From Massilia mucilaginosa (GTDB lineage Bacteria; Pseudomonadota; Gammaproteobacteria; Burkholderiales; Burkholderiaceae_D), in assembly GCF_011682145.1 (NCBI RefSeq), contig NZ_WHJH01000005.1, forward strand, positions 62,001-126,000: 64,000 nt of DNA, read 5' to 3'. The notes beneath the pieces are model-generated. The model was not told where the DNA came from. It did not search any database and saw only the letters and a list, made by a program, of their open reading frames with translations. Shown here piece after piece: positions 1 through 64,000 of the stretch. The stretch's first letter is position 1; every line of letters starts with the position of its first letter. A program made the translations under genes and the position numbers.

Positions 1-450
1 GGCGCCAACCTGGCGCTGGCCTGCGACATCGTCCTGGCCGCCAAATCGGCCAGCTTCGTCGAAGTGTTCTGCAAACTGGGCCTGATTCCCGACACCGGCG
101 GCACCTGGCACCTTCCGCGCCTGGTCGGCCACGCGCGCGCCATGGGCATGGCCATGCTGGGCGAAAAAATCCCGGCCGAACTGGCCGAGCAATGGGGCCT
201 GATCTGGAAGTGCGTGCCCGACACCGCCCTGATGGACGACGCGATCGCCATGGCCGAACACTTCGCGGTGGCGCCGACCAAAGGCCTGGCCTTTACCAAG
301 CGCGCCATCCAGGCCAGCTACGCCAACAGCCTGCCGGAACAGCTCAAGCTCGAAGGCGAGATGATGCGCGAACTCGGTTACAGCCACGATTACCGCGAGG
401 GCGTGACCGCCTTCATCGAGAAGCGCGCGCCGCACTTCATGGGGGAATGA
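1..450 (+). CDS. paaG: PaaG, ring-1,2-epoxyphenylacetyl-CoA isomerase (5' truncated by window edge)
   Basis: The C-terminal 149 residues of an enoyl-CoA hydratase/isomerase (crotonase) family protein; the frame is open to base 1, so the start lies outside the window. Visible crotonase features are the helix carrying GANLALACDIVLAA and the following segment with LIPDTGGTWHLPRLVG. In the phenylacetate pathway PaaG isomerises the ring epoxide of phenylacetyl-CoA to an oxepin-CoA in the cytoplasm. Assignment as PaaG rather than PaaF (the hydratase) rests on the LIPDTGGTW segment and on position directly before paaH. The stop codon overlaps a possible ATG of paaH, showing translational coupling in a paa operon. 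Confidence 0.85.
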   Translation, partial: GANLALACDIVLAAKSASFVEVFCKLGLIPDTGGTWHLPRLVGHARAMGMAMLGEKIPAELAEQWGLIWKCVPDTALMDDAIAMAEHFAVAPTKGLAFTKRAIQASYANSLPEQLKLEGEMMRELGYSHDYREGVTAFIEKRAPHFMGE

Positions 451-452
451 GC

Positions 453-2000
453 ATGGCAGCACTGGAACAAGGCAGCATCGTCGCCGTCATCGGCAGTGGC
501 GCCATGGGCGCCGGCATCGCGCAGGTAGCCGCGGCATCGGGCTATCGGGTCAAGCTGTTCGACACGCGCCCCGGCGCGGTCGACAAGGCGATTGCCGATA
601 TCGGCAAGGTGTACGCCACGCTGGTCGAAAAAGGCCGCATGAGCGGCGACGCGGCAGTTGCCGCGCACGCGCGCCTGCAGAGCGTGGCCACGCTGAAAGA
701 AGTTGACGACGCCGCCCTGGTGATCGAGGCCATTGTCGAAAACCTCGATGTCAAGCGCATGCTGTTCGCCGACCTCGAAAACGTGGTTGGCGACGACTGC
801 ATTTTGGCGACCAATACCTCGTCGATCTCGGTGACGGCGATCGCCGCGCCGCTGCGCCGCCCGCAACGCCTGGTCGGCATGCACTTCTTTAACCCGGTGC
901 CGCTGATGGCGCTGGTCGAAGTGATCAGCGGCCTGGCCACCGATCCGGCCGTCGCCGATACGGTCTACGCCACCGCCAGCGCCTGGGGCAAGAACCCGGT
1001 GCACGCCAAGTCGACGCCCGGCTTCATCGTCAACCGCGTGGCGCGCCCGTTCTACGCCGAAGGCCTGCGCCTGTTGCAGGAGCAGGCGGCAAGCGCCGCC
1101 ACCCTGGACGCGGTCATGCGCGACTGCGGCGGCTTTCGCATGGGCCCCTTCGAGCTGATGGACCTGATCGGCCACGATGTCAATTTCTCGGTCACGCAGT
1201 CGGTGTTCAACGCCTATTTCGGCGACCCGCGCTTTACGCCATCGGTGTTGCAGCAAGAGATGGTCAACGCCGGCTTCTTCGGCCGTAAATCGGGACGCGG
1301 CTTTTACCAGTACGGCGAGGGCGCGACCAGGGCGGCGGCCAGCCAGGAAGCGGCGCAAGTGCGCCCGGAAGTGGTCAGCATCAGTATCGACGCCGACGTG
1401 CTTGACGCGGTGACGCAGGCGCTGGAACAGCGCCTGGCCGGCGCCGGCTTCACGGTCGGCCACCGCAAGCCGCTCGAGCATGCGGGCGAAAACGAAGCGC
1501 CGGCGTTCCACTGCAACGGCGCCGCCATTTTCCTGACCGACGGGCGCAGCGCCACCGAGCGCGCCAGCGCCAATCACCATCCCGACACGGTGCTGTTCGA
1601 CCTCGCGCTCGATTACGGCAAGGCCACCCGCATCGCGCTGGCACGCGCCGACCAGTGCAGCGACGCCGCCTGGAACGCGGCGGTCGGCCTGTTCCAGGCG
1701 GCCGGTTTTGCGGTCACGCGGCTGGACGACGTGCCCGGTATGGCGGTCATGCGCACGGTCGCCATGCTGGCCAACGAAGCGGCCGACGCGGTCAACCAGG
1801 GCGTGTGTACTGCGCCGGCGGTCGACATCGCAATGCAAAAAGGCGTCAACTACCCGCGCGGGCCGCTGGCCTGGGCCAGTGCGGTCGGCATTGGGCACAT
1901 CGTGACGGTGCTTGCCAACCTGGCCGCCGCGTATGGCGAGGACCGCTACCGCGTCGCGCCGCTGCTGCGCCGCAAACTAGCCAATGGAAGCGCCTTCTGA
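453..2000 (+). CDS. paaH: PaaH, 3-hydroxyadipyl-CoA dehydrogenase
   Basis: NAD-dependent 3-hydroxyacyl-CoA dehydrogenase that oxidises 3-hydroxyadipyl-CoA to 3-oxoadipyl-CoA in phenylacetate breakdown. The N-terminus has the Rossmann motif VIGSGAMGAGIAQVAA. The catalytic-His region reads GMHFFNPVPLMALVEV, followed by TPGFIVNRVARPF at the junction with the C-terminal 3HCDH domain. A second 3HCDH-like domain follows, giving about 515 residues, usual for PaaH-type fusions and longer than fatty-acid HbdA enzymes. ATG 453 is chosen because GGGGGA lies 6 nt upstream; an ATG at 447 overlapping the paaG stop is also possible but has no spacing for a ribosome site. It is followed by paaI after 3 nt. 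Confidence 0.93.
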   Translation: MAALEQGSIVAVIGSGAMGAGIAQVAAASGYRVKLFDTRPGAVDKAIADIGKVYATLVEKGRMSGDAAVAAHARLQSVATLKEVDDAALVIEAIVENLDVKRMLFADLENVVGDDCILATNTSSISVTAIAAPLRRPQRLVGMHFFNPVPLMALVEVISGLATDPAVADTVYATASAWGKNPVHAKSTPGFIVNRVARPFYAEGLRLLQEQAASAATLDAVMRDCGGFRMGPFELMDLIGHDVNFSVTQSVFNAYFGDPRFTPSVLQQEMVNAGFFGRKSGRGFYQYGEGATRAAASQEAAQVRPEVVSISIDADVLDAVTQALEQRLAGAGFTVGHRKPLEHAGENEAPAFHCNGAAIFLTDGRSATERASANHHPDTVLFDLALDYGKATRIALARADQCSDAAWNAAVGLFQAAGFAVTRLDDVPGMAVMRTVAMLANEAADAVNQGVCTAPAVDIAMQKGVNYPRGPLAWASAVGIGHIVTVLANLAAAYGEDRYRVAPLLRRKLANGSAF

Positions 2001-2003
2001 CCC

Positions 2004-2456
2004 ATGCACACTGACCCTCACGCGCTTGACCCTCAGGCGCTGGCCGAACTGGCCGGCAAAACCATGTTCGAGCGCGATCCCGCCAGCCAGGCGCTCGGCA
2101 TGCTGCTCGCCGAGATCCGTCCCGGCTACGCGCATATGACGATGCCGGTGCGGCGCGATATGCTCAACGGCCACCAGACCTGCCACGGCGGCTACATCTT
2201 CATGTTGGCCGACAGCGCCTTTGCCTTCGCCTGCAATTCGCACAACCTCAACACCGTGGGCGCGGGCTGCACCATCGACTACCTGTCGCCGGGGCGCGAA
2301 GGCGACCTGCTGACGGCCGTAGCGATCGAGCAGGCGCTGTCGGGCAAAACCGGCGTCTACGACATCACCGTCACCAACCAGGACGGCCGCACGGTCGCCC
2401 TGTTCCGAGGCAAATCGCATCGCGTGACGGGCAACGTGGCAGAACTGCCGCAATAG
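2004..2456 (+). CDS. paaI: PaaI, phenylacetyl-CoA-pathway hotdog thioesterase
   Basis: A 150-residue single-domain hotdog thioesterase. In the paa pathway PaaI hydrolyses dead-end ring-hydroxylated or epoxidised phenylacetyl-CoA, protecting the cell from CoA depletion and reactive intermediates. The family signature around the active site is visible as NGHQTCHGGYIFMLADSAFA, followed by the core strand TIDYLSPGREGD. Length matches known PaaI proteins (about 140-150 residues). It sits 3 nt after paaH and 10 nt before paaK, so it is transcribed with them. Confidence 0.93.
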   Translation: MHTDPHALDPQALAELAGKTMFERDPASQALGMLLAEIRPGYAHMTMPVRRDMLNGHQTCHGGYIFMLADSAFAFACNSHNLNTVGAGCTIDYLSPGREGDLLTAVAIEQALSGKTGVYDITVTNQDGRTVALFRGKSHRVTGNVAELPQ

Positions 2457-2466
2457 GAGGAACACC

Positions 2467-3783
2467 ATGGTCCAACGCACGCCAGCTCCCGATGACCTGG
2501 AACCGATCGAACGCGCCAGCCGCGACGAGCTGCAAGCCTTGCAGCTCGAACGCATGAAGTGGTCGCTGAAACACGCCTACGACAACGTGCCGCACTACCG
2601 CGCCGCGTTCGACGCCGCCGGCGTGCATCCGGACGACCTGCGCACCCTGGCGGACCTGGCCAAATTCCCGTTCACCGACAAGAAAACCCTGCGCGACAAT
2701 TATCCCTTCGGCCTGTTCGCGGTCCCGCGCGAGAAGGTGGTGCGCATCCACGCCTCGTCCGGCACCACCGGCAAGGCGACGGTGGTGGGCTACACCCGGA
2801 ACGACATCGACACCTGGGCCAATGTGGTGGCGCGCTCGATCCGCGCCGCCGGCGGGCGCGCGGGCGACATGGTGCACGTCTCGTACGGCTACGGCCTGTT
2901 TACCGGCGGGCTGGGGGCGCACTACGGCGCCGAGCGGCTTGGCTGCACCGTGATCCCGATGTCGGGCGGGCAGACCGAAAAGCAGGTGCAGCTCATTTGC
3001 GACTTCAAGCCCGAGATCATCATGGTCACGCCGTCGTACATGCTGAACATCATCGAGGAATTCACGCGCCAGGGGCTCGATCCGGCGGCGTCCTCGCTCA
3101 AGGTCGGCATCTTCGGGGCCGAGCCGTGGACCGATGGCATGCGCAGCGAGATCGAAAAGCGCGCCGGGATCGACGCGGTCGACATCTACGGCCTGTCCGA
3201 AGTCATGGGGCCGGGTGTCGCCAGCGAATGCATCGAGAGCAAGGACGGCCCGGTCGTGTGGGAGGATCATTTCTACCCCGAGGTGATCGACCCGGATACC
3301 GGCGAAGTGCTGCCCGACGGTGCCGAAGGCGAACTGGTTTTCACCTCGCTGACCAAGGAAGCGCTGCCCATCATCCGCTACCGCACGCGCGACCTCACGC
3401 GCCTGTTACCGCCGACTTCGCGCGCGATGCGCCGCATGGGGAGAATCAACGGCCGTTCGGACGACATGCTGATCATCCGCGGCGTGAACGTGTTCCCCAG
3501 CCAGATCGAAGAACTGATCCTGCAGATGCCGCTGCTCGCGCCCCACTACCAGCTGGTGGTCTCGCGCGACGGCCATCTGGACAAGCTCGATGTGGTGGCC
3601 GAACTGCGCGACGGGTCGCAGTCGCAGGACGCCGTGGCGGCGCTGGCGCGCGACCTCGAACACCGCATCAAGACCTACGTGGGCGTGACCACGCGGGTGA
3701 ACCTGCTGCTCGCCAACGGCATCGAGCGCACCCTGACCGGCAAGGCCCGGCGCGTGATCGACCAGCGTCCAAAATCGCATTGA
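2467..3783 (+). CDS. paaK: PaaK, phenylacetate--CoA ligase
   Basis: AMP-forming phenylacetate-CoA ligase (438 residues), the entry enzyme that activates phenylacetate with ATP and CoA. The adenylate-forming P-loop HASSGTTGKATVVGYT lies near residue 100, the motif YGLSEVMGPG near 240, and the C-terminal domain carries RGVNVFPSQIEELI with the hinge and TGKARRVI at the end (probable catalytic Lys). Length is standard for PaaK (430-440). A strong AGGAGGA ribosome site stands 6 nt before the ATG. It lies inside the paa operon between paaI and the thiolase. Confidence 0.95.
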   Translation: MVQRTPAPDDLEPIERASRDELQALQLERMKWSLKHAYDNVPHYRAAFDAAGVHPDDLRTLADLAKFPFTDKKTLRDNYPFGLFAVPREKVVRIHASSGTTGKATVVGYTRNDIDTWANVVARSIRAAGGRAGDMVHVSYGYGLFTGGLGAHYGAERLGCTVIPMSGGQTEKQVQLICDFKPEIIMVTPSYMLNIIEEFTRQGLDPAASSLKVGIFGAEPWTDGMRSEIEKRAGIDAVDIYGLSEVMGPGVASECIESKDGPVVWEDHFYPEVIDPDTGEVLPDGAEGELVFTSLTKEALPIIRYRTRDLTRLLPPTSRAMRRMGRINGRSDDMLIIRGVNVFPSQIEELILQMPLLAPHYQLVVSRDGHLDKLDVVAELRDGSQSQDAVAALARDLEHRIKTYVGVTTRVNLLLANGIERTLTGKARRVIDQRPKSH

Positions 3784-3797
3784 ATCAAGGAGCACCT

Positions 3798-5012
3798 GTG
3801 AACAAACCGACCGACGCCTTTATCTGCGACGCCATCCGTACCCCGTTCGGCCGCTACGGCGGCTCGCTCTCCGGCATGCGCGCCGACGACCTGGCCGCGC
3901 TGCCGATCGCCGCCCTGATCGCGCGCAACCCCGGCGTGGACTGGACGGCCGTGGATGACCTGTATTTCGGCTGCGCCAACCAGGCCGGCGAAGACAACCG
4001 CAACGTGGCCCGCATGGCTGCACTACTGGCGGGCCTGCCGCCGGAAGTCCCGGCCAGCACCATCAACCGCCTGTGCGGCTCCAGCCTGGACGCCGTCGGC
4101 ATCGCCGCGCGCGCCATCAAGGCTGGCGAAGCGAACCTGATCATCGCCGGTGGCGTGGAAAGCATGACGCGCGCGCCTTTCGTGATGGGCAAGGCCGACA
4201 GCGCGTTCTCGCGCGCCGCCAAGATCGAAGACACCACCATGGGCTGGCGCTTCGTCAACCCGCTCATGAAGGCGCAATACGGCATCGACTCGATGCCAGA
4301 GACGGCCGAAAACGTGGCGCAGGAATTCAACATCAACCGCGCCGACCAGGATGCGTTCGCGCTGCGCAGCCAGCAGCGCTGGGCCGCAGCCCATGCCGCC
4401 GGCGTGTTCAGGGACGAAATCGTCCCTGTCACCATCGTGCAGAAGAAGGGCGAGGCGCGCGTATTCGACACCGACGAGCATCCGCGTCCCGACACCAGCA
4501 TCGAGATGCTGGCCAAGCTCAAGGGCGTGGTCACCCCAAGCGGCACCGTCACCGCCGGTAACGCCTCGGGCATCAACGACGGCGCCTGCGCCATCCTGAT
4601 CGCATCAAGCAGCGCCGCCGAGCGCTTCGGCCTCACGCCGCGCGCGCGCATCGTCGGCATGGCCCTGGCCGGACTGGAACCGCGCATCATGGGCTTCGGT
4701 CCCTCGCCAGCGACCAAAAAGGTGCTGGCGATGACCGGCCTGTCCATCGGCCAGATGGACGTGATCGAGTTGAACGAGGCCTTTGCCGCGCAGGGCCTGG
4801 CGGTCACGCGCGACCTGGGCCTGGCCGACGACGCCGCCCACGTCAACCCGAACGGCGGTGCGATCGCCATCGGCCACCCGCTGGGCGCGTCCGGTGCGCG
4901 CCTGGTGCTCGCCGCTGTCAACCAGCTGCACCGCACTGGCGGGCGCTACGCGCTGTGCACGATGTGCATCGGCGTCGGGCAGGGCATTGCCCTGATCATC
5001 GAAAAAGTATAA
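3798..5012 (+). CDS. pcaF: 3-oxoadipyl-CoA thiolase (PcaF/PaaJ)
   Basis: Thiolase of 404 residues that cleaves 3-oxoadipyl-CoA to succinyl-CoA and acetyl-CoA, the last step of phenylacetate and beta-ketoadipate breakdown. Active-site Cys is in TINRLCGSSLDAVG; the C-terminal His/Cys motifs are NPNGGAIAIGHPLGASGAR and CTMCIGVGQG. The N-terminus ICDAIRTPFGRYGG and NEAFAAQGLAV are typical of the 3-oxoadipyl group. A GTG start at 3798 is chosen: AAGGAG lies 5 nt upstream and the protein then begins at the family's usual point, while the open frame extends far upstream through paaK. The next gene, paaY, begins 10 nt later. Confidence 0.92.
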   Translation: MNKPTDAFICDAIRTPFGRYGGSLSGMRADDLAALPIAALIARNPGVDWTAVDDLYFGCANQAGEDNRNVARMAALLAGLPPEVPASTINRLCGSSLDAVGIAARAIKAGEANLIIAGGVESMTRAPFVMGKADSAFSRAAKIEDTTMGWRFVNPLMKAQYGIDSMPETAENVAQEFNINRADQDAFALRSQQRWAAAHAAGVFRDEIVPVTIVQKKGEARVFDTDEHPRPDTSIEMLAKLKGVVTPSGTVTAGNASGINDGACAILIASSSAAERFGLTPRARIVGMALAGLEPRIMGFGPSPATKKVLAMTGLSIGQMDVIELNEAFAAQGLAVTRDLGLADDAAHVNPNGGAIAIGHPLGASGARLVLAAVNQLHRTGGRYALCTMCIGVGQGIALIIEKV

Positions 5013-5022
5013 GGTGCGCGCC

Positions 5023-5619
5023 ATGGTCAAGGTCTACGCAATCAATGGCGTCACGCCGGTGGTCCATCCAAGCGCTTACGTGCATCCGAGCGCGGTGCTG
5101 ATCGGCGACGTGATCGTCGGCCCGCGCTGCTACGTCGGCCCGCTGGCCTCGATGCGCGGCGACTTTGGCCGGCTGATCCTCGCAGAAGGCGCCAATCTGC
5201 AAGACACCTGCGTCATGCACGGCTTTCCCGGCGAAGACACGGTGGTCGAAGTCGATGGCCACATCGGCCACGGCGCGGTGCTGCACGGCTGCCGCATCAA
5301 GCGCAACGCCATGGTCGGCATGAACGCCGTGGTGATGGACCGCGCCGTGGTGGGCGAGGAATCGATTGTCGCCGCCATGAGTTTTGTGAAGGCCGGCATG
5401 CTCATCCCGCCGCGCAGCATGGTCATGGGCACGCCGGCGCGTATCATGCGCGAACTGACGGACCAGGAAGTCAAATGGAAGAGCTTCGGCACCAGGCAGT
5501 ACCACGACCTGGCGGTGCGCTCGATGGACACCATGCGCGAAGTCGAGGCGTTGACCGAAGTCGAGCCAAACCGCGCCCGCATCGACCTTGGCCCGGACCT
5601 GCATACCCATAAAGAATAG
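5023..5619 (+). CDS. paaY: PaaY, left-handed beta-helix protein of the phenylacetate pathway
   Basis: A 198-residue gamma-carbonic-anhydrase-like hexapeptide-repeat protein. PaaY is associated with the paa pathway, where it is reported to act as a thioesterase acting on ring-intermediate CoA by-products. Hexapeptide strands are visible in HPSAYVHPSAVLIGDVIVG and in the later IGHGAVLHGCRIKRNAMVGM. Length agrees with E. coli PaaY (196). ATG 5023 is preferred with AAGG 8 nt upstream; a GTG three codons earlier (5014) is possible. It is flanked by the thiolase and paaZ in the same operon. Confidence 0.92.
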   Translation: MVKVYAINGVTPVVHPSAYVHPSAVLIGDVIVGPRCYVGPLASMRGDFGRLILAEGANLQDTCVMHGFPGEDTVVEVDGHIGHGAVLHGCRIKRNAMVGMNAVVMDRAVVGEESIVAAMSFVKAGMLIPPRSMVMGTPARIMRELTDQEVKWKSFGTRQYHDLAVRSMDTMREVEALTEVEPNRARIDLGPDLHTHKE

Positions 5620-5643
5620 AACAGAGAATTAGGAGAAGACACC

Positions 5644-7695
5644 ATGCAAACCATATCGACCCTGCAAAGCCTGATCGGCGGCCGCTGGCTCGGCGCCGAA
5701 GCGTCGGTGCCGCTGCACTGCGCGCTCAATAACAGCCTGATTTACCACACCCACGCCGAAAAGATCGACTTCGACGAGGCAGTCACCTATGCGCGCGGCA
5801 CCGGCGTGCCGGCCCTGATGTCGCTCGACTTCCAGAAGCGCGCCGCCTGCCTCAAGGCGCTGGCGCTGTACCTGATGGAGCGCAAGGAAGAGCTGTACGC
5901 GATCTCGCACCTGACCGGCGCCACCCGCCCGGACAGCTGGGTCGATATCGAAGGCGGCATCGGCACCCTGTTCGCGTACGCCAGCATGGGCAGCCGCGAA
6001 CTCCCGTCGAGCAACGTGCTGCACGAAGGCCCGGCGCTCGCGCTGGGCAAGAACGGCGGCTTTGCCGGTACCCACATCCTGGTGCCGCGCGGCGGGCTGG
6101 CGGTGCACATCAACGCCTTCAACTTCCCGATCTGGGGCCTGCTCGAAAAATTCGCGCCGAGCTTCCTGGCCGCGATGCCGTGCATCGGCAAACCCGCCAC
6201 CGCCACCAGCTACCTGACCGAAGCCGTGGTCCGCATGATGCACGAGTCAAGCCTGCTGCCGGCGGGCGCGCTGCAACTGGTCATCGGCAGTACCGGCGAC
6301 CTGCTCGACCGCCTGACCGGCGCCGACGTGGTGACGTTCACCGGTTCGGCCGATACCGCCGCCAAGCTGCGCGTGAACAAAAATCTGATCGCCCACTCGG
6401 TGCCGTTCACCGCCGAAGCCGATTCGCTCAACTGCGCCATCCTGGGGCCGGACGTCACGCCCGACGATGTCGAGTTCGACCTGTTCGTCAAGGAAGTCGC
6501 GCGCGAGATGACCGGCAAGGCCGGCCAGAAGTGCACCGCGATCCGCCGCATCATCGTACCGAAGCGGCACGTCGAGGCGGTGGGCGAGCGCCTGCGCGAA
6601 CGCCTCGCAAAAATCGTCGTGGGCGATCCGTCGGTGAAAGAGGTGCGCATGGGCGCACTGGCGTCGATGGACCAGCACCGCGATGTGAGCGAGCGGGTCG
6701 AGATGCTCGCACGCGGCAACGAGATCTTGTTCGGCGCCAAGGACGGCTTCAAGCCGGTGGGCGATGGCGCTGCCAATGGCGCCTTCTTCTCGCCGACCCT
6801 GCTGCTGTGCCGCGACGGCATGAACAACGACGCCGTGCACGATATCGAAGCCTTTGGCCCGGTCAGCACGATGATGACCTATTCCGATCTGGACGAAGCG
6901 CTGGCGCTGGCCGCGCGCGGCAAAGGAAGCCTGGTCAGCACGCTGGTGACCAGGGACACCGCGATTGCGGCGCGCGCGGTGCCGGTGGCGGCGGCTTCGC
7001 ACGGCCGCGTGCTGGTGCTCGAGCGCGAAGCGGCGGTCGATTCGACCGGCCACGGCTCGCCCCTGCCGCAGTTGAAGCACGGCGGTCCGGGCCGCGCCGG
7101 CGGCGGCGAGGAGTTGGGCGGGATTCGCGCGGTGCGCCACTTCTTGCAGCGCGCCGCGGTTCAGGGTTCGCCCACCATGCTGGCCGCGATCACGGGCGAG
7201 TACGTGCGCGGCGCGGCCGTGCGCGAGAGCGACCTGCACCCGTTCCGCAAGTATTTCGAGGAACTGCAAATGGGCGACTCGCTGCTCACGCACCGTCGCA
7301 CGGTGAGCGAGGCCGATATCGTCAACTTCGGCGGGATTTCGGGCGACTATTTTTACATGCACTTCGACGAGATCGCGGCCAAGGATTCGCAGTTCGGCAA
7401 GCGCATCGCGCACGGCTACTTTGTGCTGTCGGCGGCGGCGGGCTTGTTCGTTTCGCCGGCGCCGGGCCCGGTGCTGGCCAACTACGGGCTGGATAATCTG
7501 CGCTTCATCACGCCGGTGGCGATTGGCGACACGATCCGCGCACGCCTGACGTGCAAGCGCAAGGTGGACCGCAACCGCACCGACGACAAGGGCGTGGGGC
7601 AGGGCGTGGTGGCGTGGGATGTGCAGGTCACCAACCAGCATGATGAGCTGGTGGCCAGTTACGATATTCTGACGCTGGTGATGAAGAAGGGGTGA
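5644..7695 (+). CDS. paaZ: PaaZ, bifunctional oxepin-CoA hydrolase / 3-oxo-5,6-didehydrosuberyl-CoA semialdehyde dehydrogenase
   Basis: A 683-residue fusion protein. Residues about 1-530 form an aldehyde dehydrogenase domain ([16 protein letters not shown]; nucleophile Cys297 in [26 protein letters not shown]). Residues about 545-683 form a MaoC-type hydratase domain with [13 protein letters not shown], where the Asp and His of the hydratase site lie. The hydratase domain opens the oxepin ring and the dehydrogenase domain oxidises the resulting aldehyde before it can cyclise to a tropone. Length equals E. coli PaaZ (681). AGGAG lies 8 nt upstream of the ATG. It is the last gene of the operon; a palindromic repeat follows. 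Confidence 0.95.
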
Positions 7696-7728
7696 GGGGC
7701 GCGGTGATATCTACCGCAACATTTAGCT

Positions 7729-7827
7729 CCGTCATTCCCGGCCTCGGCGGCCCCCTTGGCGGGAATCCAAGGCTTCGTAGCTTAGCAACGAAATTGGGTT
7801 CCCGCCTTCGCGGGAACGACGGTTTTT
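7729..7827. repeat. Compound REP-like palindromic element after paaZ
   Basis: Outer arms CCGTCATTCCCG (7729-7740) and CGGGAACGACGG (7811-7822) are near-complementary. Inside, GGCGGGAATCCAAG and TTGGGTTCCCGCC form a second inverted pair. The right half contains a compact hairpin GTTCCCGC-CTTC-GCGGGAAC followed by GACGGTTTTTAG, so it could also end paa transcription. Related elements occur at 17355, 37127 and 57031, all beside gene ends. Confidence 0.75.
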
Positions 7828-7859
7828 AGGCTAACGCTACTGGCACGTGCACAGGCTTT

Positions 7860-9260
7860 TTACACAAACCCCATATTGCGCGTACTTGCGTTGTAATTCC
7901 CCAGATTCGGCAGCAGCGCCAGCAACTCGCTGTTCGACACCCCCAGCCACGCGCCCATGGTGGCCGCGAACTGGTCCACCGACGTGGTCGGCAGCAAGCG
8001 CCCCTGGCCCACATCATCCGGGCCGCCATTGGCCACAATCGGCGCGGTGCCGTAAAAGCGCTTGCCCTTGACCGCGCCGCCCATCACAAAATGCATGCTG
8101 CCCCAGCCATGATCCGAGCCGTCGGCATTGCCCGCCATGGTGCGTCCGAAGTCCGAGGCGGTGAAGGTGGTCACCTTGTCGGCCACGCCCAGTTCCACCG
8201 TCGCCGCATAAAACGCCGCCATCGCGTCGCCCAGCCTGGTCATCAGCACCGGATGGTTGGTTGCCATGCCGTCGTGATTGTCGAAGCCGCCCATCGACAC
8301 GAAAAACACTTGCCGTTTCGCGCCCAGGGTCGGACCGGCGGCGATCATGCGCGCCACCAGTTTCAACTGGTCGCCCAGGTTGTTTCCGGTCGGGAACGGA
8401 GTCTTCGGCGCCGGCGTCGAGGTCAAGGCCCCGGTCAGCACTTCATTGGCTTCGATCGAGCGCTTGCCGATGCGGTTGTATTCGTTTTCCAGCACGTTGC
8501 TGCGCTGCTGCGTCATCAAGGTGCGCAGCGCCGTCGAGGCCGCAGCCGAACCGAACAGCGAATTCTTCAGCCCCGCCAGCGGTACCGAGCCATTGGTCGA
8601 TACCTGATATTGCACAGCGGTATTGCCCGACAAGAACACCGCATTGTTCGAGACGTTGATGCAGGTAAAGGTCGAGTGCGTATTGCTTGACTGGAACAGG
8701 TCGCCGATGCGTCCGCCCCAGCCGGAGGTGGCGCCTTCCGGCGACGAGGACTGGAATACCGACTGCTGGTCGTTGTGCGAAAACAGTTTTGGCGGCAGGC
8801 GCCCGGTCTTCTGGGTGTACTGGAGCTTGGTGGTCGGCTGCACCAGGTTGCCCACGTTCAGGATCACGGCCAGCTTGCCGTCATTAAAGATCGGCATCAG
8901 CGGCGCGAGGTTGGGCGCCAGCGCATACTGGTGCTGGAAACCGGCCGAGTCGACCGGCACCACGGTCGGAGTCAGCGCGGTCGCGCCCAGCGCGGCGCGG
9001 CTGTGCGCAAAATTGGGACGGAACGACTGGTACAGCGCGTGGCTGGTCTGGTCGTACGGCGTGACGGTATTCGCGTAGTCGTTGCCGCCGTACAGGAATA
9101 CGCAGACCAGTGCCTTGTAGTCGGTGGCCGTGGCCGCGCTGGCCTCGGACATGGCGGCGATGTTGATCGCCCATGGCGCGGCCACGCCGGCGACCGACAG
9201 GGCCGAGGCGCGTTGCAGGAAGGCGCGGCGCGATGCATTGGTTCCATTTTTGTTTTGCAT
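7860..9260 (-). CDS. DUF1501 family protein, Tat-exported
   Basis: A 466-residue DUF1501 protein (sulfatase/alkaline-phosphatase-superfamily-like fold, function not established). The N-terminus has a twin-arginine-type signal: SRRAFLQRAS followed by a hydrophobic Ala-rich segment and an Ala-x-Ala site near ASAATA, so it is exported folded. Family-typical segments are VFLYGGNDYANTV near residue 55, VSMGGFDNHDG near 330 and FTASDFGRTMAGNADGSDHG near 375. It lies 9 nt downstream of the DUF1800 gene in the same direction, the classic DUF1800-DUF1501 pair, so both are made together. The pair is common in proteobacteria and planctomycetes; its substrate is unknown. Confidence 0.9.
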   Translation of the reverse strand: MQNKNGTNASRRAFLQRASALSVAGVAAPWAINIAAMSEASAATATDYKALVCVFLYGGNDYANTVTPYDQTSHALYQSFRPNFAHSRAALGATALTPTVVPVDSAGFQHQYALAPNLAPLMPIFNDGKLAVILNVGNLVQPTTKLQYTQKTGRLPPKLFSHNDQQSVFQSSSPEGATSGWGGRIGDLFQSSNTHSTFTCINVSNNAVFLSGNTAVQYQVSTNGSVPLAGLKNSLFGSAAASTALRTLMTQQRSNVLENEYNRIGKRSIEANEVLTGALTSTPAPKTPFPTGNNLGDQLKLVARMIAAGPTLGAKRQVFFVSMGGFDNHDGMATNHPVLMTRLGDAMAAFYAATVELGVADKVTTFTASDFGRTMAGNADGSDHGWGSMHFVMGGAVKGKRFYGTAPIVANGGPDDVGQGRLLPTTSVDQFAATMGAWLGVSNSELLALLPNLGNYNASTRNMGFV

Positions 9261-9269
9261 GGCTGCTTC

Positions 9270-11414
9270 CTATTTCTGGACGATGAATTCGGGTGAGGCG
9301 AGCACCAGCACCAGGGCCGCGTAGATGCGGTTCAGGCGGTGCGCTTCGGTGGTCTTCGGCATGGAATCGATCCCGCCCTTGATCAGGTTGAGCGTGGCCG
9401 GCGCCAGTTGTCCCGCCGCCAGTAGCAGGTTCAGCTCGTTGACCAGGTTCTCGGCCACCTCGGCCAGCGGCAGCAAGGCGCTGTAGTTGGCCTTGACGTC
9501 GCCCACGCCCCGGCTGACCACGCCCTGCATGTAGTTGACATAGCCGACCACGGTCGATTCGTTGGTGATCTGGAATTCCGGCGCCACCATGCGCGCATTG
9601 GCAATCTCGCTGTTGGGCGGCACATAGCCCGGACGGAAGAAATTGAATACCGTGCTGGAGCGGCCCGGGCTCTGCCCGAGGCGGGTGCCGGGGTCGGAGG
9701 TGTTGCCGATCGCCCAGGCATCCGATGGCGAACTGGCCTTGCAGGCGCGTGCCCAGGCCGTGAAGCGCAGCACCGGCTCGCGCAGTTTGCCGAAGTTGGG
9801 GTCGCTCAGCCGGTTTGGATTGCGCGCCTCGTCGTCCAGCAGAATGGCGGACACGACTTTGGCCAGGTTGCCCTTGACCCCTTTGCCATCGTTGTTGAAC
9901 ACGTTGGCGACCCGGGTCACGTAGGCGGGCGACGGGTTGCTCGTCACCAGGCGCTGGATCAGCTGGCGGCTGATGAACGGCGCCACGTTGGGATGCGCGT
10001 AGATGATGTCGAGCGCGCGGGTGACGCTGGTCAGGGCGTCGGTGCCGGCGGGAATGCTGCTGTCGAGGAATTCCTTGGCGCCCGATTCATGGCGGTTGGC
10101 CGACACGGCCATCGGCCGGCGCTTGTAGTCGGGCGAATTCATGTCGCCGCCAGCCAGGTCGTAGCCCCAGCCGGTGAATACGCGCGCCAGGCCGCTGATG
10201 TCGTCGAGGCCGTAGGTTTCCTGCTGCAGGCCGCCGCTGAGCTTGGGCGTGCCGTCGATGTTCAGCTGGACCAGGCCGATGGTAAACAGCTGCATGACTT
10301 CGCGCGCGTAGTTTTCGTCGGGCAGGGCGCCGGTGGTCGGATTCATCTTGACGTTGCCGCGATAGGTCAGGTACTCGCCCATCGGCGCGCTCAGCGACAC
10401 TTGCTGGAGCAGGGTGCGGTAGTTGCCGAAAGCGTGGGACTCGAGCAAGTCCATGTGCGCGACGCCCGAAAAATTGCTCCAGCTGGCGCTGAAACCGGTG
10501 ATCGAGGCCACCACGATTTCGGACAGCGCCAGGGTGACGCGCTGGCGCAGGGTGTCGGGCGCGCTGATCATCTTGCGCCAGAAGGCCGCATCGTGGCCGT
10601 TTTCGGTGTTCTTCAGGTCGGACGTGTTGTACTTTTTGCCGACCAGGTAGTCCCAGCGCGACTCGCCGCGCGGCATGGCGATTTGTTCGTTGATCCAGCC
10701 GGCGTAGCCCATCTGCTGCACGCGCGCGATTTGTTCGCGCGTGGCGCCCATCGACGCCTGGCCCAGGAAGCGCGAGGCTTCGGCGGGGGCGATTTTTTCA
10801 GCGACCGGCGTGGGGGTTGGGGTCGGGGTCGGCGTCGGGGTCGGGGTTGGTGTGGGAGTCGGGGTTGGTGTGGGCGTTGGTGTCGGAGTCGGCGTCGGCG
10901 TCGGCGTCGGCGTCGGTGTCGCAGGCGTCGGCGCGGTCGGGGTTGGCGTCGGGGTAGCCGGTGTCGGGACGGTCGGGGTTGGCTTGACAGGCGTCGGCAC
11001 AGGGGGCGTCGGCACGGTCGGTGCGGGGCCGGAGGTGCCCGGCGTCGGCGTGACCGGCGTTGGCACGACCGGTGTCGGAACCGGCGTCGGCACCACCGGC
11101 GTCGGCACTACCGGCGTCGGCACTACCGGCGTCGGCACCACCGGCGTCGGCACGGCGGGTATCGGAACCACCGGTGTCGGCAGGATCACCGGCGGGGGCG
11201 TCAGGGCACCTACCGGAATCGACGAGCTGCTACTGCCGCCGCCGCAGGCCGCCAGCGCGGCGCTGGAGAGGAGGGCGGTGCCCGCCGTCGCCAGCCTGAC
11301 CCTGGAAAGTGATTCATCGCCAGCAACATCAAGCTGGATTGTCAGCATGTCGGCGTTCAGTTCGACGCCAGCGTCATCCTCGACACCCGCGTCGAGTAGT
11401 TGTTGCTCTTGCAT
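9270..11414 (-). CDS. DUF1800 family lipoprotein with long Pro-Thr repeat linker
   Basis: A 714-residue protein with three parts. Residues 1-70 hold an acidic leader, a hydrophobic stretch and a probable lipobox LAAC (Cys57) followed by GGGSSSSS. Residues about 72-206 are almost pure Pro-Thr-Val and Thr-Pro repeats. Residues about 207-714 form a DUF1800 domain (ASRFLGQASMGAT, ARVFTGWGYDLAG, SRQLIQRLVTSNPSPAYV, FNFFRPGYVPPNSE). A plausible picture is a lipid-anchored domain held on a flexible stalk. The long, acidic region before the signal-like segment is unusual for a lipoprotein; a start at Met23 would only partly cure this. It is the first gene of a two-gene operon with DUF1501. Molecular function is not known for this family. 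Confidence 0.85.
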   Translation of the reverse strand: MQEQQLLDAGVEDDAGVELNADMLTIQLDVAGDESLSRVRLATAGTALLSSAALAACGGGSSSSSIPVGALTPPPVILPTPVVPIPAVPTPVVPTPVVPTPVVPTPVVPTPVPTPVVPTPVTPTPGTSGPAPTVPTPPVPTPVKPTPTVPTPATPTPTPTAPTPATPTPTPTPTPTPTPTPTPTPTPTPTPTPTPTPTPTPTPVAEKIAPAEASRFLGQASMGATREQIARVQQMGYAGWINEQIAMPRGESRWDYLVGKKYNTSDLKNTENGHDAAFWRKMISAPDTLRQRVTLALSEIVVASITGFSASWSNFSGVAHMDLLESHAFGNYRTLLQQVSLSAPMGEYLTYRGNVKMNPTTGALPDENYAREVMQLFTIGLVQLNIDGTPKLSGGLQQETYGLDDISGLARVFTGWGYDLAGGDMNSPDYKRRPMAVSANRHESGAKEFLDSSIPAGTDALTSVTRALDIIYAHPNVAPFISRQLIQRLVTSNPSPAYVTRVANVFNNDGKGVKGNLAKVVSAILLDDEARNPNRLSDPNFGKLREPVLRFTAWARACKASSPSDAWAIGNTSDPGTRLGQSPGRSSTVFNFFRPGYVPPNSEIANARMVAPEFQITNESTVVGYVNYMQGVVSRGVGDVKANYSALLPLAEVAENLVNELNLLLAAGQLAPATLNLIKGGIDSMPKTTEAHRLNRIYAALVLVLASPEFIVQK
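10806..11200. repeat. Coding tandem repeat (Pro-Thr/Pro-Val linker)
   Basis: About 395 bp of degenerate 6-bp and 12-18-bp units of the type GGTGTCGGNGTC / GGCGTCGGCACNACC on the + strand, translated from the minus strand as (TP)n and (VPTPV)n within the DUF1800 protein. The units preserve reading frame, so length changes by slippage would alter the linker without breaking the gene. Confidence 0.85.
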
Positions 11415-11445
11415 GAAGTTATTCCCGGTGTGTCCACGACCACAG

Positions 11446-11493
11446 ATAATAGGTGATTAGCGGAAACAAATAAACGTTAGGTTTTGTTTATTT
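11446..11493 (-). promoter_or_regulatory. Candidate promoter and dyad operator of the DUF1800-DUF1501 operon
   Basis: On the minus strand a -10-like TATTAT (11451-11446) follows a weak -35-like TTTATT (11474-11469) with 17 bp between. The -35 is overlapped by a perfect dyad: AAATAAAC (11468-11475), 10-nt centre, GTTTATTT (11486-11493). This AT-rich patch is the only one in the 207-nt gap and sits just upstream of the DUF1800 start. A repressor or activator site is an inference. Confidence 0.45.
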
Positions 11494-11568
11494 TGTAACA
11501 AGGGCATCATTTTCGCCTTGTTTGCAACACTGTTTCACGCCGCGGAGCGCGCAGGTGTGGATATATGA

Positions 11569-11594
11569 GCAAGGCGGCCGTCCAGCCGCCTTGC
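11569..11594 (-). terminator. Terminator-like hairpin downstream of the TRAP/M24 operon
   Basis: Perfect 10-bp arms GCAAGGCGGC and GCCGCCTTGC around a 6-nt loop, 27 nt past the stop of the M24 peptidase gene. The minus-strand downstream sequence is only moderately T-rich (TCATATATCC), so efficiency is uncertain. Confidence 0.55.
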
Positions 11595-11621
11595 GTAAAT
11601 TGAATCATCGCGCGACGCGCT

Positions 11622-12854
11622 TCAGCGTCCGATGCCGAACGGATCGTCGATCGAATGGGCCGGTTCGGTGAACCACGTCGGCCCCGCAGCCGTCATATAG
11701 AAGTGATCTTCAAGGCGCACCCCGAATTCGCCCGGAATGCAGATCATCGGCTCGTTCGAAAAGCACATGCCCACATCGAGCGGCGTGCTGTCGCTGCCGA
11801 CCAGGTAGGGCCACTCGTGGATATCCATGCCGATGCCATGGCCGGTGCGGTGCGGCAGGCCTGGCAGCTTGTAGCCGGGACCGAAGCCGTTCGATTCGAG
11901 CGAGGCGCGCGCGGCGGCGTCCACCTCGCGGCAAGGCACGCCCAGTTGCGCCGCCGCGAACGCGGCCAGCTGCGCCGCCTTCTCGGCATTCCACACGAAG
12001 CGCTGGCGCTCGCTGATCTCGCCGAACACGTAGGTGCGCGTGATGTCCGAAATGTAGCCATGCACCTGGCAGCCGGTGTCGATCAGGACCACGTCGCCCT
12101 GTTTCAGGGTCTGCGCGTAGCTGACGCCGTGCGGATAGGCGGTCGCCTCGCCGAACAGCACGATGCAAAAATACGAACCGGGCGCGCCGACCTTGCGGTG
12201 CGCGCGCGCGATGAAGTCGCTCACCTCCACCGTGGTGATCCCCTCGTGCAGGATGCTGGCGGCGGCCTTGTGCACTTCCAGCGTCATGTCCTTCACACGC
12301 TGCATCAGCGCGATTTCGGCGGGCGACTTGCGCGCGCGGCAGAACGCCGTGACGCTCTTGGCGTTTTCGAGCGCGTAGCCGGCGGCCAGCGGGCCGATGC
12401 CGTCGGCGATGAAGAACGCCGCGCTCTCGCAAATGCCGATGCGCGGCGCTCTGGCCGCATTCGGCTTGACGCCCATGCGCGCCAGCACGTCGATGAACAG
12501 CTGGTAAGGGCTCTCGTGCTCTTCCCAGCAATTGACCTTGCCCTTGACGAGCATGAAGTCGGTCAGCGAGCCCTCTTCGAACACCGGTGCGATGTATTCG
12601 AGCGCGCCCACGGCCGGCAAAATGGCGCCGACCATGCGTTCGCTGGCATACCACTTGGTGCCCGTGAAGTAGCGCATGTTGGTACCCGCGTTGAGGAACA
12701 CCGCGCCGATGCCCTGTTCCAGCATGAAGGCCTGGGCGCGCGCGATGCGCTCTTTGTGTTCTTGCTTGCCGATCGGGGCCATGCCGCCGGTCATGTCGGA
12801 CAAGGCGGCCAGCGCCTCGTCCATGCTCTTGCCGCCAATGTTCAATGCGTTCAT
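11622..12854 (-). CDS. M24 family metallopeptidase (Xaa-Pro dipeptidase/creatinase-like)
   Basis: A 410-residue pita-bread-fold metallohydrolase: creatinase-like N-terminal domain (FLNAGTNMRYFTGTKW) and an M24 catalytic domain. The dinuclear metal ligands can be traced: two Asp in DTGCQVHGYISDITR, His in HRTGHGIGMDIHEWP, Glu in NEPMICIPGEFG and Glu in VRLEDHFYM. Predicted cytoplasmic, with no signal peptide. Its ATG overlaps the dctM stop by 4 nt, so it is co-translated with TRAP permeases. It probably processes the compound those permeases import, perhaps a prolyl dipeptide or a creatine/ectoine-like amide; the exact substrate cannot be read from sequence. Confidence 0.85.
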   Translation of the reverse strand: MNALNIGGKSMDEALAALSDMTGGMAPIGKQEHKERIARAQAFMLEQGIGAVFLNAGTNMRYFTGTKWYASERMVGAILPAVGALEYIAPVFEEGSLTDFMLVKGKVNCWEEHESPYQLFIDVLARMGVKPNAARAPRIGICESAAFFIADGIGPLAAGYALENAKSVTAFCRARKSPAEIALMQRVKDMTLEVHKAAASILHEGITTVEVSDFIARAHRKVGAPGSYFCIVLFGEATAYPHGVSYAQTLKQGDVVLIDTGCQVHGYISDITRTYVFGEISERQRFVWNAEKAAQLAAFAAAQLGVPCREVDAAARASLESNGFGPGYKLPGLPHRTGHGIGMDIHEWPYLVGSDSTPLDVGMCFSNEPMICIPGEFGVRLEDHFYMTAAGPTWFTEPAHSIDDPFGIGR

Positions 12855-14593
12855 TTCTTTTTCGGTTCCGTGTCAGTATCGGTCGAGAAGTTCAGTTCCG
12901 GCGTGGTGTCGTCGTCCTTCTTGGCAGCGTCGCCGCCCTTCGTTTTGGCGTCGGCGTCGCTGTCGGTCGAGAAGTTCAGATCCGGGGTGCTGTCGTCGTC
13001 CGCCTTGCCGGCCTCGCTTGCCGGGGCATCGATTTTCAGTTCGATCTGTTCGTCCATGTCGACCTTCTTCTCGACCGAGACCAGGTGCGGGAAGGCGATG
13101 ATCAGGCTGACCATGATCACCTGGATCACCACGAACGGGATCGCGCCCCAGTAAATGTCGGAGGTCTTGACCTCTTTCGGCGCCACCGATCTCAAATAGA
13201 ACAGCGCGAATCCGAACGGCGGATGCATGAAGGAAGTCTGCATGTTCACGCCCAGCAGCACCCCGAACCAGACCAGGTCGATCCCCAGCTTGTTGGCCAC
13301 CGGGCCGACCAGCGGCACCAGGATGAAGGCCAGCTCGAAGAAGTCGAGGAAGAAGGCCAGCACGAAGAACATGACGTTGACCACGATCAGGAAGCCGGTC
13401 ACCCCGCCCGGAAGGCTGGTCAGCAGGTGCTCGACCCACAGGTCGCCGTCCACGCCGCGGAACACCAGCGCGAACACGGTCGAGCCGATCAGGATGAACA
13501 TGACGAAGCACGACAGGCGCGTGGTCGAATTCATCGCTTGCTTGAGCAGGCTCCAGGACAGGCGGCCATTGAGCATGGCCAGAATGATCGCGCCCAGCGC
13601 GCCCATGCCGCCGCCTTCGGTCGGAGTGGCGATGCCGACGAAAATCGTGCCCAGCACCAGGAAGATCAGCGCCAGCGGCGGCACCAGCACGAACACCACC
13701 TTTTCGGCCATGCGCGAGAGCAGGCCGAGTTTCAGGTGGCGGTTGGCCAGGGCGAACGAAAAGGTCAGCGCAATGCCGGCCGCAGCGGCATAAATACCCA
13801 GTTCGTCGCTTTTCAGTTGCGGGTGGCTGGCGCCCCAGACCAGGGCGAAAGCATACGACACGGCGACCGTGCCGAGCACCAGGAACAGCAGCGACATTGC
13901 GCCGCTGTCGCCGTTCGGCTCGCGCAGGTTGCGCGCTTCGAGCGGCAGCGCCGGCACGTGGTGCGGCTTGAAGATCGACAGCGCCAGCACGTAGCCGGCG
14001 TACATCGCGGTGAGCATCAGGCCGGGGATGAAAGCGGCCTTGTACATGTCGCCCACCGATTTGCCCAGCTGGTCGGCCATCACGATCAGCACCAGCGAGG
14101 GCGGGATGATCTGCGCCAGCGTGCCGGAGGCGGCGATCACGCCCGAGGCGAGGCGCTTGTCGTACCCGTAGCGCAGCATCACCGGCAGCGAAATGAGGCC
14201 CATCGAAATCACCGACGCCGCCACCACGCCGGTGGTTGCGGCCAGCAGCGCGCCGACGAAAATGACCGCATAGGCCACGCCGCCGCGAATCGGCCCGAAT
14301 AGCTGGCCAATGGTGTCGAGCAGGTCCTCCGCCATCCCCGACCTTTCCAGGATCAATCCCATGAAGGTAAAGAAGGGGATCGCCAGCAGGTTCTCGCTGC
14401 CCATGATGCCGAAGATCCGGTTGGGCAGCGCCTGCAGCAGTTCGGGTTTGAGCAAACCGAGCTCGATGCCGACCAGGCCGAAAAACAGGCCGTTGGCGGC
14501 CAGTGAAAATGCGACCGGAAAACCGGACAGCAAGAAGATGACCAGCGCCCCAAACATGATGGGCGCCAGGTTGGCGATGATGAATTGTTCCAT
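12851..14593 (-). CDS. dctM: TRAP transporter large permease (DctM) with acidic twin-motif C-terminal tail
   Basis: The multi-spanning DctM subunit of a tripartite ATP-independent periplasmic transporter. Typical segments include LSGFPVAFSLAANGLFFG at the N-terminus, GATTGVVAASVISMG-type and SGTLAQIIPPSLVLIVMADQ motifs. Ordinary DctM proteins are about 425 or, in the larger subgroup, about 500-530 residues; this one is 580. The extra about 75 residues after the last membrane span (from about 505) are hydrophilic and hold two copies of a 14-residue acidic motif containing TPDLNFSTD and TPELNFSTD, encoded by two 42-bp repeats (12876-12917 and 12960-13001; 37 of 42 bases equal). The small subunit is upstream, an M24 peptidase downstream. 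No binding protein (DctP) is nearby. Confidence 0.9.
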   Translation of the reverse strand: MEQFIIANLAPIMFGALVIFLLSGFPVAFSLAANGLFFGLVGIELGLLKPELLQALPNRIFGIMGSENLLAIPFFTFMGLILERSGMAEDLLDTIGQLFGPIRGGVAYAVIFVGALLAATTGVVAASVISMGLISLPVMLRYGYDKRLASGVIAASGTLAQIIPPSLVLIVMADQLGKSVGDMYKAAFIPGLMLTAMYAGYVLALSIFKPHHVPALPLEARNLREPNGDSGAMSLLFLVLGTVAVSYAFALVWGASHPQLKSDELGIYAAAAGIALTFSFALANRHLKLGLLSRMAEKVVFVLVPPLALIFLVLGTIFVGIATPTEGGGMGALGAIILAMLNGRLSWSLLKQAMNSTTRLSCFVMFILIGSTVFALVFRGVDGDLWVEHLLTSLPGGVTGFLIVVNVMFFVLAFFLDFFELAFILVPLVGPVANKLGIDLVWFGVLLGVNMQTSFMHPPFGFALFYLRSVAPKEVKTSDIYWGAIPFVVIQVIMVSLIIAFPHLVSVEKKVDMDEQIELKIDAPASEAGKADDDSTPDLNFSTDSDADAKTKGGDAAKKDDDTTPELNFSTDTDTEPKKK

Positions 14594-14627
14594 GTGTCCC
14601 TGACCGAAGTGGCTGTGTGCTTGACTG

Positions 14628-15218
14628 CTAACCGAGATTGTTGGCGGCTTTGATCGCGTCGATCTCGTCCTGCGGCGTGGTGGCCTGCTTGGTGAACGAG
14701 CTGGCGTCGATGCGGCCGGCCAAAAACGCGATGCGCTTGATGATTTCGGACAGGCCCTGCAGGATGATCAGCGCAAAGGCGACCGGAATGAGCAGTTTGG
14801 CGGGCCAGACGATCAGGCCACCGGCGTTGCTCGACATTTCGGCGCTGACGATCGACAGATGGGCAAAGGGGATGCCGTACCACAGGATCAGCAGCGAGAC
14901 GGGCATCAGGAACAGCAAGAAGCCGAACAGTTCGATCCAGACCTGGGTGCGCCGCGAAAAGCGTCCGACGATCACGTCGATGCGCACATGCTCGTCGCGT
15001 TTGAGCGTGTAGGCCGAGGCCAGCATGAACATGGCGCCGTACAGGTACCACTGGATTTCGAGCCAGGCATTGGAACTGATATTGAAGATGTAGCGGATCA
15101 GGGCATTGCCGGCGCAGATGAGGACCGCGGCCAGCAAGGCCCAGCTGACGGCGTTGGCGATCTTCTCATTGAGAGTATCGATCGCGCGCGACAGCGGGAC
15201 GAAAAGTGACATGAGCAT
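14628..15218 (-). CDS. dctQ: TRAP transporter small permease (DctQ)
   Basis: A 196-residue four-helix DctQ-type membrane subunit that pairs with DctM. Visible family segments are NAWLEIQWYLYGAMFMLASA and DEHVRIDVIVGRFSRRTQVW, followed by two hydrophobic spans. The start at 15218 (ATG-CTC-ATG) is preferred: GGAG lies 11 nt upstream, and the longer frame to 15269 adds an unlikely N-terminus. The gene is 34 nt upstream of dctM and starts the dctQ-dctM-M24 operon. The periplasmic solute receptor must be encoded elsewhere, or the pair borrows one. Confidence 0.85.
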   Translation of the reverse strand: MLMSLFVPLSRAIDTLNEKIANAVSWALLAAVLICAGNALIRYIFNISSNAWLEIQWYLYGAMFMLASAYTLKRDEHVRIDVIVGRFSRRTQVWIELFGFLLFLMPVSLLILWYGIPFAHLSIVSAEMSSNAGGLIVWPAKLLIPVAFALIILQGLSEIIKRIAFLAGRIDASSFTKQATTPQDEIDAIKAANNLG

Positions 15219-15271
15219 GGTGCTGGTATCTCCGGTAGTTTCAAACAAAAAGTTCAAAAACAAGCACAAGC

Positions 15272-15291
15272 GCCGGCGTCTTGCGCGCCGG
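15272..15291 (-). terminator. Weak terminator candidate after argH
   Basis: CCGGCG and CGCCGG arms close a short hairpin about 30 nt past the argH stop. On the minus strand it is followed by a T-rich tract (CTTGTGCTTGTTTTTG). The stem is short, so read-through into dctQ is possible. Confidence 0.35.
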
Positions 15292-15321
15292 TCGGCTTAA
15301 GTACAGCTCACTGCTGGTGCG

Positions 15322-16719
15322 CTACCCCGCCAGCTGGGCGCGCACGCGGGCGATCGCCGCGCGCACCTGGCGCGGCGCGGTGCCGCCCACATGGTCGCGC
15401 GCCGCCACCGAGCCTTCCAGGGTCAGTACCGCGAACACATCGTCGCCGATCAGGCTTGAGAACGCGCGCAGCTGGTCGAGCGACATCTCCGCCAGGTCGT
15501 ATTCGAGGTCGTCGCAGGCACGCACGGCGCGCGCCACGGCTTCGTGGGCGTCGCGGAACGGCAGGCCTTTCTTGACCAGGTAGTCGGCCAGGTCGGTCGC
15601 GGTGGCGTAGCCCTGCAGGGCGGCGGCGCGCATGTTGTCCGGCTTGACCGTGATCCCGCCGGCCATGTCGGCGAAGATGCGCAGGGTGTCGACCAGGGTG
15701 TCGACGGTGTCGAACAGCGGCTCCTTGTCTTCCTGGTTATCCTTGTTGTAGGCCAGCGGCTGGCCTTTCATCAGGGTCAGGAGGCCGGTCAGGTGGCCGT
15801 ACACGCGGCCGGTTTTACCGCGCGCCAGTTCCGGCACATCCGGGTTTTTCTTTTGCGGCATGATCGAGGAGCCGGTGCAGAAGCGGTCGGCGATGTCGAT
15901 GAAACCGACCCGTGGGCTCATCCAGATCACCAGTTCTTCCGACATGCGCGAGATGTGCGTCATGATCAGGGCGCCGGCGGCGCAGAACTCGATCGCGAAA
16001 TCGCGGTCCGAGACGGCGTCGAGCGAATTGTGGCAAACGTCGTCGAAGCCGAGCGTGCGGGCCACCCGTTCGCGGTCGATCGGGAAGGTGGTGCCGGCCA
16101 GCGCGGCGGCGCCCAGCGGCAGGCGGTTGACGCGCTTGCGGGCGTCCTGCATGCGTTCGACGTCGCGCCCGAACATCTCGACATAGGCCAGCATGTGGTG
16201 GCCGAAGGTGATCGGCTGGGCCACCTGCATGTGGGTAAAACCGGGCATGATGGTGTCGGCGTTCTGTTCCGCCAGATCGGTGAGGGCGGCGCGCAGGCCG
16301 TTCAGCAGCACCACGATATCGTCGATGGCGGCGCGTACGTACAGGCGGATGTCGGTGGCCACCTGGTCGTTGCGCGAGCGTCCCGTGTGCAGGCGCTTGC
16401 CGGCGTCGCCAACCAGTTCGGTCAGGCGTTTTTCGATATTCAGGTGGACGTCTTCCAGGTCGAGCAGCCATTCGAAGCTGCCGGCCTCGATTTCGCCCTT
16501 GATCTGGGCCATGCCGCGTTCGATCCCGGCGCGGTCTTCGGCGCTGATGATCCGCTGGGCGGCCAGCATTTCGGCGTGCGCGAGCGAACCCTGTATATCG
16601 AACAGGGCCAGGCGTTTATCGAAAAAGACGGAAGCGGTGTAGCGTTTGACGAGGTCGGAGACGGGTTCGGAAAAGCGCGCCGACCAGGCTTCGCCCTTCT
16701 TTGAAAGTTGTGCGGTCAT
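15322..16719 (-). CDS. argH: Argininosuccinate lyase
   Basis: A 465-residue member of the fumarase/aspartase superfamily that splits argininosuccinate into arginine and fumarate, the final step of arginine synthesis. The superfamily signature [12 protein letters not shown] with the catalytic Ser is present near residue 280. Other ArgH-typical segments are [19 protein letters not shown] and [19 protein letters not shown], and DEDVHLNIE-like [17 protein letters not shown] near residue 90. Length is usual (455-470). It has AGGAA 8-9 nt before the ATG and its own promoter-like sequence. It appears monocistronic. Confidence 0.97.
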
Positions 16720-16744
16720 GTGAATAGTTCCTTTACGTTACCTG

Positions 16745-16775
16745 ATTATAAACAAGGAAAGCGGGCTGCGGGCAA
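16745..16775 (-). promoter_or_regulatory. Candidate argH promoter
   Basis: Reading the minus strand, a consensus -10 TATAAT (16750-16745) lies 26 nt before the argH ATG, with TTGCCC (16775-16770) 19 bp upstream as a -35. The -10 is perfect; the spacing is 2 bp longer than ideal. The resulting leader is short and carries AAAGGAAC as the ribosome site. Confidence 0.5.
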
Positions 16776-16877
16776 TTCCTGTTGGGGGGTTGTTGGGGCG
16801 TTCCGAATTCGCGCGCGGGCCTTGCGCTGGCGGCGAACGAAGGTAGAATTGTTTCTTTTCACGGGATGCGTCCAGCC

Positions 16878-17303
16878 ATGTCCAATTTACAGATCAGTAC
16901 CGACCGCACGCAGCTCGATGTCCCGATGATTTATCGCTTCCTGAGCGAGCAGTCGACGTGGGCGGTCGGCATCTCGCGCCCGGTGGTGGAGCGCGCGATC
17001 GAGAATTCCCTGTGTTTCGGCGGCTATGTGGACGGCCGCCAGGTGGCGTTCGCGCGGGTGATTACCGATTTTGCGACTTTTGGTAATCTGGTGGATGTAT
17101 TTGTGATTCCCGAATACCGCGGGCGCGGATTCAGCAAGGAGATCATGAAGGCGGTGCTGGCGCATCCGAGCCTGAAAGGGCTGCGCAGGTTGACGCTGGC
17201 GACGGGGGACGCGCATGCCCTGTATGCGCAGTTCGGATTCACCCCGCCGCAAAGGCCGGAGTCGCTCATGGAGCGGTATTTCCCGAATATCTACGTCAGT
17301 TGA
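16878..17303 (+). CDS. GNAT family N-acetyltransferase
   Basis: A 141-residue GNAT acetyltransferase. The acetyl-CoA pyrophosphate loop is visible in VFVIPEYRGRGFSKEIMKAV (R/Q-x-x-G-x-G/A form), followed by helix and strand LRRLTLATGDAHALYAQFGF, typical of the small single-domain enzymes that modify free amino acids or small amines. Start chosen at ATG 16878, which gives the MSNLQIS N-terminus; the longer frame lacks family similarity before it. It is transcribed divergently from argH. Substrate unknown. Confidence 0.8.
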   Translation: MSNLQISTDRTQLDVPMIYRFLSEQSTWAVGISRPVVERAIENSLCFGGYVDGRQVAFARVITDFATFGNLVDVFVIPEYRGRGFSKEIMKAVLAHPSLKGLRRLTLATGDAHALYAQFGFTPPQRPESLMERYFPNIYVS

Positions 17304-17354
17304 CGGCACGCTGTTGTAACTGCCACTGGCATCTATCAGAAACTACTAAGCTAA

Positions 17355-17390
17355 AAACCGTCATTCCCGCCTCCGCGGGAATGACGGTTT
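17355..17390. repeat. Perfect 16-bp palindromic repeat between convergent genes
   Basis: AAACCGTCATTCCCGC and GCGGGAATGACGGTTT flank a 4-nt loop. It lies between the 3' ends of the GNAT gene and the YfcC-like gene, so it could terminate transcription from both sides; same family as the elements at 7729, 37127 and 57031. Confidence 0.8.
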
Positions 17391-17418
17391 GAAGTGTCGT
17401 GGCCGTTAAGACATAAGA

Positions 17419-18804
17419 TCAACTCCAATTCGTCAGCGCCGGCGGAATCAGCAACAGCAGCGCCATCACAAAATACGCCAGTTGCAGCGGCACCATCCAC
17501 TTGGCCCAGGTAATCCAGGGAATGCGCGCCAGTGCCAGCACGCCCACCGTCACGCCCGAGGTCGGAATCATCGGCAAGGTCAGCTCGCCCAGCTGGAACG
17601 CCAGCACGGCGGTCTGGCGCGAAATGCCCACCAGGTCGGCCAGCGGCGCCATGATCGGCATGGTCAGCGCGGCCTGCCCGGTGCCGGAGTGGATGAAGAA
17701 GTTAATCACCGTCTGGATAATGAACATCTTTTGCGCCGCGAACACCGGATTGGCCGACTGCACCAGCGGCACCAGCGAATGGAGCATGGTGTCGATGATT
17801 TTGGCATCCTGCGCCAGGATCATGGTGCCGCGCGCGAGCGCGATCACCAGCGCGGTGCCGACCAGGTCGCGCGCGCCGTGCAAAAAGGCCGCCACGAATT
17901 CGTCGCTGTCGAGCCGCCCGATGATGCCGACCACGATCGCCATCACCATGAACAGGGCGGCGATCTCGTTGATGTACCAGCCGAAGTGGATCACGCCGAC
18001 CACCATGGCCGTCATGAAGCCGACGAACAGCAGCAGCACCACGGCGTGGGTGGTGGTCATGCCGGTCAGGTTGGTGAGGGCGGCGCTGCTTTCCTTGCGC
18101 TTTTCGATATCGAGCGCGTACGACGGGCTGCGGGTCGGGTCTTTCTTGATGCGCGCCGCGTACCACATCAGGAACGCGATGGTCAGCGCGGTGGCCACGA
18201 ACCAGACGATCAGGCGGTAGCCTATGCCCGAAAACATCTCGATCCCGGCGATATTCTGCGCCACGCCGACATTGAACGGATTTAAGAAGGCGGCCGCGAA
18301 GCCCACCTGGGCGCTCAGGAACGGAATCGACACGCCGATGATCGAGTCGTAGCCAAGGGCGAGCGCCAGCGGCACGAAAATGAGCACGAACGGAATCGAC
18401 TCCTCGCTCATGCCGAAGGTGGCCCCGCCCAGCGAGAAGATGGTCACGAACACCGGAATGAGCATGGCCCGCACGAAGCGCGAGTGCGTGTGCGCGCGCG
18501 CCACGCTGCGGATCATGGCGTCGAGCGCCTCGGTCTTTTGCAGCACCGCGAACGCGCCGCCGACAATCAGCACGAAGCCGATGATCTGGGCCGCTTCCTT
18601 GAAGCCTTTGATGGGCGCCATCATCAGCGCCACGAAGCCCTGCGGATTACTCTGCACGTAATGGAAGGAGCCGGGATCGATACGCGGTTTGCCATCGACC
18701 ATGACGGTATCGTACTGGCCGCCCGGCACCAGCCAGGTGGCCACGGCGATCATCGCCAGGATCAGGAACAGCAGGACGAAGGTATTGGGGATGCGCAGTT
18801 TCAT
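17419..18804 (-). CDS. YfcC/DcuC-family membrane carrier
   Basis: A 461-residue polytopic membrane protein with about 12 hydrophobic spans, matching the YfcC-like branch of the DcuC (C4-dicarboxylate carrier/arginine-type) superfamily: IPNTFVLLFLILAMIAVATW, VPGGQYDTV, GATFGMSEESIPFVLIFVPL, and FFIHSGTGQAALTMPIMAPL near residue 370. Members are usually annotated as basic amino acid or short-chain compound transporters; substrate is unproven. Its ATG overlaps the stop of the AstE-like hydrolase by 4 nt, so the two are co-translated. With the divergent cyanophycinase this suggests uptake of arginine or Asp-Arg dipeptides. Confidence 0.82.
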   Translation of the reverse strand: MKLRIPNTFVLLFLILAMIAVATWLVPGGQYDTVMVDGKPRIDPGSFHYVQSNPQGFVALMMAPIKGFKEAAQIIGFVLIVGGAFAVLQKTEALDAMIRSVARAHTHSRFVRAMLIPVFVTIFSLGGATFGMSEESIPFVLIFVPLALALGYDSIIGVSIPFLSAQVGFAAAFLNPFNVGVAQNIAGIEMFSGIGYRLIVWFVATALTIAFLMWYAARIKKDPTRSPSYALDIEKRKESSAALTNLTGMTTTHAVVLLLFVGFMTAMVVGVIHFGWYINEIAALFMVMAIVVGIIGRLDSDEFVAAFLHGARDLVGTALVIALARGTMILAQDAKIIDTMLHSLVPLVQSANPVFAAQKMFIIQTVINFFIHSGTGQAALTMPIMAPLADLVGISRQTAVLAFQLGELTLPMIPTSGVTVGVLALARIPWITWAKWMVPLQLAYFVMALLLLIPPALTNWS

Positions 18805-19919
18805 TGGCTGAGCAGCTTTCCGGCGCGGTAAGCCACGGGTCCCGCGATCTTACCGACCGCCATGCCGCGCAGCAGATGGCGGTGCGCGGTGCGGGCGAAG
18901 AACACGCCGTCGACGCTGCAGCGCAGGGTGGTGGTGCGTCCGCTGACCGGGTCGACCAGGTCGGCGATGGCGTCGCCGGCCACCACCTTCTCGCCCAGGT
19001 TCTTGAGGAACACCAGCACGCCGGCATGCGGCGCGGCGATCGGCTCCACGCCTTCGAGCGGGGTCGGGGCGCACAGGGGCGTGGGCAGGTCCGTCAGCGC
19101 CATATCGAGCACGCCGGCATGCGCCAAAAATTGCTGCAGGGCGCGCGCGTCGCCCCCGGCCAGTTCGTAGTTCACATCGCGCTCGCCGCGCAGCTCCACG
19201 GTGGTCGACAGGCAGGCCGGCGGAATCGGAAAGGCCGGCCCGAAGTGCGCCGCCAGGTCCCACCACAGGCGCGAACACGCTTCGTCGAACGGTTCGCCGC
19301 CGGCCTCCAGGGCCAGCAGCACGCTGTGCGCCTGCATCAGCGCCGCCAGCGGCGCCACCGCGTCCGCCAGCGGGGTGCCCGCATAAATATGCAGCACCGC
19401 TTCGTTATCGCAGTGCAGGTCGAGCACGATGTCGGCGTCGATCGCCATTCCGAGCAGGATTTTCTTGAGCGTGTCGGCGTCGGTTTTCGGCTCCCAGGCG
19501 GCGACCGAGTCGCGCGCGTGGGCGCGGATCAGGGCCACGTTGGCACCGGCGTCCGGGCCGAGTAAACCTGCCAGCGAGGTTTTCAGGTCCTCGGCCACGT
19601 GCTTGTAGGCGCGGTTGAAATTGGTTCCGGTCGAGAGGTCGAAGCGGCCGAACGGCGCGCCGTGGATGGCCTGCGCCAGCCCGAGCGGATTGGCCGCCGG
19701 GACCAGGATGATCTCGCCGCGGATCTTGCCGGCCGCGTCCAGCAGCTGCAATTGCTTGCGCAGGAACTGCGCCACCAGCATGGGCGGCACTTCGTCGGCG
19801 TGCAGCGCGGCCTGGATATACACCTTCTTGCCGGTGCCCGGCGCGCCGAAATGGAAACTGGCCAGTTGCGAGGACATGCTGCTGTCCTCGAGGGAGATGC
19901 GATGGGTGTTTGCTTGCAT
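18801..19919 (-). CDS. AstE/aspartoacylase-like zinc hydrolase (M14-type), possible cyanophycin-dipeptide hydrolase
   Basis: A 372-residue cytoplasmic protein of the succinylglutamate desuccinylase/aspartoacylase group. Probable zinc ligands are His and Glu of ALHADEVPPMLVAQFL (residues about 38-41) and His in DIVLDLHCDNE; Glu in TTVELRGERDV is the likely general base. A C-terminal beta domain with the biotinyl-like AAPHAGVLVFLKNLGEKV follows, as in this family. It is not a clear AstE: no arginine-succinyltransferase genes are near. It precedes and overlaps a YfcC-like carrier and is divergent from a secreted cyanophycinase, so hydrolysis of beta-Asp-Arg is the attractive role; related zinc enzymes (CphZ) have, from memory, been described for that reaction. 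Confidence 0.8.
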   Translation of the reverse strand: MQANTHRISLEDSSMSSQLASFHFGAPGTGKKVYIQAALHADEVPPMLVAQFLRKQLQLLDAAGKIRGEIILVPAANPLGLAQAIHGAPFGRFDLSTGTNFNRAYKHVAEDLKTSLAGLLGPDAGANVALIRAHARDSVAAWEPKTDADTLKKILLGMAIDADIVLDLHCDNEAVLHIYAGTPLADAVAPLAALMQAHSVLLALEAGGEPFDEACSRLWWDLAAHFGPAFPIPPACLSTTVELRGERDVNYELAGGDARALQQFLAHAGVLDMALTDLPTPLCAPTPLEGVEPIAAPHAGVLVFLKNLGEKVVAGDAIADLVDPVSGRTTTLRCSVDGVFFARTAHRHLLRGMAVGKIAGPVAYRAGKLLSQ

Positions 19920-20044
19920 GATCAGGACCGTGAAATGAAGTCAGCCGGAAGTGTGGCATAAAAAACCGCCGCCGCGCCGGGTCCATTTCTGGAATACGAC
20001 ATATTATTTCTGAGCGGGGTATCATCTTGCCTGCACATAACATC

Positions 20045-20078
20045 GGCTGCGCGCTGGCCTGTACTGGCCCGCGCAGCC
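20045..20078. promoter_or_regulatory. Inverted repeat in the cyanophycinase 5' region
   Basis: GGCTGCGCG and CGCGCAGCC form perfect 9-bp arms with a 16-nt centre that itself contains CTGGCC twice. It lies 29 nt before the cyanophycinase ATG in the 187-nt gap shared with the divergent hydrolase gene. It could be an mRNA hairpin or an operator; nothing else decides which. Confidence 0.35.
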
Positions 20079-20106
20079 CGACCTACCGAATAAGGAAGAA
20101 CCACCG

Positions 20107-21357
20107 ATGCTGAACCTGGCCCGCCGATACTTACAGTTCCTGTTCCTCTTCCTGCTGGCGGCGGGTCAGGCGCAGGCGGCGGCAGCGGCCGCAGCGGCCG
20201 CGCCCACGGTGCCGCCGGGCGGGCCGAAAGGCTCGCTGGTGATCATCGGCGGCGCGCTGCGCGGCGAGAACGCGGCGGTGTGGAAGCGCATCGTCGAACT
20301 GGCGGGCGGCCCGGGCGCGCGCATCGCCGTCTTCGGCTCGGCCTCGGCCAGCCCGGACGTCGCGGGCAAGAACAATATCGAGGTGCTCAACTCCTACGGC
20401 GCCGACGCCTTTTTCGTTCCGGTGGCGGTCAAGCTGAAAGACACCGACTACCGCATCGCGGCCAACGACCAGGCGCTGGCGGACGCGGTGCGCCACGCCG
20501 ACGGCGCCTATTTCGTCGGCGGCAACCAGGCCCGCATCACCGAAGCGCTGCGCAAGAAAGACGGCAGCAGCACCCGCGTGCTCGACGCCTTGTGGGCCAT
20601 GTACCGTAACGGCGGCGTCATCGCCGGCACCAGCGCGGGGGCGGCGATCATGAGCGAGACCATGTTCTACGATGCCAGCTCGGTGCTCTCGACCCTCAAG
20701 CGCGGCGTGGCCGATGGCATGGAACTGTCGCCGGGCCTGGGCTTCGTCGGCAAGGATGTCTTCGTGGACCAGCACTTGCTGGTGCGCGGCCGCTTCGGGC
20801 GCATGCTGCCGGCCATGCTGGCCAAGGGCTACAAGATGGGACTGGGGATCGACGAGAATACCTCGATGATCATCCATGGCAACCGCGATGTGGAAGTACT
20901 CGGCTACAAGGGCGCGCTGATGATCGATTTGAGCGGCGCCACGTTCACGCCGGGCGACTTCAACGTCAGTAACGCCAAACTCAGTTACCTCGATAACGGC
21001 GACCGCTTCAATCTGCAGAATGGCGTATTTACGCCGTCGATCGAAAAGCTGGCCAACAAGCTCGATTCGTCCAGGCCGTATTATCGCGGTCCGCTGTTCT
21101 TTGCCGATATTCTCGGTAACACGACGGTGGTGGACCTGATGCACCGCCTGATCGACAGCGACCAGACCGACGCCATCGGCCTGACCCTGGGCAGCCCGCG
21201 CGACCTGCAGCCGGAACTCGGCTTCGAGTTCCGCTTCAGCCGCACCAAGGAAAGCATCGGCTACATGTCGGCCATTTCGGATATGTACTCGGTGTTTAAC
21301 ATCCGCCTCGACGTGCTGCCGATCCTGATCCGCCAGCCGCTGTACCAGTACAAGTAA
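20107..21357 (+). CDS. Secreted cyanophycinase (peptidase S51)
   Basis: A 416-residue cyanophycinase-like serine peptidase with an N-terminal signal peptide (hydrophobic FLFLFLLAAGQAQA, cleavage near the Ala run), so it works outside the cytoplasm. The S51 fold is shown by SLVIIGGALRGEN, DGAYFVGGNQARITEAL and the nucleophile elbow VIAGTSAGAAIMSE, with Ser as catalytic residue. LGIDENTSMIIHGNRDVEV is typical of CphB/CphE. The enzyme cuts cyanophycin (Arg-branched polyaspartate) into beta-Asp-Arg dipeptides. AGGAAG lies 8 nt before the ATG. About 100 C-terminal residues lie beyond the catalytic core, as in extracellular forms. No cyanophycin synthetase is in the window, so foreign polymer use is more likely than turnover. 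Confidence 0.88.
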   Translation: MLNLARRYLQFLFLFLLAAGQAQAAAAAAAAAPTVPPGGPKGSLVIIGGALRGENAAVWKRIVELAGGPGARIAVFGSASASPDVAGKNNIEVLNSYGADAFFVPVAVKLKDTDYRIAANDQALADAVRHADGAYFVGGNQARITEALRKKDGSSTRVLDALWAMYRNGGVIAGTSAGAAIMSETMFYDASSVLSTLKRGVADGMELSPGLGFVGKDVFVDQHLLVRGRFGRMLPAMLAKGYKMGLGIDENTSMIIHGNRDVEVLGYKGALMIDLSGATFTPGDFNVSNAKLSYLDNGDRFNLQNGVFTPSIEKLANKLDSSRPYYRGPLFFADILGNTTVVDLMHRLIDSDQTDAIGLTLGSPRDLQPELGFEFRFSRTKESIGYMSAISDMYSVFNIRLDVLPILIRQPLYQYK

Positions 21358-21372
21358 GCCTGCAAGAAAACG

Positions 21373-22533
21373 CTACAGGTAGCGCACCCAGGCTTGGGTG
21401 CTGGCCCGCTTGTAGCGCCCGAACCAGCGGCACGGATAGTACAGTGCCGCGATCACCGCCACCGACCAGAGCCAGACTTCGCCGATCCCGCCCGCCTGGT
21501 GCGCCTGCCCGCCCGACAGGGCGGCCGTCAGTCCGCGCAGCGCGAGCAGCAGGTACAGGTGGGCCAGGTAGTAGAACAGGGGGGCGCCGCCGAACGTGGC
21601 GCAAAAGGCCACCACCCTTTCGTTCGCCACGCGTGTGCACGCCGCTTCCATCCACGCCAGCGCGATCAGGCCCACGCCGAGCGTCATCAGCAAAAAGTTG
21701 AACGAGGGCGGGTACTTGGTCAGGTTCAGGAACGACATCGCCGTGTGCAGCAGGTCGGCCTGCACGCTCCATGGCAGCGTTTCGCCATAGATGTTAAAAC
21801 CGCGCAGCAGCGCAAGCAGCGACAGGCAGGCCGCGCCGCCGAGCAGCAGGATGCGGCGCCGCGCGCCCGGTTCCACCTTGTTCGAGAACAGCGGACCAGC
21901 CGCGTAGCCGAGCAGGATCACCCCGATCCATGCCAGCAGCGGATAACTGATCTTCACGCGCACCGGGCCATCGCCCACCAGGAAGCCGCGCTGTTCCAGC
22001 ACCGTCCAGGCGGCGTGCGCAAAGCTGCCCGGTTCCAGGCCGGGGAAGGACAATGCGTTGTGGCTGGCGACGATGACGCCGCCGAGCAGCGCGAGCCAGC
22101 GCAGCGGCAGCTTGTGCAGCAGGGCCAGCGCGATCATCGACAGCCCGATTACCCAGATCACCTGCAAATACAGCACCGGGGGCGGGAAGCGGCCCGACCA
22201 CGCAAAACTGACGAACACCAGTTCCAGCACGATCAAAAAGAGCCCGCGCTTGAGCAGGAAAGCCCGTGGGCTGCGCGGGCCGGACGGCGGATTGGCGTAC
22301 AGCCAGGCCGACAGGCCGGTCAGGAACACGAACATCGGCGCGCAGAAGTGCGCCGCCACGCGGCTGAAGAACAGCGACGGCTCGGTCGTGGCCAGGTCCA
22401 TCGGGTCGCCGACCTTGCGGTGCAAAAAGAAGGTTTCGCGCGCGTGGTCGAGCGTCATGATCAGGATGATCAGGCCGCGCAGCGCGTCGATGGCGGCGAT
22501 GCGCTTGGTGGGTGCGATGGCGAGAGCGGTCAC
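21373..22533 (-). CDS. DUF1624/HGSNAT-like polytopic membrane protein
   Basis: A 386-residue membrane protein with about 10 hydrophobic spans. The N-terminus RIAAIDALRGLIILIMTLDHARETFF matches the heparan-alpha-glucosaminide N-acetyltransferase catalytic domain family (DUF1624/YeiB-like acyltransferases), in which RxxxxDxxRG and the His after LD are characteristic. Such proteins are thought to move acyl groups across the membrane onto sugars or lipids; no substrate is implied here. It starts 8 nt from the 3' end of the TonB receptor gene on the same strand and may be co-transcribed with it. Confidence 0.75.
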   Translation of the reverse strand: MTALAIAPTKRIAAIDALRGLIILIMTLDHARETFFLHRKVGDPMDLATTEPSLFFSRVAAHFCAPMFVFLTGLSAWLYANPPSGPRSPRAFLLKRGLFLIVLELVFVSFAWSGRFPPPVLYLQVIWVIGLSMIALALLHKLPLRWLALLGGVIVASHNALSFPGLEPGSFAHAAWTVLEQRGFLVGDGPVRVKISYPLLAWIGVILLGYAAGPLFSNKVEPGARRRILLLGGAACLSLLALLRGFNIYGETLPWSVQADLLHTAMSFLNLTKYPPSFNFLLMTLGVGLIALAWMEAACTRVANERVVAFCATFGGAPLFYYLAHLYLLLALRGLTAALSGGQAHQAGGIGEVWLWSVAVIAALYYPCRWFGRYKRASTQAWVRYL

Positions 22534-22541
22534 TGAGCGCC

Positions 22542-24641
22542 TCAGAAGCTGTAGCTGGCCGTCAGCGTGGCGGCGCGCTCGGTGCCCGGCGCCACCCAGA
22601 CCTGGTTGTACGAGCTTGTGTAGTAGGCCTTGTTGAACAGGTTGTCGATATTGAGGGCGATGCGCAGCTTGCGGTACGGCGTGTAGGCCGCCACCAGCTT
22701 GACGGTGGTGTAGGCGGGCAGCTCGAAGCTGCTCGACGCGGCCACGTCGCCCATGCGCTTGCCCACATAGCTGGCGCCGCCCCCGATACTGGCACTGGCG
22801 TCGCCCAGTTTGAAACTGGACACCAGCAGCACGTTGGCGCTGTGGCGCGCCACGTTCGGGAAGCGGCTGCCGGTGCGGATGGTCTTGTCGCCCTTGGTGA
22901 CCGTGGCGTCGGTGCAGGCGTAGGCGGCGGAGAGCTGCAGGTCGCGCGCCACGGCGCCGGAGACGTCCAGTTCCAGGCCGCGGCTGCCGACTTCCCCGGC
23001 CGGAATCGCAAAGTCGGCATTGGCCGGGTTGGTGGTCAGGACGTTCTTCTTGTCGATCTTGTACAGCGCCACCGTGCTGCTCAATTTCCCATCGAGGGCG
23101 TCGAATTTGGCGCCCAGTTCGTACGACAAGCTTTTCTCGGCGTCGAAGGCGCTGTTGTCGATGCTGATGCCGCTGTTCGGGCGGTACGCGCGCGCCGCGG
23201 TGGCGTACAGCGACAGCGCGTTGTTCGGCTGGTACACCAGGCCCGCGCGCGGACTGCTGGCGCTGAGGCTTTGCGCGTTGCTCGTTTTGAGGCGCTGGTT
23301 GGTGACGGTCTGGTCGGCGCTGTCGTAGCGCATGCCCAGCAGGGCTTTCCAGCGCTCGCTCAGGTCGATCTGGTCCTGCGCATACAAGCCGTGGGCGCGC
23401 TGGCGTTCCAGCGTGTCGATCGACAGCATCAAAGGATCGGCCACGGCGCCGTACACCGGCCGGAAAATATCGATTGCGTAAGGATTGGCGCTGGACGGAT
23501 TGCGGCGCAGCTGCACGCGGCGGTCGTCGAAGCGGTAGGCGTCGACGCCGAACAGCACGCTGTGGCGCAGGCCGCCGATGGTCAGTTTTCCGAGCAGTTC
23601 GACTCTGCCCGACATATCGGTCGCCGAAAAATCGCGGTGGCGGCGCTGGCGACGCATGGTGCGCCCGTCGGCCAGCAGGTTGTTCGCCTCGGTCGAGAAG
23701 CCGGCCAGTTCACTGTCGCGGTACGACAGGCCCGATTGCAGCGACCAGTCGTCGTTGAAGGCGTGCTGCACGAATAGCTGGTGCCCGAGCGACTTGACGC
23801 TGACCCGGCCGTCGCCCGGCTCGCCCAGGAAGTGCGATACCGGCACCGCACCGAGCTTGCCGTTCACCGCCGGCACGCCGCGGTCGAACGGGGCTTTTTG
23901 CCCGGTCGCTTCGATCTCGTACGAGACCGTGGTGTGCTCGCCGGCCAGCCACACGAACGATGGCGAGAGCAGCAGCGTGTCGCGCCGGGCGGTGTCGCGG
24001 AAGCTGTCGCCTTGCTGCCAGGCGGCGTTGAGGCGGTAGGCCAGCGTGTCGCTCACGGGCCCGGTGACGTCGACCGCCGCGCGCCAGGTATTGAAGCTGC
24101 CGACCGAAGCGCTGATGCCGCGCTGCGGGGCGAAGCGCGGTTTCTTGGTGACGATGTTGACCGTGCCTCCCGGCTCGCCGCGCCCGTACAGGGCGGCGGA
24201 AGGGCCTTTGAGCACTTCGACCGACTGCGTGCTGGCCGTGTCGCGCAAGCCGTTGTAGCCGCGGCTGGAACTGAAGCCGTTGACCAGGAAGTCGGAGCCG
24301 AAATTGGGGTCCCCGGTGAAGCCGCGCATGGCATAGCTGTCCCACAGGCCGCCCAGGTCACTCTGGCGCGAGATGCCGCTGGCCAGGTCCAGCGCACTGG
24401 CCAGGGTGCTCACGCCGGCGTCGCGCAGCACGTCGCTGGTGAGCACGCGCACGCTTTGCGGAAGGTCCTTGAGAAGCGCATCGGTCTTGGTCGCGCCGGT
24501 GGCCGACAGGCTGCGATAGTGCTCGCGCTGGCCGCCGATGACGACCGTGTCGGTGGGCGCGGGGGCGGCGTCGGCCGCGGCCATGGCGGCCAGCGGCGTG
24601 ATGCTGGCAAAGAGGGCGGCGGTAGCGGTTTTGATGTACAT
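22542..24641 (-). CDS. TonB-dependent siderophore-type outer-membrane receptor
   Basis: A 699-residue TonB-dependent receptor: signal peptide (AALFASITPLAAMAAADA), plug domain about residues 40-190 (LLKDLPQSVRVLTSDVL, SVEVLKGPSAALYGRGEPGG, TVNIVTKKP), then a 22-strand barrel ending in the canonical aromatic residue (ASYSF). The plug is of the FhuE/FoxA siderophore class. A Fur/Zur-family gene lies just upstream and a double operator overlaps the promoter, so metal-dependent repression is very likely; whether the metal is iron or zinc cannot be settled by sequence reading. Confidence 0.9.
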   Translation of the reverse strand: MYIKTATAALFASITPLAAMAAADAAPAPTDTVVIGGQREHYRSLSATGATKTDALLKDLPQSVRVLTSDVLRDAGVSTLASALDLASGISRQSDLGGLWDSYAMRGFTGDPNFGSDFLVNGFSSSRGYNGLRDTASTQSVEVLKGPSAALYGRGEPGGTVNIVTKKPRFAPQRGISASVGSFNTWRAAVDVTGPVSDTLAYRLNAAWQQGDSFRDTARRDTLLLSPSFVWLAGEHTTVSYEIEATGQKAPFDRGVPAVNGKLGAVPVSHFLGEPGDGRVSVKSLGHQLFVQHAFNDDWSLQSGLSYRDSELAGFSTEANNLLADGRTMRRQRRHRDFSATDMSGRVELLGKLTIGGLRHSVLFGVDAYRFDDRRVQLRRNPSSANPYAIDIFRPVYGAVADPLMLSIDTLERQRAHGLYAQDQIDLSERWKALLGMRYDSADQTVTNQRLKTSNAQSLSASSPRAGLVYQPNNALSLYATAARAYRPNSGISIDNSAFDAEKSLSYELGAKFDALDGKLSSTVALYKIDKKNVLTTNPANADFAIPAGEVGSRGLELDVSGAVARDLQLSAAYACTDATVTKGDKTIRTGSRFPNVARHSANVLLVSSFKLGDASASIGGGASYVGKRMGDVAASSSFELPAYTTVKLVAAYTPYRKLRIALNIDNLFNKAYYTSSYNQVWVAPGTERAATLTASYSF

Positions 24642-24690
24642 ACGTGGATTTCTTCAGGCGTGGGAGGGCCGGGCAAGGCGGGGATGTAAT

Positions 24691-24742
24691 GCAACTGAGT
24701 TGCTATAATAGGTCGAATGCCTCTTTATTGCAATAGGGTTGC
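24691..24742 (-). promoter_or_regulatory. Metal-regulated promoter with two GCAA-N5-TTGC operators
   Basis: On the minus strand TTGCAA (24733-24728) and TATTAT (24710-24705) are separated by exactly 17 bp, a good sigma-70 promoter for the TonB receptor. Two matching dyads occupy it: GCAATAGGGTTGC (24730-24742) over the -35 and the perfect GCAACTGAGTTGC (24691-24703) at the start point, 39 bp centre to centre. The adjacent Fur-family gene is the natural candidate regulator. A motif of this shape resembles Zur sites more than the iron Fur box, by recollection only. Confidence 0.7.
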
Positions 24743-24799
24743 GTTAGCAGTCCGGGCGAAGCTTGCGGCGACGCGGTGAAACCGATGCTACTTTCGGTG

Positions 24800-25228
24800 T
24801 TACTTTTTCACGTTACAGATATTGCAGACGCCCTTGATCAGGAAGTCGACCTGCTGGCTCGTAAAGCCGGTAGGCAGGGTGATTTGCGCAGGCAGGGCGA
24901 TGTCGGTAAAGCAGGTCACCATCTCGCAGCGGGTGCACTGGAAGTGCGCGTGCTGGTGCCCGTGCTGGCCCGCGCCGGCGTTGAAGCGCCACACCTGGTC
25001 GGCGCCGGCGATGCGGTGCACCAGTTCGTGCTCGGTCAGCCATTCCAGCACCCGGTACAGGGTGACCGAATCGAGCGCGTCGCCGGCCAGGCCTTCCTGG
25101 ATGTCGTGGTGGGTCAGAGGCTTGTTCTGCGCCAGCAGGTACGCCAGCACGCGCGAGCGCGGCTTGGTGAGGCGCGCGCCCGTATCGCGGATCAGTGACT
25201 CTGCCTGGCTTTCAATCGTTGTGACCAT
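24800..25228 (-). CDS. zur: Fur-family metalloregulator, probably Zur
   Basis: A 142-residue Fur-superfamily repressor. The winged-helix DNA-binding half includes TKPRSRVLAYLLAQNKPLTH and VTLYRVLEWLTEHELV; the dimerisation half has a His-rich stretch GQHGHQHAHFQC and two CxxC pairs, Cys98/Cys101 and Cys135/Cys138, which form the structural zinc site. The short interdomain region and HAHFQCTRC fit Zur or a general Fur. It is 158 nt upstream of the TonB receptor on the same strand, with paired operators in the gap. Zinc sensing is the favoured reading, iron the alternative. Confidence 0.8.
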   Translation of the reverse strand: MVTTIESQAESLIRDTGARLTKPRSRVLAYLLAQNKPLTHHDIQEGLAGDALDSVTLYRVLEWLTEHELVHRIAGADQVWRFNAGAGQHGHQHAHFQCTRCEMVTCFTDIALPAQITLPTGFTSQQVDFLIKGVCNICNVKK

Positions 25229-25336
25229 CTTGGCTGGGATTTCAAAGGAAGCGACATGCTACCACGCAGGCGCCGGCCGCAACCACCGCGCGCAGGTTTA
25301 CAATGCGGGACGATCCACGCTTGCAAGGAAACCGCC

Positions 25337-26821
25337 ATGCCGCTGTCCCCCGTCCCGCTGTTCCCCGTGCCGCTGTCCCTCGTGCCGCTGTCCCTCGTGC
25401 GTTTCATGCGCCGCCTCGCCGGCTTGCTGGCGCTGGCCGCCGCCGCCGCCGCCGCCCACGCGCAGGCCCAGCCGCCGGCCACCGTGCGCGTCGACTACCA
25501 GCACAGCGGCAATGCCCTGTCGGACCAATACGCCTTGGAGCGCGTGGTGATCGAAGCGCTGCCGTGGGCCGGCGACCTGTCGCAAAACCTCGACACCACC
25601 AACCGTGGCCAGAACATGGTCGAAGTGGTCGACGCCAAAACCGGCGACCTGCTGTATTCGCGCGGGTTCTCCACCATTTTCGGCGAATGGCGCACCACCG
25701 AGGAAGCCAACCGGATCAGCCGCGGTTTCCAGGAATCGGTGCGCTTTCCGGCCTTCGGCAAACCGGTCAGGGTGCGGGTGCTCAAGCGCGACGAGCGCAA
25801 TCAGTTTTCGGTCGCGTGGAGTGTCGAGGTGGACCCGGATGCGCCGGACGTGGTGCGCAAGCAGGCGCCCGCGCCGGCCAAACCGATCCCGATCCGCGTC
25901 AGCGGGCCATCCCCGGCCAAGGTCGACCTGCTGGTCATGGGCGACGGCTACACCGCCGGCGAGATGAAAAAATTCGAGGCCGATGCGCGCCGCCTGGCCG
26001 ATCACCTGTTTACGGTCTCGCCCTTCAAGGAGCGCGCGGGCGACTTCAATGTGTGGGCGATTGCGGTGCCGACCCGGGAAAGCGGCGTGTCGCGCCCGTC
26101 GACCGGCGCGCACAAGGCCTCGCCACTGGGCACGCGCTACGACATCTTCGGCAGCGAGCGTTACGTGCTCACGCTGGATAACCGCGCGCTGCGCGAGATC
26201 GCCCAGCATGCGCCCTACGAGTTCATCGAAATCCTGGTCAATAACGATACCTACGGCGGCGGCGGCATCTTCGGCCAGTTCAGCACCGCGGCGGCCGGCA
26301 ACGACTGGGCCAATTACCTGTTCGTGCACGAATTCGGCCACCACTTCGCCGGCCTGGCCGACGAGTACTACACTTCACCCGTGGCTTACCAGTCCGGTTC
26401 CGCGCGCATGGAACCGTGGGAGCCGAATGTGACGGCGCTGCGCGACCCGTCAAAGCTCAAATGGCAGCGCCACGTCAAGGCCGGCACGCCGCTGCCGACC
26501 GCCTGGCCCAAGGCGCAGTACGAACAATACGCGCGCGCCTATCAAAAACGCCGCGCCGCGCTGCGTGCCGCCAACCGGCCCGAGTCCGAGATGAGCGCGC
26601 TGTTCCGCGAAGACTTGACCCACACCAATACCCTGTTCGCCAAGGCCACCCACCGGCATGATGTGGGCGCCTTCGAAGGGGCCAATTACGAGGCCACCGG
26701 CTATTACCGGTCGGAAATGCAGTGTTTGATGTTCGACCGAAGTGAAAGATTCTGTAACGTGTGTAACGACGGCATCACCACGATCATCGATTTGTATGCG
26801 AAGAAGGGCGCGGGAAAATAG
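25337..26821 (+). CDS. Peptidase M64 family (IgA-peptidase-like) secreted metallopeptidase
   Basis: A 494-residue protein with an N-terminal signal region (MRRLAGLLALAAAAAAAHAQA, begins at residue 24) and an M64 zinc-peptidase domain. The motif HEFGHHFAGLADEYY starts at His331; His331, Glu332 and His335 are the zinc site and general base. Earlier family segments are DLLVMGDGYTAGEMKKF and LVNNDTYGGGGIFGQF. A C-terminal pair of Cys (RFCNVCNDGI) may form a disulfide. ATG 25337 has AAGGAA 6 nt upstream. The first 23 residues contain four 5-residue repeats from a 15-bp tandem repeat and precede the usual signal peptide, so ATG 25406 is an alternative start, though without a ribosome site. Confidence 0.85.
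   Translation: MPLSPVPLFPVPLSLVPLSLVRFMRRLAGLLALAAAAAAAHAQAQPPATVRVDYQHSGNALSDQYALERVVIEALPWAGDLSQNLDTTNRGQNMVEVVDAKTGDLLYSRGFSTIFGEWRTTEEANRISRGFQESVRFPAFGKPVRVRVLKRDERNQFSVAWSVEVDPDAPDVVRKQAPAPAKPIPIRVSGPSPAKVDLLVMGDGYTAGEMKKFEADARRLADHLFTVSPFKERAGDFNVWAIAVPTRESGVSRPSTGAHKASPLGTRYDIFGSERYVLTLDNRALREIAQHAPYEFIEILVNNDTYGGGGIFGQFSTAAAGNDWANYLFVHEFGHHFAGLADEYYTSPVAYQSGSARMEPWEPNVTALRDPSKLKWQRHVKAGTPLPTAWPKAQYEQYARAYQKRRAALRAANRPESEMSALFREDLTHTNTLFAKATHRHDVGAFEGANYEATGYYRSEMQCLMFDRSERFCNVCNDGITTIIDLYAKKGAGK
25340..25399. repeat. Four 15-bp tandem repeats at the M64 gene start
   Basis: Units CCGCTGTCCCCCGTC, CCGCTGTTCCCCGTG and two identical CCGCTGTCCCTCGTG follow the start codon directly. They encode PLSPV, PLFPV, PLSLV, PLSLV. 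The repeats keep the frame, so copy-number change would lengthen or shorten the signal-peptide n-region. Confidence 0.85.
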
Positions 26822-26928
26822 GCTGGAGCCTGCAACGGCGGGCGATACGCGTGATGCGGTGGGCCGGGGGCCTCATTGTAAGTTGCTTTTGGTTAGCTCT
26901 ATTCAGCGTGCGCTAACGAACAGACCAC

Positions 26929-26991
26929 GTGTCCAGTAAGACATATTCTGGACACCGTTCCTTGACGAAATATAAAGTTGAGAACGATAGA
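26929..26991 (+). promoter_or_regulatory. Dyad and candidate promoter before the Lys/Ala-rich secreted protein
   Basis: GTGTCCAG (26929-26936) and CTGGACAC (26948-26955) are perfect 8-bp arms with an 11-nt centre. Just downstream TTGACG (26962-26967) and GATAGA (26986-26991), 18 bp apart, form a plausible sigma-70 promoter about 70 nt before the ATG. This is the main content of the 240-nt gap after the M64 gene. Confidence 0.4.
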
Positions 26992-27061
26992 TGGCGAATG
27001 GACTGCGGTCCAGAACGTCCACGAATAAGAAACCCCAACCATTCTTCTAAAGGACTACACC

Positions 27062-27538
27062 ATGAACAAATTACTCGTTACCCTGATCGCCGGCCTGTTC
27101 GCTACTTCGGTTTACGCACAAGCTCCCGCGGCAACCCCAGCGGTTGTCAAAGCTGAAGCCAGCGCCAACAAAGACATCGCCAAAGCCGAAGCCAAGGAAG
27201 CCAAAGTCGGTGCCAAAGCCGACGAAAAAGTGACCAAGGCAGCTGCCGACGCTTCCGAGAAAAAAGTCAAAGCCCACTCGAAAGCAGTCAAAGAGCACGC
27301 TGAAGCGAGCACCGACGTCGCTAAAGCCGATCCGGAAGACAAAATGAAAGCCGAAGCCAAGGCCGAGAAAAAAGTCGCCAAGGCCAATCTGAAAGCCGAG
27401 AAAAAAATGATCAAGGCCGACGAAAAAGCTGAAAAAGTGGCTGTCGAAGCCGGTGCCGACAAGGCAACCGCTGCTGCAAAAACCCACGAAGCCAAAGTCG
27501 AAGCATCGGCTGACGTGAAAAAAGCTGCTGCCAAGTAA
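27062..27538 (+). CDS. Small secreted Lys/Ala/Glu-rich helical protein
   Basis: A 158-residue protein with a clear signal peptide (MNKLLVTLIAGLFATSVYAQ) and a mature part made almost only of Lys, Ala, Glu, Asp and Val. Repeats of the type KAEAKxxKKVAK recur about every 11 residues, suggesting a long charged helix or coiled coil. It has no Cys and no recognisable domain. Codon use leans to GCC/AAA/GAA with fewer GC-rich codons than neighbours, as in highly expressed genes. AAGGA precedes the ATG and a very strong terminator follows, pointing to an abundant monocistronic message. Possible roles include an envelope spacer or a polyanion-binding protein; none is established. Confidence 0.75.
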   Translation: MNKLLVTLIAGLFATSVYAQAPAATPAVVKAEASANKDIAKAEAKEAKVGAKADEKVTKAAADASEKKVKAHSKAVKEHAEASTDVAKADPEDKMKAEAKAEKKVAKANLKAEKKMIKADEKAEKVAVEAGADKATAAAKTHEAKVEASADVKKAAAK

Positions 27539-27578
27539 TTATCCGAACGCCCTGCTTGCAGGGCGCTGGATGTGAAAG

Positions 27579-27638
27579 CGGGGCAAGTGTTGCTTGATTG
27601 AGGTCTGAGCTCGATCAAGCAACACTTGCCCCGTTTTT
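27579..27638 (+). terminator. Strong intrinsic terminator of the Lys/Ala-rich protein gene
   Basis: A perfect 20-bp stem (27579-27598 with 27614-27633, core GGGGCAAGTGTTGCTTGAT) with a 15-nt loop is followed at once by TTTTT. A second GC-rich hairpin at 27648-27674 (CCCTCCCGCGC / GCGCGGGAGGG) faces the end of parC but lacks a T-run. Confidence 0.85.
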
Positions 27639-27680
27639 GTTTGCCGGCCCTCCCGCGCGGGTAGCGCGGGAGGGGAAAGA

Positions 27681-30002
27681 TCAGCCGATTGGCGTGAGCG
27701 CCATCACCTTGATCTTGGCTGCCAGCGGCTTGCCCTTGCGCGCCCGCTTGCCGAAGTGGACCGCCAGGCCTGAGGCCGACAAATCCACCGCGCGCGGTTT
27801 GGCGCCCGCCCAGGTGCCGTGCACCGTCACGCCTTTTTGCGAAATCGGCTGCACCGCGAGCAGCTTTTCCTTCTCTTCCAGCTCGATCAGGATCACGCCG
27901 CGTCCGCCGTTGGTCAGCGTTTTGAGTTCATCCATGCCGAATACCAGCAGCTTGCCTTTTTCGGTCAGGCAGGCCACCGCGCTCGCATTGGCCGCGATCA
28001 CGCGCGGCGGCAGCGGCTGCGCGCCTTCGTCGAGCGTGATGAAGGACTTGCCGCCTTTGAGGCGGCTGACCATGTCGCCCGCCTTGGCCGAAAAACCGTA
28101 GCCCGCGGTCGTTGCCATCAGCAGCATCGTCTGTGCGCTGCCCGCAAAGAAGTGCGGGATGCGCGCGCCGTTCGGCACATCGACCAGGGTGGTGATCGGC
28201 ACGCCATCGCCGCGCGCTCCCGGCAGGGCCGCCACCGGCACGGAATACACCTTGCCGTTGTCGCCGAAGCCGAGCAGGGTGTCGGTGGTGCGGCATTCGA
28301 AGGCCGCGTACAGCGAGTCGCCCGCCTTGAACGTGAACTGCGCCACATCGTGGCCGATACCGGTACGCGCGCGCACCCAGCCTTTGTCGGAGACGATCAC
28401 CGTCACCGGCTCGTCGACCACTTTTTGCTCGGCCACGGCGCGCTGCGCTTCTTCGATCAGGGTACGGCGCGCGTCGCCGAACTGCTTGGCGTCGCTTTCG
28501 ATCTCGCGGATGATCAGGCGCTTCATCGTCGACGGGTTCTCGAGGATGTCGCGCAGGGTCACTTCTTCCTTGCGCAGTTCCGCCAGCGCCTGCTGGATCT
28601 TGATCGTCTCCAGGCGCGCCAGCTGGCGCAGGCGCAGTTCCAGGATGTCTTCGGCCTGGATGTCGGAGAGGCGGAATTCGGCGATCAGCGCCGCTTTCGG
28701 CTCATCCGAATTGCGGATGATGTGGATCACCTTGTCGATATTGAGCAGAACCGCTTCGCGTCCTTCGAGAATGTGGATGCGGTCGTTGACCTTGCCCAGC
28801 CGGTATTCGGTACGGCGGCGTACCGTCACGAAGCGGAAATCGATCCACTCCTGCAGGATTTCGGTCAGGCCCTTCTGGCGCGGACGGCCGTCGCCGCCGA
28901 TCATCACCAGGTTGATCGAACTCGATGACTCCAGCGAGGTATGCGCCAGCAGCATCAGCATGAATTCGGCCTGGTCCTGGTTCTTCGACTTCGGCTCGAA
29001 CACCAGGCGCACGGCGGCGGCGCGGCCCGATTCGTCGCGGATCGAGTCGAGCGAACCGAGCATGGTCTGCTTGAGCGCCAGCTGTTCTGGCGAGAGCGCC
29101 TTTTTACCGAGCTTGATTTTCGGGTTGGTCAGCTCTTCGATCTCTTCGAGCACCTTTTGCGACGACACGCCCGGCGGCAGTTCCGACACCACCGCCTGCC
29201 ACTGGCCGCGCGCCAGCTCTTCGATCTTCCAGCGCGCGCGCACCTTCATCGACCCGCGTCCGCTGGCGTACATGTCGGCGATCTGCGCCGGCGGCGTGAT
29301 GATCTGGCCGCCGCCCGGGAAATCCGGCCCCGGGATGATACCCATCAGTTCGGCGTGGGTGATCTTCGGATTGCGGATCATGGCCACGGTGGCGCGCGCC
29401 ACTTCGGTCAGGTTGTGCGAGGCGATTTCGGTCGCCAGGCCGACCGCGATGCCGGAGGCGCCATTCAACAGCACCATCGGCAGGCGCGCCGGCAGCGCTT
29501 TCGGTTCGGCGTGTTCGCCGTCGTAGTTGGGCTGGAAGTCGACCGTGCCTTCGTCGATTTCTTCGAGCAGCAGCTTGCCGATGGGCGTCAGGCGCGCCTC
29601 GGTGTAGCGCATCGCCGCAGCGCCGTCGCCGTCGCGCGAGCCGAAGTTACCCTGGCCGTCGATCAGCGGATAGCGCAGCGAGAAGTCCTGCGCCATGCGC
29701 ACCAGCGCGTCGTAGATCGACTGGTCGCCGTGCGGGTGCAGTTTGCCCATGACGTCGCCGACCACGGCGGCCGACTTGCTTGGCTTGGCGGTCGCGCCCA
29801 GTCCCAGTTCGTTCATGCGGTACAAAATGCGGCGCTGTACGGGCTTCTGGCCGTCGCACACGTCGGGCAGGGCGCGGCCCTTGACGACCGAGACGGCGTA
29901 ATCGAGATAGGCGCGCTCGGCGAAGGTCGACAGGGTCAGCGTTTCGGTGTCTTCCGGCGGTGGCGGCGGTGGCGGGTCAAACAGATTGGTTTGTGAGGAC
30001 AT
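27681..30002 (-). CDS. parC: DNA topoisomerase IV subunit A
   Basis: A 773-residue type IIA topoisomerase A subunit that cuts and rejoins DNA; with ParE it separates replicated chromosomes. The N-terminus has [20 protein letters not shown] and the [11 protein letters not shown] motif; the catalytic Tyr is in [13 protein letters not shown] near residue 130. The C-terminal domain carries degenerate beta-pinwheel blades ([22 protein letters not shown]). Length and the lack of a full GyrA-box favour ParC over GyrA. It lies downstream of an hscC/J-protein pair rather than next to parE. No good ribosome site is seen before the ATG. Confidence 0.95.
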
Positions 30003-30079
30003 GTACGTAGGTGCTTATGCGTAGGTGCTTGGTAAAAGGAGTGTGTTTGTTCTGGGGTGTGCGTGGCGGGGGGCGGCTC

Positions 30080-31114
30080 TTACGCCGACCAGCCCCTGCC
30101 GCGCACCACGGCGACCCAGTGTTCGACGATATCGGCATCGAGCTTGAGGTCGAGCATCTCGCCGTGGTAGCAGTGGACATGTTCGAGCAGCTCGCGCATG
30201 CGTTCCGTGAAGGCGGCGTCCGGATACCTGCCGATGATGCCGCGCGGGTCGCCGTCGAGCAGTGCGCGCACCACCTCGTCTTCCAGCGCGAGCTGGCAGA
30301 AGTGGGCGTACGAGCGCTGGGCGCGCAGGCGCGCCAGCATCATGCCGGTTTCGTCGGGCATCTGGCGGCCCACGAAACTGGCGTCGTCGACCCAGTTGAA
30401 ATGGCCCGCCATCGCTTCGCGGAAGTCGTCGTCGCAGCCTTCGCCGGCGCAGTACTGCACCGCGCACTCTTCGAAGTGGTCGCGCACGTCGATGTTGAGC
30501 AGTTCCTCTCCGGCGAACAGCTGCGCCAGATGCTCGCGCGGGTTGCGGTGCGCGCGCGCCAGGAACGCGGCCCAGACGCGGCGCGCTTCCATGATCGGCG
30601 ATTCCAGCCCGGTGCCGGGCAAGGGGCGCGGCAGGATCTCCGGCAGGCGGTATTGCTCCGGTTTCGGCGGCGGCGCTGGTGCGGCGGGCGGTGCGGGCGG
30701 CGCCGCTGGCTCAAACGCCGGCAGCGGAGCCGATGCTTCGGGCGGCGGCGCGGCCGGATCGAATTCGTAGCAAGCCGTGTAGACCGGCGCATCCGGATCG
30801 AATTCGTAGGCGGCGACGTACACCGGCGCGTCCGGGTCGAATTCGTAGGCCGCCACGTAGACCGGCTGCTCGCGCTGGTCCTCGCGCTGCCCGGTCTCGC
30901 GCAGCTCGGCGCGCGGGGCCGGCTCGTCGTCCGGCCAGTCCAGGTCGTTGGCCTGGCGCGCCAGCTGCAGCGCGGCCTGGTAAGCGTCGTTGAGAATCTG
31001 GAAGGCGGCCGGATCGTCCTCGGGACGGGTGACCTTCAGCCTGGCCGCGTAGGCGCGCTTGATCGCGCGCTCATCGCGGCTGGCCGTCATTCCGAGGACG
31101 CTCCAGATGTTCAT
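30080..31114 (-). CDS. J-domain protein partner of HscC (HPD motif lost)
   Basis: A 344-residue protein with an N-terminal J-like domain ([20 protein letters not shown], residues 4-50). Where J-proteins have His-Pro-Asp there is RPE (residues 30-32, [13 protein letters not shown]), as in the DjlB/DjlC-like partners of HscC, by recollection. A linker of three 13-residue repeats ([13 protein letters not shown] type, residues 84-122) and a Pro/Ala-rich stretch to about 155 lead to a helical C-terminal domain. The ATG overlaps the hscC stop by 4 nt, so the chaperone and co-chaperone are made together. Substrates are unknown. Confidence 0.82.
30756..30872. repeat. Three 39-bp coding tandem repeats in the J-protein gene
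   Basis: Three contiguous 39-bp units (30756-30794, 30795-30833, 30834-30872), each with GAATTCGTAG, encode the 13-residue repeat containing YEFDP in the linker after the J-domain. They preserve frame and are over 80% alike. Confidence 0.9.
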
Positions 31115-32820
31115 AGGAAGGAACTCCCGCCCAGCTCACGCATGACTTTGGTGAGCGTTTCGTGCGCGCGCCGCATGGCCGCCGGCTGCTGCGTATTGAG
31201 CACGCCCGTAAAGGCGGCGATGTGCTCGGCCAGGTAGGCGCGTTCCTGACCCAGCAACTGCTCGTAGAGGCGGTCGGCCTGTGCCAGCAGGGTGCGGTTT
31301 TCGATCTTGTCGCGCGGGTGGATTTTCAGTTCATTCAGTTCGGCCAGGCGCTTGGCCACTTCGGCCTGGGTCATCACGCCGGCGTTCTCGGTGATGACCA
31401 GGGTGTGCTTCTCCTGGCTTGGCTGGAGCGTGATTTCCGCTTCCAGCACGCCGCTGATGTCGTAGGTAAAGCGCACGTCGGCGCTGATTTCGCCGGAGCG
31501 TTTCGACTCGATCGGGAAGGCCAGCTTGCCCAGGAAAACGTTGTCCGACACGCGGCGCGACTCGCCCTGGTACACATGCACCACCAGTTCTTTCTGGTAG
31601 TCGTTGATGGTGGTGATCGATTCCACGCGCGACACCGGCACCGTCGAATTGCGCTCGATGATCGGCAGGTAGTGGCCGCCCTCGTACTGGTTCGGGCCGA
31701 TTTCGCGCGCGATCGAGATGCCCAGCGAGTAGGGCGCCACGTCGGTCATCACCACTTCGGAGAGGGCCGCGTCGCGCGCCATCAGGCCCGTTTGCACGGC
31801 GGCGCCCAGCGCGATCGCCTGGTCGGGATCGAGACTGATCGACGGGAAGCGCCCGAACATGCGCGAGACCATCTTGCGCACCAGCGGCATGCGGGTGGCG
31901 CCGCCGGCCAGCACCACCGAATCGAGTTCGGAGGCCTTGATGGTGGCGTCGCGCAGCGCGCGTTCGACCGGGCCGCGCAGGCGCTGCACCAGGTGGTCGC
32001 ACAGCAGCACGAACAAGTCTTCGGTCAGGTCCAGGCTGTATTCCTTGCCGGCGCTGGTGTAGACCATGCGCGCGGTGAGGCTGTCGGACAGGACGCGCTT
32101 GGCGCGTTCGGCTTCTTCGCGCAGGCGCTGGCGCTGGGTGCCGTTCAGCTCCGCGCCGTTCAAGTCCTTGGACAGGCCGCTGCGGGACAGGAAGGCGTCG
32201 ACCAGCACGCTGGCAAAATCTTCGCCGCCCAGGAAATTATCGCCGGCCGTGGCGCGCACTTCCATCACGCCCTCGAACAGTTCGAGGATGGAGACGTCGA
32301 AGGTGCCGCCGCCCAGATCGAAGACGAGGAATTTGGTTTCGCGCTTGGTGTCCTGGATGCCATAGGCCAGCGCCGCGGCGGTCGGCTCGTTGAGCAGGCG
32401 CTCGACGCGCAAGCCCGCCAGCTGGCCGGCCACCCGGGTCGCCTTGCGCTGGGCGTCGCTGAAGTAGGCGGGGACGGTGATGACGGCTTGCGTGACCGTT
32501 TCGCCGAGCCAGGCTTCGGCGTCTTCCTTCAGTGAGCGCAGCACCATCGACGACAATTCCTCGGGGCGGAACTTGCGCGCGCCGAGCTGGGTTTCGCGTT
32601 CGCTGCCCATGTAGCGCTTGAACAGCGCCGCCGTCATGTGCGGGTGGGTCTGCAGGCGCGCGCGCGCCGCTTCGCCGGTGAGCACGGTGCCATCGTCATC
32701 CATGCCGACGCAGGAAGGCGTGAGAAAGCTGCCCAGTGCGTTGGGAATGAGGTGGGCCTTGCCGTCGCGCCACACTGCCGCGAGACTGTTGGTGGTGCCG
32801 AGGTCGATTCCGATAATCAT
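31111..32820 (-). CDS. hscC: Hsp70-family chaperone HscC
   Basis: A 569-residue Hsp70 homologue. The ATPase domain shows [15 protein letters not shown] at the N-terminus, [14 protein letters not shown] near 145, [17 protein letters not shown] near 170 and [16 protein letters not shown] near 310. The substrate-binding beta domain ([11 protein letters not shown], then NSTVPVSR) is followed by a short lid. Total length is well below DnaK (about 640) and equals HscC, and it is coupled to the HPD-less J-protein typical of HscC partners. HscC is a specialised Hsp70 of unclear substrates. It lies between parE and parC; GC-rich inverted repeats separate it from parE. Confidence 0.9.
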
Positions 32821-32864
32821 GGTTCAGTGTCCGTTTGCGCCGCCGCAGACCGGCGATGTGTTGC

Positions 32865-32915
32865 AAAACCGGGGTCAGAGCCCGGTCTTGCCGGGTGGGG
32901 TCTGACCCCGGTTTT
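32865..32915. repeat. Dispersed CCGGGGTCAGA-type inverted repeat, copy A
   Basis: AAAACCGGGGTCAGA (32865-32879) and TCTGACCCCGGTTTT (32901-32915) are exact 15-bp inverted arms; a shorter CCCGG/CCGGG pair lies in the loop. It belongs to the same family as the repeats at 32942-33020 and 52765-53407. Confidence 0.85.
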
Positions 32916-32941
32916 CCCAATTTTCCTCAAACTGAGTCTGG

Positions 32942-33020
32942 TGCAAAGCCGGTGGAAAACCGGGGTCAGACCCCCAACTGAACAACCGGGGTCTGACCCC
33001 GGTTTTCCACCGGCCTTGCA
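32942..33020. repeat. Dispersed CCGGGGTCAGA-type inverted repeat, copy B (26-bp perfect arms)
   Basis: Positions 32949-32974 and 32988-33013 are exact reverse complements over 26 bp, with a 13-nt centre; the match extends to 33 bp with one mismatch (32942-32974 with 32988-33020). Each arm itself contains GGGGTCAGACCCC, so several foldings are possible. It begins 7 nt past the parE stop. It has no T-run, so it is better called a REP-like element than a simple terminator. Confidence 0.9.
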
Positions 33021-33026
33021 ACAACA

Positions 33027-35024
<1,998 letters not shown>

Positions 35025-35184
35025 ATCTAAGTTCTTTATGCGGATGCCTGCGCATTCTATCTTGTCAGCCGGAAAAGAAGCCAAATTTGAGCGCGCTGAA
35101 TGTACTTGCCAGTCCGGACAATTGTGGTTAGATTTGTACGCGCACCAACAGGTGTGGTCAAAACACTTCCATAAGTTATCAAAA

Positions 35185-36012
35185 ATGCATTCAAAAAGGC
35201 AGTCTCTGAGCGTTCGCCTGTTGGGCTTTCCTTCTTCCGAAGGGGCCGAGCTGGGGACGGCGCTCGCGCATCCCCCGCGCGACGGGCCGTCGTATTCTTG
35301 CCTGCTGGGCGACAGTTTGCAAGAGCCGGACCTGATGATCGCCAACGGCGACGACCTGAGCGCGCTGGCCGCCTTGCTGGCGTGGCAGCCGGACGCGCTG
35401 CGTCCCGGCCTGGTGATCGGCTCGGCGGGGATGGACTTTCCGTGTGCGCAGCTGTCGCGGCCGCTGGACATGTTCCAGATGTTCAAGCTGCTCGCCGAGA
35501 TGGGGCGCAAACGCGCCGAGGGGCTCAAGGACTTGCCGGCGCCCGCGCCGACGCCGCGGCACGAGCGGCGCCGCCGCATCCGCCTCGATCTCGACATCAC
35601 CGACCCGGCCGACTTCATCAAGATGCGGCGCCAGGCTCCGAGCGGCGCGGTGCTCATCGTCGACAAGCGCGGCGCGCTGCGCGACCATGTGGCGCGCCTG
35701 CTCGCACCGAACCAGGTGGCCGTGGAGTGGACCGAGAGCGCGGTGGCGGCGCTGCGCCTGTGCGCCGAGACGCCGGTGGCGGTGGTGATGATCAATACCT
35801 CCACGCCCGGCATCGATCCGTATGCCCTGTGCGGCGAGATCAAGCGCCAGGACGGGGCCGAACGGATCGCCGTGGTGCTGCTGGTGAACCAGGCGTCCGG
35901 CTACGACACGGCGCGCGCCCGCGCGGCCGGCGTGCGCGGCCTGCTCGACAAACCGATGGCCGACCGCCATCTGCTCGGGGCGCTCAAAAAGCTGCTGTCG
36001 CTGCCGTCCTAG
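35185..36012 (+). CDS. Degenerate (pseudo-) receiver-domain protein
   Basis: A 275-residue protein. Residues 1-150 are unrecognised, with an Arg-rich patch (RHERRRRIRLDLD) near 126-138. Residues about 155-272 resemble a CheY-like receiver: VLIVDKRGALRDHVARLL at the first strand (Asp160) and GVRGLLDKPMADRHL with the conserved Lys256. The phospho-acceptor position reads VVMINTSTPGID, that is Asn204 instead of Asp, and only one of the two N-terminal acidic residues is left. It is therefore probably not phosphorylated in the normal way. Start at ATG 35185; the upstream frame overlaps parE. Divergent from parE; 68 nt before the C26 amidotransferase gene. Confidence 0.7.
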   Translation: MHSKRQSLSVRLLGFPSSEGAELGTALAHPPRDGPSYSCLLGDSLQEPDLMIANGDDLSALAALLAWQPDALRPGLVIGSAGMDFPCAQLSRPLDMFQMFKLLAEMGRKRAEGLKDLPAPAPTPRHERRRRIRLDLDITDPADFIKMRRQAPSGAVLIVDKRGALRDHVARLLAPNQVAVEWTESAVAALRLCAETPVAVVMINTSTPGIDPYALCGEIKRQDGAERIAVVLLVNQASGYDTARARAAGVRGLLDKPMADRHLLGALKKLLSLPS

Positions 36013-36080
36013 CATGTGATAGTCACAATTTTGTTACAACTTTGAATCGTGCGCCCGCATGGGAGCGCTATATTTAAGGC

Positions 36081-37091
36081 ATGCCCGATACCGACAAGCC
36101 CCTGTTGCCAGCCGCCGTTCCCGATCCTGTTCCCGCGCCCGTGCCCGGGCAGGATGCCGACGGCGGCGTTCACGCCCCGCGCGTTCCCGACCGCCGTGCC
36201 GCCGACGCCCTGCCGCGCTACCAGAAAGAGAGCGACACGCCGCTGGCCCTGGCGCGCCGCGTGCTCGCTTCGCGCTGGCGCAACCTGCGCGACAAAATCG
36301 GCCGCGACTTCATGCGGCGCACCTTGCGCATCGGCGTCTCGGCGCGGATTTTTCATCCCGAGCCCGGATCGACGGGGCTGCGCAGCAAGAATTTGCAGTA
36401 CCTGGAAGAGTCGATCGCGCAGTGGGTGATGTCGCGCGACGTGCTGGTCTTTATGATCCCGACGGTCAATACCAACGGCCTGCTCCATCCAAGTAACATC
36501 ACCTTGCGTCATTACGCGCGCCATCTCGACGGGCTGGTGCTGCAGGGCGGGGCCGACGTGTCGCCGCAAACGTATTCCGAAACGCCGACCCGGCCCGAGT
36601 GGAGCGGCGACCGCGCGCGCGATGTGTACGAGCTCGAACTGCTGCACGAATTCGTCGATGCCGGCAAACCGGTGCTGGGCATTTGCCGCGGGTGCCAGTT
36701 GATCAATGTGGCGTTCGGGGGGACGTTGTACCAGGACGTGGCGACCAATGTGCCGGCGGCGCACGCGCACGTGCACAGCGATTACGACGCGCACCGGCAC
36801 AAGGTGATTTTTCCATCGGGGTCGTCGCTGGGACGCATGTTCCCGGATGTGCGGCGGCCGATCGTGAACTCGATTCACCATCAGGCGGTCAAGGACCTGG
36901 GACGCGATATCCTGGTGGAGGCGATGTCGGATCCGGATGGGATTATCGAAGCGATCCGGTATCAAAGGGCCAATTTCGTGATGGGATTGCAGTGGCACCC
37001 GGAGTTTCACCGGGCCGGCGGGGTCGATCTGCTGGACTGCACGCCGATCCTGGATGAATTCTTGCGGGCGGCGCGCGAGACGCGGCTCTGA
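36081..37091 (+). CDS. Class I glutamine-amidotransferase-like hydrolase (peptidase C26, PuuD-like)
   Basis: A 336-residue C26-family hydrolase similar to gamma-glutamyl-GABA hydrolase. The nucleophile Cys is in VLGICRGCQLINVAFGG near residue 200; the catalytic His-x-Glu is in MGLQWHPEFH near 308. LDGLVLQGGADVSPQTY and NSIHHQAVKDLG match PuuD-like proteins. The first about 75 residues are a Pro/Ala-rich extension not found in E. coli PuuD (254 residues), with no signal peptide. No other putrescine-pathway genes are near, so the true gamma-glutamyl substrate is open. Confidence 0.85.
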   Translation: MPDTDKPLLPAAVPDPVPAPVPGQDADGGVHAPRVPDRRAADALPRYQKESDTPLALARRVLASRWRNLRDKIGRDFMRRTLRIGVSARIFHPEPGSTGLRSKNLQYLEESIAQWVMSRDVLVFMIPTVNTNGLLHPSNITLRHYARHLDGLVLQGGADVSPQTYSETPTRPEWSGDRARDVYELELLHEFVDAGKPVLGICRGCQLINVAFGGTLYQDVATNVPAAHAHVHSDYDAHRHKVIFPSGSSLGRMFPDVRRPIVNSIHHQAVKDLGRDILVEAMSDPDGIIEAIRYQRANFVMGLQWHPEFHRAGGVDLLDCTPILDEFLRAARETRL

Positions 37092-37126
37092 ACGTCGCTT
37101 AGCTACTTGCCTCATTCTTCCACTAC

Positions 37127-37172
37127 CCCCGTCGTTCCCGCCGAGGGCCGCCTTGGCGCGGGAACGACGGGG
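37127..37172. repeat. 15-bp palindromic repeat between convergent genes
   Basis: CCCCGTCGTTCCCGC (37127-37141) and GCGGGAACGACGGGG (37158-37172) are exact inverted arms with a 16-nt centre. The right arm abuts the stop codon of the YbdK-like gene. Same family as 7729, 17355 and 57031. Confidence 0.8.
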
Positions 37173-38294
37173 CTAACGTTTGCCCCGGAAGCGCCGAATC
37201 GCCGCATTCACCATCCCCTCGGCGCTCCCCTGTTCCTCATACTGCCGTCTCAAATACGTCGCGTCGCTGGCCTCCTGCGCCGCCGTCGACAAATGCCTCA
37301 GCGCCCCCAGGCTGCCCAGCGCCTCGCCGTGCGGCTCCATCTTGCGCAATGTCGTCAGAATATCCTCGCGCAGCGACATCGTCTCGTAGGTCTTCGGATG
37401 CGTGATCGCGCCATCGAGCCCGAACCTGCACGCCTGGAAGCGGTTGAAGTTATACACAAGATAGTCGTCTTCCACCGGCGGCTCTTCGCGCCGCTCCAGC
37501 AGGTGCCGGCACAGCGCCTGCAAATACCCGGCCAGCGCGGCCGCCCGTTCCACCGTCAGCGGCGTGTCGCACACGCGCAGCTCGATGGTGCCGTACTCCG
37601 GCTTGGGCCGCACGTCCCAGTAAAAATCCTTCATGCTCTTGATGATGCCGGTGCCTTCCATCTTGGCAAAGTACACATTCGCGAATTCGTCCCAGCTCAA
37701 GGTGAACGGCGCGCGTCCGCTCATCGGAAACGCGAACACCGAATTGAGGCGCGCCGAATCGAACAGGCTGTCGTGCCCCTGCACGAACGGCGACGACGCC
37801 GACAGCGCGATGAAGTGCGGAATATACCGGTTCAGCGAATGCAGCAGGAACATCGCATCGTCCCCCGACGCGCAGCCGATGTGCACGTGCTGCCCGAACA
37901 CCGTGAACTGCTTGGCCAGGTAGCCATACAGCGACGAGAGCTCCTGGAAGCGCTGCTTGGGATAGATCTTCTGCTCCGACCAGTGCTGGAACGGATGCGT
38001 GCCGCCGCCGCACAAGCCGATGTTGAGGCGGTCGCCGGCCGCCACCAGGATGTCGCGAATTTCCAGCAGTTCGGCCAGCAGCGGCAGGTGGCTCGAATGC
38101 ACGCTCGAATTAATCTCGATCATGCTCTCGGCGATTTCGGGCGTCACATTGCCGGGGAAGGGCTTTTGCGCGAGCAGGTGCAGCAGGTCGGGACTGGCGG
38201 CGGTCAGGTCGAAGTCCGACAGGCTGACCAACTGCAGTTCCAGTTCCACGCCAAAGGTCAGTGCCTTGGAATTGGCAAACGGTTCAAGCGCCAT
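37173..38294 (-). CDS. YbdK-family carboxylate-amine ligase (GCS2)
   Basis: A 373-residue glutamate-cysteine-ligase type 2 family protein (YbdK-like weak glutamate-cysteine ligase). The N-terminal [17 protein letters not shown] holds the acidic metal-binding strand; [21 protein letters not shown] and [16 protein letters not shown] are family hallmarks; [19 protein letters not shown] carries the Arg/Glu substrate site. Physiological product is unknown for most YbdK members. It starts 1 nt after the stop of the antiporter gene on the same strand, so they form an operon. Confidence 0.9.
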
Positions 38295-38295
38295 C

Positions 38296-39471
38296 TCAGG
38301 CCTCCGTGGTTTCGCGGGCCCAGATCAGGGCGCGCTGGATGATGATGGGGCCGAATACTTCGAGCAGCATGGTGACCGCGGCCATCGAACGCAATTCCTG
38401 CACGTCGATCCCGCGCAGGCGCGCATGCTCGAGCAGCAGAATCACGAACACCGATACCGGCGCGAGCGCCAGGCCGGTCAGCGCGCCCTTGCGCCACGAA
38501 ATGCCGGACAGCTGCGAGAACAGCGTCACGCCCAGGGTCTTGGTGACGAGGCGCACGATCACGACGGCGAACGCCAGTGCGCCGCCGGCGAGTACTTCGC
38601 GCCATTCCAGGGTCGATGCGGCGTACACGAACAGCAGTACGGTGAGCAGTTCGCCGAGCGCGCCGAAGTTGCGCTGCGCCTGGCTGAAGGCCACCCTGCG
38701 GTGGCGCGCCGTCAGGCCGAAGGCCAGGGTGGCCACCACCGGCGAGAGGTTCATGGTGTAGGTGATCGAGACCAGCAAAATGACGGCCAGCGCGAAAGCG
38801 ACCGTGGCGTCCTGCGACAGATTGCCCAGGTGGCGCAGCAGCGCCGGCACCACGACGCCGAAGACGGCGCCCACCACGCCCGAGATCAGCAGCGCAACCA
38901 GGCTGCTGATGGTGGCATCGCCAATGTCCGACGAACTATGAAAAATCCAGAAGCCGACGATCACGTTGAAGGTAAACACCGACAGCACGCAGTTGATCGC
39001 GGACAGGTGCAGCACCCTTTCGGTCACCTGGCCGGAACTGCGCTGTTCATTGATGATGCGCACCACCGTGGCCGGCGAGGTGGACATGGCGAGCGAGGCG
39101 AGCATCAGCGCGGTCATGGTGGTCACGCCGAACCACAGGGCGACGAAATAGACGGCGACAAAGGTGCCCAGCGCTTCGACCAGCGAGGCCATGGCGAACC
39201 ACGGATTGGTGCGCAGCCAGCGCAGGTTGATGCGGTAGCCAAGTTCGAACAGAATCAGGCCGAAGGCCACGTCGGCCATCAGCAGTATGGTGCCGCCGCT
39301 GGTCGCCGGCAGTACGCCGATCTGGGTGCTGGCCAGCGCAAAACCGACAATGCCGTAGAAGCTGATGCGCGGCAGGCCGGTCCAGCGCTTGCCGAATTCT
39401 CCGGCCATCCAGGCGATGCAGATCGCGAAGGGCCACGAGAGATTGGTGAGGATCGTCAGCAGATCGGGCAT
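38296..39471 (-). CDS. CPA2-type cation:proton antiporter
   Basis: A 391-residue polytopic membrane protein of the sodium/hydrogen exchanger (CPA2/KefB-like) family, about 12 spans. Recognisable parts are [40 protein letters not shown] and [20 protein letters not shown], the last resembling the antiporter core where a paired Asp or Asn-Asp is usual. No C-terminal TrkA-N domain. Start at ATG 39471 is chosen: AGGA lies 4 nt upstream and the protein then begins with a hydrophobic span; the longer frame adds 31 charged residues. Upstream gene of an operon with the YbdK-like ligase. Confidence 0.8.
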
Positions 39472-39600
39472 GAATTCCTTTCGTTCCACCGGTCGATGGG
39501 TGCGCCAAGATTCTACAAGACGGGCCCGCGCGCACGATTCCGCATAACGAAAAATGTTACCCAAAACGCAATTATGCGCTCCGGGTAGCGCCGCCCAGGG

Positions 39601-40770
39601 CTATTTGCTCAGGGTGCGCATGGCGCGCTCGAGGCCGTCGATCGTCAGCGGGAACATGCGGTGGCTCATGATCTGGCGGATCACCGAAATCGACTGGCGG
39701 TACTGCCACACGCCTTCCGGCTCGGGATTGAGCCAGGCGAATTTGGGGAAGGCATTGCAGAAGCGCGCCAGCCACGCGGCGCCGGCTTCTTCGTTGTTGT
39801 ATTCGACCGAGCCGCCCGGATGCAGTACTTCGTAAGGGCTCATGGTGGCGTCGCCGACGAAAATGAGCTTGGTGTCGGCCGGGTACTTGCGCAGGATGTC
39901 CCAGGTCGGAAAGCGCTCGGCGTTGCGGCGCCGGTTGTTCTTCCACAGGTAATCGTAGACGCAGTTATGGAAGTAGAAGAATTCCATGTTCTTGAATTCG
40001 GTCTTCGCCGCCGAGAACAGTTCTTCGGTGCGTTCGATATGGTCGTCCATCGAACCGCCCACGTCCAGCAGCATCAGCACCTTGACCTTGTTGCGGCGCT
40101 CGGGCCGCATCTTGATGTCCAAATAGCCGGCGTTGTTGGCGGTGGCGTGGATGGTGGCGTCGAGCGCCAGTTCGTCTTCGGCGCCTTCGCGCGCGAACTT
40201 GCGCAGGCGGCGCAGCGCCACCTTGATGTTGCGCGTGCCCAGTTCGCGCTCGGCGTCGTAGTCGCGGTAGGCGCGCTGCTCCCACACCTTGACCGCGGTG
40301 CGGTTGCCGCCCTTGCCGCCGATGCGCACGCCCGCCGGATTGGTGCCGCCGTTCCCGAACGGCGAGGTGCCGCCGGTGCCGATCCACTTGCTGCCGCCTT
40401 CGTGGCGCTCTTTCTGTTCCTTGAGCAGTTCGTTCAGGCGGTCCATCAGCTTGTCGTAGCCGAATTTTTCGAGCTGGCGTTTCTGCTCGTCCGACAGTTC
40501 GCGCTCCATGCGCTTGACCAGCCAGTCGAGCGGAACGGCGGCATTGGTCTCGAAGGCGGCGTTGATGCCCTTGAAGTACTGGGCAAAGGCGCGGTCGAAT
40601 TTGTCGTAGTGCGCTTCATCCTTGACCAGGGTCAGGCGCGCTACATAATAGAAGTCGTCCATCGAGGCACCGACGACGTTGCGCTCCATCGCTTCGAGCA
40701 AGGTGAGGAACTCCTTGATCGTGACCGGGATTTTGGCGTCCTTGAGGGTGAAGAAGAAGTCGATCAGCAC
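39601..40770 (-). CDS. CoxE-like VWA-domain protein
   Basis: A 389-residue protein with a helical N-terminal half and a C-terminal von Willebrand A domain (about 225-389). The MIDAS-like motif is VLMLLDVGGSMDDH, where the usual DxSxS reads DVGGS, and a later acidic GDATMSPYE completes it. Residues 130-160 contain a Gly-rich stretch (GTGGTSPFGNGG). MoxR ATPases and such VWA proteins act together in assembling or activating enzymes, inserting metals or remodelling complexes. The moxR gene is two genes upstream in the same operon. Client not known. Confidence 0.87.
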   Translation of the reverse strand: MLIDFFFTLKDAKIPVTIKEFLTLLEAMERNVVGASMDDFYYVARLTLVKDEAHYDKFDRAFAQYFKGINAAFETNAAVPLDWLVKRMERELSDEQKRQLEKFGYDKLMDRLNELLKEQKERHEGGSKWIGTGGTSPFGNGGTNPAGVRIGGKGGNRTAVKVWEQRAYRDYDAERELGTRNIKVALRRLRKFAREGAEDELALDATIHATANNAGYLDIKMRPERRNKVKVLMLLDVGGSMDDHIERTEELFSAAKTEFKNMEFFYFHNCVYDYLWKNNRRRNAERFPTWDILRKYPADTKLIFVGDATMSPYEVLHPGGSVEYNNEEAGAAWLARFCNAFPKFAWLNPEPEGVWQYRQSISVIRQIMSHRMFPLTIDGLERAMRTLSK

Positions 40771-40771
40771 C

Positions 40772-41377
40772 TTATGTTCCCTCCCTCGACCCGGCTCCCG
40801 CGCGCTGCAGCTGGTAGTGCAGCTGCGATTTGATTTCGGGCCATTCGCCGCGCACGATGCTGTACATGACGGTGTCGCGCACGGTGCCGTCGCGGCGCGG
40901 GGCGCTGTGGCGGATCACGCCATCTTTTTTGGCGCCGAGGCGTTCGATGGCCGCCTGCGAGGCATGGTTGAAGTTATCGGTGCGCAGGCCGACCACCGCG
41001 CAGCCGAGGGTGTCGAAGGCGTGCGAGAGCAGCAGCAGTTTGCAGCTGGTGTTGACGTGGCTGCGCTGGCGGCTTTTGGCATACCAGGTCCAGCCGATCT
41101 CGAGGCGGTCGACCTTGGGCAGGATGTCGTGGTAGCTGGTCGAACCCACAATGACGCCGCTCGAGACGTCGATCACGGCAAAGGCCAGCCGGTCGGGCAT
41201 CTCGAGCGCATGGCCGATGTACTGCTCCACGCTGTGCGGTTCCGGCACCGAGGTGACGCGGATGTTCCACAGTTCGCCGTCGCTGGCCGCAGCGCGCAGG
41301 CCGTCGGCGTGCGCGAGCGACAAAGGCTCGAGGCGCACACCGTTGAATTCGAGAGTGAGGGCGTCGACCTGGATCAT
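40772..41377 (-). CDS. RimJ/RimL-type GNAT acetyltransferase
   Basis: A 201-residue GNAT of the ribosomal-protein-acetylase (RimL, Acetyltransf_3) branch: NGVRLEPLSLAHADGLRAA near the N-terminus, EIGWTWYAKSRQRSHVNTS, and LLLSHAFDTLGCAVVGLRTD with KKDGVIRHS at the end. It is inserted between the MoxR and VWA genes: its ATG overlaps the moxR stop by 1 nt and it ends 1 nt before the VWA start, so all three are translationally coupled. Its part in a MoxR-VWA system is not known; it may only be co-transcribed. Confidence 0.85.
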   Translation of the reverse strand: MIQVDALTLEFNGVRLEPLSLAHADGLRAAASDGELWNIRVTSVPEPHSVEQYIGHALEMPDRLAFAVIDVSSGVIVGSTSYHDILPKVDRLEIGWTWYAKSRQRSHVNTSCKLLLLSHAFDTLGCAVVGLRTDNFNHASQAAIERLGAKKDGVIRHSAPRRDGTVRDTVMYSIVRGEWPEIKSQLHYQLQRAGAGSREGT

Positions 41378-42243
41378 CAGCGGTTGGTCCGCGACATGTA
41401 CACCAGGCGCTCGAACAGGTGCACGTCCTGCTCGTTCTTGAGCAGGGCGCCGTGCAGCGGCGGCACGATGGCCTTGGCGTCGCCGCTGCGCAGCGCTTCG
41501 GCCGGGATGTCTTCGGCCAGCAGCAGCTTGAGCCAGTCGAGGAATTCGGAGGTCGAGGGCTTTTTCTTCAGGCCCGGCACGTCGCGCACTTCGTAGAAGC
41601 TTTGCAGCGCCTGCTCCAGCAGGTCCTGTTTCAAGGTCGGGTAGTGCACCTTGACGATCTCCTCCATCGTGTCCTTGTCGGGGAATTTGATGTAATGGAA
41701 GAAGCAGCGGCGCAGGAATGCGTCCGGCAGTTCCTTTTCATTGTTCGAGGTGATGATCACCAGCGGGCGGTGCTTGGCCACGACCATTTCGCGCGTCTCG
41801 TAGACGTAGAACTCCATGCGGTCAAGTTCGCGCAGCAGGTCGTTGGGGAACTCGATGTCGGCCTTGTCGATCTCGTCGATCAGCAGCACCACCGGCTCGG
41901 GCGCGGTGAAGGCCTGCCACAGCACGCCCTTGACGATGTAGTTGTGGATGTCGCGCACGCGCTCGTCGCCGAGCTGGGAGTCGCGCAAACGCGACACCGC
42001 GTCGTACTCGTACAGGCCTTGCTGGGCCTTGGTGGTGGACTTGATATGCCACTGCATCAGCGGCATGTTCAGGGCCGCCGCGACTTCTTCGGCCAGCATG
42101 GTTTTGCCGGTACCCGGCTCGCCCTTGATCAGCAGGGGACGCTGCAAGGTGAGGGCGGCGTTGACCGCCAGTTTCAGGTCGGCGGTGGCGACGTAACTGC
42201 TTGAGCCCTGGAAGCGGTGCGCCTGCGAAGTCGATGCGTGCAT
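41377..42243 (-). CDS. MoxR-family AAA+ ATPase
   Basis: A 288-residue AAA+ ATPase. Walker A is LIKGEPGTGKTMLAEEVAAA (about residue 38); Walker B is PVVLLIDEIDKADIEFPNDL; sensor 1 is VIITSNNEKELPDAFLRRC with the Arg finger in the last part. First gene of the moxR-GNAT-VWA operon. MoxR ATPases work with VWA proteins as chaperones that mature metal enzymes or membrane complexes. Two small cytochrome c genes are divergent from it, which may hint at a respiratory client but is only proximity. Confidence 0.92.
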   Translation of the reverse strand: MHASTSQAHRFQGSSSYVATADLKLAVNAALTLQRPLLIKGEPGTGKTMLAEEVAAALNMPLMQWHIKSTTKAQQGLYEYDAVSRLRDSQLGDERVRDIHNYIVKGVLWQAFTAPEPVVLLIDEIDKADIEFPNDLLRELDRMEFYVYETREMVVAKHRPLVIITSNNEKELPDAFLRRCFFHYIKFPDKDTMEEIVKVHYPTLKQDLLEQALQSFYEVRDVPGLKKKPSTSEFLDWLKLLLAEDIPAEALRSGDAKAIVPPLHGALLKNEQDVHLFERLVYMSRTNR

Positions 42244-42360
42244 GTGCGTGTATGGTCAAAAGTGGAATTATTTCGAGTATATGCCAGAAGCGGAAGGGCG
42301 GCACTGCAACACAGTGAAGTGGACGCGTCACGTCAGTTCGGTTAAACTCTCAGGTTGATA

Positions 42361-42384
42361 GTGCAAAACATAATAAGTTTGCAC
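42361..42384. promoter_or_regulatory. Dyad operator candidate upstream of the cytochrome c pair
   Basis: GTGCAAA (42361-42367) and TTTGCAC (42378-42384) are perfect 7-bp arms with a 10-nt AT-rich centre that includes CATAAT (42369-42374), a near-consensus -10. It lies 35 nt before the first cytochrome ATG in the 175-nt gap to moxR. No matching -35 is seen, which fits an activator-dependent promoter. Confidence 0.4.
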
Positions 42385-42418
42385 GTGCGATACCCGATTA
42401 TCACTTACCCTCGCCACC

Positions 42419-42739
42419 ATGAAAAAACTCATCGCACTCCTCGTGCTCGCCTGCGTCGCGAACGTGTCCGCCGCAGCGGACATCGTTGGAAACGCCAAGG
42501 CTGCCAAAGTTGAACAATGTATCGGCTGCCACGGCATCCCCGGTTACAAAGCGACTTTCCCCGAAGTCTATCCGGTGCCGATGATTGGCGGCCAGTCGGC
42601 CAAGTACATCGAAAACGCGTTGAATGCCTATAAAAAGGGCGACCGCAAACATCCTTCGATGCGCGGTGTGGCCGGCAGCATGACCGACCAGGAAATCGCC
42701 GATGTCGCTGCCTACTACTCGCAGCAAGTGAAAAAATAA
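42419..42739 (+). CDS. Small periplasmic class I cytochrome c
   Basis: A 106-residue protein with a signal peptide (MKKLIALLVLACVANVSAAA) and one haem-binding motif CIGCH near residue 36; Met at GVAGSMTDQEI or MIGG is the probable distal ligand. It resembles cytochrome c553/c4-half domains and likely shuttles electrons in the periplasm. It is 10 nt upstream of a second cytochrome c gene, and the two look like the separated halves of a di-haem c4-type protein. Confidence 0.88.
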   Translation: MKKLIALLVLACVANVSAAADIVGNAKAAKVEQCIGCHGIPGYKATFPEVYPVPMIGGQSAKYIENALNAYKKGDRKHPSMRGVAGSMTDQEIADVAAYYSQQVKK

Positions 42740-42749
42740 GGACAGAGCC

Positions 42750-43091
42750 ATGAAAAAACTGATGATCGCCCTGTTCTGCGGCGCTGTATCCATGAGCGCA
42801 AGCGCCGGCGGCAATATCGCCAATGGCGAAGCCCTGGTCAAGAAATACAACTGCGCGTCCTGCCACGGCGCCGACTTCACCAAGTCGACCGACCCGAGCT
42901 ACCCCAAGCTGGCAGGCCAGCACGCCGAATACCTGAAGCACGCGCTGATCGCCTACAAGCGCGGCGAAGGCCCGAACGGCCGTAACAACGCCATCATGGG
43001 CGGCTTTGCCAAGCCATTGTCGAACAAAGAAATCGACGACATCGCAGCCTACCTGCACAGCCTTCCTTCGGGACTGGTGCTGCAGCGCTAA
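42750..43091 (+). CDS. Small periplasmic class I cytochrome c
   Basis: A 113-residue cytochrome with signal peptide (MKKLMIALFCGAVSMSASA) and haem motif CASCH near residue 35, then YPKLAGQHAEYLKHALIAYK, the c4/c553 signature; the distal Met is probably in NAIMGGFAKPLS. Paralogous to the gene 10 nt upstream and expressed with it. A terminator follows. Oxidase or other partner is not in the window. Confidence 0.9.
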   Translation: MKKLMIALFCGAVSMSASAGGNIANGEALVKKYNCASCHGADFTKSTDPSYPKLAGQHAEYLKHALIAYKRGEGPNGRNNAIMGGFAKPLSNKEIDDIAAYLHSLPSGLVLQR

Positions 43092-43130
43092 TCAGCACGC
43101 AGCCGCGGCACGCACCCGCAGTACCCCGAG

Positions 43131-43175
43131 CGCCTTCCACCTTCTCCTTATCGGGAAGGGGAGGGCGTTTTGTAT
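43131..43175 (+). terminator. Terminator of the cytochrome c operon
   Basis: GC-rich stem from CGCCTTCC...CCTTCTC pairing with GGGAAGG...GGAGGGCG (one bulged A) and then TTTTGT. It stands between the second cytochrome gene and the SulP gene. Confidence 0.6.
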
Positions 43176-43200
43176 TGAGACCCCGCTGACGGAGCCGCGT

Positions 43201-44721
43201 TTGCCTACCTTCTCGCCCCACTACCTCAAATCGAACCTGCTCAGCGGCCTGACCGTGGCGCTGGCCATGGTGCCGGAGGCGATCGCCTTTGCGCTGGTGG
43301 CGCACGTGTCGCCGCTGACCGGCCTGTACGCCGCTTTCATGGTGTCCTTGATTACCTCGGCCATCGGCGGGCGGCCGGGCATGATTTCGGGCGCGACCGG
43401 TGCGCTGGCGGTGGTGATGGTGGCGCTGGTGGTCTCGCACGGGGTCGAATACCTGTTCGCCACGGTGGTGCTGATGGGGCTTTTGCAGCTGCTGTTCGCC
43501 GCCGCCCGGCTGGGCAAATTCATCCGCATGGTGCCGTATCCGGTCATGCTCGGGTTTGTGAACGGGCTGGCGATGGTGATCTTCATGGCGCAGTTCGGGC
43601 ACTTCAAGGTGCCTGGGGACGACGGCGCGCAGCACTGGATGACCGGGGCGCCACTGTATACGATGCTCGCCCTGGCGGCGCTGACCATGGCGGTGATCTA
43701 CCTGCTGCCGCGCCTGACAAAAGCGTTTCCCTCGACCCTGGCCGGCATCCTGCTGGTGTCGGTGCTGGTGGCCACGCTCGGCATCGACACCAAGACCGTG
43801 GGCGACCTGGCCTCGATCAAGGGCGGCCTGCCGGCGTTCCACCTGCCCGATGTCCCTCTGAACTGGGCGACCCTGTGCATCATTTTTCCTTACGCGCTGG
43901 TGCTCGCCGCGGTGGGGCTGATCGAGTCGCTGCTCACGCTCACGCTGATCGACGAGATGACCGACACGCGCGGCCAGCCGAATCGCGAAAGCATGGCGCA
44001 GGGCGTGGCCAACGTGGTCACGGGCCTGTTCGGCGGCATGGGCGGCTGCGCCATGATCGGCCAGAGCATGATCAACGTGAACAACGGCGCTACCGGGCGC
44101 CTGTCGGGCATCGCCACCGCCGTGTTCCTGCTCTCGTTCATCCTGTTCGCCTCCGCATGGATCGAACGCATTCCGCTGGCCGCCCTGATCGGCGTGATGT
44201 TCGTGGTGTGCCAGAAGACCTTCGCCTGGGGCAGTTTTCGCCTGTTCGGCAAGGTGCCGCGCGCCGATATCGCGGTCGGCCTGCTGGTCGCTGTCATTAC
44301 ACTGATCTTCGACCTGGCCATTGCGGTGGTCGCCGGCGTGATCGTCTCGGCGCTGGTCTTCGCGTGGGAGCACGCCAAGCGGATCCGGGTTTCCATCCAT
44401 CCGGACCAGCAGGGCGCCAAGGTGTACGAACTGGAAGGAACGCTGTTTTTCGCCTCGGTGGCGCAGTTTAACCAGCTGTTTACGCCCAAGGACGATCCGC
44501 AGGACGTGGTGGTCGATTTTGCGCGCGCGCGCGTGGTCGATCATTCGGCGATCCAGGCCATCGACGCCCTGGCGCTGCGCTACCGCCAGGCCGGCAAGCG
44601 CCTGCACCTGCGCCACCTGAGCCCCGACTGCCGCGAGCTGCTGGAAAACGCGCGCGACATGATCGAGGTGAACCTGGCCGAGGATCCGCGCTACCGCATC
44701 GCCGACGACAAACTGGCCTGA
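43201..44721 (+). CDS. SulP-family inorganic anion transporter with STAS domain
   Basis: A 506-residue SulP transporter: about 12-14 hydrophobic spans from LKSNLLSGLTVALAMVPEAI to residue about 395, then a cytoplasmic STAS domain (VYELEGTLFFASVAQFNQLF, ending with VVDHSAIQAIDALALRYRQA). The family signature in MVPEAIAFALVAHVSPLTGL is clear. Sulfate, bicarbonate or another anion is possible. Start: TTG at 43201 with GGAG 6 nt upstream; the next ATG would remove the first span. Ends 8 nt before a membrane AraC-type regulator gene, so they are probably co-transcribed. Confidence 0.88.
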   Translation: MPTFSPHYLKSNLLSGLTVALAMVPEAIAFALVAHVSPLTGLYAAFMVSLITSAIGGRPGMISGATGALAVVMVALVVSHGVEYLFATVVLMGLLQLLFAAARLGKFIRMVPYPVMLGFVNGLAMVIFMAQFGHFKVPGDDGAQHWMTGAPLYTMLALAALTMAVIYLLPRLTKAFPSTLAGILLVSVLVATLGIDTKTVGDLASIKGGLPAFHLPDVPLNWATLCIIFPYALVLAAVGLIESLLTLTLIDEMTDTRGQPNRESMAQGVANVVTGLFGGMGGCAMIGQSMINVNNGATGRLSGIATAVFLLSFILFASAWIERIPLAALIGVMFVVCQKTFAWGSFRLFGKVPRADIAVGLLVAVITLIFDLAIAVVAGVIVSALVFAWEHAKRIRVSIHPDQQGAKVYELEGTLFFASVAQFNQLFTPKDDPQDVVVDFARARVVDHSAIQAIDALALRYRQAGKRLHLRHLSPDCRELLENARDMIEVNLAEDPRYRIADDKLA

Positions 44722-44729
44722 GCCTGACG

Positions 44730-45884
44730 ATGCGGGCCGCGCTCTCCTTACTCCTGCTGCTGGCAATGGGGCAGGGCGTGTTCCTGGCGATTGCGCTGCT
44801 GGCCGCGCGCCAGGCCGAGCTGCGCGGGGCCAACCGCCTGCTGGCGGGGCTGCTGCTGGGGAGCGTGGCGGTCATCGGGCACGCCTGGCTGGGCATCAAC
44901 CGTCTATATACGAGCTATCCGCACAGTGCCCTCGCGATTGCCACCATTGGTTTGCTGAGCGGGCCGCTGCTGTATCTCTATCTGCGCAGCGCGCTGACCG
45001 AACGGCGCCTGGCCGCGCGCGACTGGCTCCATGGCGCGCCGTTTTTGCTGGCCACCGGCGCCATGCTGCCGTTTTACCTGCAAAGCGCCGAGGCCAAGCT
45101 GGCCTGGATGCTTCAGCGCCCGGTGCTGCCGTGGTATATCGGGCTGTCGGTGCTGGTCAAGACGGCGATGTTTATCTGTTATGTCGTCGCCAGCTACCGC
45201 CTGATGCGCGGCGCCGCCAGCGGTCCGCTGGCCGGCGGCCTGGCGCGCCTGGCCAGGATCTGGGTGGTCGGCGCGGCCGGCAGCGTGGCTGCCTTCGGCA
45301 TCGAGTTTTTCGACGTGGCGCTGCCGCTGTCGTCGGACGCGGTGGGCGCCATCGCGCTGGCCTGTTTTGTCTACGCGACCGCGTTCCTGGCGATCCGCCT
45401 GCCGCTCGGGTATCGCCCGCATTTGCCGGCGCCCGCGCCGTTGCCGCAAGCGGCGCCGCGCTACGCCAACAAGCGGCTGTCGGAACCGGACCGCGCCAGC
45501 TTTCTCGACGCTCTGAAACGGTGCATGGAAGTCGACCAGGCGTATCGCAACGGCGAACTGACGCTCGATGAACTGGCCGCGCTGCTGGCCATGACGCCGC
45601 ACGAACTGTCGCAGCTGATCAACGATGCCTGCGGCGTCAACCTGCAGGAATACCTGAACCGCTACCGGGTCGACGCGCTCAAAGCGGCCTTGCTGGCGCC
45701 CGGGCAGGCCAGCGTCAGCATTCTCGACCTGGCGCTGGCGTGCGGCTTTAACAGCAAGACCACGCTGAACCGCGCTTTCAAGAAGCAGACCGGCCTGACC
45801 CCGTCGGAATTCCGGCGCGGCGGCGCCGGAACAGGTGCGGACCCAGGTGCCGAATCATCATCTGGCACGACTCTGCCGGGCTAA
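44730..45884 (+). CDS. AraC-family regulator with seven-span membrane N-terminus
   Basis: A 384-residue protein. Residues 1-230 hold about seven hydrophobic spans (LSLLLLLAMGQGVFLAIALL, IGLLSGPLLYLYLRSALTE and so on). Residues about 265-370 form an AraC DNA-binding domain with both helix-turn-helix units: LTLDELAALLAMTPHELSQL and SILDLALACGFNSKTTLNRA, then FKKQTGLTPSEFR. This design (membrane-embedded AraC regulators) suggests direct sensing of a lipid-soluble or envelope signal. It follows the SulP gene by 8 nt and precedes an amidohydrolase gene; either may be its target. Confidence 0.85.
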   Translation: MRAALSLLLLLAMGQGVFLAIALLAARQAELRGANRLLAGLLLGSVAVIGHAWLGINRLYTSYPHSALAIATIGLLSGPLLYLYLRSALTERRLAARDWLHGAPFLLATGAMLPFYLQSAEAKLAWMLQRPVLPWYIGLSVLVKTAMFICYVVASYRLMRGAASGPLAGGLARLARIWVVGAAGSVAAFGIEFFDVALPLSSDAVGAIALACFVYATAFLAIRLPLGYRPHLPAPAPLPQAAPRYANKRLSEPDRASFLDALKRCMEVDQAYRNGELTLDELAALLAMTPHELSQLINDACGVNLQEYLNRYRVDALKAALLAPGQASVSILDLALACGFNSKTTLNRAFKKQTGLTPSEFRRGGAGTGADPGAESSSGTTLPG

Positions 45885-45934
45885 ATCGTGAAAATGGGTC
45901 CATTCGCCCCTTCACTTCCAGCCACGGAGATATG

Positions 45935-47410
45935 ATGAAACCTGCCCTCTTGCCGGCCCTTTTGGCCACCCTGATGCTGTGCACCCCGGCCGTTGGCGCC
46001 GGCCAGACCTGGATTTCGAACGTCAAACTGGTCTCGCCCGAAAAACTCGACCGCGTCGAAACCGGCAGTGTACTGATCGACGCCGGCCGCATTGCGCGGG
46101 TCGAGCGCGGCCGGTCCGGGCCGGCGCCGGCCGGCGCCACGGTGGTCGACGGCAAAGGCTACTACCTCACCCCCGGCCTGATCGACTCCCATGTGCACCT
46201 GCATGCCGTGCCGGGCATGAGCATGGCGCAGGGCGCGTCCGGCGACAGCCTGGCCCGGGCTTACTTTCGCCAGATGCCGCGCTCGTTCCTGTATCACGGT
46301 TTTACCACCGTGATCGACCTGGCGGTGTCGGACTACGGCGTGATCGAGCGCTTGCGCAAGGAGCCGCTGCATCCGGACGTATTCCACTGCGGCGAAGCGC
46401 TGGTGCTGGCCAACGGCTACCCGATGTCGTTCTACGCGCCCGATAAACGCTTCCAGAGCTTCGGCAACTACCTGTTCGATCCGGCCATGCCGACCGCCGT
46501 GCCGGCGCAGTTTGCGCCTGCGGCGCACACTGTGGCGGCGGGCGTGGCGCGGGTGGCGAAAGCCGGCGGAATCTGCGTGAAGACCCACTTCGAGCGCGGT
46601 TTCGGGGCCGACCGCAACCTGCCGGTGATGAGCCGCGCCAAATTTGCCGAAGTGCGGGCCGCGGCCACGCAGGCGGGCAAAGTGCTGGTCACGCACGCCA
46701 ATTCGTTCGAAGCGCAGTCGTTCGCGGTGGCCGGCCGCGCCGACGTGCTGGCGCACGGCATGTGGCACTGGGGCGCGCTGAACGGGCAGGCCGGCCTGCC
46801 CGGCGAGATCAAGGCGCTGCTCGACCGGATCGTCGAGCAGCGCACCGGGTACCAGCCGACCATGCAGGTGCTGCATGGCCTGCGCGCGTATGTGGAGCCG
46901 GATTACCTGAACGATCCGGCGCTGCGCAAGGTGGTGCCGGCGTCGCTGCTGGCCTGGTTTTCGACGCCGCAAGGCCAGTGGTTCAAGCCGGAAGTGACCG
47001 ACGGCGAGGAGGACGCCGCCGTCATGCAGGGCATGGAAGGGCCGCTGCGGCGCCAGCGCGCGGTGGTGGCCTACCTGGCCGGGCGCGATGCCAACTTCGT
47101 GTTCGGGTCGGATACGCCATCGTCGCCGACGTATGGCAATTTACCGGGCTTGAATGGGTATCGCGAGATGCGGCAGCTGCACGCGGCGGGCATGTCGCTG
47201 GCGCAGATCTTCAAGGCGGCCACGATGAACAATGCGCGCACTTTCGGGCTCGATCGGGAACTGGGCTCGATTGAAGTGGGCAAGGCGGCCAATCTGCTGC
47301 TGCTGAAAACTTCGCCGCTGGACGACATCAGCGCCTACGACAGCGTGGTGACGGTCTGGGTGCGCGGGCGCCAGGCGCCGCGCGAGGCGCTCGCCGCCGA
47401 CTATGAATAG
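45935..47410 (+). CDS. Secreted metal-dependent amidohydrolase
   Basis: A 491-residue amidohydrolase-superfamily protein with a signal peptide (LLPALLATLMLCTPAVGAGQ). The N-terminal beta-sandwich half (GSVLIDAGRIARVERG) leads to the metal motif LIDSHVHLHAVPG; further His at VLVTHANSF and AHGMWHW, and Asp in FVFGSDTPSSPTYGN complete the metal site. The C-terminal EVGKAANLLLLKTSPL is typical of imidazolonepropionase/prolidase-like members. Start: of two adjacent ATGs, 45935 has better spacing from GGAGA; 45932 is the alternative. Substrate unknown. It follows the AraC gene by 50 nt. Confidence 0.83.
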   Translation: MKPALLPALLATLMLCTPAVGAGQTWISNVKLVSPEKLDRVETGSVLIDAGRIARVERGRSGPAPAGATVVDGKGYYLTPGLIDSHVHLHAVPGMSMAQGASGDSLARAYFRQMPRSFLYHGFTTVIDLAVSDYGVIERLRKEPLHPDVFHCGEALVLANGYPMSFYAPDKRFQSFGNYLFDPAMPTAVPAQFAPAAHTVAAGVARVAKAGGICVKTHFERGFGADRNLPVMSRAKFAEVRAAATQAGKVLVTHANSFEAQSFAVAGRADVLAHGMWHWGALNGQAGLPGEIKALLDRIVEQRTGYQPTMQVLHGLRAYVEPDYLNDPALRKVVPASLLAWFSTPQGQWFKPEVTDGEEDAAVMQGMEGPLRRQRAVVAYLAGRDANFVFGSDTPSSPTYGNLPGLNGYREMRQLHAAGMSLAQIFKAATMNNARTFGLDRELGSIEVGKAANLLLLKTSPLDDISAYDSVVTVWVRGRQAPREALAADYE

Positions 47411-47444
47411 CGCCAGAGAATAGAGCCAGAGCCGGCTGGCCGGA

Positions 47445-47870
47445 TCAGGCGCAGCGCGCGCGCACGCACTCGACGTACGCCACGCTGTCCGGCGGCACGC
47501 CGTTGCGCTGCGAGGTCCAGATCATCTGGCCCAGGCATTCCATGATTTCATGATGGGCGTCGTGCGCGCCCAGGCGCTGGGTCAGCGCGTTGCAGGCCGC
47601 GCGAATCCCGGGCGGCTGGTCGATCGAGACCTGCTCGGCGATCGACAAATGCATGGACAGGTGCAAAAACGGATTGGCCTGCCCGCCCTCGACCGAATAA
47701 TCGCGCGCCAGCGCCGCTTCGGCGTCGGACAGCACATCGGCGTATTCGGGATGCTGGACGATCCAGTCGGCGGCGATGGCGTCCATCGGGCTGAGGATCT
47801 CGCCGCTGCGCTGCTTGCGGTAGGCTTCGCAGAAAAAACGGCGAACGTCGTCGGAGGAGGGGGTGAACAT
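47445..47870 (-). CDS. DUF1841 family protein
   Basis: A 141-residue conserved protein of unknown function (DUF1841), found mainly in beta- and gammaproteobacteria. Typical segments are DDVRRFFCEAYRKQRSGEIL at the N-terminus, DWIVQHPEYADVL, NPFLHLSMHLSIAEQ and HEIMECLGQMIWTSQRNG near the C-terminus. Predicted cytoplasmic and helical. ATG 47870 (MFTPSSDD) matches the family N-terminus; an upstream ATG would add 15 residues. Transcribed after the retropepsin-like gene with a gap of about 67 nt. Confidence 0.88.
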   Translation of the reverse strand: MFTPSSDDVRRFFCEAYRKQRSGEILSPMDAIAADWIVQHPEYADVLSDAEAALARDYSVEGGQANPFLHLSMHLSIAEQVSIDQPPGIRAACNALTQRLGAHDAHHEIMECLGQMIWTSQRNGVPPDSVAYVECVRARCA

Positions 47871-47937
47871 GATTGGCGGGGCGGGCAAATGAGGTAGGCC
47901 ACATTGTACCGCCATCGCCGCGCCCTCGTCGCTGCGG

Positions 47938-49494
47938 CTAGTTCTTCCTCGGCTTGCACTCGGCGCTGATGCTTTCCATGGTCTGGCGCGCCAGTGCCGG
48001 CTCGCCCGAGATGCGCTGGAGTGACGCGATGTAGGCGCCGGCCCGGCAGGCGCGCGCCTGCGCCTGGGTGCTGCCGTCGCGGGCGGCGGCCATCAGGGCG
48101 GCGGCGTCGATCCGGCCCAGGTAGAAGCTGGCCACCGGCGCCGGCCAGCGCGTGTCGGTGGCCGCCGCCAGGTCGCGCCTGGCCGCCTCGCGCTCGCCGG
48201 CCTGGACCTGGGACAGGAACAGCTCCAGGTCCAGCTCGATCTTGTCGGGCTTGCCGGCCAGGGCGGCGCGCAGGCGCGTGACCGCCTCCTTCGGCTTGCC
48301 GGCTTCGCGCAGCAGGCGTGCCGTCAGCACCAGCGCGGCCGGATGGTTCTGCGCGGCCGCCTTGTCGAGCCACGCGTTGGCCTCGACCTGGTCCTTGGGC
48401 AGGCGCGCGCCGTTGTAGAAGTCGCGCGCCAGGATGTACTGGGCGTCGGCGTTGCCGCCGTTGGCCTCCTGGCGCACCAGGGTCAGGTTGCCGCTGCCCG
48501 GCTTGGCGAACACCTCGCCGCCCAGGTAGCTCAGGTAAACGCGGCGCTGGCTGTTGGCAAACAAGACCCGGTGCGCGCGCAGGAAGTCGGTGCCGAGGAT
48601 GACATCGACCTGTCCATACTCGCGGTTGAGCGATTCGGCGATGGCGATATCGGCATTGCGCACCGTCTCGTCGCCGATGGTGAAAGTCTTGAAGACGGCG
48701 TTCCAGCGCGCCGCCCTGCCGCCGCCGGCGCCGATGAAAAAGCCGTTGCGCTTCACGTCCGCCATGTCGGTGGTGACGCCGGCGCGCCGCGCGGCGCTCT
48801 GGCTGATCGAACTGACGCCCGCGCCGGTGTCGAGAATCGCCGAGAGCATCACGCCGTTGACCCGCACCTCCACCTGCGGCGTGGCCGCCTTGCCGCTGGC
48901 GCCGCAGCTGGAGGTGCAAGTCATCGGCACCACCATGGCCTGCGCATCCCAGTACGACAGCAGATTGTCGTCATTGCAGTTGTCGCTGCGGTGAAAGCGC
49001 ACCACCTTGTCGGCCAGCGCCACTTCGAGATCGGACTGCATCAGGAAGTCGGCGCCCACGATCGCGTCGTACCAGGGCGTGATGCCCATCTCGCCGAGGA
49101 CCGGCAGGGTGATCTTGCCGCCGCCGCTAGGGCCGATGGTGAAGTCGTCCAGGTTGGCCAGATAGAGTGCGCTGCTGCCGCCCGTTCCCAGCACTTTACG
49201 GCCGCCGCTCGAGCGCAGCGCCAGTTTGCGGTTCTCGGCGCCGGTGCGGGTCAGCATGGTCATGAAGGCGCCGGTATCGAGCAGCATGAGCGCCGGCTTG
49301 CCGTTGATGCTGCCTTGCACGGCTGGCTGCAGCGTGGCGCCGCGCAAGGTGATGGGCACCTGCTGCTGCTGGACGAATGTGCAGGTGGTGGACGGGGCGG
49401 CAAGGCCGGTGGCGGGCGCCGCCAGGCACAGGGCCGACAGCAGCAGGGCGCAGCAGGGGGAACGGAAGAGGGAGGGGAAGAGGGCGAGGAACAT
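47938..49494 (-). CDS. Exported protein with two retropepsin-like aspartyl protease domains and Sel1/TPR tail
   Basis: A 518-residue protein with a signal peptide (ALLLSALCLAAPATGLA, residues 17-33). Two retroviral-type aspartyl-protease domains follow: LLDTGAFMTML (Asp73) with IVGADFL, and ILDTGAGVSSI (Asp222) with ILGTDFL. Each hydrophobic-hydrophobic-DTG motif is intact. Retropepsins normally act as homodimers with one DTG from each chain; here both may lie in one chain as in pepsin-like fusions. From about residue 345 Sel1-like/TPR helices (ADAQYILARDFYNGARLPKD) suggest protein binding. The substrate is unknown. Confidence 0.82.
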   Translation of the reverse strand: MFLALFPSLFRSPCCALLLSALCLAAPATGLAAPSTTCTFVQQQQVPITLRGATLQPAVQGSINGKPALMLLDTGAFMTMLTRTGAENRKLALRSSGGRKVLGTGGSSALYLANLDDFTIGPSGGGKITLPVLGEMGITPWYDAIVGADFLMQSDLEVALADKVVRFHRSDNCNDDNLLSYWDAQAMVVPMTCTSSCGASGKAATPQVEVRVNGVMLSAILDTGAGVSSISQSAARRAGVTTDMADVKRNGFFIGAGGGRAARWNAVFKTFTIGDETVRNADIAIAESLNREYGQVDVILGTDFLRAHRVLFANSQRRVYLSYLGGEVFAKPGSGNLTLVRQEANGGNADAQYILARDFYNGARLPKDQVEANAWLDKAAAQNHPAALVLTARLLREAGKPKEAVTRLRAALAGKPDKIELDLELFLSQVQAGEREAARRDLAAATDTRWPAPVASFYLGRIDAAALMAAARDGSTQAQARACRAGAYIASLQRISGEPALARQTMESISAECKPRKN

Positions 49495-49546
49495 GGGGGC
49501 CGATTGTACTCTGGCCGCTGGCGGGAAACGCCATGCGGCGGACGAA

Positions 49547-49572
49547 AAAACGGCGCCGTGAAGCGCCGTTTT
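49547..49572 (-). terminator. Bidirectional terminator between rppH and the retropepsin gene
   Basis: AAAACGGCGC and GCGCCGTTTT form perfect 10-bp arms around a 6-nt loop. On the minus strand a run of six T follows, ending rppH transcription 10 nt past its stop. Confidence 0.85.
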
Positions 49573-49582
49573 GTGTGGCTTG

Positions 49583-50191
49583 CTAGTCCTTGCTCGGCAC
49601 CAGCACCAGTTGCGGTTCCGGGGCGCAGGGCTGATCCGGGGCTGGCTGGCGCGGCGCGTGCGGCTGGCGAAGGTAGCGCGCCGTGTGGCGCCGTTCGTGC
49701 GTATGGCCGCCGTTGGCCGGCCAGGTCAGGAAACGCGACAATTCCTGCAAGGCGCGCTGGTACACATCGCGCTTGAACTCGATGACCACATCGAGCGGTA
49801 CCCAGTAATCGTGCCAGCGCCAGGCGTCGAACTCGGGGTGGTCGGTCAGGCGCAGATTGACGTCGTTATCACGGGCACACATGCGCAGCAGGAACCAGAT
49901 CTGCTTCTGCCCGCGGTAATGGCCGCGAATTTCGCGCTTGATAAAATGGTCGGGTACTTCATAGCGCAGCCAGTCGCGGGTACGGCCCACAATCTTCACA
50001 TGCTCCTGGCGCAGCCCTATTTCTTCCTCCAGTTCGCGATACATTGCCTGTTCCGGTGTCTCACCGTATTTAATGCCCCCTTGCGGGAACTGCCACGAGT
50101 GCTCGCGCACCCGCTTGCCCCACCACACCTCGTTATGGGCGTTCAGCAGGATGATGCCGACGTTGGGCCGGAACCCTTCACGGTCGAGCAT
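49583..50191 (-). CDS. rppH: RNA pyrophosphohydrolase RppH (NudH)
   Basis: A 202-residue Nudix hydrolase that removes pyrophosphate from mRNA 5' ends and triggers decay. The Nudix box spans [20 protein letters not shown] followed by IGL, with the preceding [17 protein letters not shown] strand typical of RppH. The extra about 45 C-terminal residues are basic and Pro-rich, common in betaproteobacterial RppH. It is divergent from proS, a conserved arrangement in related bacteria, and separated from it by a 204-nt AT-rich gap. Confidence 0.95.
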
Positions 50192-50395
50192 AGTGCACCT
50201 CGAAACTTTCTGCCAGCGCGCGCCTTCTTTACATATTTACCCACAAATTCTGGTCCCCGCCCGGCTTTCGGGGTACGAAAACGGCAGGAACCGCGTCAAA
50301 CGGGTCCATTTGTATAAGATTTGGACGCATCAGCCAGCTAATCCTTTAAAATTAGGTTGATTATAACCCTCTCTTTTTAAAAAGAATTCACCGAT

Positions 50396-52129
50396 ATGCG
50401 TGCCTCCCGTTTTTTTATTTCAACTTTAAAAGATGCACCTTCCGACGCTGAAATCGTCAGTCACCAGCTGATGATGCGCGCAGGAATGATCAAGCGCCTC
50501 GGCTCCGGTATCTACACCTACATGCCGACCGGCTTGCGCGTGATCCGCAAGGTCGAAGCAATTATCCGCGAGGAAATGAACAAGGCTGGCGGTATCGAAC
50601 TGCTGATGCCGCTCGTGCAACCAGCCGAGCTGTGGCAGGAAACCGGCCGCTGGGAAAAGATGGGCCCGGAACTGATGCGCGTGAAAGACCGTCACGGCCG
50701 CGAATACGCGATCCAGCCGACTTCCGAAGAAGTCATCACCGACGTGGTGCGCTCCGAGATCAAGTCGTATCGCCAGCTGCCGCTCAATTTTTATCACATC
50801 CAGACCAAGTTCCGCGACGAGCGCCGTCCGCGTTTCGGCCTGATGCGCGGGCGTGAATTCACGATGAAGGACGCGTACTCGTTCGACCGCGACGAAGCGA
50901 GCATGAAGGCCTCGTACCAGATCATGTACGACGCCTACACCGCCATTTTCAACCGCTTCGGTTTGAAGTTCCGCGCGGTGGCGGCCGACAACGGCGCCAT
51001 CGGCGGCTCCGGCTCGCACGAATTCCACGTCATCGCCAGCACCGGCGAAGACGCCATCGTCTACTGCCCGACTTCCGACTACGCGGCCAACATGGAAGCG
51101 GCCGAAGCGCTGCCGCTGGCCGAAGCACGCGCCGCGGCCGCCGCAGCGCTGACCAAGACCGCCACCCCTGGCGCGACCAAATGCGAGGCCGTGGCCGAGA
51201 TGCTCAAGCTGCCGCTGAGCCAGACCGTCAAGACAATCGCCCTGACGGTGGAAAAGGAAGTCGCGGGCAAGCAGGTGTTTGAGAACTGGATGCTGCTGCT
51301 GCGCGGCGACCATGAACTCAACGAGATCAAGGTCGGCAAAGTGCCTGGCCTGGCCGGTCACCGTTTCGCCACCGAAGCCGAGATCCTGGCCTGCTACGGC
51401 AGCATTCCAGGCTATCTGGGCCCGATCGGCACCAAACAGCCGGTCACCATCGTGGCCGACCGCACGGTCGCCAACATGGCCGATTTTGTCTGCGGCGCGA
51501 ATGAAGAAGGCTTCCACTACACGGGCGCCAACTGGGTGCGCGACCTGCCGGAAGCGTTGGTGGCCGACCTGCGCAACGTGGTCGAAGGCGACGCTTCGCC
51601 GGACGGCAAAGGCGTGCTGGCGATCGAGCGCGGCATCGAAGTGGGCCACGTGTTCCAGCTCGGGACCAGCTACTCCGAGAGCATGAAAGCGACGTTCCTG
51701 GACGAAAACGGCAAGCCTGCGCCGCTGCAGATGGGCTGCTACGGGATTGGCGTCACGCGCATCCTGGGCGCGGCGATCGAACAGAATTTCGACGACAAGG
51801 GCATCATCTGGCCGGCCGCCATCGCGCCGTTCGAAGTGGTGTTGTGCCCGATGGGGATGGACCGCAGCGAGATGGTCAAGACCGAAGTCGAGAGCCTGTA
51901 CGCGGCGCTGCAAGCGGCTGGAGTGGACGTCATCGTCGACGACCGCGGCCTGCGTCCGGGCGCCATGTTCGCCGACTGGGAACTGATCGGCGTGCCGCAC
52001 CGCGTGGTGATCGGCGAGCGTGGCCTGAAAGAAGGCAACCTCGAATACCAGGGCCGGCGCGACCTTGAGGCGACCGCCGTGCCGGTGGCTGGCATGGCCG
52101 AGTTCATCAAAGGCAAATTGAGCCAGTGA
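50396..52129 (+). CDS. proS: Prolyl-tRNA synthetase
   Basis: A 577-residue class II aminoacyl-tRNA synthetase of the bacterial type with the editing (INS) domain. Class II motif 1 lies in the N-terminal helix-strand region ([20 protein letters not shown]), motif 2 in [20 protein letters not shown], and motif 3 in [18 protein letters not shown]. The editing domain spans about 230-390 ([31 protein letters not shown]) and the anticodon-binding domain is at the C-terminus. Length equals E. coli ProRS (572). The stop overlaps the GTG start of the next gene by 4 nt. Confidence 0.97.
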
Positions 52130-52746
52130 GCACGTCGTTCATGGTGAATGGACTGGTGCAGGCGGTGCTGGCGGCCGGTCTGCTCTGGTCCTGGGCCGCG
52201 TGGGCGGGCAACCAGAAAGAGGAGGCCATGGCCGACTCGGTGCGGGTGGCCCTGTCGAACGCGATCAGGGACACGCGTCCGCCGCAGCCGGTATTTCGCG
52301 ACGAAGCGGCGCGGGTGCGCTACCAGCAATGGCTGTCGGCCATGTCGGACCGGCTCAAGCGCAAGCTGCCGGACGAGCAGGTGCGGCTCGAATTCCTGCA
52401 ATCGGTCTGGTACGAATCGAACCGTGCCGGACTCGATACGGGGCTGGTGCTGGGGCTGATCCAGGTCGAATCGGCGTATCGCAAGTACGCCGTCTCGATG
52501 GTGGGCGCGCGCGGCTACATGCAAGTGATGCCGTTCTGGACCAACGCGATCGGCGACAGCGACCGCAGCAAGCTGTTCCACATGCAAACGAACCTGCGCT
52601 ACGGCTGCTCGATTTTGCGCATGTACCTCGACATCGAAAACGGCAACCTGTACCTGGCGCTGGGCCGCTACAACGGCAGCCGCGGCAAACCCGCCTACCC
52701 CAACGCGGTACTCTCCGCCTGGGAAAAGTGGAAATTTCCTACCTAA
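52126..52746 (+). CDS. Lytic transglycosylase (SLT domain)
   Basis: A 206-residue periplasmic SLT-fold murein transglycosylase with an N-terminal signal/anchor ([18 protein letters not shown]). The catalytic Glu is in [18 protein letters not shown], followed by the substrate motif [12 protein letters not shown] and [13 protein letters not shown] and [10 protein letters not shown]. It cuts peptidoglycan glycan strands to 1,6-anhydro ends. A GTG start overlapping the proS stop is used; ATG 52141 is an alternative. The proS-slt coupling is common in betaproteobacteria. Confidence 0.9.
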
Positions 52747-52764
52747 AAACCCGGACCCCGCCTA

Positions 52765-52831
52765 CAACCGGGGTCAGAGCTCTGACTCGAAACATTTGCC
52801 ATTACCCACAACCGGGGTCAGAGCTCTGACT
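52765..52831. repeat. Left boundary: two direct copies of a CAACCGGGGTCAGAGCTCTGAC repeat
   Basis: CAACCGGGGTCAGAGCTCTGACT occurs at 52765-52787 and again exactly at 52809-52831, 44 bp apart. Each contains the 14-bp palindrome GTCAGAGCTCTGAC. The first copy lies 18 nt past the transglycosylase stop. Confidence 0.9.
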
Positions 52832-52954
52832 TGCAATTAGTTGCCAAATTAGCCTACCGGCGTGATGACCTGCGGGGCGTGTGCGCCGCAACGGGTTTCA
52901 CTGTTGAAAAAGCCGCTCGTTTGCCGGCCCACCAATGCGAAGGAACAAGCGATC

Positions 52955-53281
52955 TTGAGCCGTAGCCGTCGCCACAATCCCATCTGGGGCATCTGTGTTT
53001 CGAGCAGCGAGCGCTGGTGCAAGAAAACCTGGCATCGCCGTTTCCGTAAAAATGAGCGCCATACGCTGGGCACGGCCTCGCCAGAGGCCCTTGAGGCCCA
53101 TTTGCCTGTCGCGGAACGTGAGGTCAGCAACGTATGGGCAATGCAGAAGGACGGTCATCGTTACCATTCCTTGAGCGATCGGGCGGAGTGGGCGGAGTGG
53201 AGCGCCGCACGCCAGGGAAAGACACCTCACGAGCGCACGGCCCTCAAAAAACGCTGGATGCACAAATTGATGGGCAAATGA
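52955..53281 (+). CDS. Small Arg/Lys-rich conserved-type protein inside a repeat-bounded cassette
   Basis: A 108-residue basic protein starting at TTG 52955 with AAGGAA 9 nt upstream; this gives a start at MSRSRRHNPIWG, similar to the N-terminus I recall for a widespread family of small phage/plasmid/genomic proteins with the pattern RRxNP...(K/R)xxK...REVSxVWxxxKDGxxY. Here the matching parts are RRHNPIW, the basic RFRKNERH, EREVSNVWAMQKDGHRY and a C-terminal KKRWMHKLMGK. An ATG start at 52862 in the same frame would add 31 residues. Function unknown. It is alone between direct and inverted repeats; base composition is slightly lower in GC than neighbours. Confidence 0.55.
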   Translation: MSRSRRHNPIWGICVSSSERWCKKTWHRRFRKNERHTLGTASPEALEAHLPVAEREVSNVWAMQKDGHRYHSLSDRAEWAEWSAARQGKTPHERTALKKRWMHKLMGK

Positions 53282-53320
53282 CACGCTCCATTCCGCTGTG
53301 GCGAGGAAAGATTTCGAATT

Positions 53321-53407
53321 AGAGCTCTGACCCCGGTTGTAGGAAGTTCGGCGCTGGCGGTCGGAGTTTGTGCCAAATGTTGCTAGTCAGAGCTCTGACC
53401 CCGGTTG
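53321..53407. repeat. Right boundary: two inverted copies of the CAACCGGGGTCAGAGCTCTGAC repeat
   Basis: AGAGCTCTGACCCCGGTTG at 53321-53339 and AGTCAGAGCTCTGACCCCGGTTG at 53385-53407 are reverse complements of the left-hand copies. The outer right copy matches the outer left over 23 bases and then again in AACATTTG, so the ends are near-identical for about 38 bp. The last copy ends 72-78 nt before the phosphatase start region. Confidence 0.9.
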
Positions 53408-53485
53408 GGAGTCTTGCACTCTGGTAGCACGGGCGGCAGCGGGCGGTGTAGACTGCCTTTTTTCTCGGAGCTCACGAAAGTGCAC

Positions 53486-54925
53486 ATGCGATTGACTCTT
53501 CTTGCCGCAGCGTCCGCGCTGGCGGTCTTGGCGGGATGCGCCAGCGTCCAGCCGCCGTCCCAGGCCCTCATCCACACCCACGCGCCAGCCAAGAACATCA
53601 TCTTCTTCCTCGGCGATGGCATGGGCATCAATACCCTGACCGCCGCCCGTATCTATGCCGTCGGCGAAGAGGGCGAGCTGACCCTCGACACCCTGCCCGA
53701 ATCGGCCTTCGTCAAGACCTTTTCCAACGATGCCCAGGTCACCGACAGCGCCGCGTCGATGTCGGCGTATATGACCGGGGTGAAGGTGAATAACAATGTG
53801 CTGTCGATGAGCTCCGATACGCCAGCCACCGCTCCCGCTCTTGACGCCGCCGGTAACAGGCTGGCCGGGCGCTGCGCCACGGGCCGACCGGTCGCCACCC
53901 TGGCCGAACTGGCCAGGCAGCGCGGCATGTCGGTCGGCGTGGTCACCACCACCCGCGTCACCGACGCCACCCCGGGCGCGGTGTTCGCGCATGTGTGCCA
54001 TCGCGGCATGGAGAACGATATCGCCGCCGCCCTCGTTCCCGGCGGCGCCGGCTACAACGCGGCCCTCGGCGCGCGCGGCCTCGATGTGCTGCTGGGCGGC
54101 GGCAGCGCCCATTTCACGCCCTCCGCCAAAGGCGGCAAGCGCAGCGACGGGCGCGACCTGCTGGCCGAACTGGCCGCGCAGGGCGTGCGCACCGTGGCCG
54201 ACAGCGCCCAGCTGCGCGCGGTCGATACGTCCGCCAGCGCGCCGCTGGTCGGCTTGTTCGCCGCGCACGACCTGAGCTTCGATTCGATGCGCGATGCGGC
54301 CCAGCAGCCATCCTTGCCGGAGATGGCGGGCAAGGCCATCGGCATCCTGGCGAATAATCCGAAAGGCTTCTTCCTGGTGGTCGAGGGCGGCATGATCGAT
54401 CTGGCACTGCATAATTCGAACGCGCGCCGCGCGCTGCAGGAGACGGTCGTCTTCGACAATGCCCTCAAGGCGGCCATCGCGCAGATGCGGGCCATCGATC
54501 CGGACCTGAAAAACACGCTGATCGTGGCCACCGCCGACCATGATCATTCGCTGCTCCTGAACGGCTATGCGCGCCGCACCGGCAAGACCACGCCGGCCGA
54601 ACCGGGCGTGCTGGGATTGATGCGCCGGGTCGATAACAACGAGATCAAGCTCGATGCCGATGGCGCGCCGTTTACCATCATCGGCTTCGGGGCCGGCGAA
54701 AACCGGGTGCGGGGCAGCCGCGGCGCGGCCCCGCACCTGACCAGCGCCCAGGTCAGCGCCGACGATTACCGCCAGGAGGCGGTGGTGCGCACCGAGCCCG
54801 GTTACGAGACCCACAGCGGCACCGATGTGTACCTGGGCGCGGTCGGCGCGGGCGCCGCGCGCTTCGGCGGCACCATCGATAACACCCGCGTGTTCGAACT
54901 GATCAAGGCGGCCGCCGGCTGGTAA
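53486..54925 (+). CDS. Alkaline phosphatase family lipoprotein (paralogue 1)
   Basis: A 479-residue alkaline phosphatase with a lipoprotein signal (LLAAASALAVLAGCAS, lipobox LAGC). Metal and catalytic residues of the PhoA fold can be traced: Asp in FFLGDGMGI, nucleophile Ser in QVTDSAASMSAYMTG, Glu/Asp/His in VVEGGMIDLALHNSN, Asp-His in ATADHDHS, and His in YETHSGTDVY. So it should be active, releasing phosphate from monoesters at the cell envelope. ATG 53486 begins the signal; GTG 53480 is an alternative with GGAG 9 nt upstream. Followed by a paralogue after 40 nt. No Pho box was recognised. Confidence 0.9.
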   Translation: MRLTLLAAASALAVLAGCASVQPPSQALIHTHAPAKNIIFFLGDGMGINTLTAARIYAVGEEGELTLDTLPESAFVKTFSNDAQVTDSAASMSAYMTGVKVNNNVLSMSSDTPATAPALDAAGNRLAGRCATGRPVATLAELARQRGMSVGVVTTTRVTDATPGAVFAHVCHRGMENDIAAALVPGGAGYNAALGARGLDVLLGGGSAHFTPSAKGGKRSDGRDLLAELAAQGVRTVADSAQLRAVDTSASAPLVGLFAAHDLSFDSMRDAAQQPSLPEMAGKAIGILANNPKGFFLVVEGGMIDLALHNSNARRALQETVVFDNALKAAIAQMRAIDPDLKNTLIVATADHDHSLLLNGYARRTGKTTPAEPGVLGLMRRVDNNEIKLDADGAPFTIIGFGAGENRVRGSRGAAPHLTSAQVSADDYRQEAVVRTEPGYETHSGTDVYLGAVGAGAARFGGTIDNTRVFELIKAAAGW

Positions 54926-54965
54926 GCCGCGCTCCCTTTGTAACGTCACCATTATGAGAGTCACC

Positions 54966-56348
54966 ATGACGCTATCCCGTTTTCCATCGCTCCTGCTGGC
55001 CGCTTCGTGCGCGCTGGCGCCATCCCTGGCCTTCGCCGCGCCGCCCGCCAGGAACATCCTCTTCTTCCTCGGCGACGGCATGGGGCCGACCACCATCACC
55101 GCCGCGCGCATCTACCGCTACAAGGAGGAGGGCTTGCTCCACTTCGAGCGCATGCCGCATTCGGCGCGCATCAAGACCTATTCGAACGATGCCCAGACCA
55201 CCGACAGCGCGCCGTCGATGGGTTCCTACATGACCGGCATCAAGATCAATAACGATGTGATTTCGATGGCCGACGCCAAGCCCTTCGGGCCGCGCAAGGA
55301 TGCCAACGGCAATGCCAGCATCGACGCCTGCCCGGCCGGGAACGGGCGCGCGGCGGCCACCATCCTCGAACTGGCCAAGGCGGCCGGCAAGTCGGTGGGC
55401 TCGATCACGACCACGGAGCTGACCCACGCCACGCCGGCGTCGACCTTCTCGCATGTGTGCGACCGCGACATGGCGTACCAGATCGCGGCGCAGGTGGTGC
55501 CGGGCGGCGCCGGCTACAACCCGGCCTTGATGGATGGCGTCGATGTGCTGATGGGCGGCGGGCGCAATCACTTCACGCCGTTCGACGCGGCGCATAATTC
55601 CAAGGGCCGCGCCGACGGACGCGATCTGATGGCCGAATTGGCGGCGCGCGGCTACACGGTCGCCGCCGACGCGGACCAGATGCGGGCGGCGCCGCCGGGC
55701 AAGAAATTCGTGGGTATTTACAGCGATGTGAGCCATCTCGACTACGCGCTGGCGCGGCGCGCCGGCCAGCCGGCCCTGGCGCAGATGACGTCCAAGGCGA
55801 TCGACCTGCTGGCGCCCAACCCGAAGGGCTTTTTCCTGATGGTCGAAGGCGGCAAGATCGATCATGCGCTGCACGATACCAATGTGAAGAACGCGCTGGC
55901 CGAGACGGTCGACTTCGACGAGGCCATCAGGACGGCGCTCGAGAAGATGGAGGCGCTCGATCCGGGCCTGCGCAATACGCTGCTGGTGGTCACCGCCGAC
56001 CACGATCACACGATCGTGATGAACGGTTACGCCAAACGCGGCAGCTCGATCCTCGATATCGTGCGCAATGTGGACGATGGCGCGCCGGCGCGCGATGCCG
56101 ATGGCAAGACCTATACCGCGCTGGTGTTCGGCAATGGCCCGAACCGCCCGCATCAACGGGCCGATGTCGACAGCGCGCAGGCGCAGGCCGATGACTACCA
56201 CCAGGAGACCGGGGTGCGCCTGAAAGGCGAGACCCACGGCGGCGGCGACGTGAAGCTGTTCGCCAGCGGCGCCGGCGCGGGGGTGTTCAAGGGAACCATG
56301 GAAAACACCAGGGTGTTCCACCTGATGAAGGCGGCCTTCGGCTTTTAA
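54966..56348 (+). CDS. Secreted alkaline phosphatase (paralogue 2)
   Basis: A 460-residue alkaline phosphatase with a cleaved signal peptide (LLLAASCALAPSLAFA). Key motifs: LFFLGDGMGPTTI, nucleophile Ser in QTTDSAPSMGSYMTG, VEGGKIDHALHDTN with all three metal ligands, VTADHDHTIVMNGYA and the terminal His in KGETHGGGDVKLFASG. It is about half identical to the gene just upstream but lacks the lipobox Cys, so one copy is membrane-bound and one periplasmic or secreted. ATG 54966 has GAGAG 5 nt upstream; 54954 is an in-frame alternative. A perfect terminator follows. Confidence 0.92.
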   Translation: MTLSRFPSLLLAASCALAPSLAFAAPPARNILFFLGDGMGPTTITAARIYRYKEEGLLHFERMPHSARIKTYSNDAQTTDSAPSMGSYMTGIKINNDVISMADAKPFGPRKDANGNASIDACPAGNGRAAATILELAKAAGKSVGSITTTELTHATPASTFSHVCDRDMAYQIAAQVVPGGAGYNPALMDGVDVLMGGGRNHFTPFDAAHNSKGRADGRDLMAELAARGYTVAADADQMRAAPPGKKFVGIYSDVSHLDYALARRAGQPALAQMTSKAIDLLAPNPKGFFLMVEGGKIDHALHDTNVKNALAETVDFDEAIRTALEKMEALDPGLRNTLLVVTADHDHTIVMNGYAKRGSSILDIVRNVDDGAPARDADGKTYTALVFGNGPNRPHQRADVDSAQAQADDYHQETGVRLKGETHGGGDVKLFASGAGAGVFKGTMENTRVFHLMKAAFGF

Positions 56349-56374
56349 GCAGCTGCTTGAAACGCGTCGCCCAA

Positions 56375-56410
56375 ACAAAAAGCCCCGTTCGCGAGAACGG
56401 GGCTTTTTGT
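56375..56410. terminator. Bidirectional terminator between phosphatases and SWIB gene
   Basis: ACAAAAAGCCCCGTTC and GAACGGGGCTTTTTGT are perfect 16-nt arms around a GCGA tetraloop, with T-runs on both strands; it serves the converging phosphatase and SWIB genes. Confidence 0.95.
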
Positions 56411-56438
56411 AATCCGGCTTGGACAGGCGAACTGGTTT

Positions 56439-56852
56439 TTATTTCAGATGGTCGGAAATGAGTTTCGTCATTTCGAACATCGAGACCTGCGCTTTGCCGC
56501 CGAAGACTGCTTTGAGCTTGTCGTCAGCATTGATCATGCGGCGGTTGGCCGCGTCTTGCAGATCGAGCTTCTTGATGTAGTCCCAGACTTTCTTGGTCAC
56601 TTCGGTGCGCGGCAGCGGCGTTGCGCCAACCACGGCTGCCAGGACGGCGGACGGAGTCATCGCCTTCATGAAGGCGGCGTTCGGCTTGCGTGGGGCTGCT
56701 GCAGGTTTTTTTGCGGCTGCTGCTTTTGGTGCTGCCGCAGCTTTCGCTGGAGCGGCTTTCTTCGCTGCTGCCGGCTTTGCCGCTGCGGCTGGCTTAGCTG
56801 CGGCGGCCTTTTTTGCTGGCGCTGCTGCTGGGGTTTTTTTGGCTGTTGCCAT
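56439..56852 (-). CDS. SWIB-domain protein with histone-H1-like tail
   Basis: A 137-residue DNA-associated protein. Residues 1-58 are a low-complexity Lys/Ala/Pro tail (AKKTPAAAPAKKAAAAKPAA type) like eukaryotic H1 and bacterial AlgP/HU-like tails. Residues 60-137 form a SWIB/MDM2 domain (MTPSAVLAAVVGATPLPRTE, VTKKVWDYIKKLDLQDAANR, INADDKLKAVFGGKAQVSMF). Such proteins occur in chlamydiae and many proteobacteria; function is unproven, nucleoid binding or topology is assumed. ATG 56852 has AAGGAGG 7 nt upstream; a TTG two codons earlier is unlikely. Confidence 0.92.
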   Translation of the reverse strand: MATAKKTPAAAPAKKAAAAKPAAAAKPAAAKKAAPAKAAAAPKAAAAKKPAAAPRKPNAAFMKAMTPSAVLAAVVGATPLPRTEVTKKVWDYIKKLDLQDAANRRMINADDKLKAVFGGKAQVSMFEMTKLISDHLK

Positions 56853-57030
56853 CTTCAAGCCTCCTTAACGAACACATGGGAAATTGCGCAATTCATCGCA
56901 CGGCTTATATTGGTGGGGATTTACCGATGACGCAAGTGTTTTTCAAGAATTTTTCGGCGTTTTCATAGGGAAAAGGCGGAACGATGGCCCGAGAAGGCCG
57001 ATTTTGCTGGATCGAGGAGAAGAACCGTTG

Positions 57031-57113
57031 AACCGTCGCCCCCGCGCAGGCGGGGGGCCAAGTTCTTCGCTGAGCAGCCAACTTGGGCCCCCGCCGTCGC
57101 GGGGGCGACGGTT
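57031..57113. repeat. Compound REP-like palindromic element beside ffh
   Basis: Outer arms AACCGTCGCCCCCGC (57031-57045) and GCGGGGGCGACGGTT (57099-57113) are exact; inner GGCGGGGGGCCAAGTT and AACTTGGGCCCCCGCC form a second pair. Same architecture as the element at 7729 with C/T changes. It occupies most of the otherwise featureless 305-nt gap between the SWIB gene and the ffh stop. Confidence 0.8.
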
Positions 57114-57157
57114 TGACGGTCCGGGGCTGGCGCGAACAGTCGGTAGCGGCAGAATGC

Positions 57158-58528
57158 TTAGCGCATCCCGCCCGGCATCATGCCCTTCATCGAGCGCATC
57201 ATTTTCATCATGCCGCCGCCTTTGAATTTCTTCATCATGGCCTGCATCTGGTCGTATTGCGCCAGCATGCGGTTTACTTCCTGCACCTGCACGCCGGCCC
57301 CGGCGGCGATGCGGCGCTTGCGCGTGGCCTTGATCAGTTCCGGCTTGGCGCGCTCCTGCGGCGTCATCGAGTCGATGATGCCGACCATGCGCCGCACCTG
57401 CTTGTCGGCCTGGTCCATGTTGGCGCCGCCGGCGGCCTGCTGGAACTGGGCCGGCAATTTGTCGATCAAACTCGACATGCCGCCCATTTTCTTCATCTGG
57501 CCCAGCTGCGACTTGAAGTCGTTCATGTCGAAACGGCCGCCGACCTTGATCTTGTTGGCCAGATCGGCGGCGGCCTTGCTGTCGACGCCCTTGCGCGCTT
57601 CTTCGACCAGCGCCAGGATGTCGCCCATGCCCAGGATACGGTTGGCCATGCGCTGGGCGTCGAAGGCTTCGAGGCCGTCGAGTTTTTCGGACACGCCGGC
57701 AAACTTGATGGGTTTACCGGTAATGTGGCGCACCGACAGCGCCGCGCCGCCGCGCGAGTCGCCATCGAGCTTGGTGAGCACGATGCCGGTCAGCGGCAGC
57801 GCGTCGTTAAAGGCCTTGGCGGTGTTGATCGCATCCTGGCCCAGCATGGCGTCGACCACGAACAGGGTTTCGATCGGGTTGACCGCCGCATGCACGGCGG
57901 AGATCTCCTGCATCATCGCTTCGTCGATGCCCAAACGGCCGGCGGTGTCGATGATCAGCACATCGTGGTAGTGCTTCCTGGCCCAGTCGAGCGCGGCCAG
58001 GGCGATGTCGACCGGCTTGTCGGTGGCGGCGGACGGGAAGAAGTCGGCGCCGACCTGCCTGGTCACCGATTCGAGCTGGGCGATCGCGGCCGGACGGTAC
58101 ACGTCGGCCGAGACGGTCAGGACCTTCTTCTTTTTCTCTTCCTTGAGGTACTTGGCCAGTTTGCCGACGGTGGTGGTTTTACCCACACCCTGCAGGCCGG
58201 CCATCAGGATGATCGCCGGCGGCTGCTGGGCAAAGCTCAGCTGCGACGCTTCGGGACCCAGATCGGCGCCCATCAGCGCGCCCAGCTCGCGCTGGACCAC
58301 GCCGACCAGGGCCTGGCCCGGGCTGAGCGAGGCCAATACTTCTTCGCCGAGGGCTTTTTCCTTGACCCGGCTGATGAACTCGCGCACGGCGGGCAGGGCC
58401 ACGTCGGCTTCGAGCAGGGCCAGGCGCACTTCGCGCAGCATCTCGGCGGTATTCGATTCGGTCAGACGCGCCTCACCGCGCATGGTCTTGACGACCTTGG
58501 CAAGGCGTTGGGTTAAGTTATCTAGCAT
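57158..58528 (-). CDS. ffh: Signal recognition particle GTPase Ffh
   Basis: A 456-residue SRP54-type GTPase, which with 4.5S RNA delivers inner-membrane proteins to FtsY. Domains: helical N (1-85), GTPase G with P-loop GLQGVGKTTTVGKLAKYL, DTAGRLGIDEAMM and TKLDGDSRGGAALS, and a Met-rich M domain with GGGMMKMMRSMKGMMPGGM at the C-terminus. ATG 58528 (MLDNLTQRLAKV) matches the conserved N-terminus; the longer frame to 58564 does not. In related genomes ffh is usually next to ypjD, which here lies 5 kb away. Confidence 0.97.
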   Translation of the reverse strand: MLDNLTQRLAKVVKTMRGEARLTESNTAEMLREVRLALLEADVALPAVREFISRVKEKALGEEVLASLSPGQALVGVVQRELGALMGADLGPEASQLSFAQQPPAIILMAGLQGVGKTTTVGKLAKYLKEEKKKKVLTVSADVYRPAAIAQLESVTRQVGADFFPSAATDKPVDIALAALDWARKHYHDVLIIDTAGRLGIDEAMMQEISAVHAAVNPIETLFVVDAMLGQDAINTAKAFNDALPLTGIVLTKLDGDSRGGAALSVRHITGKPIKFAGVSEKLDGLEAFDAQRMANRILGMGDILALVEEARKGVDSKAAADLANKIKVGGRFDMNDFKSQLGQMKKMGGMSSLIDKLPAQFQQAAGGANMDQADKQVRRMVGIIDSMTPQERAKPELIKATRKRRIAAGAGVQVQEVNRMLAQYDQMQAMMKKFKGGGMMKMMRSMKGMMPGGMR

Positions 58529-58606
58529 GGCAGACCTGACTAATATATAGGGCGATGCCGGCACGCGCCGGTTGTGGCGTCATTTTACCCTATGTCCAAA
58601 GGAAAA

Positions 58607-58629
58607 AAGACCGGCGCCGGGCCGGTCTT
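58607..58629 (-). terminator. Terminator of the NHL-type lipoprotein gene
   Basis: AAGACCGGC and GCCGGTCTT are perfect 9-bp arms around a 5-nt loop, followed on the minus strand by six T. It lies 24 nt past the stop of the minus-strand lipoprotein gene and before ffh. Confidence 0.85.
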
Positions 58630-58652
58630 GGGAAGGCTGCGCGCGCGCCGTT

Positions 58653-60518
58653 TTACGGCAAGCTCAGCTTGACGATGGCGTTGCCCGAGATCAGCGCGTA
58701 GCTGTTGGCGCCGATCCGCACGATGTTCCTCGGATTGTCCAGCGTGACCGGGGCGGCGCCGGGGATGGCGAGCGCCGGCCCGGCCTTGCCGGCCACGATG
58801 GTCGATACGCCCGCCGGCGTGATGCGGGTGACCGTGTTGGCGGCGGCGTCGGTCACATAGCGGTTGCCGGCGTCGTCGAAGGCCGCGCCGACGTCGGGCG
58901 GTACCCCGCTTGTGACGGGGATGACATGGCGCTCAGGCGTCACGCGCCGCACGACCTTGTGCGCATCCTGGACATACAGGTCGCCCACCTTGTCGAAACC
59001 GAGAATGTAGGGCGCCTGGAAGATGGCGCCCCTGCCGATGCCGCCGCCGGTGGTGCCGACATACGCACTCCATTCGCCCTGCGGGTTGAGCATGACGATT
59101 TCTTGCCCGGACGGCGTTGCTTCGAGGTAGCTGGCCACGGTCGAGATATAGATATTGCCGGCCTTGTCGGCGGCGATCCCGCTGGCGATGCCGCCGGCCC
59201 GGAACAGGGTGGTGACGCTGCCGTCGGGCGCGATCTTGCGCAGGTGGATGCCGCTGGCGGGAAAGGCGCCGATGTTTTCGTGGCGCAGCAGGGGCCGCTC
59301 GATGGCGTACAGGGTGCCGGACGGCGTGACCGCCAGCCCATGCGGGCCGCGCAGGCGCGCCGCCGCGCCGGTGCCGTCGACCGCCGTCTCCGACAGATTG
59401 GGTTTGCCGGCAAACAAGGTCAACTTGCCGTCCGCGCCGAGCACGGAGATATGCTGGTTGAACACCACGTACATGGTTCCCTCGCGGTCGGCCAGCAGGG
59501 TGCGTGCTTCCGGCAAGGTGATCGCGCTGGTGGTGACGACGCCGTCCAGGCTGACCCGGCGCAGCGCAAAATTGTCGATCACCAGCAGCTGGCCGTCGTG
59601 GTACACCATGCTGGCCGGATTGGCGAAGCGCGCGGCGTCGCCTTTGCCGTCGCGCGCGCTGTCGCGCACGGGCGTCCAGTCGACCCCGGCCACCGTGCTG
59701 ACCATGCCTTGCGGCGTGACCTTGCGGATCCGCGTCTCATCGGCAAAGTACAGGTTGCCGGCGGGGTCGAGCGTGACGGTGTCGACCCGGATCCACTCGA
59801 TGCTCACGCCCAGGCCCGGGCCTTCCGTGGCGCACGGGCGCTGGGGCGAGCTGACCTCGCCAGCGTTCGGGACGGCATATTGCTCGCATCCGGCCAGCGC
59901 GGTCTCCTTGCCGTCGGCCTCGATGCGCACAATCTGATGCGGGGTAATGCGGTAACCGATGCCGGCGGCGCTGGTGAGCATGCGTCCGCCACCGCGGGCG
60001 AAGGGCAGGGGCGTCGCCGTGCCGTCCTTGCCCAGCAGGACGGTCTGGCTCAGGACCGTGCAATACACCTGGTCGCGGGCGTCGACGGACAGGCGCGGGC
60101 CGTCATAGTTGTGGATGGCGTCGAGTCGATCGTCGAACGGGTTCAGGTACATGGTGCGCACCGTGCCGTTGCGCTCCACGCTGCGCACCGCATAGCCATA
60201 GTAATAGTCGGCGCCGCTGCCCAGGCTCTTTGGCTCGCTGACATAGATCGTGCCCTTGCTGTCGATGTCGGCATCGTAGATGCGGCTGAAACGGGCATCC
60301 GCGCCGACGCCGTCGGCGCGCCCGGTGTTGCCGTGCTCGCCGGCGATCAGGGTCAGCTCGGGCACCGGGGCGGGCGCCGGCGGTGGGCCCGGCGGCGTTG
60401 GCGCCGGGGTGGGTGTCGGGGTGGAGTCGCCGTCGCCGCCGCCGCCACAGGCGGCCAGCAATGCCGCGGCGCCCATCTGGAGCGTCATGCGGCGTAGTTG
60501 GAAAGTGCGTACAGTCAT
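58653..60518 (-). CDS. Lipoprotein with NHL/beta-propeller repeats
   Basis: A 621-residue exported protein: signal with lipobox (MTLQMGAAALLAACGGGG, Cys near residue 24), a Pro-Thr linker (TPTPTPAPTPPGPPPAPAP), then repeated NHL-type blades with the pattern GVGADARFSRIYDADIDSKG, DGKGDAARFANPASMVYHDG and GTGAAARLRGPHGLAVTPSG, each followed by YVSEP- or YAIER-type strands. A six- or seven-bladed propeller at the cell surface is expected, used for binding rather than catalysis. ATG 60518 has AGAGAGG 8 nt upstream and gives a short signal; an ATG ten codons earlier is possible. Convergent layout places it between ffh and the ABC operon. Confidence 0.8.
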   Translation of the reverse strand: MTVRTFQLRRMTLQMGAAALLAACGGGGDGDSTPTPTPAPTPPGPPPAPAPVPELTLIAGEHGNTGRADGVGADARFSRIYDADIDSKGTIYVSEPKSLGSGADYYYGYAVRSVERNGTVRTMYLNPFDDRLDAIHNYDGPRLSVDARDQVYCTVLSQTVLLGKDGTATPLPFARGGGRMLTSAAGIGYRITPHQIVRIEADGKETALAGCEQYAVPNAGEVSSPQRPCATEGPGLGVSIEWIRVDTVTLDPAGNLYFADETRIRKVTPQGMVSTVAGVDWTPVRDSARDGKGDAARFANPASMVYHDGQLLVIDNFALRRVSLDGVVTTSAITLPEARTLLADREGTMYVVFNQHISVLGADGKLTLFAGKPNLSETAVDGTGAAARLRGPHGLAVTPSGTLYAIERPLLRHENIGAFPASGIHLRKIAPDGSVTTLFRAGGIASGIAADKAGNIYISTVASYLEATPSGQEIVMLNPQGEWSAYVGTTGGGIGRGAIFQAPYILGFDKVGDLYVQDAHKVVRRVTPERHVIPVTSGVPPDVGAAFDDAGNRYVTDAAANTVTRITPAGVSTIVAGKAGPALAIPGAAPVTLDNPRNIVRIGANSYALISGNAIVKLSLP

Positions 60519-60784
60519 GGCGTAATCCTCTCTGGAAAGTTTGTTCATTATATTCAGTTAATGTTTTCCAATATGTAACGGAGTGTGCGGAACTGTTGTA
60601 TTGCCCGCTCTGCCGCGCCTGCGTATGCAATATGGGTACCACTGTCTCTTTCTCATGCGCCTGCCTGGTTTTTCCGCACAAAGCTTGCGCCAGTCGTGGG
60701 ACTGCGCGGGTTTGTCGCGATACCTTTCTCTAAAGCAATCGACCCCGCTCCCCATCGACTCTGCAGCATTGACCGGAGATTGGC

Positions 60785-61771
60785 ATGACAGGCAAGCATA
60801 TTGGCAAGATCGTCCGCACCACCCTGGTACTGGCGGCGCTGTGCGCCGGCGCCGCCACCCAGGCGCAGGAGGTGGTTCGACTCGGCAACCTCAAGTTCGC
60901 GCATTTCGGCGCCGTCGCGTACATCAAGGAAATCGCGCCCGCCTGCGGCATCAAGGTTGAAGAGAAAATTTTCGCCAAGGGGCTCGACGTGATGCAGGCG
61001 ATCATCGCCGGCGAACTCGATGTGGGGGCGACCGCGTCCGAGGCGGCCATTTCGGGCCGCGCCAGCGGTGCGCCGATCGTGGTGGTGGCCGGTTTCGCCA
61101 GGGGCGGCGCGCGCCTGGTGGCGCGCCACGGCCTGGGCGTGAAGGGCATGCGCGAGCTCAAGGGCAAGAAGGTGGGCGTGACGCGCGGCGGCATCCAGGA
61201 AGTGCTGCTGATGGCCGAACTGCAACAGCACGGCATGAGCGCCGACAGTGCGCCCGGCAAGGATGTGCAGCTGATTTACCTGCCGTTCGCCGACCTGAAT
61301 CAGGCGCTGATGGGCGGCGACATCGACGCCATGATGCAGTCCGAACCGCAATCCTCGCAAGCCATCAACAAGGGTTTCGGGGTTGAAGTGCTGAAACCCT
61401 ACGATACCCCGATCGGCGAGCCGGTGCGCACCCTGGTGATGACCGAAGCGTTCTACAGCGGCAAGCGGGCGCTGGCCGAAAAATTCATGCGCTGCTTCGT
61501 GCAGGCCACGCGCACCTTCATCAGCGAGCCCGCAGTGGCCGAAAAATATGTGCGCGAGACCATCTTCAAGGGCCAGATCAGCAAGGACGACTTCGAGGAC
61601 GCGATCGCCAATTCGCCGTATTCGTTCGATGTGACGGCCGCGCATATCCAGATCACCACCGACACCATGGTCAAGACCGGGGTGGGACGGATGGTGCGCC
61701 CGCCAAGGGCGAGCGACTGGGTGCGCATCGACCTGCTCGAGGCGGCCAAGAAAAGCGCGGGCGTGCGCTAG
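60785..61771 (+). CDS. ABC transporter substrate-binding protein (NitT/TauT/SsuA type)
   Basis: A 328-residue periplasmic binding protein of the SsuA/THI5/NMT1 group, with signal peptide (IVRTTLVLAALCAGAATQAQ). Typical parts are FAKGLDVMQAIIAGELDVGA, ASGAPIVVVAGFARGGARLV and GMRELKGKKVGVTRGGIQEV. The second lobe MGGDIDAMMQSEPQSSQAIN and EPVRTLVMTEAFYS carry further contact residues. Likely substrates include sulfonates, nitrate, taurine, pyrimidine precursors or aromatic acids; none can be chosen. GGAGA 6 nt before the ATG. Upstream 266 nt (60519-60784) shows no other gene. Followed by permease and ATPase genes in the same operon. Confidence 0.9.
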   Translation: MTGKHIGKIVRTTLVLAALCAGAATQAQEVVRLGNLKFAHFGAVAYIKEIAPACGIKVEEKIFAKGLDVMQAIIAGELDVGATASEAAISGRASGAPIVVVAGFARGGARLVARHGLGVKGMRELKGKKVGVTRGGIQEVLLMAELQQHGMSADSAPGKDVQLIYLPFADLNQALMGGDIDAMMQSEPQSSQAINKGFGVEVLKPYDTPIGEPVRTLVMTEAFYSGKRALAEKFMRCFVQATRTFISEPAVAEKYVRETIFKGQISKDDFEDAIANSPYSFDVTAAHIQITTDTMVKTGVGRMVRPPRASDWVRIDLLEAAKKSAGVR

Positions 61772-61866
61772 CAGGCGCGCGGTAGCAGGCGCGCGGTAGC
61801 AGGCGCGCGGTAGCAGGCGCGCGGTAGCAGGCGCGCGGTAGCAGGCGCGCGGTAGCAGGCGCGCGG
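61769..61866. repeat. Seven 14-bp tandem repeats in the ABC operon leader
   Basis: The unit TAGCAGGCGCGCGG is repeated seven times without a mismatch, the first copy including the stop codon (TAG) of the binding-protein gene. Because 14 is not a multiple of 3, the stop TAG recurs in every frame. The array fills most of the 129-nt gap before the permease start. Confidence 0.95.
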
Positions 61867-61900
61867 TAACTGGCATCCGACAACCCGATCCGGAGGCGGC

Positions 61901-62716
61901 ATGGACAGCAGGCGCTTACGCGAGAGGGGCATCGGCCTGGTGGTGCCGGTGCTGGTGATCGGCCTCTGGCAGCTGGCGGCGCTGCGCGGGCTGGTCAATC
62001 CGCAGGTCTTGCCGTCGCCGCTGGCGGTGCTGCGCAAGTGGATCGAGTACCTGCTGCCGCTGCAGCCGTACGCGGACGGCAGCTGGCTGGCCTGGGCCTT
62101 TTCGGGCGAGCTGATGGTCGATGCGCTCACCAGCATGGTGCGGGTGCTGCTCGGCTTTGCCATCGGGGCCGGGCTGGCGCTGCCGCTCGGGCTGGCGATG
62201 GGCGCGAACGCGCGCGTGTACGCCTGGCTCAACCCGCTGGTGCAGCTGCTGCGCCCGATTCCGCCGATCGCCTACATTCCGCTGGCCATCCTGTGGTTCG
62301 GGCTGGGCAACCCGCCGGCCGTGTTCCTGATCGCGCTGGGGGCGTTCTTTCCGGTGCTGATCAATACCATCGCCGGGGTGCGCCAGGTCGACGCCATCTA
62401 CCTGCGCGCCGCGCGCAACCTGGGCGCCAGCGGCCACACCCTGTTCCTGCGCGTGATCCTGCCGGCCGCCGTGCCCTATATTCTGTCGGGCGTGCGGATC
62501 GGGATCGGCACCGCCTTCATCGTGGTGATCGTGTCCGAAATGATCGCGGTGAACAATGGCCTGGGTTTCCGCATCCTGGAAGCGCGCGAGTATTTTTGGT
62601 CCGACAAGATCATGGCCGGGATGATCAGCATCGGCATGCTGGGGCTGGCGATCGACGCCGGCATGGACCGCCTGAACAACTATCTGCTGCGCTGGCACCG
62701 CGGCCTGGAGAACTGA
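61901..62716 (+). CDS. ABC transporter permease (SsuC/TauC type)
   Basis: A 271-residue inner-membrane permease with about six spans, of the BPD_transp_1 (SsuC/TauC/NitT) group. The EAA-loop contact region is present in INTIAGVRQVDAIYLRAARN followed by LGASGHTLFLRVILPAAVPY. The start codon ATG 61901 follows the 14-bp repeat array by 34 nt. Next gene begins 1 nt past the stop. Works with the upstream binding protein and the downstream ATPase. Confidence 0.92.
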   Translation: MDSRRLRERGIGLVVPVLVIGLWQLAALRGLVNPQVLPSPLAVLRKWIEYLLPLQPYADGSWLAWAFSGELMVDALTSMVRVLLGFAIGAGLALPLGLAMGANARVYAWLNPLVQLLRPIPPIAYIPLAILWFGLGNPPAVFLIALGAFFPVLINTIAGVRQVDAIYLRAARNLGASGHTLFLRVILPAAVPYILSGVRIGIGTAFIVVIVSEMIAVNNGLGFRILEAREYFWSDKIMAGMISIGMLGLAIDAGMDRLNNYLLRWHRGLEN

Positions 62717-62717
62717 G

Positions 62718-63515
62718 ATGAGCGCAGCGCCGATCCATATCGAGGGCGTCGACAAGGTCTTCGGCAGCGCCGGGCGCGAGCTCGTCGCGCTGCGCGGCAT
62801 CAGCCTGACCATCCCGGCCGGGCAATTCACCTGCCTGCTGGGGCCGTCGGGCTGCGGCAAGTCGACCCTGCTCAACGCCGTGGCCGGGTTTGCGCCGCCC
62901 ACGCGCGGGTCGATCCGCACCGGCGCGCGCGAAGTGACCGGGCCGGGGCCGGAGCGCGGCATGGTGTTCCAGGAGTACGCGCTGTTCCCGTGGATGACGG
63001 TCGAGCAGAACATCGCCTTCGGCCTGCACATCAAGGGGCTTGGCAAGGCGGCCATCGCGGCGACCATCGGCGCGCTGCTCGAGACGCTGGCGCTGACCGA
63101 TTTTCGCCAGCGCTATCCGAAGGACCTGTCGGGCGGGATGCGCCAGCGCGTGGCCATTGCGCGCGTGCTGGCGCTGGACTCGCCGATCATGCTGATGGAC
63201 GAGCCGTTCGGCGCGCTCGACGCCCTGACGCGGCGCAATCTGCAGGACGAATTGCTGCGCATCTGGGCGGACACCGGCAAGACCATCCTGTTCGTCACGC
63301 ACAGCATCGAAGAAGCGATCTACCTGGCCGACCGGATCGTGGTGATGACCTACCGGCCCGGCACGGTCAAGCGCGATGTGGCGGTCGATCTGGCGCGCCC
63401 GCGCGACCCCTCCGCGCCCGCCTTCAATGCCCTCAAGCGCGAACTGGGCCTGCTGGTGATGGAGGAACAGCAGCGCCACCACAACGACGAGTTGCGCATG
63501 GCGGCCGGCGATTAG
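62718..63515 (+). CDS. ABC transporter ATP-binding protein (SsuB/TauB type)
   Basis: A 265-residue ATPase. Walker A LLGPSGCGKSTLLNAVAGF (near residue 43), Q-loop in MVFQEYALFPWMTVEQN, signature LSGGMRQRVAIARVLALD, Walker B IMLMDEPFGALDALTRRNLQ and switch His in LFVTHSIEEAIYLADRI. The closing segment VVMTYRPGTVKRDVAVDL is typical of nitrate/sulfonate importers. Last gene of the three-gene operon. Confidence 0.94.
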   Translation: MSAAPIHIEGVDKVFGSAGRELVALRGISLTIPAGQFTCLLGPSGCGKSTLLNAVAGFAPPTRGSIRTGAREVTGPGPERGMVFQEYALFPWMTVEQNIAFGLHIKGLGKAAIAATIGALLETLALTDFRQRYPKDLSGGMRQRVAIARVLALDSPIMLMDEPFGALDALTRRNLQDELLRIWADTGKTILFVTHSIEEAIYLADRIVVMTYRPGTVKRDVAVDLARPRDPSAPAFNALKRELGLLVMEEQQRHHNDELRMAAGD

Positions 63516-63582
63516 GATGGCGCGGGCGGGGCCGTCGGCACGCCGTCCCCGCCAGCACGCCCTGATAGTGTAAACTTGCAGC

Positions 63583-64000
63583 ATGCAGACTTACTTACTT
63601 ATCGCAGCGGCGCTGCTGTACGCGGTGTGCGCCCTTCTTCCCTCGCCCCGGGGTTCGCTCATTTCGGCCGTCACGGCCGGGGCCTGGCTGCTGCACGGCG
63701 CCGCCCTGTGGCTCGACATGATGGCGCCCGGCAGCGTGCGGATCGGCTTCGCGCTGATGATTTCGGCCGCGCTGTGGATCTCGGTGGCGGCCTACTGGAT
63801 CGAAAACCGCAATTTCGCGCTCGACGGCCTGCGCCGCCTGGTGATGCCGTGCGCCGCCGCCGCCGCGCTGCTGCCGGCCGTGTTCCCGGGCAGCGTGTTG
63901 CTGCTCGAAGGGCGCGCGCCGGCCTTCGGCTGGCATATCGCGGTCGCCATCCTGGCCTACAGCACCTTGACGATTGCCGCCTTCCACGCGGTCCTGATGG
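63583..64000 (+). CDS. YpjD/CcsA-like cytochrome c assembly family membrane protein (3' truncated)
   Basis: The first 139 residues of a polytopic membrane protein, cut by the window end. Start MQTYLLIAAALLYAVCALLP and the arrangement of spans with AFGWHIAVAILAYSTLTIAA match the HemX/CcsA (YpjD) family, whose members handle haem or assemble cytochrome c. In related bacteria the gene is commonly divergent from ffh. Gene lies 67 nt after the ABC ATPase; that gap has no terminator I can recognise. Confidence 0.8.
   Translation, partial: MQTYLLIAAALLYAVCALLPSPRGSLISAVTAGAWLLHGAALWLDMMAPGSVRIGFALMISAALWISVAAYWIENRNFALDGLRRLVMPCAAAAALLPAVFPGSVLLLEGRAPAFGWHIAVAILAYSTLTIAAFHAVLM

Follow-up and report, generated by a model that had tools for sequence, protein, structure and literature searches.

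A Massilia locus pairing a predicted secreted cyanophycinase with a CphZ-type dipeptidase and a DcuC/YfcC-type carrier, proposed to scavenge cyanophycin

We identified three genes in Massilia mucilaginosa that probably let this soil or water bacterium feed on cyanophycin, a storage polymer rich in nitrogen, with the polymer cut outside the cell, the dipeptide imported by a carrier and then split inside. All three were intact in the window, i.e., the whole 64,000-nt stretch of DNA analysed. They encode a DcuC/YfcC-type secondary carrier of 461 aa proposed to import beta-Asp-Arg (17419..18804, minus strand), a predicted CphZ-type beta-Asp-Arg dipeptidase of 372 aa from the zinc M14/AstE-AspA family, probably cytosolic (18801..19919, minus strand), and a probably secreted, CphE-like S51 cyanophycinase of 416 aa (20107..21357, plus strand). 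The hydrolase stop and the carrier start share a 4-nt ATGA overlap, and 187 nt separate the divergent genes (19920..20106), so the coordinates agree with the layout described in an earlier note on this DNA. This gap is a candidate control region, in which a block around ATACGACATATTATTT was conserved in an alignment of seven close loci, the window counted. A gene for an M64 peptidase (25256..26821, plus strand; PF09471, 401.3 bits) is possibly associated by synteny, as it lies near cphE in 15 of 17 genus loci and overlaps it in three; ORFs beyond the window were called with a home-made script that missed some genes. Queries for CphA, IaaA, AstA, RpiR and the locus-type TonB receptor gave no match in the window at E 1e-8. 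Weak AstD-like and ABC ATPase matches were the only others, far from the locus, the ABC ATPase one at 62787.

The S51 protein has the profile and residues of a cyanophycinase, as the earlier note had proposed. It scored above the cut-off of the TIGR02069 cyanophycinase profile (149.7 against 126.6 bits), matched Peptidase_S51 of Pfam at 40.2 bits, and its matches in the PDB were the cyanophycinases 7uqv, 3en0 and 7uqw. Its Gln141, Ser176, Asp221, Gln222, His223, Arg227, Arg229 and Arg232 correspond to cyanophycinase residues of PMC3235067, whose passages on the active site name the catalytic Ser and His with Gln101, Asp172, Arg178, Arg180 and Arg183; equivalents of all of these catalytic and substrate residues are present. 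A generic S51 dipeptidase E was rejected on the profile cut-off and the residues. In CphEal, a characterised extracellular cyanophycinase, Thr replaces Gln173 according to the same passages (PMC3235067). The window enzyme does not have this Thr and carries Gln222 there, like intracellular CphB, so we call it a probably secreted cyanophycinase with no membership of the Pseudomonas CphE lineage implied. Judged by hydropathy only, its N-terminus has a hydrophobic stretch after RR, with a peak mean hydropathy of 2.5 over 11 residues.

The hydrolase was placed in the AstE/aspartoacylase-like family, in line with the earlier note, by a match to AstE_AspA_cat of Pfam (59.1 bits). Its closest solved relatives were 8ein and 8eip (phmmer, E 1.8e-76 and 1.2e-75; the 8ein match spans residues 12-361), which we take to be structures of CphZ. 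The PDB names 8ein only ‘Succinylglutamate desuccinylase’. A true AstE was rejected, given these relatives and the lack of any BLASTP match to E. coli AstE at E≤10. The grouping with true AstE that the earlier note had set as refuting was not seen: in a tree leaving out matches with fewer than 300 aligned residues or a stop, the protein nested among ABC-linked and carrier-linked CphZ homologues, two labels of that tree being inexact (L074, marked ABC-linked, is an orphan CphZ, and L034, marked carrier-linked, has no carrier there). The probable zinc ligands are His40, Glu43 and His169, and the position aligned with Glu242 is Glu in one of 8ein and 8eip and Ala in the other. All four positions, with their roles as predicted, were invariant among nine genus sequences, and the N-terminus was not signal-like (peak hydropathy 0.57). 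The CphZ enzyme family is described in PMC10206079.

The carrier is a member of the DcuC family (PF03606, 349.8 bits; gathering score 23.1) and the only one found in the genome. Against the YfcC model NF008611 it reached 377.7 bits, short of the NCBI equivalog cut-off of 500, and its clade lay outside the one with E. coli YfcC in a tree of 64 hand-picked rows, from which picked ORFs outside 420-560 aa were dropped (L207 and L204 were restored, L303 was not). The earlier label of a YfcC/DcuC-type carrier thus stands for the DcuC family and not for YfcC proper. An AF2 model (pLDDT 87.8) gave structural matches to AbgT- and INDY-type carriers; Foldseek with this model ranked AbgT first and suggests a fold group common to both. 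A sequence search of the PDB returned no relative (best E 0.13). Residues specific to the carrier's clade are H372, K359, E407 and T419. The E. coli member of the AbgT fold group imports p-aminobenzoyl-glutamate and adjoins its hydrolase.

The linkage of these genes extends well beyond the window. Among 80 loci picked by carrier similarity from 113 carrier relatives, CphZ lay beside the carrier in 78, which places the linkage beyond chance and shows the conservation in relatives that the earlier note had put up for checking. The alignment behind the carrier scan was made of CphZ-linked carriers. CphZ and carrier were on the same strand in 78 of the 80, with 60 nt or less between match ends in 74 of the 78, and no CphZ lay in the DNA covered at L211 and L212. 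A cyanophycinase was found in 69 of the 80 loci, a TonB receptor in 62 and an RpiR regulator in 60. The window locus is without the TonB receptor and RpiR gene that most relatives have, and the genome's closest relative of the locus-type receptor shares about 50% identity with it. In three of 17 genus genomes (G001, G005 and G008) the carrier was absent genome-wide; two of these keep CphZ and CphE apparently intact, so the carrier is not the sole possible route.

Sister loci show what may stand in the carrier’s place. At three of them (L100, L103 and L106), an aot-like ABC transporter sits where the carrier sits elsewhere, and the TonB receptor (72-73% identical), RpiR (50-52%), cyanophycinase and CphZ are kept. 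The carrier-linked CphZ proteins were sister to those of the three loci in a quick tree (SH-aLRT 97). At 40 further CphZ loci in the order Burkholderiales, tblastn (1e-3) found no carrier, and no aot-like substrate-binding protein or permease matched in the 78 CphZ-bearing carrier loci. ABC ATPase matches of 25-36% identity occurred in seven of these 78. The inner-membrane step of this nutrient route would be exchangeable, ABC transporter or carrier, and the receptor, regulator, depolymerase and dipeptidase stay.

In the proposed mechanism, the locus would scavenge cyanophycin set free by other cells. The cyanophycinase would cut the polymer outside the cell, and an elevator-type DcuC/YfcC carrier, probably driven by protons or sodium, would take the dipeptide over the inner membrane; the gene identities, residues, linkage and pattern of replacement are observed, and we infer the substrate, direction and coupling of transport, as well as the regulation. 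CphZ, translationally coupled to the carrier, would cleave the dipeptide to Asp and Arg in the cytosol, and Arg could feed into the ast pathway, whose genes lie at another place in the genome. Most related loci would use a TonB receptor for the outer-membrane step and RpiR as regulator, with either an aot-like ABC transporter or the carrier serving the inner-membrane step.

The rest of the genome bears on this mechanism. The organism has its own cyanophycin synthesis cluster besides the scavenging locus: CphA (TIGR02068, 924.8 bits; cut-off 850) is encoded on another contig, and cytosolic cphB, an IaaA-like gene and ast genes also lie on other contigs. The earlier remark that no synthetase or arginine-succinyl pathway is nearby therefore holds for the window and not for the genome. 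With CphA, cytosolic CphB and an IaaA-like enzyme present, the locus might, instead of scavenging, turn over cyanophycin made by the cell itself or recycle isoaspartyl peptides in general. We consider this very unlikely, as the separate cluster already provides cytosolic breakdown, the window S51 enzyme has a secretion-type N-terminus, and 62 of the 80 related loci have a TonB receptor. A different N-acyl or isopeptide substrate for the M14-type hydrolase, and with it a role of the locus outside cyanophycin use, would fit the YfcC relatives L293, L296 and L297, which pair with AstE/AspA-type hydrolases not close to CphZ. The 8ein/8eip match, a linked cyanophycinase at 69 of the 80 loci and the lack of BLASTP similarity to E. 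coli AstE make this highly improbable.

An unlikely alternative is that the carrier exports a product, swapping imported dipeptide or arginine for ornithine or venting surplus arginine or aspartate once CphZ has cleaved the dipeptide, and that another system imports the dipeptide. Streptococcal ArcD, of the same Pfam family PF03606, exchanges arginine and ornithine; amino acid exchange by the carrier is therefore possible and counts against import. NCBI names NF008611 ‘putative basic amino acid antiporter YfcC’, and some distant carrier relatives adjoin arcB/arcC-like or argG/argH-like genes (L248 and L241, by eye from N-termini). Against export, the carrier occupies the place of the ABC genes of sister loci, its CphZ-bearing loci gave no match to the aot-like substrate-binding protein or permease, and no ABC transporter was present in the 19 kb read at the ast cluster. 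The three-step scavenging reading of the earlier note is largely right. It came through the checks on CphZ grouping and linkage, and is qualified by the organism’s own cyanophycin synthesis, by the YfcC label and by the TonB receptor and RpiR gene that most relatives have and the window lacks.

In Gammaproteobacteria, the partners of a separate, distant YfcC clade are IadA and an S51 enzyme of secreted type. Carrier, IadA and S51 occurred together in 16 of 25 gammaproteobacterial loci, 14 of the 16 with a TonB receptor match, and eight of the 25 carrier loci had neither IadA nor S51. S51 places of at least 60 bits with an ORF of at least 430 aa lay within 8 kb of a carrier in 17 of 18 cases (17 of 23 without the 60-bit limit, which was chosen after the table was seen), as against none of 13 small ones passing the cut-off. 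Five large-ORF S51 places below 60 bits (G644, G687 at 629002, G707, G767 and G669) had no listed carrier within 8 kb. The gammaproteobacterial S51 enzymes score under the cyanophycinase cut-off, and the 14 aligned have DTH for DQH, as CphEal does in the passages of PMC3235067 on it. The AU test rejected one common clade for the cyanophycin-linked carriers (p 4e-36), a group defined once the loci were known. Our inference is that beta-Asp-Arg is imported by carriers of two distant clades. With about even confidence, we propose that the DcuC/YfcC family includes importers of cyanophycin-derived isoaspartyl dipeptides used at least twice, paired with CphZ and replacing ABC transporters in Burkholderiales, and paired with IadA in Gammaproteobacteria, where the trait may be an ancient one of YfcC proper; a dipeptide carrier of this kind may be the ancestor of E. 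coli YfcC.

Several known systems resemble the locus. Sharon et al. reportedly described CphZ in the Pseudomonas aot operon in PNAS in 2023. That operon likewise co-encodes a CphZ-type dipeptidase with a transporter; no ABC genes adjoin CphZ in the window, which instead has a carrier, adds a probably secreted cyanophycinase and has no ast genes, and so is not an aot operon. E. coli AbgABT joins a carrier and a cytosolic amidohydrolase for a dipeptide-like substrate, following the same logic with a related transporter fold; its transporter family (AbgT), substrate and hydrolase are different. The cyanophycin utilization locus, as portrayed in PMC10206079, clusters cyanophycinase, isoaspartyl dipeptidase and transporter for scavenging, and the window shows the same clustering with a predicted dipeptidase and a putative transporter. 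That locus has iadA, described in work by Ben Hania et al. 2017 whose title names a Bacteroidetes clade (cited in PMC10206079), and the window has CphZ and a DcuC/YfcC-type carrier instead. The genomes in Table 4 of PMC10206079 are without cphA1, unlike the window genome, which carries cphA. In Citromicrobium, a TonB transporter adjoins a cyanophycinase (PMC3400609), as in most relatives of the window, which itself lacks such a receptor; the account of this pair in PMC3400609 mentions no carrier or CphZ.

Neither scavenging loci nor CphZ are new; what is new is the carrier’s proposed substrate and the evidence on the carrier. Our search, outside bioRxiv and with few subscription papers, found no paper naming cyanophycin with YfcC, and no text combined cyanophycin or cyanophycinase with a YfcC/DcuC term among the matches listed (best 12 of 61 and best 15 of 21). 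If borne out, this result would assign a specific substrate, open to experimental testing, to transporters whose group is so far poorly defined. The findings also point to widespread feeding on cyanophycin among Massilia, Janthinobacterium, Undibacterium and their relatives, and suggest that storage of self-made cyanophycin and scavenging of cyanophycin from other cells can go together in a single organism.

The three-gene arrangement described in the earlier note was borne out in its coordinates, overlap and intergenic gap. On the minus strand, the genes for the DcuC/YfcC-type carrier (17419-18804) and the CphZ-type hydrolase (18801-19919) overlap at an ATGA, and the S51 gene (20107-21357, plus strand) diverges from the hydrolase gene across 187 nt. 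The S51 enzyme (CphE) passed TIGR02069 (149.7 versus a cut-off of 126.6) and matched three solved cyanophycinases. An excerpt of PMC3235067 gives the key residues of Synechocystis cyanophycinase as Gln101, Asp172, Gln173, Arg178, Arg180, Arg183 and catalytic Ser132; by alignment the window enzyme has the complete set (Gln141, Asp221, Gln222, Arg227, Arg229, Arg232, Ser176). According to the same excerpt, the extracellular enzyme CphEal carries Thr at the Gln173 position, whereas the window enzyme has Gln, so it may or may not share the CphEal lineage within the cyanophycinase family. By hydropathy, its N-terminus resembles a secretion signal. The best solved relatives of the hydrolase were 8ein (E 1.8e-76) and 8eip (E 1.2e-75), which we take to be CphZ structures, the PDB name giving no such identity; in the alignments shown they differ by a single Glu/Ala, aligned with window Glu242. 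E. coli AstE gave no BLASTP match to the hydrolase at E<=10, which agrees with the proposal that it is distinct from true AstE. Enzymes annotated as M14 or AstE/aspartoacylase in cyanophycin clusters belong to the "cyanophycin dipeptide hydrolase" family, as described in an excerpt of PMC10206079. The enzymes of the window locus are members of known families.

We evaluated conservation of the locus within the genus, where CphZ was found in 17 of 17 genomes. Seventeen loci were fetched from the 16 genomes other than the window's own; all contained CphE, and 13 had the carrier next to CphZ; in L043, one of these 13, the frames are broken in a poor assembly. By genome, the carrier was present in 14 of 17 and absent from G001, G005 and G008. 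In G008 (L042, 7709-8498) CphZ is broken, the carrier is absent and CphE matched over its length; this module is perhaps decaying. The wider neighbourhood is also conserved: argH lay near the locus in 14 of the 17 fetched loci (window 11622-16719), where genes for a TRAP transporter and an M24 peptidase often accompany it, and likewise in 30 of the 80 named carrier loci considered next. A gene of the M64 (IgA-peptidase) family (window 25256-26821) stays close to cphE in 15 of the 17 (L027-L043), overlapping it in L034, L036 and L042.

Viewed from the carrier, linkage was also evident. A carrier alignment scanned against the GTDB species genomes returned 113 relatives. The best 80 of these (66-96% identical) were searched for neighbours (tblastn at E 1e-10, query coverage 30% or more; contig ends cut some stretches). 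CphZ was found in 78 of these 80 loci, CphE in 69, a TonB receptor in 62 and an RpiR-type regulator in 60. Carrier and CphZ shared a strand in 78/78 pairs, with a median match-end gap of 19.5 nt (<=60 nt in 74/78). Linkage in relatives, whose absence the earlier note would have taken as a refutation, holds at 78/80 with kinship ignored, a figure that does not represent 78 events, as relatives are non-independent and some of the 80 are genomes of the genus set too. Hosts included Massilia, Janthinobacterium, Undibacterium, Duganella, Rugamonas, Paucibacter and Roseateles; a Myxococcales MAG and an Ignavibacteria MAG among them may be binning errors. CphZ was not found in L211, which has SBP and permease genes nearby, or L212. 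Four Duganella-type loci (L159, L162, L176, L184) have the reversed order, carrier then CphZ, with no CphE in the stretch covered; in L184 CphZ flanks the carrier on both sides. In L146 and L149 the cyanophycinase gene matched twice, side by side.

The five wide-gap genus loci that were read (L033, L035, L037, L038, L039) carry an RpiR-type regulator and a ~910-aa TonB receptor between CphZ and CphE (Pfam for L035 only; the L033 receptor reads as two ORFs); L043 has a similar wide gap. The window has neither the regulator nor a locus-type receptor, and its own nearby TonB receptor scores as siderophore type. The closest relative of the locus receptor in the genome lies on contig C122 (L251, 1416-4580; about 50% identical), with no cyanophycin genes seen beside it in 14 kb of ORFs judged by eye. 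It may be a partner gene that has moved away from the locus, or else a paralogue; relocation is compatible with its divergence, since receptors of three loci with an aot-like ABC transporter beside CphZ are likewise 49-50% identical to that of L035.

In an order-level sample, CphZ occurred in 35 of 250 genomes, the window's own included. The carrier was found in none of 40 other CphZ loci read (L074-L113, one only 4.4 kb; tblastn 1e-3), and homologues of an SBP, an ATPase and permeases occurred in 29, 26 and 26, the SBP and ATPase being Pfam-confirmed for L100 only. Six of the 40 (L093, L094, L098, L100, L103, L106) have CphE (40-46% identical to the window's) and a TonB receptor, three of them with RpiR. 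L100, L103 and L106 share 72-73% receptor identity with L035 and 50-52% RpiR identity with L037, and their CphZ are sister to carrier-linked CphZ (SH-aLRT 97; quick tree, no bootstrap). These relationships indicate that the inner-membrane transporter was exchanged while the rest of the module was kept, most simply in one exchange.

The 7.70-Mb genome (416 contigs), whose nearest named loci point to the Massilia group, contains a single CphZ-type gene and a single PF03606 carrier, and the cyanophycinase profile matches it twice. Away from the window locus, contig C44 (L044, 6651-13678) holds a row of genes: cphA (TIGR02068, 924.8 versus 850), a cytosolic-type cphB (258.3 versus 126.6), methyltransferase-like and haem-oxygenase-like genes, and an IaaA-like Asparaginase_2 gene (beta-aspartyl-peptidase model 117 bits, far below the 567 cut-off); the organism is thus predicted to store cyanophycin as well. 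On contig C110, tblastn placed AruC- and AstD-like genes beside two AstA genes; the 19 kb covered there gave no match to CphZ or to ABC genes.

A second group of carriers was found in gammaproteobacteria. The L243 carrier is YfcC by the NCBI cut-off (668.8 versus 500) and adjoins IadA (495.9 versus 331.25), a TonB receptor and an S51 gene (112.2, under 126.6). In its order, 67 of 148 genomes gave a match to it at E<=0.001, although many of these matches were weak and covered only part of the carrier. Of 26 places with at least 48% identity, 25 were read (L243 and 24 others; G663 and two G755 fragments were left out): IadA and S51 accompanied the carrier at 16, 14 of them with a TonB receptor match, IadA only at one, and neither at eight. 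In three of these eight (L293, L296, L297), E. coli YfcC relatives adjoin AstE/AspA-type hydrolases that are not CphZ, a putative further carrier-hydrolase pairing. Conversely, a carrier lay within 8 kb of 17 of 18 S51 places with at least 60 bits and an ORF of at least 430 aa, a limit chosen after the table was seen, five more large-ORF places below it without a nearby carrier making this 17/23; S51 places above the cut-off, all <290 aa, had one in 0/13. Fourteen aligned gammaproteobacterial S51 proteins have GGDQ, G(T/S)SAG and DTH-x3-R-x-R-x2-R, and share the Thr that the excerpt reports for CphEal. In the carrier tree, carriers of the window's type form one clade (100/100). A single clade of all cyanophycin-linked carriers was rejected (p 4e-36, AU test with L211 and L212 coded as unlinked and L287 as linked).

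Loci for cyanophycin scavenging and the family of dipeptide hydrolases are already published, as are extracellular CphE and a TonB transporter next to cyanophycinase (excerpts of PMC10206079, PMC3235067 and PMC3400609); a tie of YfcC or DcuC carriers to cyanophycin was not found among the matches listed. The 17/23 count and the Gln/Thr difference slightly weaken both the scavenging explanation, in which CphE would cut the polymer outside, the carrier import the dipeptide and CphZ split it, and the extension to two clades. We regard the window locus as real and conserved, with cyanophycin scavenging as its probable role, and the carrier's assignment as dipeptide importer as a strong, testable proposal. 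Chances appear evenly balanced that the DcuC/YfcC family includes cyanophycin-dipeptide importers in two distant clades.
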